NCBI RefSeq assembly: GCF_000013005.1 | Contig: NC_007722.1 | Span: 1,555,501 to 1,619,500 of the forward strand | From: Erythrobacter litoralis HTCC2594 | Lineage (GTDB): Bacteria; Pseudomonadota; Alphaproteobacteria; Sphingomonadales; Sphingomonadaceae | Direction: 5' to 3' | DNA: 64,000 bases | Part shown: positions 1 through 64,000 of the stretch, piece after piece | How the letters are laid out: each line of letters begins with the position of its first letter | Position numbering within the stretch: the first letter of the stretch is position 1 | The notes under the pieces: model-generated | What the model saw: only the letters and a program-made list of their open reading frames with translations | Databases searched by the model: none | What the model was told of the DNA's origin: nothing | Made by a program: the position numbers and the translations under genes

Positions 1-1
1 A

Positions 2-1525
2 TTCATGCGCGGCGAAGACGAGCACGGCCTCGAAGTCGGCTCGGAAGTCGAAGTCTTCGTGGACCGCGTCGAGAACGCCGATGGCGAAGCGATGCTCAGC
101 CGCGACCGCGCCCGCCGCGAAGCCGCCTGGGACAAGCTCGAAAACGAATTCGGCGAAGGCAAGCGCGTCGAAGGCCGCATTTTCGGCCGCGTCAAGGGCG
201 GCTTCACCGTCGACCTCGACGGCGCCGTGGCCTTCCTGCCCGGATCGCAGGTCGACATCCGTCCCGTCCGCGATGTCACCCCGCTCATGGACCAGCCGCA
301 GCCGTTCCAGATCCTCAAGATGGACCGTCGCCGCGGCAATATCGTCGTCTCGCGCCGTGCCGTCCTTGAAGAAACCCGTGCCGAACAGCGCAGCGAACTG
401 ATCAACGACCTCGCCGAAAACCAGGTCATCGACGGCGTCGTCAAGAACATCACCGACTACGGCGCCTTCGTCGATCTCGGCGGCATCGACGGCCTGCTGC
501 ATGTCACCGACATGAGCTACAAGCGCGTCAACCACCCGAGCGAAGTGATCGAGATCGGCCAGACCGTGACCGTCCAGATCATCCGCATCAACGAGGAAAC
601 CCAGCGCATCAGCCTCGGCATGAAGCAGCTGGAAAGCGATCCGTGGGACGGCGTGTCGGCCAAGTATCCGGTGGGCATGAAGCTGACCGGTACCGTCACC
701 AACATCACCGAATACGGCGCTTTCGTCGAGCTGGAGCCGGGCATCGAAGGCCTGGTCCACGTCAGCGAAATGAGCTGGACCAAGAAGAACGTCCACCCGG
801 GCAAGATCGTCAGCACTTCGCAGGAAGTCGAAGTCATGGTCCTCGAAGTCGACAGCGAGAAGCGCCGCATTTCGCTCGGTCTCAAGCAGGCCCAGCGCAA
901 TCCTTGGGAAGAGTTCGCCGAGAAGCATCCGGTGGGCACCGAAGTCGAAGGCGAAGTCAAGAACGCCACCGAATTCGGCCTCTTCATCGGCCTCGACGGC
1001 GATGTGGACGGCATGGTCCACATGTCGGATATCGCCTGGGGCATCTCGGGCGAAGACGCGCTGGCGCTCCACCGCAAGGGTGAGCAGGTCAAGGCCGTCG
1101 TTCTCGACGTCGATACCGACAAGGAGCGTATCAGCCTCGGCATGAAGCAGCTCGAAAAGGGCGCACCGAGCGCCGATGGTGCCGACACCAGCAGCCTGCG
1201 CAAGGGCCAGACGGTTACCGTCACCGTGCTCGAAGTCCGCGATGGCGGGCTGGAAGTGCAGGTCGGCGACGACGGCGCGACGGGCTTCATCAAGCGTTCG
1301 GATCTCGGCCGCGACCGTGACGAGCAGCGTCCGGATCGCTTCCAGGCCGGCCAGAAGGTCGACGCCATGATCACCGGCTTCGACCGTTCGAAGAAGCCGA
1401 ACTTCTCGATCAAGGCGCGGCAGATCGCCGAAGAGAAGGAAGCGGTGCAGCAGTTCGGTTCTTCGGACAGCGGCGCCTCGCTCGGCGACATCCTCGGCGA
1501 AGCGCTCAAGGGCAAGGAAGACTGA
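2..1525 (+). CDS. rpsA: 30S ribosomal protein S1, 5' end missing
   Basis: Ribosomal protein S1 binds mRNA on the small subunit and helps initiation on structured or weak-SD messages. The frame is open to the left edge, so roughly the first 50-60 residues of the usual ~560 lie outside the window. The visible part holds successive S1 (OB-fold) repeats. The clearest copies begin at the KNITDYGAFVDLGG, TNITEYGAFVELEPG and KNATEFGLFIGLDG motifs, each closed by an RISLGMKQ or RISLGLKQ strand, and a more divergent C-terminal copy follows. The C-terminus is charged (ALKGKED). The gene ends in TGA and is followed by palindromic repeats and a strong terminator. Identification is very secure. Confidence 0.97.
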   Translation, partial: FMRGEDEHGLEVGSEVEVFVDRVENADGEAMLSRDRARREAAWDKLENEFGEGKRVEGRIFGRVKGGFTVDLDGAVAFLPGSQVDIRPVRDVTPLMDQPQPFQILKMDRRRGNIVVSRRAVLEETRAEQRSELINDLAENQVIDGVVKNITDYGAFVDLGGIDGLLHVTDMSYKRVNHPSEVIEIGQTVTVQIIRINEETQRISLGMKQLESDPWDGVSAKYPVGMKLTGTVTNITEYGAFVELEPGIEGLVHVSEMSWTKKNVHPGKIVSTSQEVEVMVLEVDSEKRRISLGLKQAQRNPWEEFAEKHPVGTEVEGEVKNATEFGLFIGLDGDVDGMVHMSDIAWGISGEDALALHRKGEQVKAVVLDVDTDKERISLGMKQLEKGAPSADGADTSSLRKGQTVTVTVLEVRDGGLEVQVGDDGATGFIKRSDLGRDRDEQRPDRFQAGQKVDAMITGFDRSKKPNFSIKARQIAEEKEAVQQFGSSDSGASLGDILGEALKGKED

Positions 1526-1567
1526 CGATGCAGCTTGGTGCCCGCGCAAGCGGGTGCCTAGCGAACC

Positions 1568-1592
1568 GTCATCCCGGACTTGATCCGGGATC
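1568..1592. repeat. palindromic repeat, GTCATCCCGGA type
   Basis: An imperfect palindrome (TCCCGGA...TCCGGGA) just after rpsA. It starts with the same GTCATCCC motif as the repeats at 1623-1648 and 18239-18263 but has a different arm. It looks like a REP-type element at the 3' end of a transcript. Family membership beyond this window is inferred. Confidence 0.6.
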
Positions 1593-1622
1593 TTTATCGG
1601 TCAATCCCGACTTGGCTGTATG

Positions 1623-1648
1623 AGATCCCAGCTTTCGCTGGGATGACG
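1623..1648. repeat. palindromic repeat, ATCCCAGC-TTTC-GCTGGGAT
   Basis: Perfect arms ATCCCAGC and GCTGGGAT flank a TTTC loop, followed by GACGA. The same element occurs twice between accD and folC (18239-18263 inverted; 18296-18322 with ACCCCAGC/GCTGGGGT arms). The compensatory A-T to C-G change between copies argues that the hairpin itself is conserved. Confidence 0.7.
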
Positions 1649-1657
1649 ATGAGGATG

Positions 1658-1694
1658 AAAGGCCCGCCTTCCGATGGAGTGGCGGGCCTTTTCT
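1658..1694 (+). terminator. rho-independent terminator after rpsA
   Basis: The arms AAAGGCCCGCC (1658-1668) and GGCGGGCCTTTT (1681-1692) form an 11-bp stem with a 12-base loop and a T-rich 3' side. It should end the rpsA transcript before gloB. The A-run/T-run symmetry would also let it act on the minus strand. Confidence 0.85.
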
Positions 1695-1723
1695 ATTGCG
1701 GGTCAGCGATGTAGGCTCAGTGC

Positions 1724-2479
1724 ATGCTAGAGATCCATCAATTCCCCTGCCTGTCCGACAATTACGGCTTCCTGCTCCACGATCCCGACAGCGGAGAAAC
1801 CGCTGCGATCGATACGCCTGACGGAAAGGAATACCTGAAACAGGCCAAGGCCAAGGGCTGGACGATCACTCATATCTGGAACACCCACTGGCACCCGGAC
1901 CATGCGGGCGGGAACAAGGATATTGTCGAGGCGACCGGTGCCAAGGTCATCGCGCCGCAGGAGGTCGAGAAGCTGTCGGGGATCGACCGGGTCGTCGGTC
2001 ACGGCGATACCGTCGACATCGGAGACTTCACCGCCGATGTCATCGATGTCAGCGGACATACCAACGGCCATATCGCCTACCACCTGCCCGAAGCGGGGAT
2101 CGCCTTTGTTGGCGACAGTGTTTTCGCGCTGGGCTGCGGGCGGATGTTCGAAGGCGAGCCGAAGCAGTTCTGGGACAGCCTCAGCCGCATCAAGGCCCTG
2201 CCGCCCGAAACCATGCTCTATTGCGCGCACGAATATACCGCGGCGAACGCCAGGTTCGCGGTGCACGCCGATCCGGAAAACGATGCCCTCGTCGCCTATG
2301 TCGAGGAGATCACCGCCAAGCGCGAGCGCGACGAGCCCACCGTACCCACGCAGTTGAAGCGCGAGCTGGCCACCAATCCCTTCCTGCGCGCCGACGACCC
2401 GGCGCTGGTAGCAAAATGGGGCGGTGATGCGCCGCATGAAACCTTTGCCGCGTTAAGGGCGGGCAAGGACAATTTCTGA
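1724..2479 (+). CDS. gloB: hydroxyacylglutathione hydrolase (glyoxalase II)
   Basis: Hydrolyses S-lactoylglutathione to D-lactate and glutathione, the second step of cytosolic methylglyoxal detoxification. It is a metallo-beta-lactamase-fold enzyme of 251 residues, the normal glyoxalase II length. The binuclear metal motif THWHPDH is at residues 54-60 (H55, H57, D59, H60). Further ligands lie in SGHTNGH, VGDSVF and CAHEY. The C-terminal LKRELATNPFLRAD segment is characteristic of GloB and separates it from other MBL-fold hydrolases. The ATG lies about 30 bases past the terminator, so the gene has its own promoter. The next gene begins four bases after its stop, suggesting co-transcription. 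Confidence 0.93.
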   Translation: MLEIHQFPCLSDNYGFLLHDPDSGETAAIDTPDGKEYLKQAKAKGWTITHIWNTHWHPDHAGGNKDIVEATGAKVIAPQEVEKLSGIDRVVGHGDTVDIGDFTADVIDVSGHTNGHIAYHLPEAGIAFVGDSVFALGCGRMFEGEPKQFWDSLSRIKALPPETMLYCAHEYTAANARFAVHADPENDALVAYVEEITAKRERDEPTVPTQLKRELATNPFLRADDPALVAKWGGDAPHETFAALRAGKDNF

Positions 2480-2483
2480 CACC

Positions 2484-3458
2484 ATGAAAGCGCTGCGCGT
2501 CCAGCACCTGTCGGACGACCTGTCCGGCGTGGAACTGGTCGACCTGCCGCAGCCCGAACGAAAGCAGGGCGAGGTGCTCGTCCTCGTGCGCGCCGCTTCG
2601 CTCAATTACCCCGACCTGCTGATGACGCAGGGCAAATACCAGTTCAAACCGGAGCCTCCTTTCACCAGCGGGATGGAGCTGGCGGGCAAAGTGCTCGAGG
2701 CAGATAGCGATAGCGGCTTCGCGCCCGGTGATCGGGTCATGGGCGGCGCGAAGACCGGTGGGTTCGCTGAGACGGCCGTAGCCCCGGCGCGCGCACTCCG
2801 GCGTATTCCCGACGGCGTGTCCCTCGCGACCGCTGCGGCGATGGGCGCAGCCTATTCCACTGCCTACACCGGGCTCGTCGAATTGGGGGGACTCGAAGCT
2901 AGCCAGTCGGTGTTGGTCCATGGAGCGAGCGGAGGCGTTGGCCTTGCCGCATGCGATCTAGCCAAGGCACTAGGAGCGACCGTGATCGCGGCGACGCATC
3001 GCGAAGATAAGCTGGAAGCGCTTGAGGCCGCATCGGGCGCGGATCATGTCATCCTCAACCATGGCCGTTTCCGCGAACAGGTGGGCGACCTGACGGGCGG
3101 CACGCTGTGCGATCTCGTATTCGATCCGGTCGGCGGCGATGTGTTCGACGAGAGCACCCGCTGCGTGGCGTTCGGAGGCAAATTGCTCGTGGTCGGCTTT
3201 GTCGCGGGACGCATCCCGGAAATCGCGGTCAATATACCGCTGATCAAGGGCTTCTCCGTCGTTGGCGTGCGCGCCGGCGAATATGCCCGGCGCTTCCCCG
3301 ATCGCGGGGCGCGGATCATGGGGGAGCTCGACAAACTCGCCGTCAGCGGCGCGATCACCCCGCATATCGATCGCACACTACCCCTCGCCTGTTGGCGCGA
3401 GGCTTTCGATGCCATGGCGGCGGGGGACCTGATCGGAAAAGTAGTGCTGGAGCCGTAA
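2484..3458 (+). CDS. zinc-independent quinone oxidoreductase / MDR-family dehydrogenase
   Basis: A 324-residue medium-chain dehydrogenase/reductase of the NADPH:quinone oxidoreductase branch. The N-terminal GroES-like half contains NYPDLLMTQGKY and a GMELAGKV segment. The Rossmann half carries VHGASGGVGLAACDLA for NADPH binding. The zinc-ligand cysteines of alcohol dehydrogenases are absent, as in quinone reductases. The C-terminus ends LIGKVVLEP, typical of the family. It starts four bases after gloB and is probably in the same transcript, which would fit a detoxification pair. The true substrate (quinone, enone or acrylyl-type compound) cannot be read from sequence. Confidence 0.85.
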   Translation: MKALRVQHLSDDLSGVELVDLPQPERKQGEVLVLVRAASLNYPDLLMTQGKYQFKPEPPFTSGMELAGKVLEADSDSGFAPGDRVMGGAKTGGFAETAVAPARALRRIPDGVSLATAAAMGAAYSTAYTGLVELGGLEASQSVLVHGASGGVGLAACDLAKALGATVIAATHREDKLEALEAASGADHVILNHGRFREQVGDLTGGTLCDLVFDPVGGDVFDESTRCVAFGGKLLVVGFVAGRIPEIAVNIPLIKGFSVVGVRAGEYARRFPDRGARIMGELDKLAVSGAITPHIDRTLPLACWREAFDAMAAGDLIGKVVLEP

Positions 3459-3483
3459 TGTGACCTCAGGCCTGTAGGGCCGA

Positions 3484-3506
3484 TCGCCCTGAGCCTGTCG
3501 AAGGGC
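3484..3506. repeat. dispersed repeat (CTGAGCCTGTCGAAGG), left copy
   Basis: Carries the CCCTGAGCCTGTCGAAGGG core of a repeat seen six times in the window (3484, 3547, 14956, 15021, 19630, 19692). It faces the copy at 3547-3570 in inverted orientation, so the pair can fold into a large cruciform or hairpin in the gap between two convergent transcripts. Confidence 0.65.
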
Positions 3507-3546
3507 AGCCCCAGCATTCGCTCCAAGTGGCGGCGCCGTGGCTGGG

Positions 3547-3570
3547 CTTCGACAAGCTCAGCCCGAACGG
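3547..3570. repeat. dispersed repeat (CTTCGACAAGCTCAGCCCG), right copy
   Basis: Inverted partner of 3484-3506, reading CTTCGACAAGCTCAGCCC and ending GAACGG. It lies between the end of the oxidoreductase gene and the terminator of the convergent ATP synthase operon. Confidence 0.65.
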
Positions 3571-3593
3571 GCGAGGATGTTGCTCTTACCGAC

Positions 3594-3622
3594 GAAAAAG
3601 GGCGACCCGCAGGCCGCCCTCT
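3594..3622 (-). terminator. rho-independent terminator of the F0 ATP synthase operon
   Basis: Read on the minus strand, AGGGCGGCC and GGTCGCCCT form a 9-bp stem (one G-U pair) with a short TGC-containing loop, followed by TTTTT. It lies about 25 bases beyond the stop of the subunit b gene. Confidence 0.85.
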
Positions 3623-3646
3623 TTGAATTCAATGATGCGCCAACGC

Positions 3647-4210
3647 TCAGAGCTCGGCGATCACCTCGTCCGCCAATTTCCGGTCGGCTTCGGCGTCATG
3701 CTTTTCCGCGATCAGTTTGCGGCTGGCGGCCGCGGCGGCAGCGGCTGCGGTCGCGCGGACTTCGTCGACCGCGTCGCGCTCGGCGGCGGAGATCTTGTCC
3801 TCGGCCATCTTCTTGCGACGTTCGACCAGCGCCTTGCTGTCGGCTTCCGCCTTCTCGAGGATCGCGTCCGCTTCATGGCGGGCGTTTTCCATCATCGCTT
3901 CGGCGTCTTTTTCCGCGTTGGCGATCTTGGCAGTGTACTCGTCGCGCAGCTTTTCCGCTTCTGCGCGCAGCGCCTTGGCTTCGTCCAACTGGGCCTTGAT
4001 CTCGGCGATCTTGTTGTCGAGGCCGCCGGTGACCAAGCTCGGCACCTTCTTCCACAGCATGATGGCGATCAGCACCAGCATCGCGACCGAGACCCACTGA
4101 TAGGGCTCCAGCCACAAGGCGCTCGGCTCCAGCAGCTTGGCCGCGCCGAGATCGGTTTCGCTCACGACCTGCGCCGCTTCGGTGGTCAGGGGCTCGGGCG
4201 TGTTAGCCAT
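3647..4210 (-). CDS. atpF: ATP synthase F0 subunit b
   Basis: Peripheral-stalk subunit linking membrane F0 to F1. It has 187 residues: a short N-terminal tail, one membrane helix (about residues 38-56, WVSVAMLVLIAIMLW) and a long charged, alanine-rich coiled coil rich in heptads (KLRDEYTAKIANAEKDAEAM). Its ATG overlaps the stop of the b' gene by eight bases (ATGGCTAA), so translation is probably coupled. It is last in atpI-atpB-atpE-b'-b, the usual alphaproteobacterial F0 operon. The F1 genes are not in this window. The two b-type subunits are told apart by order and by their N-termini. Confidence 0.92.
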   Translation of the reverse strand: MANTPEPLTTEAAQVVSETDLGAAKLLEPSALWLEPYQWVSVAMLVLIAIMLWKKVPSLVTGGLDNKIAEIKAQLDEAKALRAEAEKLRDEYTAKIANAEKDAEAMMENARHEADAILEKAEADSKALVERRKKMAEDKISAAERDAVDEVRATAAAAAAAASRKLIAEKHDAEADRKLADEVIAEL

Positions 4211-4697
4211 GGGTCATGGCCTCCTTCACGGCCTGCTCGGCGGTCGGCCGGGGCACGGAGACACCGGCGAGACGCTGGACGATATCCTGAGCCGCTTCGG
4301 CGGCAACGGTTTCGATCTCGGCCAGCGCATCGCTGCGCGCACCGGCGATGCGCTGTTCGGCTTCGGCCAGCTTCTTGTCGAGCCGCTTCTGCGCGGCGGC
4401 GATCTTCTTTTCCGACTTCGCGGCGGCATCGGCCTTGGCTTCCGCCACCAGCTTCTGCGCGTCGGCACGGTTGGCGTTCTCACGCTCGCGCCAAGCTTCT
4501 TCCTCGGCATCGGCCTTGTCGCGCGCGGCCTGGGCGGCTGCGAGGTCGTCGGCGATCTGCTTGTCGCGCTCGCCCACGGTCGCCATCACGCGCGGCACCA
4601 TGCCGCGGCCGATGACGAAGAATGTGAACCCGAAGAACACCAGCAGCCAGAAGATCTGGCTGGAATAGGTCTCTGCGAGCTGGGCTATCTGGGGCAT
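4203..4697 (-). CDS. atpG: ATP synthase F0 subunit b'
   Basis: Second peripheral-stalk subunit, typical of photosynthetic and other alphaproteobacterial ATP synthases, which use a b/b' heterodimer. It has 164 residues with an N-terminal membrane helix (about 12-30, SQIFWLLVFFGFTFFVIG) and a long alanine/lysine/glutamate coiled coil. The start motif MPQIAQLAETYSSQIFWL is characteristic of b'. It lies between atpE and the b gene and overlaps the latter by eight bases. Some annotation schemes call it atpF2 or atpX. Confidence 0.9.
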   Translation of the reverse strand: MPQIAQLAETYSSQIFWLLVFFGFTFFVIGRGMVPRVMATVGERDKQIADDLAAAQAARDKADAEEEAWRERENANRADAQKLVAEAKADAAAKSEKKIAAAQKRLDKKLAEAEQRIAGARSDALAEIETVAAEAAQDIVQRLAGVSVPRPTAEQAVKEAMTHG

Positions 4698-4775
4698 GAG
4701 AGCGGTCCCGGAAAGTCAGTCTAAAAAAGGCACGACAGGGCCGGAACGATGCCCGGCCCTGTCGCGGTTCAGAGA

Positions 4776-5003
4776 TTAGGCGACGAAGATCAGGATCATC
4801 GCGACGACGAACGCCAGCAGGCCGAGAAGCTCGGCAGCGGCGAAGCCGATGAACAGGCGGCCCTGCTGGCCGTCGGCAGCACCCGGGTTGCGGAGAGCCG
4901 ATTCGAGGAACGAGCCGAACACGTTACCCACACCGATGGCGGCCATGCCGGCACCGATTGCTGCGAGACCCGCACCGACCAGCTTTGCTGCTTCTGCGTC
5001 CAT
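4776..5003 (-). CDS. atpE: ATP synthase F0 subunit c
   Basis: Proteolipid of the proton-driven rotor ring. It has 75 residues forming two membrane helices joined by a polar loop with the invariant RNP (residues 38-40). The proton-carrying carboxylate is Glu58 in FAAAELLGL, in the second helix. The glycine-rich first helix (GAGLAAIGAGMAAIGVG) is typical. Sodium-site residues are not evident, so it is presumably proton-coupled. A gap of about 45 bases separates it from atpB and about 80 bases from b'. Confidence 0.96.
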   Translation of the reverse strand: MDAEAAKLVGAGLAAIGAGMAAIGVGNVFGSFLESALRNPGAADGQQGRLFIGFAAAELLGLLAFVVAMILIFVA

Positions 5004-5047
5004 TGTAATAACTCCTTGAGTACAAATCTGTTTGGTTGATCAGAGAC

Positions 5048-5836
5048 TTAGTGAAGGTTTTCGGCGTCGTTGATATACAGCGAGGTCAACAACGCGAAGA
5101 CATAGGCCTGGATACCGGCTACGAGGATTTCCAGCGCGGAAATGCCGATCATCAGAATGAAGCTCGGGGCGCCCACCAGCAAACCGAAACCGGCGCCGGC
5201 ATTGATGCCGTCGATCACGAAGCTGGACAGCACCTTGAGCAGGACGTGGCCCGCCATCATCGCCACGAACAGCCGCAGCGCGAGGCTGAAAGGGCGAACG
5301 AGGAAGCTGATCAGCTCGATCGGGAAGATGATCGGGATCATCGGCAGCGGGGTGCCGCTGGGCACGAACAGGCTGAAGAAATGGAAGCCGTGCTTCCAGA
5401 AGCCGACGATCAGGACGATCGAGAAGCTGATGATCGCCAGCACGCCGGTGATGGTGAAGTGGCTGGTGAAGGTGAACGGGTGGATGCCGAGCACGCCCAA
5501 GGGCAGCAGGCCGAGCAAATTTCCGAACAGGATGAACATGAACAGGCTGAAGACGTAGGGCACGTATTTGCGCCCGGCCTTGCCGATGTTCACTTCCAGC
5601 ATGTCATCGATAAAGCTGGTGAAGCTTTCGACCATCATCTGCCAGCGACCGGGGACGAGCTGCCCCTTCATGCCGCCCCACACGAACACGGCGAGCAGCA
5701 CGGTGGTCAGCGCCATCCATGCCGCACTGTTGGTGAAGGCGATGTTGTAGCCCGCGATTTCCCAGCCTTCGGAACCCAGCATGGGCTCGATGGAGAACTG
5801 CTTCATCGGGTCGACTTTGCCAGATTCGGCCGCCAC
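5048..5836 (-). CDS. atpB: ATP synthase F0 subunit a
   Basis: Membrane stator subunit forming the two proton half-channels against the c ring. It has 262 residues with five or more hydrophobic segments. The essential arginine sits in FSLALRLFVAMMAGH, and the helix after it (PIELISFLVRPF) is the family signature. The N-terminus carries MKQFSIEPML, normal in alphaproteobacteria. It lies between atpI and atpE in the F0 operon. Confidence 0.95.
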   Translation of the reverse strand: MAAESGKVDPMKQFSIEPMLGSEGWEIAGYNIAFTNSAAWMALTTVLLAVFVWGGMKGQLVPGRWQMMVESFTSFIDDMLEVNIGKAGRKYVPYVFSLFMFILFGNLLGLLPLGVLGIHPFTFTSHFTITGVLAIISFSIVLIVGFWKHGFHFFSLFVPSGTPLPMIPIIFPIELISFLVRPFSLALRLFVAMMAGHVLLKVLSSFVIDGINAGAGFGLLVGAPSFILMIGISALEILVAGIQAYVFALLTSLYINDAENLH

Positions 5837-5873
5837 GTGAGATCCTTACGCGTTTTGGCGAACACCCGGCCCG

Positions 5874-6209
5874 TCAGCGCTCGTCCGAGCTGTCCGCGGG
5901 CGGCGTATTCGCCATTCGAAACACATTCCTGAAGGCGACCACTATTCCCAGGAACAGCCCCACCAACAGTGCCCAGGGATTGGTGCCGGTCAGATAGCCG
6001 ATGGCATAACCGATCACCGTCCCCCCCAGAAGCCCGCCGAGCAAGTCCGCCAGCACCCGGTTGCCGCTGCGATAATTCGCGTCGGATCCGGTGCCCTGCG
6101 GCCGGTTGCGCCCCTCTTCACGCTCGCGTGCGGCCTTCAGCCGCTCTTCGAGCGCGTCGATACGCGCATCCTCGGCAATGGGTTCCCGGGCGGGTTTTTC
6201 GTCGCTCAT
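5874..6209 (-). CDS. atpI: AtpI-family ATP synthase assembly protein
   Basis: First gene of the F0 operon. Proteins of this family help assemble the c ring. It has 111 residues: a charged N-terminal half with a short coiled-coil-like stretch (RIDALEERLKAAREREEG), then two membrane helices (LADLLGGLLGGTVIGYAIGY and PWALLVGLFLGIVVAF) with the conserved GGxxxGxxxGY pattern, and a short polar tail. It ends about 40 bases before atpB. Operon position and helical layout make the assignment firm despite low sequence conservation in the family. Confidence 0.88.
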   Translation of the reverse strand: MSDEKPAREPIAEDARIDALEERLKAAREREEGRNRPQGTGSDANYRSGNRVLADLLGGLLGGTVIGYAIGYLTGTNPWALLVGLFLGIVVAFRNVFRMANTPPADSSDER

Positions 6210-6377
6210 GCCTTGCTCCTAAAGGAAGGGTTGCGCGGCACGGGCAAGAGCTGCCCGCCAAGGGCGCCGCCCCCTTAGAAGGGGGGTAAATGCAAGTCAA
6301 CCGGACAGCACCCGAAAGCGCCGCCCGGCTGACGATATTTCTGCAACTGCTCTTGCGTGCGGCCTATGGTCCGACAA

Positions 6378-6767
6378 TCACGGGCAGCGCGGGTCCCGCT
6401 GCGGCGGCGCGGCGGTGCGCGTCTGCCACGTCCCGTCGGGCGCCTGGTATTTCTCGCCAGGCTCGGTCCGAGCGATCAGCACACAGCCCTGCGTGAAGGC
6501 GTATTCCTCCAGCGTGGCATTCTGCGCCTGCGCGCGCTGCGTGTAATTCGCGCGCCGCTTGATGTTGAGATCGGCAACGAGGCTGCGGATCGCGGCCGGC
6601 TGATTGCCGACGACGCCGAGATAGCCGTCCATCTGTTCGCCGACTTGGCCGTTGGCGCGCGCCGCGGCATAGGCCGGATCGCGCTGGAAATAGGCCGTGG
6701 CAGGCGCCGCCAGCGCCAGTGCGACGCCCGATGCCATCACGGCCCTGGCAAATGTCGAGAGTTTCAT
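6378..6767 (-). CDS. ydbL: YdbL family (DUF1318) periplasmic protein
   Basis: A 129-residue exported protein with an N-terminal signal peptide (MKLSTFARAVMASGVALALAAPATA). The mature part contains YLGVVGNQPAAIRSLVADLN and the NYTQRAQAQNATLEEYA region, which fit the DUF1318/YdbL family. In enterobacteria YdbL is encoded with YdbH and YnbE. Here it follows the ynbE-like gene by 18 bases, so the trio is intact. YdbL is proposed to modulate the YdbH-YnbE bridge that moves phospholipids to the outer membrane. That role here is inferred from synteny. Confidence 0.85.
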   Translation of the reverse strand: MKLSTFARAVMASGVALALAAPATAYFQRDPAYAAARANGQVGEQMDGYLGVVGNQPAAIRSLVADLNIKRRANYTQRAQAQNATLEEYAFTQGCVLIARTEPGEKYQAPDGTWQTRTAAPPQRDPRCP

Positions 6768-6785
6768 GCCTTGAATCCTTACCCT

Positions 6786-7028
6786 TTAAAATATGTCCGG
6801 GTTCGCCTCGATGTTGTCTTCGACGTCGGCGGCGAGCCGGTAGATCACTTCCTGCCGGATGTTGATGTTGAGCTCGATCACGATGGGTTCGGAAGGGGCA
6901 TTCACATTGATGCACCCACCCAGCGCAGCGAGCCCGCACACCGGCCCCAGTTTCATCATCCGCCCCGTCGCTCTCATCCTGCGCAGTCTCGCAGTCGGCA
7001 GGCGGTGCGTCAATTTAGGCAGTGTCAT
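6786..7028 (-). CDS. ynbE: YnbE-like outer-membrane lipoprotein
   Basis: A small lipoprotein of 80 residues if started at the ATG that overlaps the ydbH stop (ATGA). In-frame ATGs at 6959 and 6956 would give a conventional short signal peptide (MMKLGPVCGLAALGGC). The lipobox LGGC precedes a beta-strand segment (PSEPIVIELNINIRQEV) matching YnbE, which pairs with the C-terminus of YdbH. YnbE is thought to complete the YdbH groove at the outer membrane. The overlap suggests translational coupling, but the long basic leader makes the start uncertain. Confidence 0.85.
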   Translation of the reverse strand: MTLPKLTHRLPTARLRRMRATGRMMKLGPVCGLAALGGCINVNAPSEPIVIELNINIRQEVIYRLAADVEDNIEANPDIF

Positions 7029-10000
7029 GGCAGATCCTCGCTTTCGGGGTCCTGAATAGGCGGTTGGTCCGGAATAAGGTCTTCCGGGTCGATGTCAGGT
7101 TCGGCTTCCTCGCCGGTCACGCTGCGCCGGACGCGATTGCCATCGGCATCGAGCAGCCCGATCTCGCGCGGATCGCGGACATAGGCCGGATCGTAGAACG
7201 AGCGGATATCGGTCAGGAGGCGATAGAATGGCGCGCGGATATTGACGTTGAAGCGGATCGGCAGGCTGGCGATGCGGCGGGTGACGAAATTGCTCGATGC
7301 GCCCTCGCCCTGGCTGACGCCGTCGAACCGCACGCGGGTGACGATTTCGCCGGTCAGCGGCCCTTCGACGGCCACGCGCATCTGCCGGAAATCGAGCGAT
7401 CGCAGCGCGTTGAAGGCGAAATTGGCGAACGCCCCCATATCTTCATACGTCAGTTCGCCGACATAGGAGACATTGCCGCCCGGCGGGCGCGAGATCAGCA
7501 GGCCGTCCTCGATCCGGCCATCGCCGCGTTCGTCGAACACCACCGAAATCGTGCCGTCGAAGGTGCCGGTGGCAGCGAAATTGCCGAGGTCGAGCTGCTC
7601 GACGAAGCGGGCCGCCTCCAGCCCGACGATCTCGAATACGTAGCGGCGTACCTCCTCGCGGCCGAAATTGAGATCGACCGAGCGCATGATCAGCGTGCCG
7701 CCCATGAAGGGCCAGCTGCCGCCTTCGACCGCCAGCAATTCGCCGCCGCGGAGGGCGAAGCGAACTTCGCCGTCGGTGACTTCGATGCCCGGATTGATCG
7801 AGCGTACCTTGAGGACCTGGTCGGGCGCGGTCGTAAGATCGAGCAGGTCGCTGAATTCGACCGTGCCCGATGCGCCCTGCACCGGACCGAAGGCCGCGGC
7901 GAAGTCGAGCGAATCGCTGGAGAAGCGCCCGCTGCTGGTCACATCATCGCTGTTCCAGTCGATCCGGCCGGTGCCGGTGACGGTGCCGCGGGCATTGGCG
8001 ATGACCCCGAGCGCAAGGTTGCTGAGATCGACCGGCTGCAGGGTGCCGTCGAAAGTGATGCCGTCGACTGTCAGATCGGCGAAGCCTTGCGAATTGGCGA
8101 GGTTGTGCCGGATCGCCACGTCTACGACTTCGCGCTGGCTATTCGGCTCGCGCAGGATCGCGTTGGCCAGAATGATGCTGTCTTCCAGCGTGAGCGTGGC
8201 GTCCTCGGCATCGAGCGGATTGAAGCGCGCGTGCTCGCTGCGATCGACCAGCCGGAACGCGCCTTCGTCGATACGCAAAACCCCGCCGATGTAGGACCAG
8301 TTGCCGCTGGCGCCTTGCAGGTCGAGCGGCACGGCATCCAGGCGAATGTCCGCCTCGGCGAAGGTGCCGGCGATGTCGCTGCCGAGATCGGCCTTGAGAT
8401 CGGTGATGTCGAAGCGCGCGGCATTGTCCGCCTCGCCGAGCACGACGTCGAGATCGCGCGCGACCACTTCGCCGGGCCAGGCAAAGCCGACCGGGCCGCT
8501 CGCCAGTTGCAGCGGCGTGCCCGCCAGTTCGCCGCTCAGCCGCAGCGAAGTCGCCCCGGCCGCAAAGTCGAGCCCGCCGGGACCGTAGCGCAGCATCGCG
8601 CGACCGCCCGGCGGGCACAGCGTGACGCTCTGGCTGCCGAGCACCAGGTCGACATAGGCCAGGCGGCGGAAGGTCACCGGCGTACATCCCGACCACAGCG
8701 CGAGCGCGCCCGAACGGTCGACACTGCCGTCGATCGGCACCGCCAAACCGCGCGCTTCGCCGCCGGGCAGCGGACCGTCGGCCTGCACAAGCCCGTCGAA
8801 GCGGAGCGCGCCCGAACCCGCCTGGCGCACGGTCAGGCGCGGCAGCGCGAGGGTGCTGCCTTCGGCACTGTAGGGCGCCATCTGCAGGGTGAAGACCGTC
8901 GCGCCCGCAGGCGAGCGCTCCATCCGGCCCGCGATGCGCGGAATGTCGCCGCCGCCGGTCGAGATGTTCCCCGCGATGCGCGGCAGGCCGCTATCGCCGA
9001 ACAGCACCTGCAACCGCGAGATCGCCGCCACCGCTTCGCCTCCGCGCCCGCGCAGCGAGACCCGCGGCGCGGCGATGCTGGTCTCGCCCTTGCTGCGCCT
9101 GATCGAAAGGTCTGCCGCGAGCGATCCGCCCTGCACCTGCCGCGCGAGCCCTCGCTCGAGCCGCGCCAGGAGCGGTGCCAGCAGGGAGCCGTCGGTAGCA
9201 CGGCGCGCCTCGGCAAGCTGGCCCGCCAGCCCGTCGCCCAGCGCAACACCCTCGCCCTCCACGTCCCAATCCGACTGGAACTGCGAAAAATCGCTCGCCG
9301 CACGCAGCGACCCCGACAGGTCGAGCGTCGCAAAGCGCGCCTGTTCGCTGCTGGCATCGGCGAGCGCGATCGTCTGCTGCGAAACGATCCGCCCGTCGCG
9401 CCATGTCACATCGGCGTCCAGCGTCGCCGATCGCGCCGAGGCGATGGCCGAGCCGGGCGCCTGCATGTCGCCAGCTAGCGACGCATCCACCCCGTCGAGC
9501 GTCGCATCGCCGGTCGCCGCGAGTTGCAGGTCCGTCTTCCCGAGCGAGGTGCCACTGTCCTCGCAGGCGAGGCTCGCCAGCCGCAACGGCCCCTCGAATG
9601 TCGGGCGACCCGCGGCGACGGAGACCGACCCATAGGCGCTGGCCCCGCGCAGCGCGCAGTCCTCGTAGTCGATTGTCGGCGCAGCCGCCGCCATCACACC
9701 GGCAAAGCCGTCGTCGACTTCGCCTTCGCCCTCGGCCTTGATACCGATGGCGCCATAGGGCGAATCGATCCGGGCGCGTCCGTCGATCAGCTGCAGGTCG
9801 AGATCGGGCAGGCCCGGTTCTTCGTCGCTCTCCGCGAAAATCACGCGGTCGAGCGAACCGAAAGTAAGGCCGTCTTCCGTGATCTCGCCATAAAGGCGGG
9901 GCCGCGTCACCGAAACGCGCCCGATCGCCGGGATGCCCAGCCGGTAGCGCAGTTTGATTTCGACCCGTTCGACGGTGAGGTCGGGATCGTTGGGGTCGCC

Positions 10001-10267
10001 GATCACGATGTCGGTGAGAACCTGCTTGGCGGGGCCGATCGATTCGATCTCGTAGGTGGCAGGAAGATAGTATTGCTGGACGAGATCGCCGATGATGTTG
10101 TCGGCGATCCGCTCCCGCGCGAGCCAGACGATGAGGAAGCCGAGCAGCAATAGCAGCGCGACCGCGACCGCCCCCATACGCGCGATGCGGCCCGCCGAAC
10201 GGTTGGTGCGGGCCGCCGCGACCAGGGTTTCCTCGCCCTCTCCCATCACCGCTCCACTTGCGCGCAT
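7025..10267 (-). CDS. ydbH: YdbH-like AsmA-superfamily intermembrane lipid transport protein
   Basis: A 1080-residue protein with one N-terminal membrane anchor (about residues 31-50, MGAVAVALLLLLGFLIVWLA) followed by about 1000 periplasmic residues of repeated beta-strand character. This is the architecture of YdbH, one of the bridge-like AsmA proteins (with TamB and YhdP) that carry phospholipids across the periplasm. The C-terminal region (RGTVTGTGRIDW, GGNVSYVGELTYEDMG, PIRFNVNIRAPFYRLL) matches YdbH. It is followed by ynbE (4-base overlap) and ydbL. A second possible start is seven codons downstream. An 818-codon opposite-strand frame is a GC-rich shadow. Confidence 0.88.
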   Translation of the reverse strand: MRASGAVMGEGEETLVAAARTNRSAGRIARMGAVAVALLLLLGFLIVWLARERIADNIIGDLVQQYYLPATYEIESIGPAKQVLTDIVIGDPNDPDLTVERVEIKLRYRLGIPAIGRVSVTRPRLYGEITEDGLTFGSLDRVIFAESDEEPGLPDLDLQLIDGRARIDSPYGAIGIKAEGEGEVDDGFAGVMAAAAPTIDYEDCALRGASAYGSVSVAAGRPTFEGPLRLASLACEDSGTSLGKTDLQLAATGDATLDGVDASLAGDMQAPGSAIASARSATLDADVTWRDGRIVSQQTIALADASSEQARFATLDLSGSLRAASDFSQFQSDWDVEGEGVALGDGLAGQLAEARRATDGSLLAPLLARLERGLARQVQGGSLAADLSIRRSKGETSIAAPRVSLRGRGGEAVAAISRLQVLFGDSGLPRIAGNISTGGGDIPRIAGRMERSPAGATVFTLQMAPYSAEGSTLALPRLTVRQAGSGALRFDGLVQADGPLPGGEARGLAVPIDGSVDRSGALALWSGCTPVTFRRLAYVDLVLGSQSVTLCPPGGRAMLRYGPGGLDFAAGATSLRLSGELAGTPLQLASGPVGFAWPGEVVARDLDVVLGEADNAARFDITDLKADLGSDIAGTFAEADIRLDAVPLDLQGASGNWSYIGGVLRIDEGAFRLVDRSEHARFNPLDAEDATLTLEDSIILANAILREPNSQREVVDVAIRHNLANSQGFADLTVDGITFDGTLQPVDLSNLALGVIANARGTVTGTGRIDWNSDDVTSSGRFSSDSLDFAAAFGPVQGASGTVEFSDLLDLTTAPDQVLKVRSINPGIEVTDGEVRFALRGGELLAVEGGSWPFMGGTLIMRSVDLNFGREEVRRYVFEIVGLEAARFVEQLDLGNFAATGTFDGTISVVFDERGDGRIEDGLLISRPPGGNVSYVGELTYEDMGAFANFAFNALRSLDFRQMRVAVEGPLTGEIVTRVRFDGVSQGEGASSNFVTRRIASLPIRFNVNIRAPFYRLLTDIRSFYDPAYVRDPREIGLLDADGNRVRRSVTGEEAEPDIDPEDLIPDQPPIQDPESEDLP

Positions 10268-10321
10268 CGCCCGGTAAAGGCAATGCTCCGAATAGCTTGG
10301 AGATGTAACGCTTGAACGAGC

Positions 10322-10327
10322 GGAGGG
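10322..10327 (+). promoter_or_regulatory. Shine-Dalgarno GGAGGG fixing the radC TTG start
   Basis: GGAGGG lies four bases before TTG at 10332. No in-frame ATG or GTG lies nearby, so this site supports a TTG start for radC. Confidence 0.6.
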
Positions 10328-10331
10328 TTGC

Positions 10332-11042
10332 TTGCCGCAGGCCGAGGACGAGTATTCGGCGCCGAAGAACGCGCATTACGGCACGGGGCACCGCGCCCGG
10401 CTGCGCGAGCGCCTGCTCAACGGCGGAGCCGAGGCGCTCGCCGACTACGAAGTGCTCGAGTACCTGCTCTTCGCCGCTTTCCGGCAGGGGGACACCAAGC
10501 CGATCGCCAAGGCGCTGATCGCACGCTTCGGCTCGCTCGCAGGCGTTCTGAACGCCGAGCCGGGCGCGCTGGCCGAAGTCAAAGGCGTGGGCGAGGCCAG
10601 CGCCGCAGCGCTGAAAGCCGTCGCCCTCGCCGCCCGCCGCATGGCCCGCAACGAAGTGCAGCAGAAGCCGATACTCGGCAGTTGGCAGGCATTGCTCGAC
10701 TATCTCACCGTCGACATGGCGCACCTGACCGTGGAGCGCGTGCGCGTGCTCTATCTCAATGCGCAGAACCGGCTGATCCAGGACCATCACGTCGGCGACG
10801 GCTCCATCGACGAAGCCGCGATCCACCCGCGTGAGGTGATCAAACGCGGCCTCGACATCGGCGCGACCGCGCTGATTCTCGTGCACAACCACCCGAGCGG
10901 CAATCCGGAGCCGAGCCGCGCCGATGTGCAGATCACCACCCGCATCGCCGAAGCGGGCAGATTGCTGGGGATTACCGTCCACGATCACGTCATCGTCGGG
11001 CGCGAGGGGCACGTGAGCCTCAGGGCGAAAGGCTTGATCTGA
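10332..11042 (+). CDS. radC: RadC family JAB/MPN metalloprotein
   Basis: A 236-residue protein. The N-terminal helix-hairpin-helix-like part (ALAEVKGVGEASAAAL, preceded by LADYEVLEYLLFAAF) resembles DNA-binding UPF0758 domains. The C-terminal JAMM domain contains LVHNHPSGNPEPSRAD, giving the His-x-His...Asp zinc ligands, and ends with VHDHVIVG. Despite the name, a role in DNA repair is not established for the family. It reads divergently from ydbH across 64 bases. The start is TTG, supported by the GGAGGG site. Confidence 0.92.
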   Translation: MPQAEDEYSAPKNAHYGTGHRARLRERLLNGGAEALADYEVLEYLLFAAFRQGDTKPIAKALIARFGSLAGVLNAEPGALAEVKGVGEASAAALKAVALAARRMARNEVQQKPILGSWQALLDYLTVDMAHLTVERVRVLYLNAQNRLIQDHHVGDGSIDEAAIHPREVIKRGLDIGATALILVHNHPSGNPEPSRADVQITTRIAEAGRLLGITVHDHVIVGREGHVSLRAKGLI

Positions 11043-11102
11043 GCGACACCGCAGCCTAGCCGCCGCGCGACAGTTTCAAACCCTTTTTCCCGGAGTCGAC
11101 CG

Positions 11103-12413
11103 ATGGTCCCCCGCTATGCCCGCCCCGCCATGACCGCCCTGTGGGAGCCGGAGGCGAAATATCGCATCTGGTTCGAGATCGAGGCGCATGCGACCGAGAA
11201 ACTAGGCGAGCTCGGAGTGGTGCCGGAAAGCGCGGCCAAGGCCTTGTGGGACTGGTGGGCGACCGATCCCAAGATCGACGTCGAGGCGATCGACGCTATC
11301 GAAGCGGTGACCAAGCACGATGTCATCGCCTTTCTCACCTGGGTCGCCGAGAATGTCGGCGAGGAAGCACGCTTCATGCATCAGGGCATGACCAGCAGCG
11401 ATGTGCTCGACACGACGCTGGCGGTGCAGCTGGCGCGATCGACGGACATTCTGCTCGAAGACCTCGATGCGCTACTCGCCGCGATCAAGCGCCGCGCGGA
11501 AGAGCAAAAATACACGCCGACGATCGGGCGCAGCCACGGCATCCACGCCGAACCGGTGACCTTCGGCCTCAAGCTCGCGCAGGCCTATGCCGAGTTCGAT
11601 CGCTGCAAGACCCGCCTGGTCGCCGCGCGCGAGGAAATTGCCACCTGTGCCATCAGCGGCGCCGTCGGGACTTTCGCCAACATCGATCCTTCGGTCGAAG
11701 AGCATGTCGCCGACAAGCTCGGCCTCAAGCCCGAGCCGGTTAGCACGCAGGTGATCCCGCGCGACCGCCATGCGATGTTCTTCTCCACCCTCGCCGTCAT
11801 TGCCGGGTCGATCGAGCGGCTCGCGGTCGAGATTCGCCATCTCCAGCGCACCGAAGTGCTGGAAGCGGAGGAATATTTCTCACCCGGCCAGAAGGGTTCG
11901 AGCGCGATGCCGCACAAACGCAACCCGATCCTGACGGAAAACCTTACCGGCCAGGCCCGCATGATCCGTGCCTATGCCATGCCGGCGCTCGAGAATGTCG
12001 CGCTGTGGCATGAGCGCGATATCTCGCACTCCTCGGTCGAGCGCTTCATCGGCCCCGATGCCTGCATCACGCTCGATTTCGCGCTCGCGCGGCTGACCGG
12101 GGTGATCGACAAGCTGCTGGTCTATCCCGAACGCATGCAGGCCAACATGGACCGGATGGGAGGCCTGATCCATTCGCAGCGCGTGTTGCTTGCGCTCACC
12201 CAGAACGGCGTCAGCCGCGAGGATGCCTATCGCCTCGTCCAGCGCAATGCGATGAAGGTATGGGAATCGGACGGCCAGCTGATGCTGCTCGACCTGCTCA
12301 AACAGGACGCGGAAGTGACCGCCGCCCTGTCCGAAAGCGAGCTCGAAGAGCGCTTCGATCTCGAATACCATTTCAAGCACGTCGACACGATCTTCAACCG
12401 CGTCTTCGGCTAG
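11103..12413 (+). CDS. purB: adenylosuccinate lyase
   Basis: Cleaves SAICAR to AICAR and adenylosuccinate to AMP, the two fumarate-releasing steps of purine synthesis. It has 436 residues in the fumarase/aspartase superfamily. The signature loop GSSAMPHKRNPI is present. The catalytic histidine region TIGRSHGIHAEP and the MHQGMTSSDVLDT segment also match. The start MVPRYARPAMTALW matches the compact PurB of alphaproteobacteria and Bacillus. It is a stand-alone gene between radC and lapA. Confidence 0.96.
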   Translation: MVPRYARPAMTALWEPEAKYRIWFEIEAHATEKLGELGVVPESAAKALWDWWATDPKIDVEAIDAIEAVTKHDVIAFLTWVAENVGEEARFMHQGMTSSDVLDTTLAVQLARSTDILLEDLDALLAAIKRRAEEQKYTPTIGRSHGIHAEPVTFGLKLAQAYAEFDRCKTRLVAAREEIATCAISGAVGTFANIDPSVEEHVADKLGLKPEPVSTQVIPRDRHAMFFSTLAVIAGSIERLAVEIRHLQRTEVLEAEEYFSPGQKGSSAMPHKRNPILTENLTGQARMIRAYAMPALENVALWHERDISHSSVERFIGPDACITLDFALARLTGVIDKLLVYPERMQANMDRMGGLIHSQRVLLALTQNGVSREDAYRLVQRNAMKVWESDGQLMLLDLLKQDAEVTAALSESELEERFDLEYHFKHVDTIFNRVFG

Positions 12414-12470
12414 AGAGTGCGCAGTATCTGGACGCGGCCCTTTCTGCGCCCTAGCATCATGATGAAATAA

Positions 12471-12478
12471 GGGAGGGG
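12471..12478 (+). promoter_or_regulatory. Shine-Dalgarno GGGAGGGG before the lapA TTG start
   Basis: The run GGGAGGGG ends six bases before TTG at 12485, an ideal spacing. It supports the TTG as the first codon of the LapA-domain gene and thus the first translated codon of the long pyrF-trp-accD-folC operon. Confidence 0.6.
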
Positions 12479-12484
12479 TTCGCC

Positions 12485-12847
12485 TTGCAAATCGTCCGCA
12501 CAATCGTCTGGGTTCTGATCCTCGTCGCGCTGTTGCTGTTTTCGTGGTTCAACTGGACCCCGGTCGAAGTGACGATCTGGGACAACCTTCTGGTCGAAAC
12601 CAAGGTCCCGGCGCTGGTGATCGTCTCCTTCCTGCTCGGCCTCTTGCCGATGTGGATGTACCATCGCGGCGTGCGCTGGACGCTGTCGCGCAAGATCGCG
12701 AGCCTGGAAAACGCCGCCCGCACCCATATCGAGCCACCGCCTGCGTCGACGGAAGATCCAGCGCCCGCACCTACGCCTGCATCGAGCACACCGCCCCCGC
12801 CGCAGCCCGACAGCGACGGCCTCCAGCCGGAAACCGACAGACCGTGA
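12485..12847 (+). CDS. LapA-domain (DUF1049) inner-membrane protein
   Basis: A 120-residue protein with two membrane helices (about 5-21, TIVWVLILVALLLFSWF; and 42-60, VPALVIVSFLLGLLPMWMY), the WTPVEVTIW linker typical of LapA/YciS-like proteins, and a disordered proline-rich tail. In alphaproteobacteria a lapA-domain gene often opens the trpF/trpB/trpA/accD cluster, as here. Its TGA overlaps the GTG of pyrF by four bases (GTGA). In E. coli LapA helps adjust lipopolysaccharide synthesis; the role here is unproven. No promoter is clear in the 71-base gap from purB. Confidence 0.85.
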   Translation: MQIVRTIVWVLILVALLLFSWFNWTPVEVTIWDNLLVETKVPALVIVSFLLGLLPMWMYHRGVRWTLSRKIASLENAARTHIEPPPASTEDPAPAPTPASSTPPPPQPDSDGLQPETDRP

Positions 12848-13518
12848 GCAACCCGGTCTTCCTCGCGCTCGACATCCCGCGGCTGGAAGCGGGCAAGGCG
12901 CTGGTCGACAAGGTCAAGGCGCATATCGGTGGTGTGAAGCTCGGCATGGAGTTCTTCTATGCCCACGGCCATCACGGGGTGCACGAAATTGCGCACTGTG
13001 GTCTGCCGGTCTTCCTCGACCTCAAGCTGCACGACATTCCCAACACCGTCGCCGCCGCGATGCAATCGATCCATGTGCTGGAGCCGGCCATCGTCACGGT
13101 CCACGCATCGGGCGGGCGCGCGATGATGGAAGACGCCAAGGCGGCGGCGGGCGAGAACACCAAGGTCGTCGGCGTAACCATGCTGACCAGCCTGGACGAG
13201 CGCGACCTCGAACGCACCGGGGTCGATGGCAGCCCGCACGATCATGTCATGCGGCTGGCCGAACTGGCGGAGAACGCCGGGCTCGACGGGATCGTCTGCT
13301 CCGGACAGGAAGTCGGCGCGGTACACAAGCAATGGAAACAGGGCTTCTTCGTTGTTCCCGGCCTGCGCCCGGCAGGCAGCGCAAGTGGTGACCAGAAGCG
13401 CGTCGTCACCCCACGCCAGGCGCGTGACGACGGTGCCAGCGTCCTGGTGATCGGCCGCCCGATCAGCAAGGCGGACGATCCGGAACAGGCTGCGCGGGAT
13501 ATCGAGGCGACGCTGTGA
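12844..13518 (+). CDS. pyrF: orotidine 5'-phosphate decarboxylase
   Basis: Decarboxylates OMP to UMP, the last step of de novo pyrimidine synthesis. It has 224 residues on a TIM barrel. The catalytic tetrad region FLDLKLHDIPNT gives D59, K61 and D64. The phosphate site is near VVPGLRP and the C-terminal LVIGRPISKADDP. The start is GTG, overlapping the lapA-domain stop by four bases. Its own TGA overlaps the GTG of the following beta-lactamase gene by the same GTGA device, so the three genes should be translated in series. Confidence 0.95.
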   Translation: MSNPVFLALDIPRLEAGKALVDKVKAHIGGVKLGMEFFYAHGHHGVHEIAHCGLPVFLDLKLHDIPNTVAAAMQSIHVLEPAIVTVHASGGRAMMEDAKAAAGENTKVVGVTMLTSLDERDLERTGVDGSPHDHVMRLAELAENAGLDGIVCSGQEVGAVHKQWKQGFFVVPGLRPAGSASGDQKRVVTPRQARDDGASVLVIGRPISKADDPEQAARDIEATL

Positions 13519-14300
13519 TCGCGCGGGTGCTGGCGCTCGCCGCCGCGCTGGCGCTGCCCGCCTGCGTGCCCGGCGAAATCCGCAGTTCGGTCGCCGAGCA
13601 GGAGGCCGACCGCGACATCATCCGCTTCGGCGAAGTGTCGTTCAGCCAATTGGCCGAGGGCGTGTGGATGCACACCACCTATCTCGACCTGATGGGCTTC
13701 GGGCCGATCCCTTCGAATGGTCTGTTGGTGGTAAACGGCGATAACACAATCCTCGTCGATACCGCCTGGACCGACGAACAGACCGAGCAAATCGTCGCCT
13801 GGGCCAGCATGGTCCTGGCCAAGCCCGTCCGCGCTGCGGTCGTCACCCATGCGCATCAGGACAAGATGGGCGGCATGGCCGCGCTGCACGGCGCGAACAT
13901 CGCGACCTGGGCGCATCCGCTGAGCAACGAACTGGCGCCCGAGGAAGGGCTGGTTCCTGCACGCAATGCCATCACCTTCGACGCAAACGGTTGGGCGACG
14001 GGCGAGGCGGCGCAATCGCTTGCGCCCTTACGCCTCTATTACCCCGGCGGAGCGCATACGCGCGACAACATCACCGTCGGCCTGCCGGAGCTTGGAATCG
14101 CCTTCGGAGGCTGCATGATCAAGGCGGGGGACGCCTCGAACCTCGGCAATCTCGCCGATGCGGACACCGCGGCCTATGCGCAATCGGTGCGTAATTTCGC
14201 AGCGGCGTTCCCCGATGCCCGGACCATTGCGATGAGCCATTCCCCGCCCGAGGGTCGCAAGGCGATCGAGCGCACGCTTGATCTCGCCGAAGAACTCTAG
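13515..14300 (+). CDS. NDM-like subclass B1 metallo-beta-lactamase, predicted lipoprotein
   Basis: A 261-residue zinc beta-lactamase expected to hydrolyse penicillins, cephalosporins and carbapenems in the periplasm. Every B1 ligand is present: H112, H114 and H181 for Zn1; D116, C200 and H242 for Zn2. The motifs THAHQDKMGGM, GGCMIK (with the substrate-binding Lys203) and GNLADAD (Asn212) closely follow NDM-1. By eye well over half of the core is identical to NDM-1 as I remember it, including VDTAWTD. A lipobox-like LPAC (Cys17) suggests membrane anchoring, as in NDM-1. It resembles the E. litoralis enzyme reported as NDM-1-like. The GTG start overlaps pyrF; trpF follows after 13 bases. Base composition matches its neighbours, so recent acquisition is not apparent. 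Confidence 0.93.
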   Translation: MIARVLALAAALALPACVPGEIRSSVAEQEADRDIIRFGEVSFSQLAEGVWMHTTYLDLMGFGPIPSNGLLVVNGDNTILVDTAWTDEQTEQIVAWASMVLAKPVRAAVVTHAHQDKMGGMAALHGANIATWAHPLSNELAPEEGLVPARNAITFDANGWATGEAAQSLAPLRLYYPGGAHTRDNITVGLPELGIAFGGCMIKAGDASNLGNLADADTAAYAQSVRNFAAAFPDARTIAMSHSPPEGRKAIERTLDLAEEL

Positions 14301-14313
14301 CAACGCGCGCGCC

Positions 14314-14943
14314 ATGACGATGATCAAGATTTGCGGACTCTCCACGCCGGAGACGATCGAGGCTGCCGTGCAGGCGGGCGCGACCCATGTCGGCTTGGTG
14401 CATTTCGCCAAGAGCCCGCGGCATGTGGAACTAGAGAAAGCCGCCGAATTGCGCGCGCTGGTGCCCGAGAGCGTCAAGGCGGTGCTGTTGCTGGTCAACG
14501 AGCAGCCCGAAGAGACCGCGCGCGCGATCCAGATCGTCAAGCCCGACGTCGTGCAGTTTCATGGCAGCGAAACGCCGCAATGGACCAAGGCGGTGCGCGA
14601 CCAGCTTGGTATCGAGGTGTGGAAAGCGCTGGGCGTACGCGAAGCGGCTACGCTGGAGAAATCGCGCCGCTATGAAGGCGCGGTCGACCGGCTGCTGTTC
14701 GATTCCCCGGCAAAGAAGTTGCCGGGCGGCAATGGAGTGACGTTCCAGTGGGACGTGCTCGCCGGCTTCGAGCACCATACGGCCTGGGGGCTGGCAGGCG
14801 GGCTGACGCCGGACAACGTCGGTGATGCGATCCGCCAAACCGGCGCGGAGCTTGTCGATGCCTCAAGTGGTGTTGAGAGCGCTCCGGGCGTCAAGGATAT
14901 TGCGAAAATCGAAGCGTTCTGCGAAGCCGCAAGAAACGCATAG
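14314..14943 (+). CDS. trpF: phosphoribosylanthranilate isomerase
   Basis: Converts N-(5-phosphoribosyl)anthranilate to CdRP in tryptophan synthesis. It has 209 residues on a TIM barrel. The start [13 protein letters not shown] places the catalytic Cys at residue 7, the general acid Asp is in LLFDSPAKK, and the phosphate-binding end [12 protein letters not shown]...DASSGVES is complete. The ATG at 14314 is preferred over an in-frame upstream start that would run into the beta-lactamase gene. In the mobile element Tn125 a trpF gene also lies downstream of blaNDM. Confidence 0.94.
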
Positions 14944-14955
14944 ACCCCCTACTCC

Positions 14956-14980
14956 CGTTCGCCCTGTGCTTGTCGAAGGG
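14956..14980. repeat. dispersed repeat in the trpF-trpB gap, left arm
   Basis: CGTTCGCCCTGTGCTTGTCG followed by AAGGG. It is an inverted match to 15021-15045 and belongs to the same repeat family as 3484, 3547, 19630 and 19692. Confidence 0.65.
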
Positions 14981-15020
14981 CCGTACTTCTTTTTTACGCT
15001 GCGCCAGAAGCAAGAACGGG

Positions 15021-15045
15021 GCTTCGACAGGCTCAGCCCGAACGG
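15021..15045. repeat. dispersed repeat in the trpF-trpB gap, right arm, with T tract
   Basis: CTTCGACAGGCTCAGCCCG plus AACGG pairs with the arm at 14956-14980 to form a stem of about 20 bp closing a 40-base loop. It is followed at once by ATTTTTT, and the trpB GTG follows directly. The arrangement looks like a terminator or attenuator and would also place the trpB initiation site beside a stable stem. Confidence 0.6.
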
Positions 15046-15052
15046 ATTTTTT

Positions 15053-16267
15053 GTGGCAACCAAGGCGAATTCCTTCCGCACCCAGCCTGACGAGCGCGGG
15101 CATTTCGGCCAGTTCGGTGGGCGCTATGTCGCTGAAACGCTGATGCCGCTCGTGCTGGACCTAGAGCGCGAATATCGCGCGGCGCAGGCCGATCCTGCCT
15201 TTCAGGCCCAATTCGACGACCTGCTCGAACACTACGTCGGCCGCCCCTCCCCGCTCTATTTCGCAGAACGCCTCACCGAGGCGCTCGGCGGCGCGCAGGT
15301 CTGGTTCAAACGCGACGAGCTCAACCACACTGGCGCGCATAAGATCAACAATTGCATCGGGCAGATCCTGCTCGCCGAGCGCATGGGTAAGACCCGCATC
15401 ATCGCGGAGACCGGCGCGGGGCAACACGGCGTCGCCACCGCCACCGTCTGCGCGCGGTTCGGCCTGCCTTGCGTCATCTACATGGGCGCGGAGGACGTAA
15501 AGCGGCAGTCGCCCAATGTCTTCCGCATGAAGCTGCTCGGCGCAGAAGTCGTCCCCGTCACCAGCGGCGGCGCGACGCTCAAGGACGCGATGAACGAAGG
15601 GCTGCGCGACTGGGTCGCGAATGTCCACGACACCTTCTACATCATCGGCACCGCCGCCGGGCCGCATCCCTATCCGGAGCTGGTGCGCGATTTCCAGAGC
15701 GTGATCGGCAAGGAAGCCCGCGCGCAAATGCTCGACCGCACGGGCCGCCTGCCCGATTTGCTGATCGCCTGCATCGGCGGCGGCTCCAACGCGCTCGGCC
15801 TGTTCCACCCGTTTCTTGACGATCCGGACGTGAAGATGCTCGGCGTCGAAGCGGCGGGCCATGGTCTTGACGGCGACCAGCATGCCGCCAGCCTGCTCGG
15901 CGGCGCGCCCGGCATATTGCACGGCAACAAGACCTACCTGCTGCAGGACGAGGACGGCCAGATCACCGAAGGCCACTCGATCAGCGCCGGCCTCGACTAC
16001 CCCGGCATCGGCCCCGAACACGCATGGCTGAAAGAGTCAGGCCGCGTCGAATACACCGCCGTGACCGATGACGAGGCCTTGGACGGCTTCCAGCTGCTTT
16101 GCCGCACCGAGGGGATTATTCCCGCTCTGGAACCGTCACACGCCATCGCGGCGGTCGCCGACCGCGCCAAACAGATGAGCGAGGACCAGATCATCCTGAT
16201 GAACCTGTGCGGACGCGGGGATAAGGACATCTTCACGGTGGCGGAGAAGCTGGGAGTGGAGATGTAA
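15053..16267 (+). CDS. trpB: tryptophan synthase beta chain
   Basis: Joins indole and serine to make tryptophan, using PLP bound to Lys97 in NHTGAHKIN. It has 404 residues, the usual length, starting at GTG ([26 protein letters not shown]). The GGGSNA phosphate loop and a C-terminal NLCGRGDKD are present. The upstream in-frame extension is repeat sequence, so the GTG right after the T tract is the likely start, although no good Shine-Dalgarno is visible before it. Its TAA shares one base with the ATG of the next small gene. Confidence 0.95.
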
Positions 16268-16592
16268 TGCGTCTACGCCGGGAAGCTGAGAACAAGAATT
16301 CAACTGAATGGCCAGCGTTTCATCATCTAATGGATTGCTACTGGCATCAAACCGCCGATGCATTTTACTCCGAGTTCAAGGAAGCACTCGACGATTTTCG
16401 TGAATGCGAAGGACAAGAAAGGTTTGAGCAACTCAAAGCCGAGCTTTGTGCTCTTCGAGATCAAGGGCGCTTTCCGAGACCCGGGCAGTTGCGAGTTAAT
16501 TATAACAAACCATTTTGGCGCGGCTATGCGCGTATCGTGACCACGAGAGATATCGCAACATGTGATCCAATTCTTGGGTCTAGGGAAACTCA

Positions 16593-16596
<4 letters not shown>
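16267..16596 (+). CDS. small protein resembling a CDI immunity (CdiI-like) protein, inserted in the trp operon
   Basis: A 109-residue soluble protein whose DNA is visibly more AT-rich (about half G+C by eye) than the surrounding trp genes, with non-typical codons (AAT, TTT, ATT, GAA). The pattern FHHLMDCYWHQ, then EALDDF and ERFEQLKAEL, recalls the YxHQ...A..F...ELxxLL layout of contact-dependent-inhibition immunity proteins. That link is from memory of the family. It begins on the last base of the trpB stop and overlaps trpA by ATGA. No cdiA toxin is nearby. It is probably a transferred orphan immunity gene; otherwise an unknown protein. Confidence 0.5.
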
Positions 16597-18231
<1,635 letters not shown>

Positions 18232-18238
18232 TGAACAT

Positions 18239-18263
18239 CGTCATCCCAGCGAAAGCTGGGATC
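18239..18263. repeat. palindromic repeat in the accD-folC gap, first copy
   Basis: CGTCATCCCAGCGAAAGCTG followed by GGATC, the reverse complement of the element at 1623-1648. It pairs both with itself (8-bp arms) and with the copy at 18296-18322. Confidence 0.7.
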
Positions 18264-18295
18264 TCGCTCCACCAGGATCGACGCAAGTGGCGAGA

Positions 18296-18322
18296 GACCC
18301 CAGCTTTCGCTGGGGTGACGAG
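18296..18322. repeat. palindromic repeat in the accD-folC gap, second copy
   Basis: The arms ACCCCAGC and GCTGGGGT around TTTC carry a compensatory change relative to the other copies. Its GACGAGG end reaches to within a few bases of the folC ATG (18329), so the repeat appears to supply the GAGG ribosome-binding site of folC. Confidence 0.65.
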
Positions 18323-18328
18323 GTAGCC

Positions 18329-19618
18329 ATGGACTTCGCACGCTCCTCCCACCCCGGCGTGCAGGCCCAGCTCGACCGGCTCGGCCTGCTGAGCGTCCCC
18401 GACGGGCGGTTCGGGCTGGAAACGATCACCACCCTGCTCGACCGGCTCGGCAATCCGCATCGCCAGCTACCGCCGACGTTCCATGTCGCGGGGACCAACG
18501 GCAAAGGCTCGGTCTGCGCCTTCCTGCGCGCCATGCTGGAGGCGGATGGCAAGCGCGTCCACGTCACCACCAGCCCGCACCTCGTGCGCTACAATGAACG
18601 TATCCTGCTGGCTGGCAGACTGATCGAAGACGAGCCGCTGGCGGCGCTGCTGGAAGAGGTGCTCGATGCGAGCGAAGAGTTGGCCCCCAGCTTTTTCGAA
18701 GTCACCATCGCCGCCGCCTTCCTCGCATTCAGCCGCACACCTGCCGATGCCTGCGTAGTTGAGGTCGGCCTTGGCGGGAGATTCGACGCGACCAATGTGC
18801 TGCAATCGGACGTGCTGGCGGCTTGCGGAATCGCGGCGCTGGGGATCGATCACGAACGCTTCCTCCTCGCCCCGGAGGACGGCGTGCCGAAAGACCCGAT
18901 GGCGCGGATCGCATTTGAGAAGGCGGGGATCGCGAAGAAAGGCATACCGCTGGTGACCGGCTTCCAACAAGCAGGTCCGGCCTTGGAAATCGAACGGGCG
19001 ATATTGCGCAGCGAGGCCACGCTGAAAATGCGCGGTCGTGAATGGCACGCGAGCATGGACGACGCCGGGCTGCACTACGCCGATTTCGGCGGCGCTCTAG
19101 ACTTGCCGCAGCCATCCATGCCCGGCGGACATCAAATCGATAATGCGGCGCTGGCTGTCGCGATGCTGCGTCACCAAGAAGCGTTGTCGGTCTCGCCCGA
19201 GGCGATGGCGCAAGGGCTGCGCGCGGCGCATTGGCCTGCACGGATGCAGCGGCTGAAACCGGGCCCACTCACCGGGGATCGGGCCGTCTGGCTCGATGGC
19301 GGACACAATCCCAGCGCGGGTGCGACGATTGCTGCGTTTTTCGAGGGGCCGGTTCATCTTGTTCTGGGTATGCTCGACAACAAGGACCCGCAGGCGCTGA
19401 TTGCGCCACTTGGAGACCGCATTCGTAGCCTTACCGTAGTGCCGGTGCCGGGGCATGACAGCCATCCGGTCGAGGCTTTCGGCCCCGATGCCAAGGCTGT
19501 TGATACTATCGAAGAGGCGCTGCTTGGCATCCCCGCAGATGACTACCCGATCTTGATCGCAGGCTCGCTCTACCTTGCGGGGGAGGTGTTGCGACTTAAT
19601 GACGGGATCCCCAACTAG
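18329..19618 (+). CDS. folC: folylpolyglutamate synthase / dihydrofolate synthase
   Basis: ATP-dependent Mur-ligase-family enzyme that adds glutamate to dihydropteroate and folates. It has 429 residues. The P-loop is in VAGTNGKGSVCAFL near the N-terminus. The family segments TSPHLVRYNERI and EVGLGGRFDATNV (metal and folate binding) follow, and the C-terminal domain has WLDGGHNP. The ATG at 18329 lies just after the repeat pair; earlier in-frame codons are repeat sequence. It is the last gene of the lapA-to-folC operon. Confidence 0.94.
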   Translation: MDFARSSHPGVQAQLDRLGLLSVPDGRFGLETITTLLDRLGNPHRQLPPTFHVAGTNGKGSVCAFLRAMLEADGKRVHVTTSPHLVRYNERILLAGRLIEDEPLAALLEEVLDASEELAPSFFEVTIAAAFLAFSRTPADACVVEVGLGGRFDATNVLQSDVLAACGIAALGIDHERFLLAPEDGVPKDPMARIAFEKAGIAKKGIPLVTGFQQAGPALEIERAILRSEATLKMRGREWHASMDDAGLHYADFGGALDLPQPSMPGGHQIDNAALAVAMLRHQEALSVSPEAMAQGLRAAHWPARMQRLKPGPLTGDRAVWLDGGHNPSAGATIAAFFEGPVHLVLGMLDNKDPQALIAPLGDRIRSLTVVPVPGHDSHPVEAFGPDAKAVDTIEEALLGIPADDYPILIAGSLYLAGEVLRLNDGIPN

Positions 19619-19629
19619 CTAACCAAGTC

Positions 19630-19650
19630 CGTTCGGGCTGAGCCTGTCGA
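19630..19650. repeat. dispersed repeat after folC, left copy
   Basis: CGTTCGGGCTGAGCCTGTCG then A. It faces the copy at 19692-19720 across about 40 bases, in the gap between folC and the convergent permease gene. Confidence 0.65.
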
Positions 19651-19691
19651 ATCCCAGTCACGGCGTTGTGCCAAGACCAAAGGCCCGGGGC

Positions 19692-19720
19692 TGCCCTGCG
19701 ACAGGCTCAGGGCGAACGGG
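19692..19720. repeat. dispersed repeat after folC, right copy
   Basis: The core GCGACAGGCTCAGGGCGAAC, flanked by short CCC and GGG runs, is an inverted partner of 19630-19650. The pair sits at the meeting point of two transcripts, as the pair at 3484/3547 does. It may act as a bidirectional terminator, though no T tract follows. Confidence 0.6.
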
Positions 19721-19740
19721 TGTTGGTTTGGGTGCGAATG

Positions 19741-21516
19741 TTACTCCGCCGGTTCCGCAGCTGCCTCAGGTGCAACGACACCCGCCGCCTTGCCCAGCCG
19801 CGCCTGGCGGACCCACTCGATCACGCACAACACAACCGCGAACATGCCGATCAGCGTCGTCAGGATGAAGACGTCGAAATAGCCGCGCTCCTCGATCATC
19901 TGGCCCAGCGCCCCCCGTCCGAGCGTGCCGACCAGCAGCGTCAGCGAAGACAGCAGCGCATATTGCACCGCGCTGTACCCCTTGGAGACGATGCTGGAGA
20001 GATAGGCGACGAAAGCCGCGCCCGCGACGCCGACCGCTATATTTTCGCCCGCGATCGCCATCATCAGCTTGCTGAGGCGCTCGTCGCCGCCGAGCTGGAC
20101 CACCAGCCAGGTGAAGCCCGAATTGTCGGCCACGGTCTGCACGACCGCCCCGCCCCGCGCCAGATCGGCATAGAGCAGGTTGGTGGCAGCGGCGAAGAAG
20201 GCGCCCAGCGTCAACGTCAGCATCCGGCCGATCGCGGTCAGCAGGTAACCACCCAGCGCGAGACCCAGCAGCAGCGCCCCGACGCCGAAGAACTTGGAGG
20301 CCACGGCCACCTCGTCCTTGGTGTACTGCAATTCGCCGAGGTAGAACGGATAGGCGAAACTGCCCCAGATCGCGTCGGTGATGCGATAGGTCAGCACCAG
20401 CGCGATCACGATGATCATCGCCCAGCCGAGCCGACCGATGAGGTCAGTGAGCGGGAGCACCAGTGCGCGGTAGAGATGGTCCATCGCCCGGTCGCCACTC
20501 GACTTTGCGGCGAAAGGCGAGGCGTAATGTCCGGTCTGGATATCGTCGCCCCCGCTGACCTGCGCCGGGATCGTGTAGCGGCCTTGCGCGCGCATCCGCT
20601 CCAGCCACGCGGCAATCAATGCGGGGATCACCACGGTGGCGATCACGATCAGCGGGCCCATGGTGGAGATGAAATCGACCGAGTCGGGTCGCATTTCGGG
20701 ATCGCTCGACAGCGATTGCACCATGAATACGCCGACCGTCACCAGCGCCCAGCCCCACAGCAGGCCGACCGCGACCAGCGCCCAGCCGCGCACCCTGGGC
20801 AGGATCTGCCCGGCTTTGCGCAGGCCATAGGGATCGTCGCCGCGTTGCGATTCCAGCGCCTTCAACGCCTTCGTGTCGGCATCGGGAGCCCACAATCCCG
20901 CAAAGCCGACCACCAGCATCAGCACGCCCATGCCGAAATAGGTCGCCGGCCAGCCGTATCTCTCTGCTGCGAACAGCGCCAATGCGCCGCCGACCAGGGC
21001 GGCGATGCGGTAACCCATCTGGTAGACGGTGGAGAGGATATCGATCGTTGCGACATCGTCCGCGACATCGACGCGCCAGGCATCGATCACCACGTCCTGC
21101 GTCGCGCTGGCGAAGGCGGCAAGGCCCGCCAGCAGGCTGAAGATGCCGATCGTCTCGTTGCTTGGCGTAATAAAGCTGAGCGAGGCCAGCGCGGCACCGA
21201 TGAACAGCTGCGCGGTGACGATCCACTGCTTGCGCTTGCCGAGGCGGCGCAGGCCGGGGATGTCGATCCGGTCCAGCGCGGGCGACCACAGGAACTTGAA
21301 GGCATAAGCGAGGCCGATCAGCGAGAAGACTCCCATCGTCTCCAGGTCGATCTCGCCGCTGTCGGAAAGCCACGCGTAGAGCGTGCCGAGCACGAGCGCA
21401 TAGGGCAGTCCCGCTGCGAAGCCGAACAGCAGCATGTAGGCGGTCTTGCGGTGGCGCAATGCCGCCACGACGGCGCGCCAGCCGGGTTTGCTTTTCTCTG
21501 CAGCCGCTGCTGCCAT
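19741..21516 (-). CDS. AmpG-like major facilitator (muropeptide permease family)
   Basis: A 591-residue membrane protein with about 12-14 hydrophobic segments. AmpG imports anhydro-muropeptides for cell-wall recycling. The match comes from the opening GFAAGLPYALVLGTLYAWL, SPALDRIDIPGLRRLGKRKQWI and ATQDVVIDAWRVD. The ATG at 21516 is preceded by AAAGGGAG; an upstream in-frame extension of 26 residues lacks membrane character. It is about 100 residues longer than E. coli AmpG, mainly in a middle hydrophilic loop. AmpG often matters for inducible AmpC enzymes, but no ampR or ampC is seen here. The closeness to an NDM-like gene may be chance. Confidence 0.82.
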   Translation of the reverse strand: MAAAAAEKSKPGWRAVVAALRHRKTAYMLLFGFAAGLPYALVLGTLYAWLSDSGEIDLETMGVFSLIGLAYAFKFLWSPALDRIDIPGLRRLGKRKQWIVTAQLFIGAALASLSFITPSNETIGIFSLLAGLAAFASATQDVVIDAWRVDVADDVATIDILSTVYQMGYRIAALVGGALALFAAERYGWPATYFGMGVLMLVVGFAGLWAPDADTKALKALESQRGDDPYGLRKAGQILPRVRGWALVAVGLLWGWALVTVGVFMVQSLSSDPEMRPDSVDFISTMGPLIVIATVVIPALIAAWLERMRAQGRYTIPAQVSGGDDIQTGHYASPFAAKSSGDRAMDHLYRALVLPLTDLIGRLGWAMIIVIALVLTYRITDAIWGSFAYPFYLGELQYTKDEVAVASKFFGVGALLLGLALGGYLLTAIGRMLTLTLGAFFAAATNLLYADLARGGAVVQTVADNSGFTWLVVQLGGDERLSKLMMAIAGENIAVGVAGAAFVAYLSSIVSKGYSAVQYALLSSLTLLVGTLGRGALGQMIEERGYFDVFILTTLIGMFAVVLCVIEWVRQARLGKAAGVVAPEAAAEPAE

Positions 21517-21620
21517 CGCTGTCACTCCCTTTGCGCCGACACTAGCGCAGCCACGCGCTGTGGGAAGCCCCGACCATCCGCGCTTCCACCGCAACGTTCG
21601 TCCGTGTAGAGGCGCTCACC

Positions 21621-22421
21621 ATGGCAGCCCCACCCAAACAGAACCATGAACGCAGCCCAGACCGCCCCGATGGCGACCGCATCGCCAAGCTGCTCGCCCG
21701 CGCCGGTGTCGCGAGCCGCCGCGAGGTCGAGCGCATGATCACCGACGGGCGCGTCGCGCTGCACGGCAAGCCGGTCGAGACGCCCGCGACCTTCCTCGAA
21801 AGCCTGCGCGGCGTGACGGTGGACGGCAAGCCCGTCGGCAAGGCCGAGCCGACGCGGCTGTTCGCTTTCAACAAACCGACCGGGCTGCTGACGGCCGAGA
21901 ACGACCCGAAGGGCCGCGCCACAATCTATGACGCGCTCAAAAACGCCTTGCCCAAGGATGCGGGCCGCGTGATGCCGATCGGGCGGCTCGACTTCAACAC
22001 GGAAGGCCTGCTGCTGCTCACCAACGATGGCGGGCTCAAACGCCGGATGGAACTGCCTTCGTCGGGCATCCCCCGCACCTACCGCGCGCGCGCTTTCGGA
22101 GACATCACGCAGGAACAGCTCGAAAGCCTGATCGAAGGGATCGAAATCGACGGGGTCCGTTACGGCCGGATCGACGCCAATCTGGAGCAGAAGACGAAGA
22201 GCGCCGGGGGCCGCAATCAGTGGATCGAGATGACGATCACCGAGGGCAAGAACCGCGAAGTGCGGCGCGTGCTCGAACATTTCGGACTGGAAGTGAGCCG
22301 CCTGATGCGTGTCGCCTATGGCCCGTTCCAGCTCGGCGACCTGCCGCGCGGCCAAGCCGTCGAAATCCGCAAGGGCGATCTCGGCCGGTTCCTGAGCACG
22401 CTCAAGAAGGAGGGCGCGTGA
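21621..22421 (+). CDS. rluB: 23S rRNA pseudouridine synthase of the RsuA/RluB family
   Basis: A 266-residue enzyme with an S4 RNA-binding domain at about residues 18-70 (DRIAKLLARAGVASRREVERMI) and a pseudouridine synthase domain. The catalytic aspartate is D124 in GRLDFNTEGLLLLTNDG. The segment KPTGLLTAENDPKGR and the end VSRLMRVAYGPFQLGDLPRG fit RluB (U2605 of 23S rRNA) better than RsuA, but the site is not certain. It overlaps rsmD by GTGA, making a two-gene rRNA-modification unit. Confidence 0.88.
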   Translation: MAAPPKQNHERSPDRPDGDRIAKLLARAGVASRREVERMITDGRVALHGKPVETPATFLESLRGVTVDGKPVGKAEPTRLFAFNKPTGLLTAENDPKGRATIYDALKNALPKDAGRVMPIGRLDFNTEGLLLLTNDGGLKRRMELPSSGIPRTYRARAFGDITQEQLESLIEGIEIDGVRYGRIDANLEQKTKSAGGRNQWIEMTITEGKNREVRRVLEHFGLEVSRLMRVAYGPFQLGDLPRGQAVEIRKGDLGRFLSTLKKEGA

Positions 22422-22966
22422 GGATCATCGCCGGCGAATGGCGCGGGCGGAAACTGGTCGCACCGAGGGGCGACGGCACCCGCCCGACCGCAGACCGGAC
22501 GCGCGAGACTTTGTTCTCGATGCTCACCAGCCGCCTGGGGAGTTTCGAAGGACTGAGCGCGGTCGATCTGTTCGCCGGCTCCGGTGCGCTCGGGCTGGAG
22601 GCGCTGTCGCGCGGCGCAGCGCATTGCCTGTTCGTGGAGCAGGACAAGCCCGCGCTCGATGTGATCCGCGCAAATATCGTTGCTCTGAATGCCCGCGCGA
22701 GGGCGACCGTATCGGCCGGATCGGTGATGGCGCTCGGCCCGGCCAAAGCGCCGCACGACCTGGTCCTCGCCGACCCACCTTACGACTCCGGCGCCGGGGC
22801 GGTAGCGCTCGACCGGTTGCTGCGGCTCGGCTGGATCGGGCCGCAGACGTGGATCGCAGTCGAGACCGCCGCGCAGGAAGATGTCGCGGTCAAGGGCCTC
22901 GCAATCGAGACCGAACGCAAGGTCGGGAAGGCGAAGCTGACCATTCTCCGCCTTCCCGCCGGCTAA
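22418..22966 (+). CDS. rsmD: 16S rRNA guanine(966)-N2 methyltransferase
   Basis: Methylates G966 of 16S rRNA using SAM. It has 182 residues with the start MRIIAGEWRGRKL typical of RsmD, the SAM-binding DLFAGSGALGLEALSRG (about 50-66) and the catalytic DPPY at 119-122. The GTG start overlaps the pseudouridine synthase stop by four bases, which argues against the much longer in-frame extension upstream. Confidence 0.92.
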   Translation: MRIIAGEWRGRKLVAPRGDGTRPTADRTRETLFSMLTSRLGSFEGLSAVDLFAGSGALGLEALSRGAAHCLFVEQDKPALDVIRANIVALNARARATVSAGSVMALGPAKAPHDLVLADPPYDSGAGAVALDRLLRLGWIGPQTWIAVETAAQEDVAVKGLAIETERKVGKAKLTILRLPAG

Positions 22967-22979
22967 CCCGTTCCGACTG

Positions 22980-23426
22980 TCATTCTGCCTTGTCGTCGGG
23001 GAGAGGTGGGGTGTCGCCGGGATCGGTCTCGGCCTCGTCTGCCGGGGTGCTGCCCGCGGGCGGATCGTCGTTGAGCATTCTCTGCTCGACCATGTCCCAG
23101 GCCGCCGTGCGATCTTCTTCGGCCATCGCGGTCAGCGCCAGCTTGTCGTTGTCGGAAATGCGCCAGAACACCTCCTGGCGGGGTGGCGGCAGGGTCCAGT
23201 AATAGGCCTGCACGTCGACCGGCCAGGTATCGTAGGCGGCGCGCTGTTCGGCGGGCCAGCTTTCGTAGGCGGCCAGCCGCTCGGGCGGCATCTCGGCAGC
23301 CGGGTCGACCGCAGGCGCTGCGGCCTCCGCCGCATCCGGGCCTGCCGGCGGCATGTCCTGCGACAGCCCGGGCGCAGCCATCGCACCGACGATGATTGCA
23401 GGGAAAATGAGGGACGATTTACGCAT
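22980..23426 (-). CDS. exported hypothetical protein, acidic and proline-rich
   Basis: A 148-residue protein with a signal peptide (MRKSSLIFPAIIVGAMAAPGLS). An Ala/Pro-rich linker follows, then a short conserved-looking core YESWPAEQRAAYDTWP...YYWTLPPPRQEVFW, and an acidic disordered tail. The repeated tryptophan motif W-P-x-x-x-Q-x-A-Y may be a small structural repeat. I do not recognise a named family. It converges on rsmD with 13 bases between the stops. Confidence 0.7.
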   Translation of the reverse strand: MRKSSLIFPAIIVGAMAAPGLSQDMPPAGPDAAEAAAPAVDPAAEMPPERLAAYESWPAEQRAAYDTWPVDVQAYYWTLPPPRQEVFWRISDNDKLALTAMAEEDRTAAWDMVEQRMLNDDPPAGSTPADEAETDPGDTPPLPDDKAE

Positions 23427-23617
23427 GGGATACTCCTTTGATTATTCCCGTGCGCGACGAACGCGACCCGCCTCCTGTGCAGGAGACAGCCCGGTGATGA
23501 CCGAGATGGAGATGAGCGACAAGCCATGCGCGGATCGCCGGTCGCAAAGCGCGGGTGCTTCGGCCCTTTGCCGTGCCGCAAACGCGGCGAACGGCTCGTC
23601 GCAGAAGGCGCCGGGGC

Positions 23618-24016
23618 CTAATGTTGCGGAGGATAGCGCTCGAATTCGGGCAGGCGATGCGCTTCGGCCATCCAGCCGATGCGGTCGGCGACCTGGATAT
23701 GCGCTTCGGGCGGCAGTTCGTCGGGTTCGTCCAGCGTGGCGACCTGCACGTCGACCAGCCCGGGCAGCATGTCGGCGTTCGAATAGAACAGTCCGGTGCC
23801 GCACTGGACGCAGAAATGCCGCCGCCCGTGCTCGGAGGAAGCATAGACCGAAGGTTCGCCCGATACCGTGAGCTGTCCGTCGGTCACCATCGCCCAGCCG
23901 ACCATCGGCGCGCCCGACGCGCGGCGGCAATCGGTGCAATGGCACAGCGCATGATTGATGACCTCGCCCTCGATCTCGTAGCGGATCGCCCCGCAGTGAC
24001 AGCTGCCTTCGAGCAT
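23618..24016 (-). CDS. GFA-family (glutathione-dependent formaldehyde-activating) zinc protein
   Basis: A 132-residue protein of the GFA/CENP-V fold. Zinc cysteines occur in EGSCHCGAIRYE (C6, C8), CHCTDCRRASGAP and FCVQCGTGLFY, the standard family pattern. The ATG at 24016 follows GGGGAGGG, a better start than a frame extension of 22 codons. Family members include a few glutathione adduct enzymes, but most have no known substrate, so the function is open. Confidence 0.85.
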   Translation of the reverse strand: MLEGSCHCGAIRYEIEGEVINHALCHCTDCRRASGAPMVGWAMVTDGQLTVSGEPSVYASSEHGRRHFCVQCGTGLFYSNADMLPGLVDVQVATLDEPDELPPEAHIQVADRIGWMAEAHRLPEFERYPPQH

Positions 24017-24135
24017 CGCGCCCTCCCCGTCGAAAATCTTCTGGCCGCATACATGAAGGGTGACCGCGCAAAGCGCAATCACCCTTCCTCGCCTGGGATC
24101 CCCTCAGGAATCCGTCGGCAACATGTCTGTACTGT

Positions 24136-24423
24136 TTACCTGCGGCTCATGCGCGGCCACGTATTGGCGGGATAGTTACCCCAGTCGAGGCCGGCTGCGC
24201 GCGGTTGGATACAGCCATCGGTCATTTCATAGTTCATGCAGACCGGATACATCTTGTCCCCGACCTTCACCATTGTTGCTTTGCCCTGGTCGTTACGTTC
24301 AACAACGACGACCTTCTCCTTAGGCTTGTAGCTCTTGTGATCGTCGGCCAGCGCAGCGGCGGCACCAAAGCTGACGGTCATTGCAGCGGCAAGCGATCCT
24401 GCGATAAACTTCTTCATTTTCAA
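24136..24423 (-). CDS. small exported hypothetical protein
   Basis: A 95-residue protein with a signal peptide (MKMKKFIAGSLAAAMTVSFGAAAALA). The mature part carries KEKVVVVERNDQGKATMVKVGD and two cysteines in PVCMNYEMTDGCIQP, a pair that may form a disulfide. The C-terminus ends in basic residues. I do not recognise the family. The 119 bases between it and uvrD contain an inverted repeat, AGGTTCC/GGAACCT, at 24472-24496. Confidence 0.65.
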   Translation of the reverse strand: MKMKKFIAGSLAAAMTVSFGAAAALADDHKSYKPKEKVVVVERNDQGKATMVKVGDKMYPVCMNYEMTDGCIQPRAAGLDWGNYPANTWPRMSRR

Positions 24424-24471
24424 GTCCTTCCGGTGTTTCCTCTATGCCTAATCAATGAAAAAAGCCGGTGC

Positions 24472-24496
24472 AGGTTCCACAAACTTTCCGGAACCT
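24472..24496. promoter_or_regulatory. AGGTTCC-N11-GGAACCT inverted repeat upstream of the 95-residue protein gene
   Basis: Perfect 7-base arms separated by 11 bases lie about 50-75 bases upstream of the minus-strand start at 24423 and about 50 bases before uvrD on the other strand. It could be an operator for either gene. The GGAAC arm resembles the -35 of EcfG promoters, but I found no matching -10. Confidence 0.3.
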
Positions 24497-24542
24497 CAGC
24501 CTTGCTCATGTGTTGCGCGTTCCCTAACTGTTCGCTGACAGC

Positions 24543-26873
24543 ATGAGCGAGACCGCCCCCACCCCCGACCCGGAAACCTATCCGCTGGCCGAAGCCGCGG
24601 GCGACGTCGACCTGCCGGCCTATGCGGAGCGGCTCAACATGCCGCAGCGCGAAGCGGTGCTGACCAGCGAGGGCCCGGTCCTGATGCTGGCAGGTGCCGG
24701 GACGGGCAAGACCGCGGCGCTGACCGCCCGGCTCGCGCATCTCATCGCCACGCGCAAGGCGTGGCCGAGCGAGATCCTGTGCGTCACCTTCACCAACAAG
24801 GCCGCGCGCGAGATGCGCAGCCGCGTCGGCCAACACATTGGCGATGCGGTCGAAGGCATGCCCTGGCTCGGCACCTTCCATTCGATCTGCGCGCGCATGC
24901 TGCGCCGCCATGCCGAGCTGGTGAAGCTGCAGAGCAATTACACTATCATCGATACTGACGATCAACTGCGGCTGCTAAAGCAGCTGATCCAGCAGAACGA
25001 CCTCGACGAAAAGCGCTGGCCCGCGCGCCAGCTCGCCGGGCTGATCGACCGCTGGAAGAACCGCGGACTCAATCCCGGCGATCTCGATGCAGTGGAAAAC
25101 GAAAGCTACGCCAACGGACGCGGCGCGCAGTTTTACGAGCTCTACCAGACGCGGCTGAAAGAGCTGAACGCCTGCGATTTCGGCGACCTGCTGCTGCACA
25201 TGCTCAACATCTTCCGCAAGCACCGCGACGTGCTGGAGCAATACCAGAAGCGGTTCAAATACGTGCTGGTGGACGAATACCAGGATACCAACGCGGTCCA
25301 GTACCTGTGGCTGCGGCTGCTGGCGCAGGAGCGCAAGAACATCTGCGTGGTCGGTGACGACGACCAGTCGATCTATTCCTGGCGCGGCGCGGAAGTCGCC
25401 AACATCCTGCGTTTCGAAAAAGACTTTCCCGGCGCCAAAGTCATTAAGCTGGAACAGAATTATCGCTCGACGCCGCATATTCTCGCCGCCGCCTCGGGCC
25501 TGATCACCGCCAATAGCGAGCGGCTCGGCAAGACTTTGTGGACCGAGGTCAATGCCGGCGAAAAGGTCCGCGTGATCGGCGTGTGGGACGGGCCCGAAGA
25601 GGCGCGCCGCGTCGGCGAGGAGATCGAGCGGCTCGAACGCGAAGGCGCGCCGCTGGACGAAGTGGCGATCCTCGTGCGGGCACAATACCAGACGCGCGAA
25701 TTCGAGGACCGCTTCATCCAGATCGGCCTCAACTACCGCATCATTGGCGGCTTCCGCTTCTACGAGCGCGCCGAAATTCGCGACGCCCTCGCCTATTTGC
25801 GCGTCATCGCCCAGCCGCAGGACGACCTTGCGTTCGAGCGTATCTACAACCAGCCCAAGCGCGGCCTCGGCGCAAAAACGCTGGAGAAGATGCACCAGCA
25901 CGCGCGCCGCACAGGCCTTCCGCTCGCCGCCGCCTCGCTGCAACTGGCAGACAGCGACGAACTCCCCGCGCGCGCATCGAACACGATCGGCGGGCTGATG
26001 AAGCAGTTCCTGCATTGGCGCGAACAGTCGGAAAAAACCGAGCCTGCCGAATTGCTGCGGCAGGTCCTCGACGAGAGCGGCTACACCGCCATGCTCGAAA
26101 ATGAGAAGACTGCCGAGGCCAAAGGACGGCTCGAAAACCTTTCCGAACTCGCCCGCGCCATGGAGGAATACGAAACGCTCGGCGATTTCCTCGAACATGT
26201 CGCGCTGGTCATGGACAATGACGCGAACCCCGACGAGGAAAAGGTCACCATCATGACCATGCATGCGGCCAAGGGGCTGGAATTCAATCACGTCTTCCTG
26301 CCGGGCTGGGAAGAAGGTGTTTTCCCCAGCCAGCGCGCGCTCGACGAAGGCGGGCTCGCGAGCCTCGAAGAGGAACGGCGCCTGGCCTATGTCGCCATTA
26401 CCCGCGCGCGGCGCCGCTGCACGATCCTCCACGCCGCCAACCGCCGCATTTACGGCCAGTGGACGAGCAGCATCCCCAGCCGGTTCATCGAGGAACTGCC
26501 GGATGAGCAGGTCGAGAGCGAAACCACGCTGACCGGCGGCGCATCGCTTTGGCGCGCCAATTGGAGCGAGAGCGACGATCCGTTCGCCCATGTCGCCCGC
26601 GACAAGCCGGATCGATCGGCCCAGCGCGGCCCCGGCTGGCAGCGCGCGCTCGAAAGCGGCTACGACACCAAACAGCTCGCGGTGAAGGAGAGCCGCCGCA
26701 GCGCCGCCAGCTTCGCCGCCCGGCCTCGCACCGATATCGCGGTCGGCGCGCGCGTGTTCCACGACAAGTTCGGCTACGGCATCGTGATGGACCAGGAAGG
26801 CAACAAGCTCGAGATCGAATTCGAGAAGAGCGGCACGAAGCGCGTGATCGACAGTTTTGTCACAGCGGCCTGA
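24543..26873 (+). CDS. uvrD: UvrD/PcrA-type ATP-dependent DNA helicase
   Basis: Superfamily 1A 3'-5' helicase acting in nucleotide excision and mismatch repair. It has 776 residues. Motif I is GAGTGKT (Lys56), motif II VDEYQDTN, motif III VVGDDDQSIYSWRGA, motif IV EQNYRST, motif V TIMTMHAAKGLEF and motif VI EERRLAYVAITRAR. A C-terminal Tudor-like region (GARVFHDKFGYGIV) is like that of PcrA/UvrD and binds RNA polymerase in known cases. It is monocistronic and reads away from the 95-residue protein gene. Confidence 0.94.
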   Translation: MSETAPTPDPETYPLAEAAGDVDLPAYAERLNMPQREAVLTSEGPVLMLAGAGTGKTAALTARLAHLIATRKAWPSEILCVTFTNKAAREMRSRVGQHIGDAVEGMPWLGTFHSICARMLRRHAELVKLQSNYTIIDTDDQLRLLKQLIQQNDLDEKRWPARQLAGLIDRWKNRGLNPGDLDAVENESYANGRGAQFYELYQTRLKELNACDFGDLLLHMLNIFRKHRDVLEQYQKRFKYVLVDEYQDTNAVQYLWLRLLAQERKNICVVGDDDQSIYSWRGAEVANILRFEKDFPGAKVIKLEQNYRSTPHILAAASGLITANSERLGKTLWTEVNAGEKVRVIGVWDGPEEARRVGEEIERLEREGAPLDEVAILVRAQYQTREFEDRFIQIGLNYRIIGGFRFYERAEIRDALAYLRVIAQPQDDLAFERIYNQPKRGLGAKTLEKMHQHARRTGLPLAAASLQLADSDELPARASNTIGGLMKQFLHWREQSEKTEPAELLRQVLDESGYTAMLENEKTAEAKGRLENLSELARAMEEYETLGDFLEHVALVMDNDANPDEEKVTIMTMHAAKGLEFNHVFLPGWEEGVFPSQRALDEGGLASLEEERRLAYVAITRARRRCTILHAANRRIYGQWTSSIPSRFIEELPDEQVESETTLTGGASLWRANWSESDDPFAHVARDKPDRSAQRGPGWQRALESGYDTKQLAVKESRRSAASFAARPRTDIAVGARVFHDKFGYGIVMDQEGNKLEIEFEKSGTKRVIDSFVTAA

Positions 26874-26996
26874 GCCCCGTCGTATCGAGGAACTCCGAGC
26901 CGCTCAGTCGGTTGAATGTCGACACGGTGCGTCATGCAGTCGCAGGGCCGGGCTCACCGACATCGCATGAGACCATCAACGGAACACCGGCAGTAA

Positions 26997-28085
26997 ATGG
27001 ACGACCAACCTACCACCAGGGCCAATCGCGTAGGCCATCCCGAAAGCTCGCGGCAGGCCTATTCCTCGGAATCCGGAGCGACGCACGGATCGCTCGCCTT
27101 CCCCGGCGCGTCGGGACTGCTGTTCGAGCAGGCGATGGCCCAGACGCGCATGGCGGTATGCCTGACGGATCCGCATCAGCCCGACCATCCCATCGTCTTC
27201 TGCAACGCGGCCTTCGAACGGCTGACGGGGTACGAGGAAAAGGACATCATCGGGCGCAATTGCCGCTTCCTGCAAGGTGCGCGGACGGACGAGAGCCAGG
27301 TCGCCCGCATCCGCGATGCCCTTGCCAAGGAAGAGGTGGCCGTCGTCGAACTACTGAATTACCGCAAGGACGGATCGACCTTCTGGAACGCCCTGCATCT
27401 GGGGCCGATCTACGACGAGAGCGGCAAGCTCAAATATTTCTTCCGGAGCCAGTGGGACGTCACCGATATCCACGAGGCCCGGGCCGAGCAACGCCATGCC
27501 AAGGCGATGGCGCGCGAGGTCTCGCACCGGCTCAAGAACGTGTTCTCCGTGATTGCCGGGATCGTCAACATCACCGGTCGTTCGATGGACGCCCGCCCGG
27601 TTGCCAGTCGGATCAACGAGCGCGTCCAGGCGCTCGGACGCGCCTACGAACCGACCCTGGACGAAGCCTTCATGGGCACGATTGAAGTGGGTCAGGCCAT
27701 CCGCGCAATCCTCGCCCCCTACGATCCCGAGGGCGACCGTGTGTCTCTCGAAGGAAACGGCGTGCGGACCGAGCCGAATGCGATTTCGTCGATCGGCCTG
27801 ACGCTGCACGAGCTGGCCAGCAATGCGATCAAATATGGCGCGCTGTCCAACGAGACCGGCACGATCGACGTCTCGTGGCACCATGAGCGCGACGATCACG
27901 ACCGCCGCCGGCTGGTGATCGACTGGAAGGAAAGCGGCGGCCCGACGATCGAAGGGCCGCCGGAGACAGGGGGAACGGGGTTCGATATTTCGGAAACCTT
28001 GCTGTCCTATTCGAACGGCACGCTCGAAAAACGGTGGGATCGCGACGGGCTGTTCGTGCGCATCGCCATCCCGATCGAGCAATAG
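26997..28085 (+). CDS. LOV-domain blue-light HWE-family histidine kinase
   Basis: A 362-residue soluble photoreceptor kinase. An N-terminal LOV (PAS) domain, about residues 45-160, contains GRNCRFLQG, where Cys89 should form the flavin adduct in blue light. The kinase half has the phospho-acceptor H177 in EVSHRLKNVF, an N box LTLHELASNAIKYG and the W-x-E of HWE kinases (DWKESGG), and ends with a compact ATPase domain. The length matches EL362, one of three LOV kinases described from Erythrobacter litoralis HTCC2594 (from memory). It lies 17 bases upstream of a response-regulator gene, its likely partner. The start ATG at 26997 has only a weak ribosome site. Confidence 0.93.
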   Translation: MDDQPTTRANRVGHPESSRQAYSSESGATHGSLAFPGASGLLFEQAMAQTRMAVCLTDPHQPDHPIVFCNAAFERLTGYEEKDIIGRNCRFLQGARTDESQVARIRDALAKEEVAVVELLNYRKDGSTFWNALHLGPIYDESGKLKYFFRSQWDVTDIHEARAEQRHAKAMAREVSHRLKNVFSVIAGIVNITGRSMDARPVASRINERVQALGRAYEPTLDEAFMGTIEVGQAIRAILAPYDPEGDRVSLEGNGVRTEPNAISSIGLTLHELASNAIKYGALSNETGTIDVSWHHERDDHDRRRLVIDWKESGGPTIEGPPETGGTGFDISETLLSYSNGTLEKRWDRDGLFVRIAIPIEQ

Positions 28086-28102
28086 ATTCCGGAGACGAAT
28101 TG

Positions 28103-28468
28103 ATGCCCAAAGTTCTCGTGCTCGAAGACGAGCCGCTGATCGCCATGAACCTGCAATACGCCTTCGAAGACGAGGGAGCCGAAGTGGTGGTCGCGGCGAC
28201 GTGCGAACAGGCGCTGAAATCTCTTGCGGACAATCCGATCGACGTCGCCGTGCTGGACGTCAATCTCGGCCCCAAGTCGCATTGCGGCCCTGTCGCCGAC
28301 GCCCTCAAACAGCGCGCGATCCCCTTCATCCTCCACACCGGCGACCTCGACCGTCACGGGGAGCTTTTGCGCAAGATCGACGCCCCGGTGATGGCGAAAC
28401 CCGCGGACACGAGCGACGTGGCAAAACGCGCCCTCGAAATGTGCGGAGGGGACAAGGAACCGGCCTGA
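28103..28468 (+). CDS. single-domain response regulator paired with the LOV kinase
   Basis: A 121-residue receiver domain with no output domain. The acidic pocket is E8-D9 and the phospho-acceptor is D52 in VAVLDVNLG; a lysine follows in VMAKPAD. The switch threonine is probably in FILHTGD. The ATG at 28103 has GGAG about 10 bases upstream; the longer frame overlaps the kinase gene and is unlikely. Single-domain regulators beside HWE/HisKA2 kinases commonly act as phosphate sinks or feed the general stress pathway (as LovR does in Caulobacter). The role here is inferred. Confidence 0.9.
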   Translation: MPKVLVLEDEPLIAMNLQYAFEDEGAEVVVAATCEQALKSLADNPIDVAVLDVNLGPKSHCGPVADALKQRAIPFILHTGDLDRHGELLRKIDAPVMAKPADTSDVAKRALEMCGGDKEPA

Positions 28469-28583
28469 GCGGGCGATAATGGCTCCCTGGCTGCATTTGG
28501 CCCCGAGAGAGACGCCCATTTCCTACACCCAACCGGCTTGCTAAGCCGACCGCGCTCTTTGATCCTGTAAAGCGTTTCACCCG

Positions 28584-28605
28584 GCCCCGCCCCCAGCGGG
28601 GCTTT
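28584..28605 (+). terminator. possible terminator after the LOV kinase/regulator pair
   Basis: The arms GCCCCGC (28584-28590) and GCGGGGC (28596-28602) with a CCCCA loop are followed only by TTTC. The stem is strong but the T tail is short, so termination is plausible rather than certain. The 223-base gap around it has no recognised gene. Confidence 0.5.
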
Positions 28606-28691
28606 CGTATTCCGGCGCAAACTTTCGGAAAATCCGCCCGCACATACGGGCAAACCTGGTAAACTTGCAAAAAACGCAAACGGACCTGCGG

Positions 28692-29513
28692 TCAGGCTTT
28701 TGCCGTCTCCGGCGCAGCGTCCACGGCCTTGCGGCCGGCCCATGCCCCGAACGGGCGCGCGACTTCGCCGACGAAACCACGCGAACCGCCGTCGACGCCC
28801 GTACGACAATTCAGATAGGGTGCGGGATCGATATAGGTTCCGAATACGCGGTCCCACAGCGTCAGGACACCGCCGTAATTGCTGCCGCAAAGGTCAAGAT
28901 CGTCGATATGGTGCAGGCGGTGCGCGGCGGGCGAAATGAGCCAGCGACCGACCGGCCCGAGCGTCCACGGCACGTCGGCATGGATGAAATGGCCCCACCA
29001 GATCCGCATCAGCGCCACCGCCCCGATAGCCCATACCGGCACGCCCAGCAGCAGCAAAGGCGCGGTGTCGACGACGAGCGCCAGCACATAGGCCAGCGGG
29101 TGCTTGCGTAAAAGCGCCAGCCACGTCATCGCTTCGTCGGAATGGTGGACAGCATGCATGGGCCATAGGACCGGAGAATGCTCGATACGGTGGCGCCAGT
29201 AGATCACCAGCTCGCTCAGGAGCAAAGTCACCGCCAGCACGAAAACGGGATTGGCATCGGCCCAGAATACCAAAAGCCTATTGCTAACGGCCAGCGTATC
29301 CGCCCACCAGGCCGCAGCGCCGGCAAGGAAACTGGCGAGCAATACGTAGTTCAGGACAACGAGCGCCAGGTTGGTCTCGGTTTCCCGCCGCGAATTCCTG
29401 AAGGCCGCCAAGATCCCGCTGCGCTTGGTCGCCAGCGCCAGCAGGCCGAACATGGCCGCCAGCGGGACGAGCTTCAGGCACAGGGCAAGTGCGGTCTGGG
29501 CAAGCGCTTCCAT
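28692..29513 (-). CDS. sterol desaturase / fatty acid hydroxylase family membrane protein
   Basis: A 273-residue integral membrane diiron enzyme. The three histidine clusters HRIEH, MHAVHHSDEAM and HRLHHIDD (with GHFIHADV between) match the fatty-acid hydroxylase superfamily. Four or five hydrophobic segments place the active site at the cytoplasmic face. Substrates in this family include sterols, carotenoids, ether lipids and sphingolipids. Sphingomonads make sphingolipids and carotenoids, so either is possible. The neighbours give no pathway clue. Confidence 0.85.
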   Translation of the reverse strand: MEALAQTALALCLKLVPLAAMFGLLALATKRSGILAAFRNSRRETETNLALVVLNYVLLASFLAGAAAWWADTLAVSNRLLVFWADANPVFVLAVTLLLSELVIYWRHRIEHSPVLWPMHAVHHSDEAMTWLALLRKHPLAYVLALVVDTAPLLLLGVPVWAIGAVALMRIWWGHFIHADVPWTLGPVGRWLISPAAHRLHHIDDLDLCGSNYGGVLTLWDRVFGTYIDPAPYLNCRTGVDGGSRGFVGEVARPFGAWAGRKAVDAAPETAKA

Positions 29514-29566
29514 GCCAGCGCTTGTGCCCGAAACAGCCTCAAGAAGTGGTTAAGATTTCGCCGCGC

Positions 29567-30934
29567 TCACTTGGTGGCGGAAACGCCGAGAAAGCCGGGT
29601 TGCGGGCCGTTCCACTCGCCTGCCGGAACCGCATCGTCCCGGTCTTCGCGAGGCGGCTTGCGACCGGTCGAACGCTTGGGCCGTTCCTCGCTCTCGTCAC
29701 GCCGCTTGCGCGGCTTGCGCGCCGGCTTTTCCTCGTCCTCTTCGCGTGACTGGCGCTCGCGCTTGGGCTTCGGCTTCTGCTCGTCGCCCTTGGACGGATC
29801 CTTGAGCTCGACCCGGACATCGTCCTTGCCGAAGACCTTGATCTTGTTTTCCGTCAGCTTCTCGACATTGTCGATCGCCTCGGCGTCTTCCGGCGCGACA
29901 AAAGTGAAGGCACGCCCCTTCGCACCTGCCCTGCCGGTGCGGCCGATACGATGGACATAATCATCGGGATGCCACGGTGTGTCGAAATTGAACACGTGGC
30001 TGACACCCTTGATGTCGAGGCCCCGCGCAGCGACGTCGCTGGCGACGAGGATGTTGATCTCGCCGTCCTTGAAGCGCTGCAGCTCTGCATTCCGCTGGTT
30101 CTGGTCGATGTCGCCGTGGATCTCGCCGCTTTTGAAACCGCGCCGCTGCAGGCTCTTGTTGAGTTCGCGCACGGTCGTCTTGCGGTTGGCAAAAACGATC
30201 GCGGTTTCGACATGATCGTTTTCTAGCAGCCATTCGAGCGTCTCGCGTTTCTGGCGTTGGCCGACGTTCACGCGAAAAGCGGTGATGTCCTTGTTGGTTG
30301 TCGCCGCACGGGTCGTCTCGATCCGCTTGGGGTTCGACATGAACTGCTTGGAGAGCTTCTCGATCGGCGGCGGCATGGTCGCCGAGAACAGCATGGTCTG
30401 GCGCTGTTCGGGCAGCTTGGAGCAAATGAATTCGATATCGGGAATGAAGCCCATATCGAGCATGCGGTCCGCTTCGTCGATGACGAGCAGTTCGCAACCG
30501 TTGAGCAGGATCTTGCCGCGCTCGAACAGGTCCATCAACCGGCCTGGGGTCGCGATCAAGACATCGACGCCTTCATTGAGCGCCTTGATCTGGTCTCCCA
30601 TCTGCACGCCGCCGATCAGCAGCGCCATCTTGAGATCGTGGTTTTCGCCATATTTTTCGAAATTTTCCGCGACTTGCGCAGCCAGCTCTCTGGTGGGCTC
30701 GAGGATCAGTGATCGCGGCATAAGCGCGCGGCGCCGGCCGGCCGCCATGATATCGATCATTGGCAGCACAAAGCTTGCGGTCTTGCCCGTTCCGGTTTGC
30801 GCGATACCGATGATGTCCTTCATCATCAGCACGGGCGGGATCGCTTGCTCCTGGATCGGGGTAGGCTCGGTATAGCCGGCCTTCTCGACCGATTTGAGCA
30901 ATTCAGGGGAGAGGCCGAGATCGGCGAATTTCAT
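29567..30934 (-). CDS. DEAD-box RNA helicase, RhlE-like
   Basis: A 455-residue ATP-dependent RNA helicase. The Q motif region is FADLGLSPELLKSVEKAGYTEPTP. Motif I is AQTGTGKT, motif II VIDEADRMLD, motif III SATMP and motif VI HRIGRTGRAG. The C-terminal 90 residues are basic, low-complexity and Arg/Lys/Glu-rich, typical of RhlE and CsdA-like proteins that act on structured RNA in ribosome assembly or cold. It reads from its own promoter region (142-base gap to the next gene). Confidence 0.92.
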   Translation of the reverse strand: MKFADLGLSPELLKSVEKAGYTEPTPIQEQAIPPVLMMKDIIGIAQTGTGKTASFVLPMIDIMAAGRRRALMPRSLILEPTRELAAQVAENFEKYGENHDLKMALLIGGVQMGDQIKALNEGVDVLIATPGRLMDLFERGKILLNGCELLVIDEADRMLDMGFIPDIEFICSKLPEQRQTMLFSATMPPPIEKLSKQFMSNPKRIETTRAATTNKDITAFRVNVGQRQKRETLEWLLENDHVETAIVFANRKTTVRELNKSLQRRGFKSGEIHGDIDQNQRNAELQRFKDGEINILVASDVAARGLDIKGVSHVFNFDTPWHPDDYVHRIGRTGRAGAKGRAFTFVAPEDAEAIDNVEKLTENKIKVFGKDDVRVELKDPSKGDEQKPKPKRERQSREEDEEKPARKPRKRRDESEERPKRSTGRKPPREDRDDAVPAGEWNGPQPGFLGVSATK

Positions 30935-31076
30935 TCAGATGTCCGGAATAATAAGCGCCTGTTGCCAAGCGGAATTGCGAGGGTGTTGCAGTGCAACACG
31001 TCTGCCCGCGAGCCTCTCGCCAAAAGCGCGTGAAAAGTCAAGAAATCGCTGGGCCGAGCGGCGCTTTGCATCGGCC

Positions 31077-31628
31077 CTAGTTGCGGGTCAGCACCAATCT
31101 GCGCAATTGGGACAGTTCGCACTTGGCACCGGTGCGCGACTGCAATTGGTCGCGGTCGATGCAAAGCTGCCCGTCCTTGCTCGGCTCGACATAGAACCCA
31201 GAGTAAAAATCGCGAGCGCTGCAGGCCTTTTCCAGTTGCGCGCTGATTATCCGCCGATCGCGCAGAAACAGGATCAGCTTGCTCGGCCCGCCGGTTTGCA
31301 CCGCTGCAACGCTCTGGAGTGGTACGCACTTGCCCATCTTCTGCTCGGCAAAGCGATCGGGAAAATTGCGCGGCAGATCGGGAATGGCCGGGTTGCGGGG
31401 ACGTGCCGGAGTGATGCGAACCACGATACGCTGCTCGATCCGCGCCTGCTGCGGATAAGGCCGCGACTGGAGCTCCTCAAACGCACGCCAGCGTTCCTGC
31501 TCGCCGCTTGACAGCGTGCTGACAAGGGGCTCAGCATCCGGCCCATAGCCCGCGCCAACCTGCTCTGCGGGCGGTGTCCCCGTCAGCAGCAGCACCATGG
31601 GCGCTAGGATGGCAGGCCAACTTGGCAT
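31077..31628 (-). CDS. exported hypothetical protein
   Basis: A 183-residue protein starting MPSWPAILAPMVLLLTG, a probable signal peptide, with GAGGA upstream of the ATG at 31628. The mature part is basic with two or three cysteines (GKCVPLQ, LEKACSARD, QLCIDRDQ), and a PRNPAIPDLPRNFPDRF stretch. I recognise no named family. A longer minus-strand frame continues up to 32579, but it overlaps the neighbouring dehydrogenase antisense and is a shadow. Confidence 0.6.
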   Translation of the reverse strand: MPSWPAILAPMVLLLTGTPPAEQVGAGYGPDAEPLVSTLSSGEQERWRAFEELQSRPYPQQARIEQRIVVRITPARPRNPAIPDLPRNFPDRFAEQKMGKCVPLQSVAAVQTGGPSKLILFLRDRRIISAQLEKACSARDFYSGFYVEPSKDGQLCIDRDQLQSRTGAKCELSQLRRLVLTRN

Positions 31629-31799
31629 GGCGTGGAAATTCGTCCTCCTCGGGCACCGGTCGCTAGAAATGCGCCCCCAACGGTCCGCGCTGCAATAGCG
31701 GGGCCAATTGAATGCTGGCTTAATCCCGATCTCGCAAACCGCAAGGAAGCGCACAAATACTGGCATTGCAGCCCTTCCCTGTGGCAGAGACGACACTGT

Positions 31800-33248
31800 A
31801 TGGCCGATATGCAGACTTTCTTCGCACGCGCAGCCGCTATGCTCGGCCCCAAGGGCTTCACGCAGGATCCGGACGTGATCGAGCCGTGGCTGACGGACTG
31901 GCGCGGGCGCTACACCGGACGAGCCTTGGCCCTCGCCTCGCCCGGCTCGACACGGGACGTCGCGAAACTGGTTCAGCTTTGCGGGGAATTCGGAGTTCCG
32001 ATCGTTCCCCAGGGCGGCAATACCGGCATGTGCGGGGGAGCAACGCCGGATGACACGGGGTCCGCCATCCTGCTCTCGCTGCGCCGGATGGACGCGATCC
32101 GGTCGCTCGATCCCGATGCCCGGCAGGTCGTGTGCGAAGCCGGGGTAATTCTGCAGACGCTCCATGAAGCGGCGGCGGCGGAAGGGCTGCGCTTCCCCCT
32201 CACACTGGGCGGCAAGGGCTCGGCAACGATCGGCGGCTTGATCTCCACCAATGCCGGGGGCACGCAGGTTTTGCGACACGGTACGATGCGGGCTCAGGTG
32301 CTGGGTATCGAAGCGGTCATGCCCGATGGCAACGTGTTTGAGGGCTTGGTGCCCCTCAAGAAGGACAATCGCGGTTTCGACCTCAAGCAATTGCTGATCG
32401 GGTCCGAGGGGACGCTGGGCATTATTACTGCCGCTAGCCTGCAATTGCAGCCCGCGATCGGCGGACGACGGGTGCTCTGGATCGGGCTGAAAAGCATCCA
32501 GCAAGCGCGGCAATTGTTGCTTCATGCGCAGTCTTCGGTCGGCGACGCGCTCGAGGGTTTCGAGGTCGTGCCGCGCCACAGCCTTGAGGCAGTCCTGGAT
32601 TATTTACCTGAAGCGCGCGATCCGCTGCAGAATTCCCATCCATGGTATGCGCTGGTCGAACTGGTGGCGACCGCCGGCATGGGAGACGCGCTCGATGCGC
32701 GGGCCGAGGGGTTGCTCGAGGGCGCTTATCACGATGGGCTCCTCGAAGATGCCACCATCGCCGCAAATGAAACTCAGGCGGAGGAACTATGGCTTTTGCG
32801 CGACTCGATCGCCCCTGCCGAGCGGGCGATCGGCCCGGCCATGCAGCACGACATTTCCGTGCCCGTCGCGAAAATGGCCGATTTCGTCGAGCTGGTCTCG
32901 CCCGAGATGGAACGACGCTTCCCGGGGACCAGAGCTGTCGCTTTCGGTCACCTCGGTGATGGCAATGTGCATTTTCACATTCTTGCGCCCGACAACGCCA
33001 TCCGCGGCGAATGGGAAGAAAACGAGGGCAAGGCGATCAGCGCAGTCGTCCACGATCTCGTCACCGAATGGGGTGGTTCGATAAGCGCAGAGCATGGGAT
33101 CGGCCAGATGAAGCGCGACGAGTTGGCTCGTCTGGGCCATCCCGCAAGCCTCGCGATGATGCGCAGCGTCAAGCAGGCGCTCGACCCGCAAGGACTGTTC
33201 AATCCCGGCAAGCTCGTTCCCCTTGCGCGCGAGAGCACAAGCCCCTAA
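31800..33248 (+). CDS. FAD-linked D-2-hydroxyacid dehydrogenase (GlcD/D2HGDH type)
   Basis: A 482-residue flavoprotein. The N-terminal FAD-binding PCMH domain has PIVPQGGNTGMCGGATP (FAD pyrophosphate loop) and GSEGTLGIITAASL. The C-terminal FAD-oxidase domain holds the metal and substrate histidines AFGHLGDGNVHFHI and SAEHGIGQMKRDEL. These favour D-2-hydroxyglutarate or D-lactate dehydrogenase activity, with electrons passed to ETF or quinone. The ATG at 31800 gives a standard length; 56 more upstream codons are open but look non-coding. A SapC gene follows. Confidence 0.88.
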   Translation: MADMQTFFARAAAMLGPKGFTQDPDVIEPWLTDWRGRYTGRALALASPGSTRDVAKLVQLCGEFGVPIVPQGGNTGMCGGATPDDTGSAILLSLRRMDAIRSLDPDARQVVCEAGVILQTLHEAAAAEGLRFPLTLGGKGSATIGGLISTNAGGTQVLRHGTMRAQVLGIEAVMPDGNVFEGLVPLKKDNRGFDLKQLLIGSEGTLGIITAASLQLQPAIGGRRVLWIGLKSIQQARQLLLHAQSSVGDALEGFEVVPRHSLEAVLDYLPEARDPLQNSHPWYALVELVATAGMGDALDARAEGLLEGAYHDGLLEDATIAANETQAEELWLLRDSIAPAERAIGPAMQHDISVPVAKMADFVELVSPEMERRFPGTRAVAFGHLGDGNVHFHILAPDNAIRGEWEENEGKAISAVVHDLVTEWGGSISAEHGIGQMKRDELARLGHPASLAMMRSVKQALDPQGLFNPGKLVPLARESTSP

Positions 33249-33322
33249 AGCGCTCGCCCATCACGCGCGGTGGCGGAGGGTCGCTGCTCGCGAGACCAGC
33301 CTCACGTTTTCGGAGATTATCC

Positions 33323-34105
33323 ATGGCCAGCGCGCCGCAGCCCAGCCTGCCCCTTTTCTATAACGACCTGATGCCGCTCAACACGCGCGATCACGGCAAT
33401 TACAAGTCCAAGCCGATGGAAACCGCAAAGTGGCTTGCCAAGCAGCATGCCGTGCCGCTTACCGTCGACGAGTTCGTACAGGCGCAGCGCGATTTTCCGA
33501 TCGTGTTCAGCTCGGGCGAAAACCCGCTGCCGCTGGCGCTGATGGGCCTCAATGAAGGCGTCAACACCTTCGTCGACGAAGAAGGCAAGGTCAACGACCC
33601 GGTCTATCTCCCGGCCTACATCCGTCGCTATCCCTTCCTGCTCGCCAAGCTCAATCAGGACAGCGACGATCTCTCGCTGTGTTTCGACCCGACTGCAGGC
33701 ACGATCGGTGACTTCGATGAAGGCCAGCCGCTGTTTACCGAAGACGGCGCGACCACCGACACCACCAAAGGCATCCTAGACTTCTGCGAGAAGTTCGAAG
33801 AAGCCGGCCTGCGGACCAAGGCATTCGTCGACCAGCTCAAGGAGCACGACCTGCTGATGGACGGCGAGATTTCGATCGAGCGAACCGAATTTCCCGGCAA
33901 GCCCTACGTTTATCGTGGGTTCCAGATGGTCAATCAGGAAAAGCTGCGCGAAGTGGCAGGCGAAACGCTGGAGACCTGGAACAAGAACGGCATGGTCGCA
34001 CTGATCTTCGCCCATCTGTTCTCGCTCGACCTGATGCGCGCGATCTTCGCCCGCCAGGTCAACATGGGCCAGGTTCCGGAGCCGGTCGAGGCAGCCGCTT
34101 CGTAA
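33323..34105 (+). CDS. SapC family protein
   Basis: A 260-residue protein matching the SapC family (PF07277) by the NDLMPLNTRDHGNYKSKP start, PIVFSSGENPLPLALMG, VYLPAYIRRYPF and the closing EVAGETLETWNKNGMVALIFAHLFSLDLM. The family is named from a Campylobacter S-layer operon, but its molecular role is unknown. It is widespread in alphaproteobacteria, often beside TonB receptors or tryptophan halogenases; none occurs here. GGAG precedes the ATG. The gene is followed by a structured RNA-like region and a strong terminator. Confidence 0.88.
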   Translation: MASAPQPSLPLFYNDLMPLNTRDHGNYKSKPMETAKWLAKQHAVPLTVDEFVQAQRDFPIVFSSGENPLPLALMGLNEGVNTFVDEEGKVNDPVYLPAYIRRYPFLLAKLNQDSDDLSLCFDPTAGTIGDFDEGQPLFTEDGATTDTTKGILDFCEKFEEAGLRTKAFVDQLKEHDLLMDGEISIERTEFPGKPYVYRGFQMVNQEKLREVAGETLETWNKNGMVALIFAHLFSLDLMRAIFARQVNMGQVPEPVEAAAS

Positions 34106-34117
34106 GTGCGTTTCTCG

Positions 34118-34274
34118 GGGGCGTCCGGCTCTTGAATCGGATGCCCCTGATACCGACATTGGTATTGTCTGGGTGGGCACCCCCCTCATCGCCCGCCCGG
34201 ATAGTGCGCTCAGGCGCACTTCCTCCCTGAACCTTGGCCACCTCGTGCAAACTCCAGCGCGAGGTGGTTTTTTC
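34118..34274 (+). ncRNA. candidate structured small RNA or 3'-UTR-derived sRNA downstream of sapC
   Basis: Five hairpins follow one another with little single-stranded DNA between them: 34118-34147 (10 bp), 34149-34166 (ATACC/GGTAT), 34171-34198 (8 bp), 34203-34220 (perfect AGTGCGC/GCGCACT with TCAG loop), then a terminator. Between the fourth hairpin and the terminator lies an open CTTCCTCCCTGAACCTTGG. It contains CCTCC, complementary to the Shine-Dalgarno, as in alphaproteobacterial anti-SD sRNAs. No Rfam family was recognised by eye. Expression and 5' end are inferred. Confidence 0.4.
34238..34274 (+). terminator. rho-independent terminator after sapC
   Basis: CCACCTCG (34238-34245) and CGAGGTGG (34260-34267) pair perfectly, followed by TTTTTT. 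A very clear intrinsic terminator. Confidence 0.88.
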
Positions 34275-34312
34275 GTTTCAGGCTTAGCGTTTACCGGCGA
34301 GAACTAGCGCCG

Positions 34313-35257
34313 TCACTCGGCGGCGAGCGGCAGGCCATGATCGCGCGCAGGGGGTACGACTTCTGCAGCCAGGGTCTGGACCAGCCCGGCGAGCATTCGC
34401 GCCAAAGCCGGCAGACGCGCACTCGGCTCCTCATGCCGCGCATCGAGATAGAGCGAGCGGCAGATCTCCAGTTGCATGGCGTGGATGCCGACCGAAGGCT
34501 TGCCATGTCGATCCAGCACGTAACCCCCGGCATACGGCCGGTTGTGCGCCACTCGCCGACCCTGTTGCCCGAGAAAATGCAATGCTGCGGCCGTCAGGCT
34601 GCCGTGAGACGATGCGCCGAAGCGGTCGCCGATTACGAATTCGGCCGGCTTGTCGTCGGGGTGGCGCTTTTTGAGTGGCGGCATCGAATGCAGGTCCAGC
34701 AACAGCGCCGCACCCCAGCGCCGCCGCAGGTGCGATAGCGTATCGGCGACAGCCCTGTGATAGGGTTCGTGAATCGTTTCGACCCTGGCATCCAGATCGG
34801 CCTGCGTCAGCCGATCGCGCCAGATCTCGCCCAATCCGTGCAGGCGGCGGGGGACCAGGCCGAGCCCACTGCGCGCGCGGCGATTTGCGCGGGAGTTCCC
34901 TCGCCCCCTGTCACGCGCTCCGGCGACCATCGACCAGTCCATGTCATCCGGCGCACGGTTCAGATCGAGCATCGCCCTCGGCGCATATGCGACGATGAGC
35001 GGCGCATCGGTTTCGGCAACGATCGCTTCTGCAAGCCTGTCGACCATACGGTCTTCCAGCCGCTTCATCGCATATTCGGGACTGCGCATGCGCTGGCGGA
35101 TCGATTCGGGATACACCCTGCCGGCGTGCGGCACTGCAATCAGAACCGGTAATTCAGGTTTTTCAGAAACTTGTGCACGATAGGCAGGATGTGCCGAACC
35201 CGGGATCGTGGGAATGTCCGGCGCTTCGGGCGCCTCACTTGCTGTGTCAGTCACCAT
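34313..35257 (-). CDS. N-formylglutamate amidohydrolase family protein
   Basis: A 314-residue hydrolase. The motif VLIAVPHAGRVYPESI, the DLHSMPPL zinc segment and the EICRSLYLD tail fit the FGase family (PF05013), which ends histidine degradation by releasing formate and glutamate. No hut genes are nearby, so the substrate may differ. It reads divergently from cpdR across about 95 bases. An FGase-like gene beside cpdR is common in alphaproteobacteria (from memory). The ATG at 35257 is chosen because further upstream codons run into the cpdR promoter and coding region. Confidence 0.83.
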   Translation of the reverse strand: MVTDTASEAPEAPDIPTIPGSAHPAYRAQVSEKPELPVLIAVPHAGRVYPESIRQRMRSPEYAMKRLEDRMVDRLAEAIVAETDAPLIVAYAPRAMLDLNRAPDDMDWSMVAGARDRGRGNSRANRRARSGLGLVPRRLHGLGEIWRDRLTQADLDARVETIHEPYHRAVADTLSHLRRRWGAALLLDLHSMPPLKKRHPDDKPAEFVIGDRFGASSHGSLTAAALHFLGQQGRRVAHNRPYAGGYVLDRHGKPSVGIHAMQLEICRSLYLDARHEEPSARLPALARMLAGLVQTLAAEVVPPARDHGLPLAAE

Positions 35258-35353
35258 TGCTACCGTGCTGGACGGGAAATCAACCTGTGTCAAAGCAGGC
35301 CGGATGCGGCAAAGCCAAAGATTTCTTAAGCGATCTGGGCTAAAGGCAGCGCC

Positions 35354-35746
35354 ATGGAACAACACAACAGCTCGCGTCGCATCCTGCTGGCAGAAGACGA
35401 GGAGGCCATGCGGACCTATCTCGCCAAGGCGCTCGAAAACGCCGGGTACGATGTGGTCGCGGTCGATCGCGGTACGGCCGCGGTGCCGAAACTTGAATCC
35501 CAGCATTTCGACCTGCTTCTGTCGGACATCGTCATGCCGGAAATGGACGGCATCGAGCTGGCGCAACGCTGCAACGAGGTCAGCCCGCATACCAAGGTGA
35601 TGTTCATTACCGGCTTCGCAGCAGTTTCGCTCAAGGCGAGCAAGGATCAGCCGCGTGCCAAGGTGCTATCGAAACCATTCCACCTGCGCGATCTGGTGAT
35701 GGAAGTGGACCGCGTTTTCGAGGAACGCGAACAAGCCACGGTCTGA
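35354..35746 (+). CDS. cpdR: CpdR-like cell-cycle response regulator
   Basis: A 130-residue single-domain receiver. The start RRILLAEDEEAMRTYLAKAL closely follows CpdR, with acidic residues E14-D15-E16, phospho-acceptor D58 in LLLSDIVMPEMDG and the lysine in VLSKPFHL. In Caulobacter, unphosphorylated CpdR guides ClpXP to destroy CtrA and other proteins; CckA-ChpT phosphorylates it. The cckA gene lies 11 kb downstream in this window. The divergent arrangement with the FGase gene and a leader of about 95 bases suggest independent control. Confidence 0.9.
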   Translation: MEQHNSSRRILLAEDEEAMRTYLAKALENAGYDVVAVDRGTAAVPKLESQHFDLLLSDIVMPEMDGIELAQRCNEVSPHTKVMFITGFAAVSLKASKDQPRAKVLSKPFHLRDLVMEVDRVFEEREQATV

Positions 35747-35840
35747 CCCGCGTTTAGGTCTTGCACCTGCCGGAAGGCGTCGCTAAATGCCGCGCCTTGC
35801 CGGACACGGTCCCGACCGAGACATGGCATTCCGATGGTTC

Positions 35841-35915
35841 GGGCGTATAGCTCAGTGGTAGAGCACTGTATTGACATTGCAGGGGTCGGAAGTTCAACTC
35901 TTCCTACGCCCACCA
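35841..35915 (+). tRNA. tRNA-Val (anticodon GAC), CCA encoded
   Basis: The acceptor stem GGGCGTA/TACGCCC, D stem GCTC/GAGC, anticodon stem CTGTA/TGCAG around TTGACAT (anticodon GAC, valine GUC/GUU codons) and T stem GGAAG/CTTCC all pair. The 3' CCA is encoded. A terminator follows within 11 bases. Confidence 0.96.
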
Positions 35916-35925
35916 TCGAAGAAAG

Positions 35926-35950
35926 GCCCGCCACTTGGTGGGCTTTTTCG
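35926..35950 (+). terminator. rho-independent terminator after tRNA-Val
   Basis: GCCCGCC (35926-35932) pairs with GGTGGGC (35937-35943) around an ACTT loop, followed by TTTTTCG. It should end the tRNA transcript before the next gene. Confidence 0.85.
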
Positions 35951-35993
35951 TTTTTGACCCGGACCGAATGGTGCTCCCGCCCGTTGAGATCGC

Positions 35994-36689
35994 ATGAGCA
36001 AAACCCTCCTTTTATTCGGCGCGAGCGGGGGCACCGGTCGCGAAATTCTCGCGCAGGCGCTCGATCGCGGCTGGAAGGTGCGCGGCGCCGAGCGAGATTT
36101 TCCTGACGGTTTCTGCGACCATTCGGATTTCGAGCCGCGAGCGGTTGACCTGCTCGATGACGATCTTGGCGATGTGGTCGAAGGCGTAGATGCCGTTATC
36201 TCGGCCATCGGCCTGGGGCGCGATCCGCGAACACTGCTCGATCCGCCACCGCTTTATACCGAGGGTACGCGCAATATATGCATCGCGATGCGCGGGGCCG
36301 GCGTACGCCGGCTGCTCGCCATTTCCGCTGCCTTTGCCGACCCGAATGTCACTATCCCGGCGTGGTTCGAAGCCTCGATCGCACCGCTTTCGCGCATTTT
36401 CAGCCAGATGGCCAATATGGAGATGCTGCTGGGCAGGGAGCCGGATATCGACTGGACGGCTGTCCGCCCGGGCTGGTTGCTCGACAGACCGCATACGGGA
36501 GAGTTCAAGACCGCGATGAACGACCTGCCCGAAGGCACGTTGCGTACCCGCCGCGCCGATCTGGCTCATTTCATGCTCGATTGCGTTGAACACGACCTGC
36601 ACGTGCGCGCAAAACCATTTGTCGCTGCGCCGGAAGAGGAAGACCTCGAAGCGCCCGCCGCACTGGTCGAGGAGCTTTTGCCCGCCTGA
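35994..36689 (+). CDS. NAD(P)-binding atypical SDR (NmrA/YwnB-like) protein
   Basis: A 231-residue Rossmann-fold protein. The start KTLLLFGASGGTGREILAQAL holds the GxxGxxG dinucleotide site, and GVDAVISAIG and RRLLAISA are typical of NmrA-like or NAD(P)H-binding family members. The catalytic YxxxK of classical SDRs is not seen, so it may be a redox sensor or reductase of unknown substrate. It starts about 45 bases after the tRNA terminator. Confidence 0.8.
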   Translation: MSKTLLLFGASGGTGREILAQALDRGWKVRGAERDFPDGFCDHSDFEPRAVDLLDDDLGDVVEGVDAVISAIGLGRDPRTLLDPPPLYTEGTRNICIAMRGAGVRRLLAISAAFADPNVTIPAWFEASIAPLSRIFSQMANMEMLLGREPDIDWTAVRPGWLLDRPHTGEFKTAMNDLPEGTLRTRRADLAHFMLDCVEHDLHVRAKPFVAAPEEEDLEAPAALVEELLPA

Positions 36690-36789
36690 TTGCACGCGGC
36701 GGCAGAAAGCCGCGTTCCCTTGCGCGAACGTCCGCCTCTGCTAAAGCGCGCCCAACTTTGAAACTCCCCAAGAGAGGCAACAGGCAGAC

Positions 36790-38010
36790 ATGCAGAAAAT
36801 CCAGGTCAAGAACCCGGTCGTCGAGCTCGATGGCGACGAAATGACGAAGATCATCTGGCAGTGGATCCGCGAGCGGCTGATCCTGCCCTATCTCGATGTG
36901 GACCTGAGGTATTACGACCTCTCGATCGAAAGTCGCGACGAAACCGACGACCAGATCACCGTGGATGCCGCCAACGCGATCAAGGAACACGGCGTCGGCG
37001 TCAAATGCGCTACCATCACGCCGGACGAAGCCCGCGTCGAAGAATTCGATCTCAAGAAAATGTGGGTCAGCCCCAACGGCACAATCCGCAATATCCTGGG
37101 CGGCGTGGTCTTCCGCGAGCCGATCGTGATCGACAACGTGCCGCGGCTCGTCCCCGGCTGGACCGACCCTATCGTCGTCGGTCGCCATGCATTCGGTGAC
37201 CAGTATCGCGCCAAGGACACGCTTATCCCCGGCCCGGGCAAGCTTCGCCTCGTCTTCGAAGGTGCGGACGGCGAGAACATCGACATCGACGTTTTCGAGT
37301 TCGAAAGCTCCGGCGTCGCCATGGCGATGTACAATCTCGACCAGTCGATCCGCGACTTTGCCCGCGCCAGCATGAACTACGGTCTGGATCGCGGATGGCC
37401 AGTCTATCTCTCGACCAAGAACACCATCCTCAAGAAGTACGATGGCCGTTTCAAGGACCTGTTCGAGGAAATCTACGAAGCCGAATTCAAGGACAAGTTC
37501 GAGAAGGCCGGCATCCATTACGAGCACCGCCTGATCGACGACATGGTGGCCGCTGCCATGAAGTGGAACGGCAAGTTCGTATGGGCGTGCAAGAACTACG
37601 ACGGCGACGTCCAGTCGGACACCGTTGCGCAGGGCTTCGGGTCGCTCGGCCTGATGACTTCGGTACTGATGACGCCTGACGGCAAGACCGTCGAAGCGGA
37701 AGCCGCCCACGGCACGGTCACGCGCCACTATCGCCAGCACCAGCAGGGCAAGGCGACTTCGACGAACCCGATCGCATCGATCTTCGCCTGGACCCGCGGC
37801 CTGATGTATCGCGGCAAGTTCGACGACACGCCCGATGTCGTGCGTTTCGCCGAAACGCTCGAGCGTGTCTGCATTGAGACAGTCGAAAGCGGCAACATGA
37901 CGAAGGACCTGGCGCTGCTGATCGGCCCGAACCAGAACTGGCTCACTACCGAGCAGTTCTTCGAGGCCATCGTGACCAATCTCGAGAAAGAGATGGCGAA
38001 CTGGAGTTGA
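36790..38010 (+). CDS. icd: NADP-dependent isocitrate dehydrogenase
   Basis: Oxidises isocitrate to 2-oxoglutarate with NADPH formation in the TCA cycle. It has 406 residues of the eukaryote-like homodimeric class. The start [24 protein letters not shown], the substrate site [16 protein letters not shown] with SPNGTIRN, the basic [15 protein letters not shown] segment and [10 protein letters not shown] near the NADP site are all diagnostic. The gene is monocistronic with GAGAGG before its ATG. Confidence 0.96.
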
Positions 38011-38101
38011 GCTTCGGAACGCCAGGAACTTCCCAGCATGATCCAAGGGCGGCTTGCAACGGCGGGTCGCCCCTTGTGATTCCGGGCGCTATCACACCAC
38101 C

Positions 38102-39736
38102 ATGACCGATAACCGCACCAAGGCGCGCCTCGAGATCAGGCAGGCCGAACTCAAGGATGTACGCGCGATCGCCGACCTCGTGCGGCGCGTGTATGACGAT
38201 ATGCCGGCCTATACCCATGGCGAGATTCGTGGGCAGTTGAACAATTATCCCGAAGGCTGCTTCGTCGCCAAGCTCGACGGCAAGCTGGTGGGCTATTGTG
38301 CCTCGATGCGATTATCGGAACGTGTCGCCTTCTCCAACCACACCTGGGACGAGGTAACCGGCAACGGCTTCGGCAGCCGCCACAATGCCAAGGGCGACTG
38401 GCTTTACGGTTATGAAATGTGCGTCGATCCCAAGACGCGCGGTACCCGCATTGGTCGGCGACTCTACGAGGAGCGCCGCGCCTTGGCCGAGCGGCTGGAT
38501 CTGACCGGAATAGTCTTCGGCGGGCGCATGCCGGGTTTCGCGCGCGCGACCCGCCGCAAGCGCAACCGCGCCGAAACGCCGCAGGACTATCTCGACATGC
38601 TGTTGCAAGGAAAATTGCATGACCCTGTCCTGCGCTTCCAGCTTGCCAATGGTTTCGAGCCGGAGGGCGTGCTCGAGAATTATCTGCCGGAAGACAAGGC
38701 GTCCAAGGCCAATGCCGTACGCATGGTGTGGCGCAATCCCTATGTCGACAGCGATTCCCCGCCCAAGCACCGCGTGCCGCGCGATGTCGAAAGCGTGCGT
38801 ATCGCCACCTGCCAGTTGCAGGCGCGCGCCGTGGCAAACTTCGACGAATTCATGCGTCAAATCGAATATTTCGTCGACGTTGCAGCGGACTACGAAGCGG
38901 ACTTCATAGTCTTTCCGGAGCTCTTCACGCTGATGCTGCTTTCGGCAGAAGAGAAGGAGCTGGGTCCTGCCGAATCGATCGAGGCTCTCAGCCGCTACAC
39001 GCCGCGCCTGCGCACGCGGCTCAGCGAGATGGCGCTCAATTTCAACATCAACATCATCGGCGGATCGCATCCCACCCGGATGGAAGACGGCGACATCCAC
39101 AATGTCGCCTATGTCTGCCTGCGCGACGGTTCGGTCCACGCGCAAGAGAAGATCCACCCGACGCCGAACGAAGCCTATTGGTGGAATATCAAGGGCGGCG
39201 ACAGCATCGATGCGATCCAGACCGACTGCGGCCCGATTGGCGTCCTCATCTGCTACGATTCCGAGTTTCCCGAGCTTGCCCGCCGCTTGACGGACGAAGG
39301 CGCGCGGATCATCTTCGTGCCTTTCTGCACCGACAGTCGCCAGGGCTACATGCGGGTGCGCTATTGCGCGCAGGCCCGCGCGATCGAGAACCAGTGTTAT
39401 GTCGTGATGAGCGGCAATGTCGGCAACCTGCCGAATGTCGCCAACATGGACATCCAGTATGCGCAAAGCTGCATCCTGACTCCGTGCGACTTTCCGTTCG
39501 CACGCGACGGCATCGCGGCGGAGGCGAGCGAGAACGTCGAAACCCTCACCATCAGCGACGTCAATCTCGCCGATCTCAGTTGGGCGCGCGCGGAAGGGAC
39601 CGTGCAAAATCTCGCCGACCGTCGCTTCGATCTCTACCAGATCGAGTGGGACAAACGTGTGGGCCAGGTTTCGGGCCGGATCGGCGAGGACAGCGAAGCA
39701 CCATCGGCAGGGCCGCACGGCGGTCGTGGAGGATAG
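38102..39736 (+). CDS. GNAT acetyltransferase-nitrilase (carbon-nitrogen hydrolase) fusion
   Basis: A 544-residue two-domain protein. Residues about 10-215 are a GNAT-like domain (LEIRQAELKDVRAIADLVRR and MCVDPKTRGTRIGRRLYEER, the acetyl-CoA loop). Residues about 235-520 are a nitrilase-superfamily amidase with the catalytic triad Glu in FIVFPELF, Lys in AQEKIHPTPNE and Cys in VLICYDSEFPELARRL. The domain order suggests acyl transfer and hydrolysis of an amide on one substrate, but no substrate is known to me. It follows icd by about 90 bases. Confidence 0.87.
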   Translation: MTDNRTKARLEIRQAELKDVRAIADLVRRVYDDMPAYTHGEIRGQLNNYPEGCFVAKLDGKLVGYCASMRLSERVAFSNHTWDEVTGNGFGSRHNAKGDWLYGYEMCVDPKTRGTRIGRRLYEERRALAERLDLTGIVFGGRMPGFARATRRKRNRAETPQDYLDMLLQGKLHDPVLRFQLANGFEPEGVLENYLPEDKASKANAVRMVWRNPYVDSDSPPKHRVPRDVESVRIATCQLQARAVANFDEFMRQIEYFVDVAADYEADFIVFPELFTLMLLSAEEKELGPAESIEALSRYTPRLRTRLSEMALNFNINIIGGSHPTRMEDGDIHNVAYVCLRDGSVHAQEKIHPTPNEAYWWNIKGGDSIDAIQTDCGPIGVLICYDSEFPELARRLTDEGARIIFVPFCTDSRQGYMRVRYCAQARAIENQCYVVMSGNVGNLPNVANMDIQYAQSCILTPCDFPFARDGIAAEASENVETLTISDVNLADLSWARAEGTVQNLADRRFDLYQIEWDKRVGQVSGRIGEDSEAPSAGPHGGRGG

Positions 39737-39782
39737 GCCATTCGCGACGTGACCTGTTCGGCAGGCGCGCTATAGGGGGTGC

Positions 39783-41543
39783 ATGGCCGGTGAACTCTCC
39801 CCCTCCCCGATTTTGCAGGACGCGCTCGTAATCCTTGGTGCGGCGGGGATCGTCATTCCGGTCTTCACCCGTTTCAAGATAACGCCGGTCATCGGTTTCA
39901 TCCTGATCGGCGTGCTGGTCGGGCCATTCGGCCTTGGCGCATGGGTCTACGAATACGACTGGCTCGAATACATAACGATATCCGATCCCGAAGGGCTCGA
40001 TCCCTTCGCGGAGTTCGGCATCATATTGCTGTTGTTCGCGATCGGACTGGAATTGTCCTTCAAGCGATTGTGGACGTTGCGAAAGCTGGTGTTCGGACTT
40101 GGCGCGATGGAACTGCTGGTGATCGGCACCTGTGCCGCTGCGGTCTTGGCCATGATGGGGCAGTATTGGGTCGGTGCGCTGGCCTTGGGATTCGCTCTCG
40201 CCTTCTCCTCGACCGCGATCGTCCTCCCGATCTCCGGCACGAAGACTCCGGTCGGCCGCGCGGCGCTCTCCATGCTGCTGTTCGAAGATATCATGATCGT
40301 CCCGATCGTGTTTATCCTTGGTGCTCTCGCGCCCTTCGCGCAGAGCGACGGTGTCACCGGCCTTGTCGATACATTATGGCAGGGTGGATTGGTGATCGTG
40401 GCCTTGCTGGTCCTCGGCCGGATCGCGCTGCCCCGTCTGTTCGCCCAGGCCGCGCGCACGAAGAGCCCCGAACTGTTTCTCGCCGCGTCCCTGCTGGTCG
40501 TAATCGGATCAAGCCTGGCAACCGGGGTTACCGGCCTTTCGCCGATTGTCGGCGCGTTGATCGCCGGCCTGCTGATCGCGGAAACCGAGTATCACGGCGA
40601 GGTCGAATCGATCATGGAGCCGTTCAAGGGACTGGCTCTGGGAATTTTCCTCATCACCGTTGGCATGAGTATCGATCTCGCCAGCATCTGGGACAACCTC
40701 TGGCCGATTCTCACCGCCGTCGTCCTGGTGCTCGTGTTCAAGGCGATTGTCACGGGCACGCTCCTGCGCCTGATGGGCGCACGTCGCAGCACTGCGGCCG
40801 AAACCGGCGTGCTGATGGCCAGCCCCTCGGAAACGACACTGATCGTGCTTTCGGCGGCGGGTTCGGCCATGCTGATCCAGCCCGGCACACAGCAATTCTG
40901 GCAGATCGTGACCGCCATCGGCCTCACGATCACACCTTTGCTCGCCATGCTGGGGCGCGTCATTGCACGGCGGGTCGAGCCGAACCCGTCGCTTGATGTC
41001 GGCGAAAGCGACGAGCCGCGCGTGATCATCATCGGCGTCGGGCGCGTCGGCATGCTTGTAGCGGACATGCTCGAAGCACACGAGCGCCCCTATGTCGCCA
41101 TCGATAGCAATGCCGACCTGATCGCCCGAGCCCGCCGCCGCGGCTATCGCGCCGTTTACGGAGATGCCGCGCGGGGCGATGCGCTCGACAAGCTTGGCGT
41201 GGAGAACTCACCCGCCGTGGTGTTGACCATGGACGAGCCCGTTCTAACCGACCGGCTGACCAGCAAATTGCGCAAGGCATATCCCGATCTGTTGATCGTC
41301 ACCCGCGCTCGTGACAGCCAGCATGCGGCCGATCTTTACCGAGCAGGCGCCAGCCACGCCGTGCCGGAGACGCTCGAAAGCTCGCTGCAGCTGTCCGAGG
41401 CGGTGCTCGCAGACATCGGTGTGCCCATGGGGCCGGTCATCGCATCGATCCATGCCAAGCGCGATGAGTTCCGCGACAAGATCCAGCGGGACGCAGGCCT
41501 TGCCGAACGACCGAAATTGCGCACGAGTTCGATCCAGGGGTGA
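39783..41543 (+). CDS. CPA2-family cation:proton antiporter with RCK (TrkA-N) domain
   Basis: A 586-residue membrane protein of the KefB/KefC/YbaL type. About 12 hydrophobic segments fill residues 10-390, with FAIGLELSFKRLW and SSTAIVLPI typical of the exchanger core. A cytosolic NAD-binding RCK domain (VIIIGVGRVGMLVADML) occupies about residues 415-530. It probably exchanges K+ or Na+ for H+, gated by nucleotide or glutathione adducts. The specific ion cannot be read. Confidence 0.87.
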   Translation: MAGELSPSPILQDALVILGAAGIVIPVFTRFKITPVIGFILIGVLVGPFGLGAWVYEYDWLEYITISDPEGLDPFAEFGIILLLFAIGLELSFKRLWTLRKLVFGLGAMELLVIGTCAAAVLAMMGQYWVGALALGFALAFSSTAIVLPISGTKTPVGRAALSMLLFEDIMIVPIVFILGALAPFAQSDGVTGLVDTLWQGGLVIVALLVLGRIALPRLFAQAARTKSPELFLAASLLVVIGSSLATGVTGLSPIVGALIAGLLIAETEYHGEVESIMEPFKGLALGIFLITVGMSIDLASIWDNLWPILTAVVLVLVFKAIVTGTLLRLMGARRSTAAETGVLMASPSETTLIVLSAAGSAMLIQPGTQQFWQIVTAIGLTITPLLAMLGRVIARRVEPNPSLDVGESDEPRVIIIGVGRVGMLVADMLEAHERPYVAIDSNADLIARARRRGYRAVYGDAARGDALDKLGVENSPAVVLTMDEPVLTDRLTSKLRKAYPDLLIVTRARDSQHAADLYRAGASHAVPETLESSLQLSEAVLADIGVPMGPVIASIHAKRDEFRDKIQRDAGLAERPKLRTSSIQG

Positions 41544-41582
41544 TTTCTCCGAACCTTTTCATGCGGCTGTGCGTTGGAAGGG

Positions 41583-41590
41583 AAAGGAGG
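41583..41590 (+). promoter_or_regulatory. strong Shine-Dalgarno AAAGGAGG for the 60-residue protein
   Basis: AAAGGAGG ends five bases before ATG at 41596, a near-perfect match to the 16S rRNA end, so the small gene is probably real and well translated. Confidence 0.7.
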
Positions 41591-41595
41591 ATTTT

Positions 41596-41778
41596 ATGGC
41601 CGACAAAACCGACCCCACCAAACCGATTTCGAATGACGAGAAGTTCAAGCCGCAAAATGTGAAGGGCCCGCTCAAGGATCAGGCGCCGACCGAAAAGCGC
41701 GGCAAGCCCGGCGATACCGAAGGATACGATATCGAACAGGGCTCGAGCGGAGTGACGAAAAAAACCCCCAGCGCCTGA
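41596..41778 (+). CDS. small disordered hydrophilic protein (60 residues)
   Basis: A short polar protein, MADKTDPTKPISNDEKF..., rich in Lys, Asp, Pro and Gly, with no hydrophobic segment and no cysteine, so probably intrinsically disordered. I recognise no family. Translation is supported by the best ribosome site in the window. It lies 52 bases after the antiporter gene and converges on alaS with seven bases between the two stops. Confidence 0.65.
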   Translation: MADKTDPTKPISNDEKFKPQNVKGPLKDQAPTEKRGKPGDTEGYDIEQGSSGVTKKTPSA

Positions 41779-41792
41779 TAGCGCATCAGGCG
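41772..41792. terminator. possible bidirectional terminator between the small gene and alaS
   Basis: CGCCTGAT and ATCAGGCG pair perfectly around AGCGC over the two converging stop codons. On the minus strand a run of seven T follows some bases later, so it may help end alaS. There is no immediate T tract. Confidence 0.4.
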
Positions 41793-44449
41793 GCGGCGCT
41801 GGCCAATCGCTCGCGCACCGCGTTGAGCGCCGCCTCGGCTTTCAAGCCATCCGGGCCACCGCCTTGCGCCATGTCCGGACGGCCGCCGCCGCCTTTCCCG
41901 CCCAAGACTTCGACCCCCGCACGAACCAGATCGACGGCGTTGTAGCGGTCGGTCAGATCGTCGGTAACGGCAGCAGCGAAGGCAGCTTTCCCCTCGTTGA
42001 CCGCACAGATGGCTGCGATGCCCGATCCCATGCGTTGTTTGGCTTCGTCCAGAAGTCCGCGCAAATCCTTGGGGTTTAGCCCGTTGATCACCTGACCGCT
42101 GAATGTAACATCGCCGATCGTTTCATCTTGGGATTGAGCGACTTGCGAACCACCCCCGCCAAGCGCAAGCTGCTTCCTCGCGTCGGCCAGCTCTTTCTCG
42201 AGCGCTTTTCGCTCGTCCAGCAGCGCCGCCACGCGCTCCGCCACCTCTTCGGGATTGGTCCGCAGCGCACTAGCGGCGGATTTGAGCGCTTCCTCGCGCC
42301 GCACAAGCCATTGCCGTGCGGCGTCGCCCGTAAGCGCTTCGATACGCCGCACGCCCGAGCTTACCGCACTTTCGGAGATAATCCGGAACAGCTGGATATC
42401 GCCCGTTGCGCGCACGTGAGTACCGCCGCAGAGCTCCACGGAATAGTTACGGCCTTCCTTGCTTCGGCGCCCCATGCTGAGCACGCGCACTTCCTCGCCG
42501 TATTTCTCGCCGAAAAGCGCGAGCGCCCCCGCATCGACCGCGTCGTCCGGACTCATCAGGCGCGTGGTTACCGTTTCATTGGCACGGATTTCCTCGTTCA
42601 CTTCGGCCTCGATGGCCGCAATATCATCTTCGCTCAGCGGCTTGGGATGCGAGAAATCGAACCGCAGCCGGTCCTCCGCCACCAGCGAGCCCTTCTGCGT
42701 TACATGTTCGCCGAGTCGATTGCGCAATGCAGCATGGACGAGATGTGTCGCCGAGTGATTGGCGCGCACCCGGTCGCGCCGATCGACGTCGACATCGAGA
42801 TGTAGAGTGTCGCCTTTAAGCACCGTGCCGCTCTGGATCTTGGCCTGGTGCGTGTGCAGCCGCCCAAGCGGCTTGCCGGTGTCGGTGACTTCCACTTTTA
42901 CACCGTCAGGCGTCGACATGGTACCGGCATCGCCGGTCTGTCCGCCGCTTTCGCCATAGAACGGTGTCTGATTGGTGAGGATCACCACCTCGTCGCCCGC
43001 CGATGCGCTGTCGACTTCCTTGCCGTTCTTGACAAGCGCGACCACGCGACCTTCGCCGCTGGTCGAAGTGTAGCCGGTAAACTCGGTCGCACCTTCGCGT
43101 TCGGCAATGTCGAACCAGACCTCGCTGTCGGCGGCCTGGCCCGAGCCTTTCCAAGCGGCGCGCGCAGCGTCTTTCTGACGCTGCATGGCGGAGGCGAAGC
43201 CCGTCTCGTCGACCGCGATGCCGCGCGGCCGCAGCGCATCTTCGGTCAGGTCGTAGGGGAAGCCATAAGTATCGTAGAGCTTGAACGCCGTTTCGCCGTC
43301 GAGCGTATCGCCTTCGCTCATGTCGCCGGTGGCATCGTCGAGAAGGCGCAAGCCTTTCTCCAGCGTCTGGCGGAAACGGGCTTCCTCGCGCTCGAGCGTT
43401 TCCTCGATTAGTGCCTGGCCGCGCGTAAGCTCGGGATACGCCTGACCCATCTCCGTGACGAGCGCAGGAACGAGCCGATGCATCAGCGGCTCGCTCGCAC
43501 CCAGCAGGTGCGCATGCCGCATGGCGCGGCGCATGATGCGGCGCAGGACATAGCCGCGTCCCTCGCTGGAGGGCAGGACGCCGTCGGCGATCAGGAAACT
43601 GGTCGAACGCAGGTGGTCCGCGATCACGCGATGGCTGGCGGCCTGGTCGCCCTCAGCCTTGACTCCGGTAAGGCCCTCGGAAGCGCCGATCAGTTCCTTG
43701 AACGTGTCGGTATCGTAATTGTCATGCACGCCCTGCATGACCGCGGCGATGCGCTCGAGACCCATGCCGGTGTCGATGTTCTTGTTGGGCAAATCCCCGG
43801 TGATCTCGCCACCGGTCTGCTCATGCTGCATGAAGACAAGGTTCCACACCTCGACGAACCGGTCGCCGTCTTCTTCCGGCGAGCCGGGAGGACCGCCGAA
43901 GATATGGTCGCCGTGGTCGAAAAAGATCTCCGAGCACGGACCGCATGGGCCATCGTCGCCCATCGCCCAGAAGTTATCCTTGGTGGCGATGCGGATGATG
44001 CGCTCTTCCGGCAGGCCAGCGATTTTTCTCCAGAAATCGTAAGCCTCGTCGTCCGTGTGGTAGACGGTCGCAGTCAGGCGCGCGGCATCGATACCCCATT
44101 CCCTGGTGAGCAGGGTCCAGGCATGCTCGATTGCCTGTTCCTTGAAGTAATCGCCGAACGAGAAGTTGCCCAGCATTTCGAAAAATGTGTGGTGCCGTGC
44201 GGTATAACCGACATTGTCGAGGTCATTGTGCTTACCACCCGCGCGGACACACTTCTGAGAGCTGGTGGCGGTCGGAGCCGGCGGGGTTTCGAGGCCGGTG
44301 AAGACGTTCTTGAACGGCACCATGCCCGCGTTGACGAACATGAGCGTGGGATCGTTATAAGGCACGAGCGGTGCGGACGCGATTTCCGCGTGACCGGCAC
44401 CGGTGAAATAGTCGAGAAAGCTGCGACGAATGTCGTTGGTCGATTGCAT
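41786..44449 (-). CDS. alaS: alanyl-tRNA synthetase
   Basis: Charges tRNA-Ala and edits mischarged Ser and Gly. It has 887 residues, the normal length. The catalytic domain begins [15 protein letters not shown] and contains motif 2 [16 protein letters not shown]. The editing domain has [13 protein letters not shown] with a zinc pair and [12 protein letters not shown]-terminal coiled-coil/C-Ala domain ([25 protein letters not shown]) is complete. It converges on the 60-residue protein gene. Confidence 0.97.
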
Positions 44450-44520
44450 GCGCGCGAATTAGGGCGTGAAGGCGCATCGGACAAGCGGGGAATGCGGCGC
44501 GGCAATCCCGATGCCCGATA

Positions 44521-45345
44521 TCAGCTTTTCTTTGCTGTCACGATCCATGCCGATGCCTTCAACGCAACCAGCCCATCGTCCGCGTGTCTTTCGAGATAGA
44601 CTCGGAGCCTGCTCCGGAACTCATCCTTCGCGGCATCGTCCAGCTTCGAAGCGAGCTTGGCAGCCGGGCCGATTACGGAAAAGTGTGTCATCGCGTCCTC
44701 GATGGCCTCTTCGCCGGTGCCGACGACATAGGCGAAATCGACAGGTTCGAATGCAATGTCCTGCCATCCTGCATCGGCCAGCAGCGAATGCACGAACTGG
44801 CGATCGGCAAAGGCGAAGGGGCCGGGCGTGTAAGCCGATGGTGGCGGCTCGGCATCGACCGGCACCATCCGTGCAACGTCCGAGGCCCATGGATTTTCCT
44901 GAAGATCGCGGAAACAACTGAAGACCAAGCGACCATCGTCGGTCACGATGCTACGCAAATGCGCGAAGGCAGCCGCGGGATCGTCGAAGAACATCACACC
45001 ATGCCGCGATACGATCAGATCGGGGTGAAAATCGGCATCGCGCCACCGCGAAGCATCGCCGACTTCGAATTGTGCATTCACCAGATGCTCGCCGCGCTGC
45101 CGGGCGACTGCGACGAGCGCTTCACTGACATCGAGGCCGATAAACTGTGCGTGCGGGTGCCCACGCGCGAGCGCCAGCGACAGTTCCCCGGCGCCGCATC
45201 CGACATCGAGTGCGCGTGTGATGCGCCTCGCGCTGGCCGCGCCCAGCAAGCGGTCGGTCAACCCGGAGAAGCTGCGGTCCGTGCGGCGATAATGTTTCGC
45301 CCAGACGCTGCCGGTATCGCCTTCCCAGGCGGCCTTGTCTGTCAT
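44521..45345 (-). CDS. SAM-dependent class I methyltransferase
   Basis: A 274-residue protein with the SAM-binding motif I RALDVGCGAGELSLALARG near residue 45 and motif II FIGLDVSEALVAVA. The rest (PDLIVSRHGVMFFDDP and LRSIVTDDGRLVFSCF) is the usual Rossmann methyltransferase with no substrate clue. The ATG at 45345 has GAGGGGA nine bases upstream; a GTG six codons earlier (45363) is an alternative. The recA terminator region lies beyond its start. Confidence 0.82.
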   Translation of the reverse strand: MTDKAAWEGDTGSVWAKHYRRTDRSFSGLTDRLLGAASARRITRALDVGCGAGELSLALARGHPHAQFIGLDVSEALVAVARQRGEHLVNAQFEVGDASRWRDADFHPDLIVSRHGVMFFDDPAAAFAHLRSIVTDDGRLVFSCFRDLQENPWASDVARMVPVDAEPPPSAYTPGPFAFADRQFVHSLLADAGWQDIAFEPVDFAYVVGTGEEAIEDAMTHFSVIGPAAKLASKLDDAAKDEFRSRLRVYLERHADDGLVALKASAWIVTAKKS

Positions 45346-45432
45346 GTGCCAGTTTCCCCTCACCGCCCAAGTAAATGCTCTGGTTCATTTGGGGAAGCCA
45401 TGAACGCCAGCCGTGAACAGCTTGGTGAAAGG

Positions 45433-45469
45433 AAAAGCCGGCGCGGATTTCGGGGGCATCCGCGCCGGC
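45433..45469 (-). terminator. rho-independent terminator of recA
   Basis: GCCGGCGCGGAT and ATCCGCGCCGGC form a perfect 12-bp stem with a nine-base loop, and on the minus strand TTTT follows directly. It lies about 57 bases beyond the recA stop. Confidence 0.85.
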
Positions 45470-45481
45470 GATCCATGTGTT

Positions 45482-45510
45482 CGGGTGCCCTTTGCAAAGT
45501 GGGGCACCCG
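45482..45510 (-). terminator. second hairpin just after recA
   Basis: CGGGTGCCC and GGGCACCCG pair over nine bp around an 11-base loop 16 bases beyond the recA stop, before the terminator at 45433-45469. It has no T tract, so it is more likely an mRNA 3' stabiliser or a partial terminator. Confidence 0.45.
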
Positions 45511-45525
45511 CTTGAGAAGCGTGCC

Positions 45526-46584
45526 TCAGTCCTCAGCGTCAGGACCGGTCATCATCTCCTCGGCGACCTCGTCGGTTTTACCGCGAATGGCGGCTTCCAA
45601 CTTGTCGCAAATCTCGGGATTTTCCTTGAGATAGGTCTTGGCGTTCTCGCGCCCCTGCCCGATCCGGATGCTGTCGTAGCTGAACCAGGAGCCGGACTTC
45701 TCGACGATCCCGGCCTTGACGCCGAGGTCGAGGATTTCGCCGATCTTGGAGATGCCTTCGCCATACATGATGTCGAATTCGACCTGCTTGAACGGCGGGG
45801 CGACCTTGTTCTTGACAACCTTCACGCGGGTCGAGTTGCCGACCACTTCGTCCCGGTCCTTGATCTGGCCGGTACGGCGAATGTCCAGCCGGACCGAAGC
45901 GTAGAACTTGAGCGCGTTTCCGCCCGTCGTCGTCTCGGGGTTGCCGTACATCACACCGATCTTCATGCGCAGCTGGTTGATGAAGATCACCATGCACTTG
46001 GAACGGTTGATCGAGCCGGTCAGCTTGCGTAGCGACTGGCTCATCAGGCGGGCCTGCAGGCCGACGTGGCTGTCGCCCATCTCGCCTTCGATCTCCGCAC
46101 GCGGAACCAGAGCGGCGACCGAATCGACGACGAGGATATCGACTGCATTGGAACGCACCAATGTGTCGGTAATCTCGAGCGCCTGCTCGCCGGTATCGGG
46201 CTGCGAGACGATCAATTCATCGATGTCGACGCCCAGTGCCTTGGCATAGACAGGGTCGAGCGCATGCTCGGCATCGACGAAGGCAGCGGTCCCGCCGGCC
46301 TTCTGGGCTTCGGCGATGGCGTGCAGCGCGAGCGTTGTCTTGCCCGAGCTTTCCGGGCCATAGACTTCGATCACGCGGCCCTTGGGGAGGCCGCCGATGC
46401 CAAGCGCGATATCCAGCCCGAGCGACCCGGTCGAAATCGCTTCGACATTCATCGCTTCCTTCGAACCCAGCTTCATCGCCGAGCCCTTGCCGAACGCGCG
46501 GTCGATCTGGGCGAGTGCTGCGTCAAGCGCCTTCTGACGGTCCACGTTGTTTTCCTTTTCAACCAGCTTCAGATTGGCGGACAT
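45526..46584 (-). CDS. recA: recombinase A
   Basis: Strand-exchange ATPase and SOS coprotease. It has 352 residues. The P-loop is GPESSGKTT (about 76-84); the DNA-binding loop L1 and the signature [14 protein letters not shown] are present, and the acidic tail ends PDAED. The sequence is intact with no intein. A LexA-type box lies 76-90 bases upstream, so it should be damage-inducible. Confidence 0.97.
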
Positions 46585-46659
46585 CGCATTGTCTCCCTCG
46601 CTTGCCTAGGGGCCATTTCCCCTTATCGACACACATCATGTATCGCTTTTGTTCTGGTG

Positions 46660-46674
46660 GAACAAGGGGGGAAC
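46660..46674 (-). promoter_or_regulatory. SOS (LexA) box GTTC-N7-GTTC of recA
   Basis: On the minus strand the site reads GTTC, seven bases, GTTC, exactly the alphaproteobacterial LexA consensus. It lies 76-90 bases before the recA ATG, a normal place for an operator over the promoter. A second palindrome GTTC-N5-GAAC overlaps it at 46651-46663. Confidence 0.85.
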
Positions 46675-46733
46675 GAAATTTTTTCTCTGTATCGGATCAA
46701 ACAGGTCGGCCGCAGGCGACGGCCGCTTGTGCT

Positions 46734-49178
46734 CTAGCGCGTCTTTGCACCCAGCACTTCCGCGACTTTCTGCGAGATCTGTTGCACGCTGAAGGGTTTG
46801 GGAAGGAAGTGCATATTGTGGATGTCGATATCCTTGCGCAGTTGTTCCTCGGCATAGCCCGACATGAACAGGATCGGGATGTCGGGCGCGACCTTGCGAA
46901 TCGCGCGCGCCATTGCCGGGCCATCCATCCCCGGCATCACGACATCGGAGACGACGAGATCGAATGCACCGCCATTGGCGATCGCCGCAAAGCCCATTTC
47001 ACCGTCGGCGCAAGAGGTTACCGTATGGCCTGCCCGCGTCAGCGCGCGCTCGGCCACGGTGCGAACCATGTCCTCGTCTTCGACCAGCAGAAGCCGTGCT
47101 CCTCCCGACCACTCGCTGGCAGGAGGCGCGTCTTCTTCGCGGGCGGCTTGCGGTACCTCGCCATGATGCACCGGTAGATAGATCGTAAAACGCGCGCCGG
47201 TGGCCTTGCCGCCCGGCCCGGCCACATTGTCGGCAAAGATGAAGCCGCCCGATTGCTTGACGATCCCGTAAACCGTCGAGAGGCCCAGCCCCGTGCCTTT
47301 CCCCTGCTCCTTGGTCGTAAAAAACGGCTCGAAGATTTTCGGCAGCACATCTTCCGGAATGCCACCTCCCGTGTCCTGCACGATCAGCGCGGTATAGTCC
47401 GCCAGCGGCAGGATGTCGGAGCCCATACCGCGCACGTCCCTGGCCGATACGCGCCGCGTCGCCATCGTCAGGCGTCCGTTGGCCACGCCATGAGACTGGA
47501 TCGCATCGCGGGCATTGACCGCGAGGTTGATGATGACCTGTTCCAGCTGGCGCGGATCGGCGCGGACAGGGCCGAGGTCGCGATCATGACGGACGCTGAA
47601 CTCGATCTTCTCGCCGACGAGCCGCTTGAGAAGCTGGTGCACTTCGCTCACGACGTCGGGCAGTTGCAGCACTTCGGGCCGCAATGTCTGCTGGCGGCTG
47701 AAGGCAAGCAATTGCCGCGTCAGGCTGGCGGCGCGATTGGAATTGGCGAGGATCTGCTGGATATCGTCGTAATCGCTGTCGCCGGGCGTGTGGCGCAGCA
47801 GCATGAGATCGCAATAGCCGATGATCGCGGTCAGAACATTGTTGAAGTCATGCGCGACGCCGCCGGCGAGCTGGCCGACCGCCTGCATCTTGGTCGCCTG
47901 CGCGACCTGACGCTTGAGCCTGGTCTCTTCCGTGCTGTCGGCGAGGCTGAGCAAAACCGCCGCATCGCCGAGGCCGCGCACGCCCGAGAGGCCGAGCGAG
48001 ACCGGTTCTTCGGGCGCCGTGCGCAGGCGCACCGCCATATCCCCGCTGTTGGCGGGGCCCTTCGCATACCGCCGCACCGCGTCGGCAAGCGCGCTCTTGT
48101 CCTCCTTTACCACAAGATCGGACGGATATTGCGGCAGGCCCTGCTCCTCGCGCTCGATCGCGCGCAGGAAGCTCGGATTGGCGAACAGGAAGCGTCCGTC
48201 GCGGTCGGTCATGGCCAACCCGAGTGGCAAAGCGCCGACCAGCGCCTCCAGTTGCGGCGTAGCATTGCTCGCGCCAGGTTCCTCTGCCGCGCCCATGGCG
48301 ATGCCCTGCTCCATCAGCAGCATCAGCGAAGGTGCCGCATCGGCGCTCGCACCGGCGGGATCGTCCGGATCGTTGAGTGGGACATGGACCAGCGCATGCG
48401 GCGTGCCGCGCTTGCCTTCGCGCGCGAAATAGATGCGATCCTTTTCGTCGCTGCGCAGCAAGGTTACGAATTCCCGGCCTGCCAGCGTCGCCTTGGGATC
48501 GCCCGTTGCGCGCTCGGCGAACCCGGGACTTGCCGCATTGACCGTTCCATCGGGCGCAATCAGCACGCTCTCGACCCCGGCGCGGGACAGCATCGCGCCA
48601 AGCACGCCGGTCAGCTGGGATGCGAGCGAGCCGGTCGCATCGTCGGCGACCAGCGAAGCGAAGCGCCAAACCAGGTAATCGTCGCCGCGCCCGGCGCGCT
48701 GCGCCTCCACGTGCCAGCTGCGCGCACCGTCGGCACTGGCGACCGACCCGACCGATGCCGTGCCGTCTCGCCAGGCCTCGCGCGCGACGCGGGTGAGTGC
48801 TTCGAGCGAAGGCTGGTCCACGCTGAGATTGGGCGGTGCCTTGCCGACACCCAGCTGCTCCGCGAACAGCGAGCTGGCACAGACAAGGCGGTTGGCGCGG
48901 TCCGTAATCGCCACCGCCACATCGGGCCGTTCGATCGCCGCGACGGTGACCGACCAGTCGGGCGGGGCAAGCTCGGCCTCGCCCGCTTCGTTACGCACCC
49001 GCGCCAAGGTGAATACCAGGGCCAACAGGGTCGCCAGCCCGCCGGCATAGGCGACCGTCAGCAATGCCAGCCCGCTGAGAGCCCAAACGGCCCCGATGCT
49101 CACCAGCAGCGCGGCACCGAGGATCAGCCAGAAAGGTGGTATGCGGGCAGCTGCGCTCTCTGCGTCGAAGCCCTTCAT
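46734..49178 (-). CDS. cckA: CckA-like hybrid sensor histidine kinase
   Basis: An 814-residue hybrid kinase. It has two N-terminal membrane helices (about residues 16-60), PAS-like sensor regions ([35 protein letters not shown]), a HisKA domain with H443 in GGVAHDFNN, an ATPase domain ([29 protein letters not shown]) and a C-terminal receiver with D745 in [14 protein letters not shown]. This layout and the [18 protein letters not shown] box fit CckA, which drives CtrA and CpdR phosphorylation through ChpT. The ATG at 49178 overlaps the DUF2062 gene by ATGA. A frame reaching 49799 is not the true start. Confidence 0.9.
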
Positions 49179-49765
49179 CCGCGGCCAGCCTGCAGCCGTT
49201 CGTCGAGCCGCTGCTCCATCTGGCGCAGCCGCTTGGCGCGCTTGGCGTGGACGCGGCGGGTCCACCACCAGCTGGCGATGACATAGCCAAGAGCGGCGCT
49301 GACGATGGCCAGGACGAGGAAACCGAACACCGTCACCCCGGCGGTTTCGAAGAAACCGCTGAACGTGCGCCAGCTTTCGCTCTGCATCTGCCCTTCGATC
49401 ATCGCTCCGCCGACCTCGCGGTCGATATCGAGTACGATTGTCCCGACCCGATTGGCCACGACGGCCCAAAACGGAATCGTAAAAGGGTTGGTGACGAAGG
49501 TTACCAGTGCGGCCAGCGGGACGTTTGCCCGCGCCGGCAGGGCCATGAAGGCAGCAAGGAATATCTGCCCAAGCGGTACGATGAAGGCACAGAAGAGCCC
49601 CAGCGCGACACCCCGCGGAACCGAGCGCCGCGTGAAACGCCACAGTTCCGGGCTGAGAAAGCGATGGGCGATCGGTGCCAGATACTTGTTCTCGGCCATT
49701 TCCTCGCGCGAGGGCATGTGGCGTCGAAACCAGTCGGCCAGGAAAGTCTTGCGCTTGGTGCTCAT
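49175..49765 (-). CDS. DUF2062-domain membrane protein
   Basis: A 196-residue protein with three or four hydrophobic segments. The motif PRGVALGLFCAFIVPLGQ and NVPLAALVTFVTNPFTIP with the conserved TNPFT are the DUF2062 hallmark. The C-terminus is basic and helical (RRVHAKRAKRLRQMEQRL). The function is unknown. Its stop overlaps the cckA ATG by four bases, so the pair should be coupled, which may point to a role with the kinase. Confidence 0.83.
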   Translation of the reverse strand: MSTKRKTFLADWFRRHMPSREEMAENKYLAPIAHRFLSPELWRFTRRSVPRGVALGLFCAFIVPLGQIFLAAFMALPARANVPLAALVTFVTNPFTIPFWAVVANRVGTIVLDIDREVGGAMIEGQMQSESWRTFSGFFETAGVTVFGFLVLAIVSAALGYVIASWWWTRRVHAKRAKRLRQMEQRLDERLQAGRG

Positions 49766-49923
49766 CGGACTGCCCCGCCCATGCGCCCGGGACGGGCATT
49801 TCGCAAGTGCGGGAGACAGGTTTCCGACGAAGCGATCATGGTTAGCGATATGGGTAGCAGGGGCAAAATGGCCAGAGGGTGAATCGTGGGTCGAAATACG
49901 GCGCTATTCTTGCCGGCGGCCCA

Positions 49924-50406
49924 TCAGCCCTTGTCGCGCATGATCCGCGCCTTGTCGCGCTTCCAGTCGCGATCCTTGATGTACTCGCGCTTGTCCTGCG
50001 CCTGCCGGCCCTTGGCGAGCGCGAGCTCGACCTTCGCTCGGCCGCGGGAATTGAAATATATGCTCAGCGGCACCAGCGTCATGCCCTTTCGCTCGACCGC
50101 ACCGAGCAACCGCTCGATCTCGCGATTGTGCAGCAGCAGCTTGCGCGGACGGCGCGGCTGGTGGTTCAAGCGATTGCCGTGGCTGTATTCCGGGATGTTG
50201 GCATTGATCAGCCACGCTTCGCCATCCCTCACTTCGGCATAGCTTTCCGCGATCGAGGCCTCGCCGGCGCGCAGGGCCTTCACTTCGGTTCCCTGCAACG
50301 CGATCCCGGCTTCGAACTTGTCCTCGACCGCGTAATCGAACCGTGCGCGCCGGTTCTCGGCGACGGTCTTCTGCTTATCGAAGGTTTCAGGTTTGGGGCG
50401 TGCCAT
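49924..50406 (-). CDS. smpB: SsrA-binding protein
   Basis: Binds tmRNA and takes part in rescue of stalled ribosomes. It has 160 residues with the OB-fold core [37 protein letters not shown] and [17 protein letters not shown]. The C-terminal basic tail ([16 protein letters not shown]) mimics a tRNA anticodon helix. It is monocistronic; the dapA gene, a common upstream neighbour, is about 2 kb away. Confidence 0.95.
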
Positions 50407-50548
50407 AAGGCGCTGGCATGTAGGCGCTTCGCCCGATCAGGAAAAGGGCCGCTATGCGCGGATTTCGGAAACACGCATTTGCAGCGACGGGGACTTGCGC
50501 GCTAGATCGGCCGGAACGACGCACCGCGTTGCAGGGGCATACTTCCAC

Positions 50549-51610
50549 ATGGGCCATTCCAGTTTCATCATCGGCGACCAGGCCGTGCGACCGGGAACGT
50601 CCGCGATCGTCCACCTGCCGATCACCACAATGGCGACCGGCATCAATTCGACGCTGGGTGTGCAGGTGCTGCATGGCGCGACCGAAGGCCCCGCCGTCTT
50701 CGTGAGCGGCGCCGTCCATGGCGACGAGATCATCGGCAGCGCCATAGCGCAGAGACTGAGTGCCGAAATCGACCCGCGGGAGCTGGCCGGTACGCTCCTA
50801 CTGGTGCCGGTGGCCAACATATTCGGCTTCCTCAACCGCAGCCGCTACCTGCCCGACCGGCGCGACCTCAATCGATCCTTTCCCGGGAACAGCAGCGGTT
50901 CTTTGGCCAGCCAGTTGGCGCAGGTCTTCCTCACCGAGGTGATCGAACGCTGTACGCTCGGCATCGATATCCACTCGGCCGCCATCCACCGCTACAACCT
51001 GCCGCAAATCCGATTGGCCGAAGGCAATCGCCGCTTGATGGAACTTGCCGAAGCCTTCGGACCGCAGGTCATCATCGAAGCGCCACTGCGAGCCGGTTCG
51101 ATGCGCGGTTTGGCGGCGGAGCGCGGGATCGACATGCTTTTGCTTGAAGCCGGCGAAGGTCTGCGGTTCGACCCGCTTTCGATCGAGACCGGGGTGGTCG
51201 GCATCAAGCGGGTGCTGGCGCACGAAGGGCTGATCGGCGATTCGGTGGCGCTCGACAAGGTTTCCAAGTCCGCCCACGCGAAGAAAACCGTCTGGCTGCG
51301 TGCGCCGCGCGGCGGCGTCCTTCATGCCGACAAGACCTCGGGCAATGCGGTGCACGAAGGCGATGTGCTGGCGACGGTTTCCGGATTGTTTGGTGAGGAC
51401 GGTCAAGAGATCGTGAGCCCGGTCGATGGCATCGTCATCGGCCATGCCACCCTGCCCGTCGTCCATCAGGGCGATGCCCTGTTCCATGTCGCAAAGATCG
51501 CCGACCCGCTGCGCGCCAGCGACCGGATCGAGACTATCGCCGACGCGCTGCTCTCCGGCGACGACGACGACCCGTCCGAACCATTGATGGACGAGGATGA
51601 GGTAGGTTAG
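50549..51610 (+). CDS. succinylglutamate desuccinylase / aspartoacylase family hydrolase
   Basis: A 353-residue zinc carboxypeptidase-fold protein. The zinc ligands are H57 and E60 in GAVHGDEIIG, with a third in the DIHSAAIHR segment, and NRSFPGNSS supplies substrate contacts. The C-terminal beta domain (APRGGVLHADKTSGNAVHEGDVL...VVHQGDALFHV) is family-like. Its amide substrate is not evident. The ATG at 50549 matches the family start; an upstream extension overlaps smpB antisense. It converges with the next gene and overlaps its stop by four bases. Confidence 0.85.
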   Translation: MGHSSFIIGDQAVRPGTSAIVHLPITTMATGINSTLGVQVLHGATEGPAVFVSGAVHGDEIIGSAIAQRLSAEIDPRELAGTLLLVPVANIFGFLNRSRYLPDRRDLNRSFPGNSSGSLASQLAQVFLTEVIERCTLGIDIHSAAIHRYNLPQIRLAEGNRRLMELAEAFGPQVIIEAPLRAGSMRGLAAERGIDMLLLEAGEGLRFDPLSIETGVVGIKRVLAHEGLIGDSVALDKVSKSAHAKKTVWLRAPRGGVLHADKTSGNAVHEGDVLATVSGLFGEDGQEIVSPVDGIVIGHATLPVVHQGDALFHVAKIADPLRASDRIETIADALLSGDDDDPSEPLMDEDEVG

Positions 51611-52101
51611 TCTTTCCGACCGGTCAGGAGTCTATAAACGCGCTTCCAGAACCGTGCCTCGGCCAACATCAGCTTGACGATTACAGGAGGTATCCCCTGC
51701 TCGATCAAGCGGTCTTCCTGCGGGGCCTCGCCGTAGAGATAGCGTATCAGCGCCACGAAGGCGGCCAGTTCGATGGCGATGATCAATGGCAGCGCCGTCC
51801 AGCGCAGCCATCCGAGCCAGGGCAGGATTTCCCCGCTTCCATCCGGCATCAACCAGGCGGCAAATGCGATGCCTGCGGCACCGATACCCAGAGATCGCAA
51901 GATCGCGGCCTTCAGCGGCACACGGGTGCGAAGGTAGGCGAAATACAGCAGCGGCAGGAACAGACCGAAGTCAAACAGGTAGATTCGCTCGGTCAGTCGC
52001 GGGTCGACTTCAGTCGGAGTGCCGGCGGAAACCTGCCAGGCGGCGAGCAACCACAGCGGCAGGAGCCAGTAGAACCAATACTCTTTGACGATATTCGTCA
52101 T
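51607..52101 (-). CDS. four-helix membrane protein of unknown function
   Basis: A 164-residue protein with about four hydrophobic segments (WFYWLLPLWLLAAWQV, LFDFGLFLPLLYFAYL, SLGIGAAGIAFAAWL, ALPLIIAIELAAFVALIRYLY), and a basic C-terminal tail. I recognise no family. It lies 13 bases downstream of dapA and may share its transcript. Confidence 0.65.
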   Translation of the reverse strand: MTNIVKEYWFYWLLPLWLLAAWQVSAGTPTEVDPRLTERIYLFDFGLFLPLLYFAYLRTRVPLKAAILRSLGIGAAGIAFAAWLMPDGSGEILPWLGWLRWTALPLIIAIELAAFVALIRYLYGEAPQEDRLIEQGIPPVIVKLMLAEARFWKRVYRLLTGRKD

Positions 52102-52114
52102 TGTCGCCCCACGA

Positions 52115-52996
52115 TTAAATCAACCCGGCATGCTCCAGCGCTTCGTCCACCGCCTTGCGCGACGCCTCGCTGGCCGAAACGATCGGCAGGCGGACTTCGT
52201 CGGTGAATTCTTCCATCACCCGGCTGAGCGCATATTTGACCGGCGCGGGCGAAGCGTCGCTGAACATCGCGTAGTGGAGCGGGAACAGGCGGTCGTTAAG
52301 TTCGCGCGCTCTCGCCAGTTCGTTGGCGGCAATCGCGGAATGAAACTCAGCGCACAAGGCCGGGGCGACATTGGCCGTGACCGATATTGCGCCCGAACCG
52401 CCGGCCGCCGAATGCGGCAGCCACAATTCGTCATTGCCCGACAGCTGGCAGAAGTCGCGCCCGATCCCCATGCGGTGGTCGGCGACGCGCGATAGGTCGC
52501 CGCTGGCATCCTTTATGGCGACGATCCGGTCCGGATATTTGGTCACCAGTTCGACGACGGTTTCGTCTTCTATATCGGTCACCGTGCGGCTCGGCACGTT
52601 GTAAAGAACGATCGGCAGGTCGCTGTTTTCGGCGAGGAAACTGAAATGCGCGATCAGGCCAGCCTGGCTCGGACGGTTGTAGTAAGGCGCGACGCACAGC
52701 CCCGCAGCCGCGCCCGCTTTCTTGGAGAAATTCATGTGCAGCAGTGCGTTGCGCGTGTCGTTGCTGCCGCACCCCGCGATCACCGGCACGCGGCCCGCCG
52801 CCTGTTCGATGCAGACCTCGATAACGCGGTGATGCTCGGCATTGGAAAGCGTCGAAGCCTCGCCCGTCGTCCCGCAGGGCACCAACGCGCTGGAGCCGCT
52901 TTCAATCTGCCAGTCGACCAGCCGCCGGAACGTGGCCTCGTCGAACGCTCCATCGCGAAAAGGAGTCGCAAGGGCGGGAATAGAGCCCGAAAACAT
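52115..52996 (-). CDS. dapA: 4-hydroxy-tetrahydrodipicolinate synthase
   Basis: Condenses aspartate semialdehyde with pyruvate to start the lysine/diaminopimelate branch. It has 293 residues on a TIM barrel. The Schiff-base Lys162 is in IVAIKDASGD, Tyr132 in VLYNVPSRT and the GTTGEASTL phosphate-like loop is present. The ATG at 52996 gives the normal length. It reads divergently from the lytic transglycosylase gene, and both supply or remodel cell wall. Confidence 0.95.
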   Translation of the reverse strand: MFSGSIPALATPFRDGAFDEATFRRLVDWQIESGSSALVPCGTTGEASTLSNAEHHRVIEVCIEQAAGRVPVIAGCGSNDTRNALLHMNFSKKAGAAAGLCVAPYYNRPSQAGLIAHFSFLAENSDLPIVLYNVPSRTVTDIEDETVVELVTKYPDRIVAIKDASGDLSRVADHRMGIGRDFCQLSGNDELWLPHSAAGGSGAISVTANVAPALCAEFHSAIAANELARARELNDRLFPLHYAMFSDASPAPVKYALSRVMEEFTDEVRLPIVSASEASRKAVDEALEHAGLI

Positions 52997-53097
52997 TAAA
53001 AGCGGTCCTTCCTGAGCAATCTGGGATATAGTATTATCCTCGACCGTTATGATGGTGAGGATTTCATTCAGTGCCTGATAAGGAGAGCTTGGCCAGA

Positions 53098-55047
53098 ATG
53101 TCCAGCATGACACGTATTCCCTTTTTAGCCGTAGCGCTTCTCGCAACCACTTCGCTCAACCCCCCGGCCATGGCGCAGGACGCCGCCAGCTGGGACCGTG
53201 CGCGCTCCAGTCTCGTGGCCGCGCAGCCGAGCCGGATGGCGCAGGTGATCGACCGCTGGGATTATCTCATAGGGCAGGATAATCTCTCGTTCGACCAATA
53301 TGCCGGTTTCGTCCTCGCCTATCCCGACTTTCCACAGGCCGACCGGCTGCGCGTCCGTGCCGAGGAAGCGCTCGACGATGAGCCGATCGGACCCGAACGG
53401 CTGGTTGCTTATTTCGACCAGAACCCGCCGCTGACCAATACCGCGCGCGGGCGCTATGCGCTGGCGCTGGCCAATGTCGGTCGCCCCGAAGCCGCCGAGG
53501 AAGCGCGCAAGGCGTGGCGCGGCGGCACCATGAGCGGGCCGTCAGAAGCCTACCTGATGGGGCTATACGGCAGCCGCTTCACCCAGGCCGATCACGATGC
53601 GCGGATGAACGCGCTACTGTGGCAACGCAACGCCGAGGCCGCCGTGCGCCAGATCAACAACGTCTCGCCTGCAGAGCGCGCCGGCTTCATGGCACGGCTC
53701 TCGCTGATCCAGGATACGGCGCCCTCCAGCATCGGCCTGTCCGCACCCTCCGGCGCACGCAGCGATGCTGGCTATGTCTACAACCTTGCGCGTTATTACC
53801 GCACCAACCGCAATCTTCCCGCGGCGATCGACTTGCTCGTCAATCGCCCGCAGTTCGATGCGCCCGCGCTCGATCCTGAGGTGATGATCGGCGAAATGCT
53901 GCGCATCGCGCAAGGTGCCGGGTCCGATCCCGCCATTCGCATCGCCTCCAAGGTGGACGACATTTTTCCGGCCGGGGCCGATATCAGCGGCATGTCCTAC
54001 CGCCTGCGCGACGATTACACTTCGCTGATGTGGCTCGGCGGGACCAAGGCGCTGTGGAACCTCGCCGACGGTTCGCGCGCCGCGCCCCTCTTCTATCGCT
54101 ACGGTGCCGCCGCACGCACGCCGCCGACGCGGTCGAAAGGTTTCTACTGGGCAGGCCTCGCCGCGGAGCAGGCCGGGCAAACGTCGGAGGCTCGACGCTA
54201 TTTCGAAATGGCGGCGGGCTACCCCGATCGCTATTATGGCCAGCTCGCGCTCGGCAAGCTCGGCCGCGACCCTCAACTGGCAAACAAGGCCGTGCCCGAG
54301 CCGAGTTTCGAACAGCGCGCCGCGTTCGAGAACGCCTCGCTGACGCGCGCCGTCAGGGAGGTCGCCCGCGGCGCGCCCTGGCGCACCGGCATCCGCTTCT
54401 ACCAGGAAATCGCCCAGAGCGCCGATACGCCCGAGGAACACGCGCTGCGCGCCGAACTGGCCCGCGAGATCGGCCGGCGGGACCTGGCCGTCAATGTCGC
54501 CGAGGCCGCCGGTGCCGACGGGCTCAACCAGTTCGTAGCGCAGGGTTTCCCGCGCTTGCAGACGCCGCCGGGCGTCGACTGGACCATGGTCCACGCGATC
54601 AGCCGGCAGGAAAGCCAGTTCGCCGAAAACGCCATCAGCCACGCCGGTGCGCGCGGGTTGATGCAGCTGATGCCGGGCACTGCGCGCGAACAGGCGGGCA
54701 AGCTCGGCATGAGCTACATGCAGGCCAACCTGATCGAAAGCCCCAGCTACAACATCCAGCTCGGCAATGGCTATTTCGCGCGGATGATGGACTATTACGG
54801 CGGGGCCTACCCGCTCGCCATCGCCGCCTACAACGCCGGGCCGGGCAACGTGAACAAATGGCTGCGCTCCAATGGCGACCCGCGCCGGGGCGATATCGAT
54901 TACGTGACGTGGATCGAGCGGATCCCGATCTTCGAGACCAAGAATTACGTCACACGCGTGATCGAGAATGCCGCCGTGTACGAGCATCTCTATCCCGACA
55001 ACGCCCCCATGGGCCGCCCGCGCATGGCACGGGACTTCCTGCGGTAG
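53098..55047 (+). CDS. soluble lytic murein transglycosylase
   Basis: A 649-residue periplasmic enzyme cleaving peptidoglycan to 1,6-anhydro products. It has a signal peptide (MSSMTRIPFLAVALLATTSL... ending AMA), a long superhelical, alpha-repeat region, and a C-terminal SLT domain with catalytic Glu505 in ISRQESQFAENAISHAGARG, then MQLMPGTA and IAAYNAGPGNVNKWL. Other possible starts are GTG 53071 and ATG 53107; AGGAG lies at 53081-53085. The products could be taken up by the AmpG-like permease at 19.7 kb. Confidence 0.92.
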   Translation: MSSMTRIPFLAVALLATTSLNPPAMAQDAASWDRARSSLVAAQPSRMAQVIDRWDYLIGQDNLSFDQYAGFVLAYPDFPQADRLRVRAEEALDDEPIGPERLVAYFDQNPPLTNTARGRYALALANVGRPEAAEEARKAWRGGTMSGPSEAYLMGLYGSRFTQADHDARMNALLWQRNAEAAVRQINNVSPAERAGFMARLSLIQDTAPSSIGLSAPSGARSDAGYVYNLARYYRTNRNLPAAIDLLVNRPQFDAPALDPEVMIGEMLRIAQGAGSDPAIRIASKVDDIFPAGADISGMSYRLRDDYTSLMWLGGTKALWNLADGSRAAPLFYRYGAAARTPPTRSKGFYWAGLAAEQAGQTSEARRYFEMAAGYPDRYYGQLALGKLGRDPQLANKAVPEPSFEQRAAFENASLTRAVREVARGAPWRTGIRFYQEIAQSADTPEEHALRAELAREIGRRDLAVNVAEAAGADGLNQFVAQGFPRLQTPPGVDWTMVHAISRQESQFAENAISHAGARGLMQLMPGTAREQAGKLGMSYMQANLIESPSYNIQLGNGYFARMMDYYGGAYPLAIAAYNAGPGNVNKWLRSNGDPRRGDIDYVTWIERIPIFETKNYVTRVIENAAVYEHLYPDNAPMGRPRMARDFLR

Positions 55048-55056
55048 TCACTACTC

Positions 55057-55536
55057 ATGTCGCAGCCGAGCCATCCCATCACGCCCGGCGGCTATGCTGC
55101 GCTGAAGGCACGCTACGACCGTTTGCTCGGCACCGAGCGGCCCGAGATTGTCGAGATCGTCAGCTGGGCGGCGGGCAATGGCGATCGCAGCGAGAATGGC
55201 GACTATATCTATGGTCGTAAAAGAATGCGCGAGATCGACCGCGAGCTTGCCCATCTCGCGCGGCGCATGAAGCATGCCCGCGTAATCGAGCCCTCCGAAC
55301 AGCCCGACAAGGACCGCGCCTTCTTCGGTGCCACGCTGACGCTGGCGGACGAAGACGATGCCCGGAAAACCGTCACGCTGGTCGGCGACGACGAGCAGGA
55401 TGCCAGCGCCGGAAAGATCGGCTGGTCGAGCCCGCTCGCCCGCGCACTCAGGGGTGCGCGTGTCGGGGATCTTCGCACCGTGCACCTTCCTTCGGGCGAG
55501 AGAGAATGGGAAGTGATGGCGATCGCCTATGCATAA
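55057..55536 (+). CDS. greB: GreB-like transcription elongation factor
   Basis: A 159-residue Gre factor that rescues backtracked RNA polymerase by stimulating transcript cleavage. The N-terminal coiled coil has the acidic tip in AAGNGDRSENGDYIYGRKRM, and the C-terminal FKBP-like domain has KIGWSSPLARALRGARVGD. The GDRSENGDYIYGRKRMREIDR pattern favours GreB over GreA. It starts 10 bases after the lytic transglycosylase gene and overlaps the next gene by eight bases. Confidence 0.92.
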   Translation: MSQPSHPITPGGYAALKARYDRLLGTERPEIVEIVSWAAGNGDRSENGDYIYGRKRMREIDRELAHLARRMKHARVIEPSEQPDKDRAFFGATLTLADEDDARKTVTLVGDDEQDASAGKIGWSSPLARALRGARVGDLRTVHLPSGEREWEVMAIAYA

Positions 55537-56014
55537 GCTGTTGCCCTTTGTCGCCCTGCTCGCCTTCGCCGAACCTGTCGCAGCCAAGGATTCGCTCGGC
55601 GTGTTCGGCGAATGGGGTGCATTTCGCGATCCGCAGGTGCCGCGCTGCTATGCCATCGCCAAGCCTGCGGCGAGCCGCCTGCGCCGCGATTACGAGCCCT
55701 TCGCGAGCGTCGGCACCTGGCCCCGCCGCAATATTCGCGGCCAAGTGCATTTCCGCATGTCACGCGAAATCGACGGGGATCGGCCCATCACCCTGACTAT
55801 CAACGACCGTCGCTTCACCCTGACCGGCGGCGGCGGCGACGCCTGGGCGAAGGACCAGGCGATGGACGCCGCCATCGTCGCCGCAATGCGCTCGGGCGCG
55901 CGGATGGTGGTGGGTGCGACGGGAACCAACGGCAGGCGGTTTTCCAACAGCTACGACCTCGACGGCGCAGCGACCGCACTCGACGCCGCCACTGTGGGCT
56001 GCGCACAGCGGTAA
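55529..56014 (+). CDS. exported hypothetical protein, possibly IalB-like
   Basis: A 161-residue protein with a signal peptide (MHKLLPFVALLAFAEPVAA). The core GVFGEWGAFRDPQVPRCYAI, then a beta-rich segment and a C-terminal VGCAQR give two cysteines far apart, a layout like invasion-associated locus B proteins. The resemblance is weak. It overlaps greB by eight bases (ATGCATAA) and may be translated by re-initiation. Confidence 0.6.
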   Translation: MHKLLPFVALLAFAEPVAAKDSLGVFGEWGAFRDPQVPRCYAIAKPAASRLRRDYEPFASVGTWPRRNIRGQVHFRMSREIDGDRPITLTINDRRFTLTGGGGDAWAKDQAMDAAIVAAMRSGARMVVGATGTNGRRFSNSYDLDGAATALDAATVGCAQR

Positions 56015-56033
56015 GATGCACTGGCCGCATATA

Positions 56034-56062
56034 CGAACGGCCGGGATCGCCCCGACCGTTCG
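56034..56062. terminator. possible bidirectional terminator between converging genes
   Basis: CGAACGG and CCGTTCG pair, enclosing an inner CGGG/CCCG stem, in the 75-base gap between the exported protein gene and the outer-membrane barrel gene. No T tract follows, so its efficiency is uncertain. Confidence 0.4.
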
Positions 56063-56089
56063 CGTGTACTGCGGTATGCAAGCTATACG

Positions 56090-56761
56090 TTAGAACCGCA
56101 CACCCAATCCGACGCTGACCTGGTGACGGTCAAGGTCGACGTCGAAGCGATCGCTATCGGGCAGCGTGCCATCGAAATCGACTTCCGCCCGCGAATAGTT
56201 CGAATAGCGGTATTCGGCATTCACGAACATGTTCCGGTTGATGGCGTACTCCAAGCCGCCGCCGACACGGTATCCGTCGAGATCGTAATCGGTGTCGAAT
56301 TTGGTCGTGCCGTCGTTCGAGCGGATATTGAGCTTGGCATTGGTATAACCGCCTTTGACGTAGGCCAGCGCCTGGTCGCCGATTTTGGCACCGACGCGCG
56401 CACCGAGATAGAGATCGCGGTCGGCCGAGACGTTGCCGAAGCCGAAGCCTTCGAAATCGCCATTGTCGAAATCGGTATCGGCGGTGGACCATGCGAATTC
56501 GGCTTCGGGGCCGATCACGACCGGGCCGAGATCGACGTCGTAGCCGACCGCTGCACCGTAGATCACGCCTTCGGCGGACTGGTCGTTGTTGGGGTTACCG
56601 TCGTCGTCAACGCTGCTGCCGGCCTTGATATTGTCGTAGCCCGTCACCGCCTGCACGCGTGCACCGGTGAAGGGGGAATCATTTTGGACCGTCTGCGCCA
56701 GCGCCGGGGAGGCGGTGGCCATTGCGGTTCCTGCGAGAATGAGTGCGACTGCCTTGTTCAT
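56090..56761 (-). CDS. outer-membrane beta-barrel protein (OmpA/OmpX-like porin family)
   Basis: A 223-residue protein with a signal peptide (MNKAVALILAGTAMATASPALA). The mature chain alternates hydrophobic and polar residues with aromatic girdle residues, and ends VGLGVRF, an outer-membrane barrel signature. About eight strands fit (GARVQAVTGYDN, GVIYGAAVGYDVDL, DLYLGARVGAKIG, YAINRNMFVNAEYRYSNYS). Loops are acidic and Asp/Gly-rich. The function (adhesin, OmpX-type barrel) is open. It has a 257-base upstream gap in which I see no gene and no clear promoter. Confidence 0.83.
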   Translation of the reverse strand: MNKAVALILAGTAMATASPALAQTVQNDSPFTGARVQAVTGYDNIKAGSSVDDDGNPNNDQSAEGVIYGAAVGYDVDLGPVVIGPEAEFAWSTADTDFDNGDFEGFGFGNVSADRDLYLGARVGAKIGDQALAYVKGGYTNAKLNIRSNDGTTKFDTDYDLDGYRVGGGLEYAINRNMFVNAEYRYSNYSRAEVDFDGTLPDSDRFDVDLDRHQVSVGLGVRF

Positions 56762-57018
56762 TGTACTACTCCATTTTCACAACGCGATTCTTGCCGCGTG
56801 GACCCCTTCAATGAGCAAATGGAGGGCGAAGTTTCATGAACCTGAAACAACAAGAATATGTTGCTTCTGAGTAACATTGTTGCGCCGAGATGCATCCTGC
56901 GGGCGACGAAAATCCGGAACCGTCGGCCACTTCGAGACTTGGCGCGCGGGGCGCGCGTCCCCCGCGCCACCGGATCATCTGGATTTACCGGCTGGCCGCG
57001 CCTATATGCGCGCCTCCC

Positions 57019-58275
57019 ATGGCCGATACGTCTCTCATGCCGATCCCCGGACAGGTGGATCCCGTTCCCGCGCCGCGTGACATCACACCGCGCGCCGATG
57101 GTCGTGTCGACCTGATGGGCCTGCCCAAGGCGCGCATACAGGAATTGTTCGCGGAGGCCGGACTCGACGCCAAGCAGGCCAAGCTTCGCAGCAAGCAGGT
57201 CTATCACTGGCTCTATCATCGCGGCGTGACCGATTTCGAAGCGATGACCGATATCGCCAAGACCATGCGCCCATGGCTGGCCGAGCGCTTTATCGTCGGG
57301 CGGCCCAATGTGGTCGAGGCGCAGCATTCGACCGACGGCACACGCAAGTGGCTGCTGCAGACCGACGACGGCCACGATTTCGAGATGGTGTTCATCCCCG
57401 ATGCCGATCGCGGAACACTGTGCGTTTCGAGCCAGGTCGGCTGCACGCTCAATTGTCGCTTCTGCCACACCGGCACGATGCGGCTGGTGCGCAACCTGAC
57501 GCCGGGCGAGATCGTCGGCCAGGTCATGCTCGCGCGCGATGCGCTCGGCGAATGGCCCAAAGGCCGGATGGACGGGCTCGACGATGTCGAGGACACCGGT
57601 CACTATTCAGCCGACGGCCGCCTGCTCACCAATATCGTGATGATGGGCATGGGCGAGCCGCTGTACAATTTCGACAATGTTCGCGACGCGCTCAAGCTGG
57701 TCATGGACGGTGAAGGGCTCGCTTTGTCGAAGCGCCGCATTACGCTTTCGACCAGCGGCGTCGTTCCCATGATGGAGCGCTGCGGCGAGGAGATCGGCGT
57801 AAACCTCGCCGTCTCGCTGCACGCCGTCACCAAGGACATCCGCGACGAGATCGTACCGATCAACAAGAAATACGGCATCGAGGAATTGCTGCAGGCCTGC
57901 GCCGACTATCCCGGCGCGTCGAATGCCCGCCGCATCACCTTCGAATATGTCATGCTCAAGGACAAAAACGACACCGACGAGCATGCGCGCGAACTGGTGC
58001 GGCTGCTCAAGCAGTACAATCTGCCGGCAAAGGTGAACCTGATCCCCTTCAACCCCTGGCCCGGCGCGGCCTATGAATGCTCGACGCCGGAGCGAATCAG
58101 GGCTTTCAGCAATATCGTCTTCGAAGGCGGCATCAGCGCCCCGGTCCGCACGCCGCGCGGGCGCGATATCGACGCGGCCTGCGGGCAGCTCAAGACCGCC
58201 GCCCAGAAAAAGAGCCGCGCCGAGCGTGATCGAGAAGCGGCAGCCGAAGCGGAGGCCGCTGCATCCCAAGCTTGA
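57019..58275 (+). CDS. rlmN: 23S rRNA (A2503-C2) / tRNA methyltransferase, radical SAM
   Basis: Methylates C2 of A2503 in 23S rRNA and A37 of some tRNAs. It has 418 residues. The CxxxCxxC iron-sulfur motif is C142, C146 and C149 ([13 protein letters not shown]). [10 protein letters not shown] and STSGVVPMM are family segments. A second conserved Cys is in YECSTPERI near the C-terminus. RlmN rather than Cfr is favoured by gene context and the N-terminal [14 protein letters not shown]. The ATG at 57019 follows a plausible leader; the earlier in-frame extension is low-complexity. The tail is Ala/Glu/Arg-rich. Confidence 0.95.
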
Positions 58276-58324
58276 TCGGTTGCGTATCTCCCTTATCCAA
58301 ACAATGACGTGGGGAGACGTTGCC

Positions 58325-59281
58325 ATGAAAATTCGACACCTGACCGCTGCCATCGCGCTCGCAATAGTTGCGCCCATCCCTGCTTCTGCCGAGCCTGTCG
58401 CGCCGACCGAGATCATCGTCGGCCAAGACATGCCGGGAGCTTTCTTCGCGGTGCCGGAGGGCACCGGCCCCTTCCCCGCGATCATCCTGCTGGGCGGCAG
58501 CGAAGGAGGTGACAGTACGGCGCGCCGCATGGCGCCACGCTTCCTCGCCCAAGGTTATGCAATCTTTGGCCTGCCATACTATTCGCCTGCATGGGGCGAT
58601 CGCGAGCAGCAATTTCCCGCACTGTCAGACGCTTTCGATGGCATTGCTATCGAGAAAGCAGAAATGGCGCGCGCTTGGCTCGCAGAACGCGACGAAGTGC
58701 GCGCAGACGACATCGGAATCTGGGGTGTTTCCAAGGGCGGCGAATTCGCGCTGCTGGCCGGTTCCTATCTGGATGGTTTTGCCGCCATCGCAGCGATCGT
58801 TCCGAGCGATGTCGTGTGGGAAGGCTGGGGTCCGGGCCGCGAGTCTGGCACAGTCAGTTCCTTCAGTTGGCAGGGCGAACCACTTCCCTTCGTGCCCTAT
58901 GAAGGCATGGCAGAGGAGTTCGCCAATCCAACGGGCCCAAATGGACGCGCGCGACTGCGGCTGCCGCATGACAGGGGTCGCAACGCAAACCCTGATCGGG
59001 CCGTTGCCGCGCGCATCCCGGTCGAGCGGATCGATGAACCGGTCTTGGTTGCGGGCGGCGATGCCGACCTGGTCTGGAATTCGGGCGAAATGGCACAGAT
59101 CGTCGCCGAGCGCCGGGCCGCCGCGGGTCTGCCGACCGTATCGCTGATATTCACCGATGCAGGCCACAGCCTGAGCGGAGACGGTACGCCCAACCCATAT
59201 TCGAATGACGAAGAGTTGTCCGCGCAAAGGATCGTCTGGCCCGCGACGCTCGAGTTCTTCGCGACATATCTCAAAGACTGA
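58325..59281 (+). CDS. exported alpha/beta hydrolase (acyl-CoA thioesterase/BAAT C-terminal type)
   Basis: A 318-residue protein with a signal peptide (MKIRHLTAAIALAIVAPIPASA). The alpha/beta hydrolase fold has nucleophile Ser136 in GVSKGGEFALL, aspartate in GGDADLVW and histidine in DAGHSLSGDG. The BAAT_C-like region suggests hydrolysis of an acyl thioester or ester in the periplasm. The ATG at 58325 has GGGGAG upstream; an ATG seven codons earlier is an alternative. It is followed by a methyltransferase gene at four bases. Confidence 0.8.
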   Translation: MKIRHLTAAIALAIVAPIPASAEPVAPTEIIVGQDMPGAFFAVPEGTGPFPAIILLGGSEGGDSTARRMAPRFLAQGYAIFGLPYYSPAWGDREQQFPALSDAFDGIAIEKAEMARAWLAERDEVRADDIGIWGVSKGGEFALLAGSYLDGFAAIAAIVPSDVVWEGWGPGRESGTVSSFSWQGEPLPFVPYEGMAEEFANPTGPNGRARLRLPHDRGRNANPDRAVAARIPVERIDEPVLVAGGDADLVWNSGEMAQIVAERRAAAGLPTVSLIFTDAGHSLSGDGTPNPYSNDEELSAQRIVWPATLEFFATYLKD

Positions 59282-59285
59282 GGAT

Positions 59286-59876
59286 ATGCCCGCCGATCCC
59301 GCCACGATTGCATTTTACCAAGAGCGGGCGCCGCATTACACATTGAGCTTCGGGCAAGCGCCCAGTCGCCATCTCGATGCCTTCCTCGACCGCTTAAGGT
59401 CGAGCGCGCACATTCTCGAGCTGGGCTGCGGCGGCGGGCGCGACTCGAGGCATATCATCGAGCGCGGTTTCGATCTCGATGCGACCGACGGGGTCGCGGC
59501 CATGGCGCGCAAGGCGAACGAGCGCTGGAATGTCGGCGCCCGGGTCATGCGCTTCGACCAGCTCGATGCCGAGGCCGAATACGATGCCGTATGGGCCCAT
59601 GCCTGCCTGCTGCACGTCGCCCGCGCCGACCTGCCCGGCATCCTCGCGGCAATCCACCGCGCTCTGCGGCCCGGCGGCTGGCACTTCGCCAATTTCAAAC
59701 TTGGCGATGGGGAGGGCCGTGACCTGCTTGGTCGCCTGCACAACTTCCCCTCGCCCGAATGGCTGGAAACCGCCTATCGCGCTGCGGGCTTCGCCATTGA
59801 AGCGACCGATATTTATCCCGGCGAAGCCGCCGACGGCACCCAGCGCGACTGGATGGCGCTCACTCTGCGGCGTTGA
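59286..59876 (+). CDS. SAM-dependent class I methyltransferase
   Basis: A 196-residue Rossmann methyltransferase. Motif I is HILELGCGGGRDSRHII, motif II DLDATDGVAAMA, and the post-I segment is AVWAHACLLHVARADL. The C-terminus shows a compact fold of the Methyltransf_11/25 type, with no substrate clue. GAGG lies close before the ATG at 59286. It probably forms an operon with the hydrolase. Its last 17 bases overlap the convergent TPR-like gene. Confidence 0.82.
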   Translation: MPADPATIAFYQERAPHYTLSFGQAPSRHLDAFLDRLRSSAHILELGCGGGRDSRHIIERGFDLDATDGVAAMARKANERWNVGARVMRFDQLDAEAEYDAVWAHACLLHVARADLPGILAAIHRALRPGGWHFANFKLGDGEGRDLLGRLHNFPSPEWLETAYRAAGFAIEATDIYPGEAADGTQRDWMALTLRR

Positions 59877-61491
59877 CAGGTTCTGCAAATACCTCGCTCG
59901 GCGGCGTGATATCGGGCCATTGCTCAAGCTCGATCCGCACCGGCTCGTAGGTCTCGATCCGGCCCTTCTCCTTGAGCAGGCGCACGATCACAGGATCATA
60001 GCGCAACTGGCCCTTCAGCCCCTCGTCGCGCCGTTCGCTCGGGCTCAGATGCGCGGCGAAACTCGGTTGCAGGTAGCCAAGCGCGAGCCGATAATTCGAC
60101 CCGCGCAAGTTCGTGGCGATCGCCCGCTGCGCGGCGTCGAAGCGGCCGATCTGCATCATGGTCTGGGCGTAGAGCGCTGGCAGGTCGCGCGCCAAAGTCT
60201 CGAACGCCTTCAGTGCCGGCTCCTCGTCGCTCAAGCGCCCGAGCAGGTGCAGCGCCCGCACCTTGACTGCCAGCATCTGCGCCCGCGCATTAAGCGCCAT
60301 CTCGCGCTCGTCCAGTTCGGCAATCGCCGGTTCGATCGTCTCGAGCGCTTCCTGCAGACGCCCGCTTTCGAGCAGGAACTGCGCATAGTTGGCCGAGGCA
60401 TTCAGCTTGATCGTGCTGTCCATGCCGGAAAATGCCCGGATCGCCTGCCGGTAGAGCGCATCCGCCTTGTTTGCCTGACCATTGACGAGATGCGCCTTGG
60501 CAATCGGCGACACCCAAAAGGCAAAACCCAACGGTGCATTCCCGGCGTCGGCACTGGCTGCAAAGGCCCGCTCGAGCTCGTTGCCATAGCGCGCCAGAAC
60601 GGCCTGCGGATCGCCGTAGGCCACCGCCTGGCGCAGGAATACGCCGCCAGTTGCGCCATCGCGCGTTGTCGCCGCGTCCCTACCGATCTGGCCGACGTAA
60701 TCCGCCACGCGTTCGGTCAAGGTCTCGGGCGACATGTCGATGGCGGGCCAGAACGCGCTATATTGCGCATCCGCCCGGATCGATTGCAGCGCCGACGGGT
60801 CGGCTACCTTGGCCAGCGCCGCGCGGGCAACGTCCTCGCGTTCGGGATCCTCCGCCGCGTTGGTGAAGATGGCGTAGTTCATGCCGGAGGCGCGCGCGGC
60901 CGATCCCGGATCGTAGCCGATGCGTTCGAGCGCAAGGAACAGCGCCGCTTGCGTGTCGAGCCGACCGATCGCCTCCAGATTGCCGCTGACGGCATCGAGC
61001 GTATAACCATCGAGCAGCCGCGCCGCCTGCGGCTCGGTCGCCGCCAGTTCCATCCACAAACGAGCCGCCGCGACGGCTTCGGACCCGAAAGAGAGCGCAT
61101 CGATGGCCAGCATGCGCAGCGGAAGGGTTTGCGGATAGGTCTCGATCAAGTGTTCGAATTCGGCGCGCGCTTCGTCGTCGCGACCGACGCCGGCAAGGGT
61201 GCGCGCCCGTTCGCCCGCGACAAAGGCATATGCGCCCGAAGGTTTGCGCAGGTCCGCAAGCACAGTCTCGAGTGCCGTCAGTTTTTTCGCCTGGTCGGTC
61301 TGCAGCAAAGCGCTGCGCACTTGGGGCCGCATCGCCGCATTCGGGCCGGTGAAAATCGATTGGAGCAACCGGTCGAGTCCGTCTTCGCCGCGCACCTCGA
61401 TTGGCGGCGCTTCCTGCGCGACGAGCGACACGGGCGACAGGGCAGCAGCGAAAATCAGCGCTACGGCGCAGATGGAGGGAAAGGAATTCAA
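59860..61491 (-). CDS. exported TPR-like repeat protein of unknown function
   Basis: A 543-residue protein that starts at TTG 61491 with GGGAG at 61500-61504 eight bases upstream; GTG at 61500 is an alternative giving three more residues. A signal peptide (MNSFPSICAVALIFAAALSP... ending VAQEA) precedes a long helical region with irregular TPR-like repeats (ADALYRQAIRAFSGMD, NYAQFLLESGRLQEALETIEPAI, ALYAQTMMQIGRFDAAQRAI). It may be a periplasmic scaffold. I recognise no named family. Confidence 0.72.
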   Translation of the reverse strand: MNSFPSICAVALIFAAALSPVSLVAQEAPPIEVRGEDGLDRLLQSIFTGPNAAMRPQVRSALLQTDQAKKLTALETVLADLRKPSGAYAFVAGERARTLAGVGRDDEARAEFEHLIETYPQTLPLRMLAIDALSFGSEAVAAARLWMELAATEPQAARLLDGYTLDAVSGNLEAIGRLDTQAALFLALERIGYDPGSAARASGMNYAIFTNAAEDPEREDVARAALAKVADPSALQSIRADAQYSAFWPAIDMSPETLTERVADYVGQIGRDAATTRDGATGGVFLRQAVAYGDPQAVLARYGNELERAFAASADAGNAPLGFAFWVSPIAKAHLVNGQANKADALYRQAIRAFSGMDSTIKLNASANYAQFLLESGRLQEALETIEPAIAELDEREMALNARAQMLAVKVRALHLLGRLSDEEPALKAFETLARDLPALYAQTMMQIGRFDAAQRAIATNLRGSNYRLALGYLQPSFAAHLSPSERRDEGLKGQLRYDPVIVRLLKEKGRIETYEPVRIELEQWPDITPPSEVFAEPVNAAE

Positions 61492-61672
61492 GCGACGCAC
61501 TCCCGAGGCAAGCACATTGGAGGACGGGCACTGATGATACCGATTCGCAAACTCCCACGCCCGGCAATCCGCACCTAAGTGCCTATAGATGCAGCACTTC
61601 GCAGGAGAAAACCATTTATGTCGATGCAGTCGATTTGCTTGACGAGCTTTACGCGTATGGCAGGGGTGCCTG

Positions 61673-62317
61673 ATGGAGATTGCCGTCACCGCCTTGTGTT
61701 CCGGTACCGGAGCGTCGCTGCGCAGCGGCAAGTCCAGCGGTATCCGCAAGCTGCCCTTGCAGGGCCCGGTCGCGATCGGCGAGCGTGGTATCGACAGCGA
61801 CGAGCAGATCGATCGCAAGCATCACGGCTATCCCGCCATGGCGCTGCATCACTTCCCGCATGAGACCTATGCCTGGCTGCGCCATCATTTCGGCGCCCTG
61901 CCCCGGCTGGAGGGGCCGGGCAGCATGGGCGAGAACATCTCGACCGATGGAATAAGCGAGCATGATCTGTGCATCGGTGACCGCTTCCGGCTCGGCACGG
62001 CAGTGATCGAAGTGACCCAACCGCGCCAGCCGTGCGCGACGATCGAGCAGCATCTCGAAGCCAAGGGCATCGTCAAGGCGCTGGTGGCCGCGGCGCGATC
62101 GGGCTGGTTCTACCGCGTGCTGGAACCGGGCGACACCGAGGTCGGCGTTCGCCTGCAGCGGATCGAACGCGGGCATACGCGCTGGAGCATCGCCCGTGCG
62201 TTTCTGGCGACCTATTCCAGCGCCCGCGCCCCCGATGCGGAGCTGGAGGAACTGGCAGGACTGGGGCGGGTTTCCGACCGCCTGGTCCACGACATTGAAA
62301 AGCGCCTCCGCCGCTGA
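61673..62317 (+). CDS. MOSC-domain protein (YiiM-like)
   Basis: A 214-residue protein. The motif DRKHHGYPAMALHHFPHETYAWL, GPGSMGENISTDGI and VTQPRQPCATIEQHL (with the conserved Cys thought to bind molybdenum cofactor) are the MOSC/3-alpha signatures of YiiM. YiiM reduces N-hydroxylated purines in E. coli; the role here is by analogy. The 181-base gap before it holds no recognised feature. Confidence 0.87.
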   Translation: MEIAVTALCSGTGASLRSGKSSGIRKLPLQGPVAIGERGIDSDEQIDRKHHGYPAMALHHFPHETYAWLRHHFGALPRLEGPGSMGENISTDGISEHDLCIGDRFRLGTAVIEVTQPRQPCATIEQHLEAKGIVKALVAAARSGWFYRVLEPGDTEVGVRLQRIERGHTRWSIARAFLATYSSARAPDAELEELAGLGRVSDRLVHDIEKRLRR

Positions 62318-62324
62318 AGCGCCG

Positions 62325-63569
62325 TCAACCGCTCCCGATACCGGTGGTCCACAGCACGATCTGGCCGATCACCGTGAGGGTGCAGAACACGGTCCCCAGA
62401 ATTGGCACTATCATCCACATATTCGGCACATCATCCGGCTGGTCCTGCCGCTTGAGCTTCCACAACGCCGCATTGACCGTGATGAATACCAGCAGGATCG
62501 CCAGGCTCGTACCGCTCGCCAGGGTCCCCAGCGGCACGAACAATGCCAGCACCAGAACCACCGCAAGCGTCACCAGCGTCGCGATTATCGGTGTGTTGGT
62601 GGTCTCGTTCGTCCGGCCCAGCCACTCGGGCGTCCCCGACCGCGCGTCGCGGCCCATATCCATCAGCAGCCGGCTGGCGGCGATGACCTGGGTGAGCGCG
62701 CCGTTGACGATCACGAACAGGCTGGCAATGGCGAGCGGCAGCGCAGGAAAGCCGCTGTCCCGGGTCGCCGCATAGACCAGCGGCGCGTCGGCACCGGCGA
62801 TGCGGTCGATATCATCGCGACCACCCAATGCCGCAGACACGGCGAGGTAGAACAGGAAGACGATAATGAGCACGATCCACATGGCGCGCGGCAAGGTCTT
62901 TTTCACATCCTCTACCTCCTCCGCGGTCTGCGCGACATCGCCGAAACCGATGAAGGAATAGATGGCGAGGAAAGCGCCGGCGAATATCGCGCTTAGGGCC
63001 CCGGCGTTGCCGATCCCGCCCCCCTCCTCGCCGAGGCTGGCAGCAAAATCGCCGGGCCACGCCATCAGACTGTCACGGGTGAGCCACAGGATGACAAGCA
63101 GGGTCACGATGCCGACCCCGGTCGTCAGCGTCATGAACCAAGCGCTTTGCTTCATGCCGGCGATGGAAATCACGCCCAGCAGGACGACCAGCCCGCTCGT
63201 CGCCATCCAGCCCGGAACGTTTACGAAGCTGTCGAGATAGCTGACAAAGCCGGTCGTGATCGTCGCTCCGGAAACGATGTTGGCAACGATCAGCATCCAG
63301 CCAGCGGTCGTCGGCAATTTCCATGTCGTGCCGAATGCCTTCTCGACGTAATCGATCGCCCCTCCAGCCGTGGGAACGCGAGCCGCGATCTCGGCAAAGG
63401 ATAATGCAGTGAAAACGGCGACCAGGCCGGCCGCGGCATAGGCAAGCGGTGCCAGGGGGCCTGCCTTGCCCATGACCTCCCCGATAACGACGAATATTCC
63501 GGCGCCGAGGATCGTACCGGTGCCATAGAATATCAGATTGGAAAGCCCCATCGAGCGCTTGAGCGACAT
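62325..63569 (-). CDS. APC-superfamily amino acid permease
   Basis: A 414-residue membrane protein with about 12 hydrophobic segments. The start LIFYGTGTILGAGIFVVIGEVMGKAGP is the APC substrate-binding helix signature with the GAGIF motif. The substrate could be an amino acid, polyamine or choline-like compound; sequence does not decide. It converges on the MOSC gene. Confidence 0.87.
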   Translation of the reverse strand: MSLKRSMGLSNLIFYGTGTILGAGIFVVIGEVMGKAGPLAPLAYAAAGLVAVFTALSFAEIAARVPTAGGAIDYVEKAFGTTWKLPTTAGWMLIVANIVSGATITTGFVSYLDSFVNVPGWMATSGLVVLLGVISIAGMKQSAWFMTLTTGVGIVTLLVILWLTRDSLMAWPGDFAASLGEEGGGIGNAGALSAIFAGAFLAIYSFIGFGDVAQTAEEVEDVKKTLPRAMWIVLIIVFLFYLAVSAALGGRDDIDRIAGADAPLVYAATRDSGFPALPLAIASLFVIVNGALTQVIAASRLLMDMGRDARSGTPEWLGRTNETTNTPIIATLVTLAVVLVLALFVPLGTLASGTSLAILLVFITVNAALWKLKRQDQPDDVPNMWMIVPILGTVFCTLTVIGQIVLWTTGIGSG

Positions 63570-63788
63570 CGCGTTTCCCCTGCCTGCGTTGCGAGATCAA
63601 TGGATTCAGCACCGGACTCGTTCCGGGAAAACAAGCGCAAAGGGGCGTCGCCTTCGCCAACCGGTTGACCGGAACTGCTGCACATTTCGCCGAACGCTTC
63701 CGGCGATGGATCGGTCGTTCATCCGAGGTTGGGGACCCCATCGCGACGACCCGCGTTGATGACCCGATACTTTCGAAGGAGCAATCAG

Positions 63789-64000
63789 ATGAAAAAGTTT
63801 GCCATCGCATTCGCCGCAGCCAGCGTGACGCTACCCATGGCAGTGCCGGCGCAGGCCGATCCGCCGCGCCACGCCAAGGCTTATGGCAAGCGCGCAAAGG
63901 ATGCGCAAATCTACGACAGCCGCGGCTACTATCGCGAACCGCGCCGTATCACCCGCAGTTCGCAGGTCTGGCGCGGCGACGACGGTCGCTATTATTGCAA
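63789..64000 (+). CDS. secreted protein, probably glycine-zipper 2TM family, 3' end missing
   Basis: Seventy codons are visible. A signal peptide (MKKFAIAFAAASVTLPMAVPAQA) precedes a basic, tyrosine-rich region. The last visible residues VWRGDDGRYYC are typical of the segment just before the glycine-zipper in Rickettsia 17-kDa-antigen-like proteins. AAGGAG lies seven bases before the ATG. The gene runs off the right edge, so the zipper itself cannot be seen. Confidence 0.6.
   Translation, partial: MKKFAIAFAAASVTLPMAVPAQADPPRHAKAYGKRAKDAQIYDSRGYYREPRRITRSSQVWRGDDGRYYC

Follow-up and report, generated by a model that had tools for sequence, protein, structure and literature searches.

NDM is among the most important carbapenemases, and its natural source is unsettled. 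In the genome of Erythrobacter litoralis HTCC2594, a gene for a metallo-beta-lactamase (bla) stands directly upstream of trpF, and in the mobile element Tn125 blaNDM is followed by ble and trpF. This raises the question of whether the mobile bla-trpF linkage was taken from a chromosomal locus of this kind. We analyzed a stretch of 64,000 nucleotides of this genome (hereafter, the window). A first-pass annotation had proposed that the mobile linkage derives from an alphaproteobacterial operon like the one seen here, with ble inserted later.

The genes around bla form a row on the + strand: purB, a small membrane protein gene, pyrF, bla, trpF, trpB, a small CdiI_2-like gene between trpB and trpA, trpA, and accD (Table 1). 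The bla start codon GTG (13515-13517) overlaps the pyrF stop codon TGA (13516-13518). The bla stop codon (14298-14300) lies 13 bases before the trpF ATG at 14314, exactly as first annotated, and the limits given there for the feature, 13515 and 14943, are precisely the bla start and the trpF end. The absence of ble between bla and trpF was also confirmed, as only the 13-nt spacer is present; in the whole genome of the window, ble was not found at E<=1e-15. The small membrane protein gene overlaps the pyrF start and is kept at that position in many related loci, and its product gave no Pfam or NCBIfam match. In same-genus bla loci, purB was found upstream of pyrF at 84-96%, partly cut there. 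The order of trpA and accD is also kept in three other loci (L006, L016, and L017). An overlap of the pyrF stop with the bla start occurs at blaAFM as well (ATGA, L003:5935-5938) and in L006 and L032.

Table 1. Features of the pyrF-bla-trpF locus and its neighbors, in window positions
Feature	Position	Strand	Score or basis
purB (presumed), 5' neighbor of the conserved locus	11103..12413	+	
Small LapA-like membrane protein gene (presumed)	12485..12847	+	
pyrF, orotidine-5'-phosphate decarboxylase; C-terminus D-I-E-A-T-L-stop	12844..13518	+	248.3 bits, cut-off 193
GTGA, bla start over pyrF stop	13515..13518	+	sequence
bla (ElBla2), subclass B1 metallo-beta-lactamase, 261 aa, GTG start	13515..14300	+	
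Spacer from bla stop to trpF ATG, 13 nt	14301..14313	+	
trpF, phosphoribosylanthranilate isomerase, non-Tn125 type	14314..14943	+	257.1 bits, cut-off 216 (NCBIfam)
trpB, tryptophan synthase beta subunit	15053..16267	+	636 bits, cut-off 392.45
trpA (presumed)	16593..17372	+	
accD (presumed)	17383..18231	+	

The bla product was assigned to subclass B1 by NCBIfam model NF033088 (222.7 bits, above the cut-off of 200). It stays below the family cut-offs for AFM (NF033736, 319.6 bits versus 590) and NDM (NF000259, 312.4 bits versus 580). Residues H112, H114, D116, H181, C200, and H242, which we take to be the zinc ligands (H-x-H-x-D, H, C, H), are common to the window enzyme, NDM-1, and AFM-2. The protein carries a lipoprotein-type signal (..LPAC) with Cys17 at the place of the signal-peptide cysteine of NDM and AFM; judged by this signal, it is probably lipid-anchored and periplasmic. 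Residues 20-261 and 23-261 are identical letter by letter to PDB entries 6v72_A and 6v3u_A, respectively ("Beta-lactamase II"). The gene is that of the published carbapenemase ElBla2 of E. litoralis HTCC 2594 (PMC5770381), which was placed at 1,569,105-1,569,800 as a 786-bp ORF; the window gene occupies genome positions 1,569,015-1,569,800, which is 786 bp. According to that publication, ElBla2 hydrolyzes carbapenems and raised MICs when expressed in E. coli, and its flanking genes are conserved in four Erythrobacter genomes; its authors inferred that bla had been lost elsewhere and was not mobile. The main text names neither trpF, pyrF, nor ble, and the abstract, the Results, and the opening of the Discussion do not relate the gene to the surroundings of Tn125 or AFM.

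In mobile DNA, the order bla-ble-trpF was present in NDM records (L001, L002, and L008-L015) and in AFM records (L003 and L007). In L001 and L009-L014, it is followed by a 'dsbD' ORF, cutA, groES, and groEL (groEL is cut in L010); the downstream part is truncated or rearranged in L002, L008, and L015. For Tn125, the first-pass annotation had given blaNDM, bleMBL, trpF, dsbC, and groES-groEL; in the NDM records, the ORF after trpF is the 'dsbD' fusion (see below), and cutA stands before groES. In both Tn125 and the window, bla precedes a trpF of the same orientation, and the B1 enzymes are 55% identical (window versus NDM). In contrast to the window, Tn125 has ble in between, another TrpF type, a GH109/DsbD fusion downstream, and flanking mobile elements. 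Nothing but bla and trpF is common to the window and the NDM regions, and when L001, L011, and L003 were compared with the window by blastn (E<=1e-3), the NDM and AFM blocks matched in these two genes only. The ISCR29-linked blaAFM-ble-trpF block described in PMC9602987 is like the window in the start of bla over the pyrF stop, and the Bla proteins are 57% identical. Unlike the window, it contains only the last six pyrF codons, has ble, and has a trpF that matches to residue 184 only (L003 and L007).

How common the arrangement is was determined in 397 genomes of the family, with the B1 alignment as query (E<=1e-30) and with 1.5 kb on each side of the loci. A B1 bla was present in 19 genomes and was located between pyrF and trpF in 17 of them, including the window; the two loci outside this interval are L042 and L043. 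The pyrF-bla-trpF order, for which the first-pass annotation had suggested a survey of sphingomonads, is therefore not due to chance. In 14 of the 17 loci, the gap between bla and trpF does not exceed about 85 nt. A reverse ORF stands between the two genes in L031 and L039, and ble together with a reverse ORF in L033. Elsewhere, the interval holds GNAT proteins, SIMPL proteins, or unnamed ORFs, and it very probably serves as a cargo slot in Erythrobacteraceae and other Sphingomonadaceae. A scan of genome contigs gave 20 loci: four chromosomal ones of the slot type (L005, L006, L016, and L017), one AFM (L007), eight NDM (L008-L015), and seven others (L018-L024) in which the inspected stretch contains bla but neither pyrF nor trpF. 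Among the best 120 of 391 matches, the closest real non-mobile bla was about 58% identical to NDM, and no near-identical chromosomal donor gene was found. Metagenome proteins with 74-89% identity to NDM were considered as nearer relatives and rejected, as the four alignments read (P0246, P0249, P0251, and P0255) consist of exact NDM blocks broken by frame-shifted stretches and thus appear to be noisy NDM reads; P0252, P0266, and P0269 were scored only.

Homologues of ble_MBL were detected in 30 of the 397 genomes. In 16 of the 30, ble is inside the pyrF-trpF interval, in one (L074) it stands beside pyrF, and in 13 neither pyrF nor trpF was present in the inspected stretch. Two of the 16 genomes with ble in the slot also have bla there. 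L030 has the order pyrF-ble-bla-trpF, and its Bla matches the one in Erythrobacter sp. SDW2 at every residue (266 of 266). L033/L087 has the order pyrF, a 161-aa gene, bla, ble, a reverse ORF, and trpF, and its Bla is that of Pontixanthobacter sp. CEM42 (262 of 262). The latter locus shows the bla-ble-trpF order that the first-pass annotation had proposed to look for; about 560 nt with the reverse ORF separate ble from trpF, which is of the window type. Both NDM and AFM have bla-ble-trpF with identical spacers of 3 and 4 nt. Because ble is in the slot of 16 sphingomonad genomes and because order and spacers are the same in NDM and AFM, ble probably already belonged to the chromosomal locus when mobilization took place. 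The proposed later insertion of ble is thus possible as a chromosomal event and hardly conceivable after mobilization. In a Ble tree of 58 rows, the mobile ble fell weakly (87/42) into a 12-row group with five bla-linked ble, and the sixth bla-linked ble (L033) fell outside it. The nearest listed ble, from Parerythrobacter aurantius, is 76% identical to the mobile one.

The TrpF tree (75 rows, bootstrap not fully settled) was built from the 30 family loci nearest to Tn125 TrpF, out of 379 genomes with a match, and from the bla, ble, and GH109 loci, so that TrpF without such a link entered it by selection. Copies from one and the same genome were merged, L033 was dropped as a partial duplicate of L087, and true Xanthomonas TrpF were not among the rows. 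In a quick tree with outgroups, L033, L076, L004, and seven P rows were dropped. The Tn125 and AFM TrpF formed a pair (100/99) within a sphingomonad clade of 54 rows (97/93), which also holds seven bla-linked, six ble-linked, one bla- and ble-linked, and 38 other rows. Tn125-type TrpF, 60-69% identical, stands beside 8 of the 17 slot-linked bla. The window TrpF is 46% identical to that of Tn125 and belongs to another group (20 rows, 86/42; 17-row core, 100/99). The TrpF phylogeny suggested in the first-pass annotation thus places Tn125 TrpF in a sphingomonad clade with bla-linked members, and the TrpF of the window itself is of the other type.

A firm grouping of Tn125 TrpF with a bla-free lineage, away from all bla-linked TrpF, had been named as what would refute the proposal; no such firm grouping was observed. 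The nearest tips, Croceicoccus and Novosphingobium, are without known bla, and their placement with the mobile TrpF is weak (21-row group, 85/87). Grouping of the mobile TrpF with the bla-linked L005, L030, and L031 or with L016 and L017 was not rejected in the quick tree (AU p 0.187 and 0.441, respectively). The best listed TrpF identity to Tn125 is 76%, in Croceicoccus; genome G289, without bla, has the TrpF of Croceicoccus sp. Ery15, which is among the nearest to Tn125.

In a Bla tree of 52 rows, NDM and AFM grouped together (100/100), and every one of the 17 slot-linked bla belonged with them to a clade of 43 rows (96/100). A branch supported at 94/90 sets apart the eight bla found in other contexts. 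Within the 43-row clade, NDM and AFM have no resolved branching position. L043 forms a very long branch, and the ble label on four rows is derived only from pairing with Ble cluster records.

Chromosomal neighbors were kept beside the mobile genes at two places, the end of pyrF at AFM and the end of a GH109 gene at the Tn125 trpF. At L003:5918-5938, the sequence GAGATTGAGGCGACATTATGA (codons GAG ATT GAG GCG ACA TTA TGA) encodes EIEATL-stop, the six last codons of pyrF, and overlaps the bla ATG. The blaAFM ATG begins on the last base of TTA, an arrangement matched by CTG/GTG/TGA in the window and present in L006 as well. Among 54 distinct sphingomonad PyrF ends, 48 read IEATL, four IEGTL, one IEETL, and one VEATL, and the chance of IEATL at this place in random sequence is about 6e-7. 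The match to floR stops at L003:5916 although the query ran on to 5990; therefore, foreign DNA begins at the pyrF remnant. (The fragment before blaAFM had been regarded as cmlA, which was not borne out; it matches floR instead.) The remnant was fully covered at at least 99.9% identity in all 24 AFM rows of the 40 listed; the other 16 were NDM. In the NDM records, a search upstream of blaNDM gave no pyrF remnant.

The second remnant is in the Tn125 'dsbD' ORF (346 aa, L001 2892-3929, reverse strand), which has a DsbD_N domain at residues 35-148 and a Glyco_hydro_109_C domain at residues 159-249. By its domain content, this ORF is a DsbD N-terminus fused to a GH109 C-terminus, with the joint near L001:3449. 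Homologues of the GH109 part (E<=1e-30) were detected in 5 of the 397 family genomes, with 70-77% identity in three of these. Within genus g42, 3 of 70 genomes had such a homologue, and one of them is also among the five. In L104, L109, and L110, the GH109 gene is located tail-to-tail with trpF and before trpB, and is 75-78% identical to the Tn125 part; the best match, 78%, was in genome G413. The TrpF next to GH109 in these sphingomonad loci is not of the Tn125 type, and the window locus itself has no GH109 gene. In L105 and L106 (GH109 at at least 70%), neither trpF nor pyrF was found in the inspected stretch. None of 289 class genomes, a sample without a known positive, matched the GH109 part at E<=1e-40. 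A single locus joining a Tn125-type trpF, bla, ble, and GH109 was not found among the genomes searched.

According to a published hypothesis, ISCR27 mobilized a blaNDM progenitor from Xanthomonas or a relative, and bla-ble-trpF-dsbD-cutA-groES-groEL is one xanthomonad piece. The groES and groEL genes of pNDM-1_Dok01 were reported to be most like those of Pseudoxanthomonas/Xanthomonas (PMC3179503), a Xanthomonas progenitor is given as a hypothesis in a 2022 survey (PMC8894482), and we take the xanthomonad nature of the dsbD-groEL part from the literature. As an origin of bla, ble, and trpF, it is highly improbable, as these products group with sphingomonads, Tn125 TrpF has no more than 39-41% identity to its counterpart in a Lysobacterales MAG, the 'dsbD' ORF is itself a fusion that marks a joint, and the pyrF end at AFM is of the sphingomonad type. 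Together, these data point to this sphingomonad family rather than to Xanthomonas as the source of NDM and AFM. A donor in the Caulobacterales is scarcely plausible: Brevundimonas gave the best matches in 2011 for ble (64%) and the Tat/GH109 part (75%) (PMC3179503) and Caulobacter crescentus the best ble match in 2013 (61%; PMC3639163), but sphingomonad matches are closer (ble 76%, GH109 78%, TrpF 76%), and the ble of Brevundimonas and Caulobacteraceae falls outside the (weak) group that holds the bla-linked ble.

Within the sphingomonads, bla and trpF could also have become neighbors independently in E. litoralis and in the NDM and AFM donors. The variable cargo of the slot and the two TrpF types beside bla would agree with such convergence. 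However, NDM and AFM share one clade with the slot-linked bla, and the eight bla of other context are excluded from it; therefore, bla need have entered the slot only once, before the split, and convergence is unlikely.

From gene order, remnants, and trees, we infer that a sphingomonad locus of the form pyrF-bla-ble-trpF-GH109 was the source of both NDM and AFM, apparently in separate captures. To this explanation as a whole, including the cargo slot, we assign a probability of about 0.85. The origin of the bla-trpF linkage in an alphaproteobacterial operon, as first proposed, is thereby well supported by the TrpF and Bla trees and by the pyrF and GH109 remnants; the resemblance to the window is incomplete, since its TrpF is of the other type and ble was probably present before mobilization. 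Between NDM and AFM, 138 of 798 positions are different in bla, 38 of 366 in ble, and 87 of 554 in trpF. This divergence far exceeds what decades since mobilization would give and therefore suggests two captures from related donors. With somewhat less assurance, we favor two captures from the same interval, pyrF-trpB, in a pair of related sphingomonads that are as yet unsampled, stand near Croceicoccus or Novosphingobium by their TrpF, and have the order pyrF-bla-ble-trpF-GH109-trpB.

In the window, the overlapping stop and start suggest that bla would be read from the pyrF message by translational coupling, and its product may guard the host against natural beta-lactams. Mobile blaNDM-ble-trpF and blaAFM-ble-trpF would be slices of a locus pyrF(end)-bla-ble-trpF-(convergent GH109)-(trpB) in the unsampled sphingomonads. 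The AFM slice would start six codons before the pyrF stop, joined to a 5' fragment of floR. The Tn125 slice would end inside the GH109 gene, fused to the 5' part of dsbD and followed by cutA-groES-groEL. Capture would have put bla behind outside sequences, the floR 5' fragment in AFM and the ISAba125 promoter in NDM; blaNDM was reported to lie behind this promoter and to match aphA6 in its first six residues (PMC8894482). The case resembles that of the CTX-M progenitor in Kluyvera (PMC3179503), likewise a chromosomal relative whose neighboring sequence travels with the mobile form. Unlike in Kluyvera, the locus type and the family were found here, and the donor species was not. Among the titles and abstract openings surveyed in the open-access literature, none derived NDM or AFM from sphingomonads or from the pyrF-trpF slot; an earlier report may be in print.

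The remnants give a concrete chromosomal address and a bacterial family for the NDM source and suggest that one address was tapped twice, for NDM and for AFM. An origin in this slot explains why trpF and ble travel with blaNDM, and it can be tested by sequencing sphingomonads with the order pyrF-bla-ble-trpF-GH109. If true, two captures from sphingomonads would replace the Xanthomonas origin of the resistance gene and would give an exact target in the search for the living progenitor.

TrpF was found to comprise two types within the genus of the window, with a mutual identity of just 42-48% (window protein, encoded at 14314-14943, against those of the sphingomonad pyrF-bla-trpF loci L030, L031, and L026). 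The flanking pyrF was well conserved across the same loci (88-94%), as was the flanking trpB (89-94%) in those loci whose stretch includes it. Such a divergent TrpF between conserved neighbors looks like the outcome of a replacement, in which trpF, along with bla, would have been swapped through recombination between the flanking genes. The apparent repeat downstream of trpF (see the table) is perhaps a REP-like element.

The small gene following trpB reached 34.2 bits with the CdiI_2 immunity protein family (cut-off, 26.7) and overlaps the trpA start. At most 10 nt separate trpB from trpA in three other pyrF-bla-trpF loci (L006, L016, and L017).

Features of the window downstream of trpF
Feature	Position	Location	Remark
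Imperfect inverted repeat (apparent, read by eye)	14957-15046	trpF-trpB spacer	Around TTGTCGAAGGGCCG and CGGGGCTTCGACAGG
Small CdiI_2-like gene	16267-16596	Between trpB and trpA	PF18593 match

NDM-related B1 genes with 41-47% identity to the window's Bla were also detected without pyrF or trpF nearby (L018-L024), in Henriciella, Marinicaulis, one Lysobacterales MAG, and further MAGs. Among the matches listed, Ble and Bla protein clusters paired on contigs of equal size (P0170/P0297, P0174/P0290, P0143/P0307, and P0131/P0279); thus, metagenomes and Parerythrobacter aurantius probably harbor further loci that combine bla with ble.

Bla-free sphingomonads hold other ORFs between pyrF and trpF (L045, L048, L052, L055, L058, L088, and L091), including a GNAT protein in L091 (Pfam) and, as assigned by eye, SIMPL-like and GST-like ORFs. 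This variety suggests that the pyrF-trpF interval is a general insertion slot.
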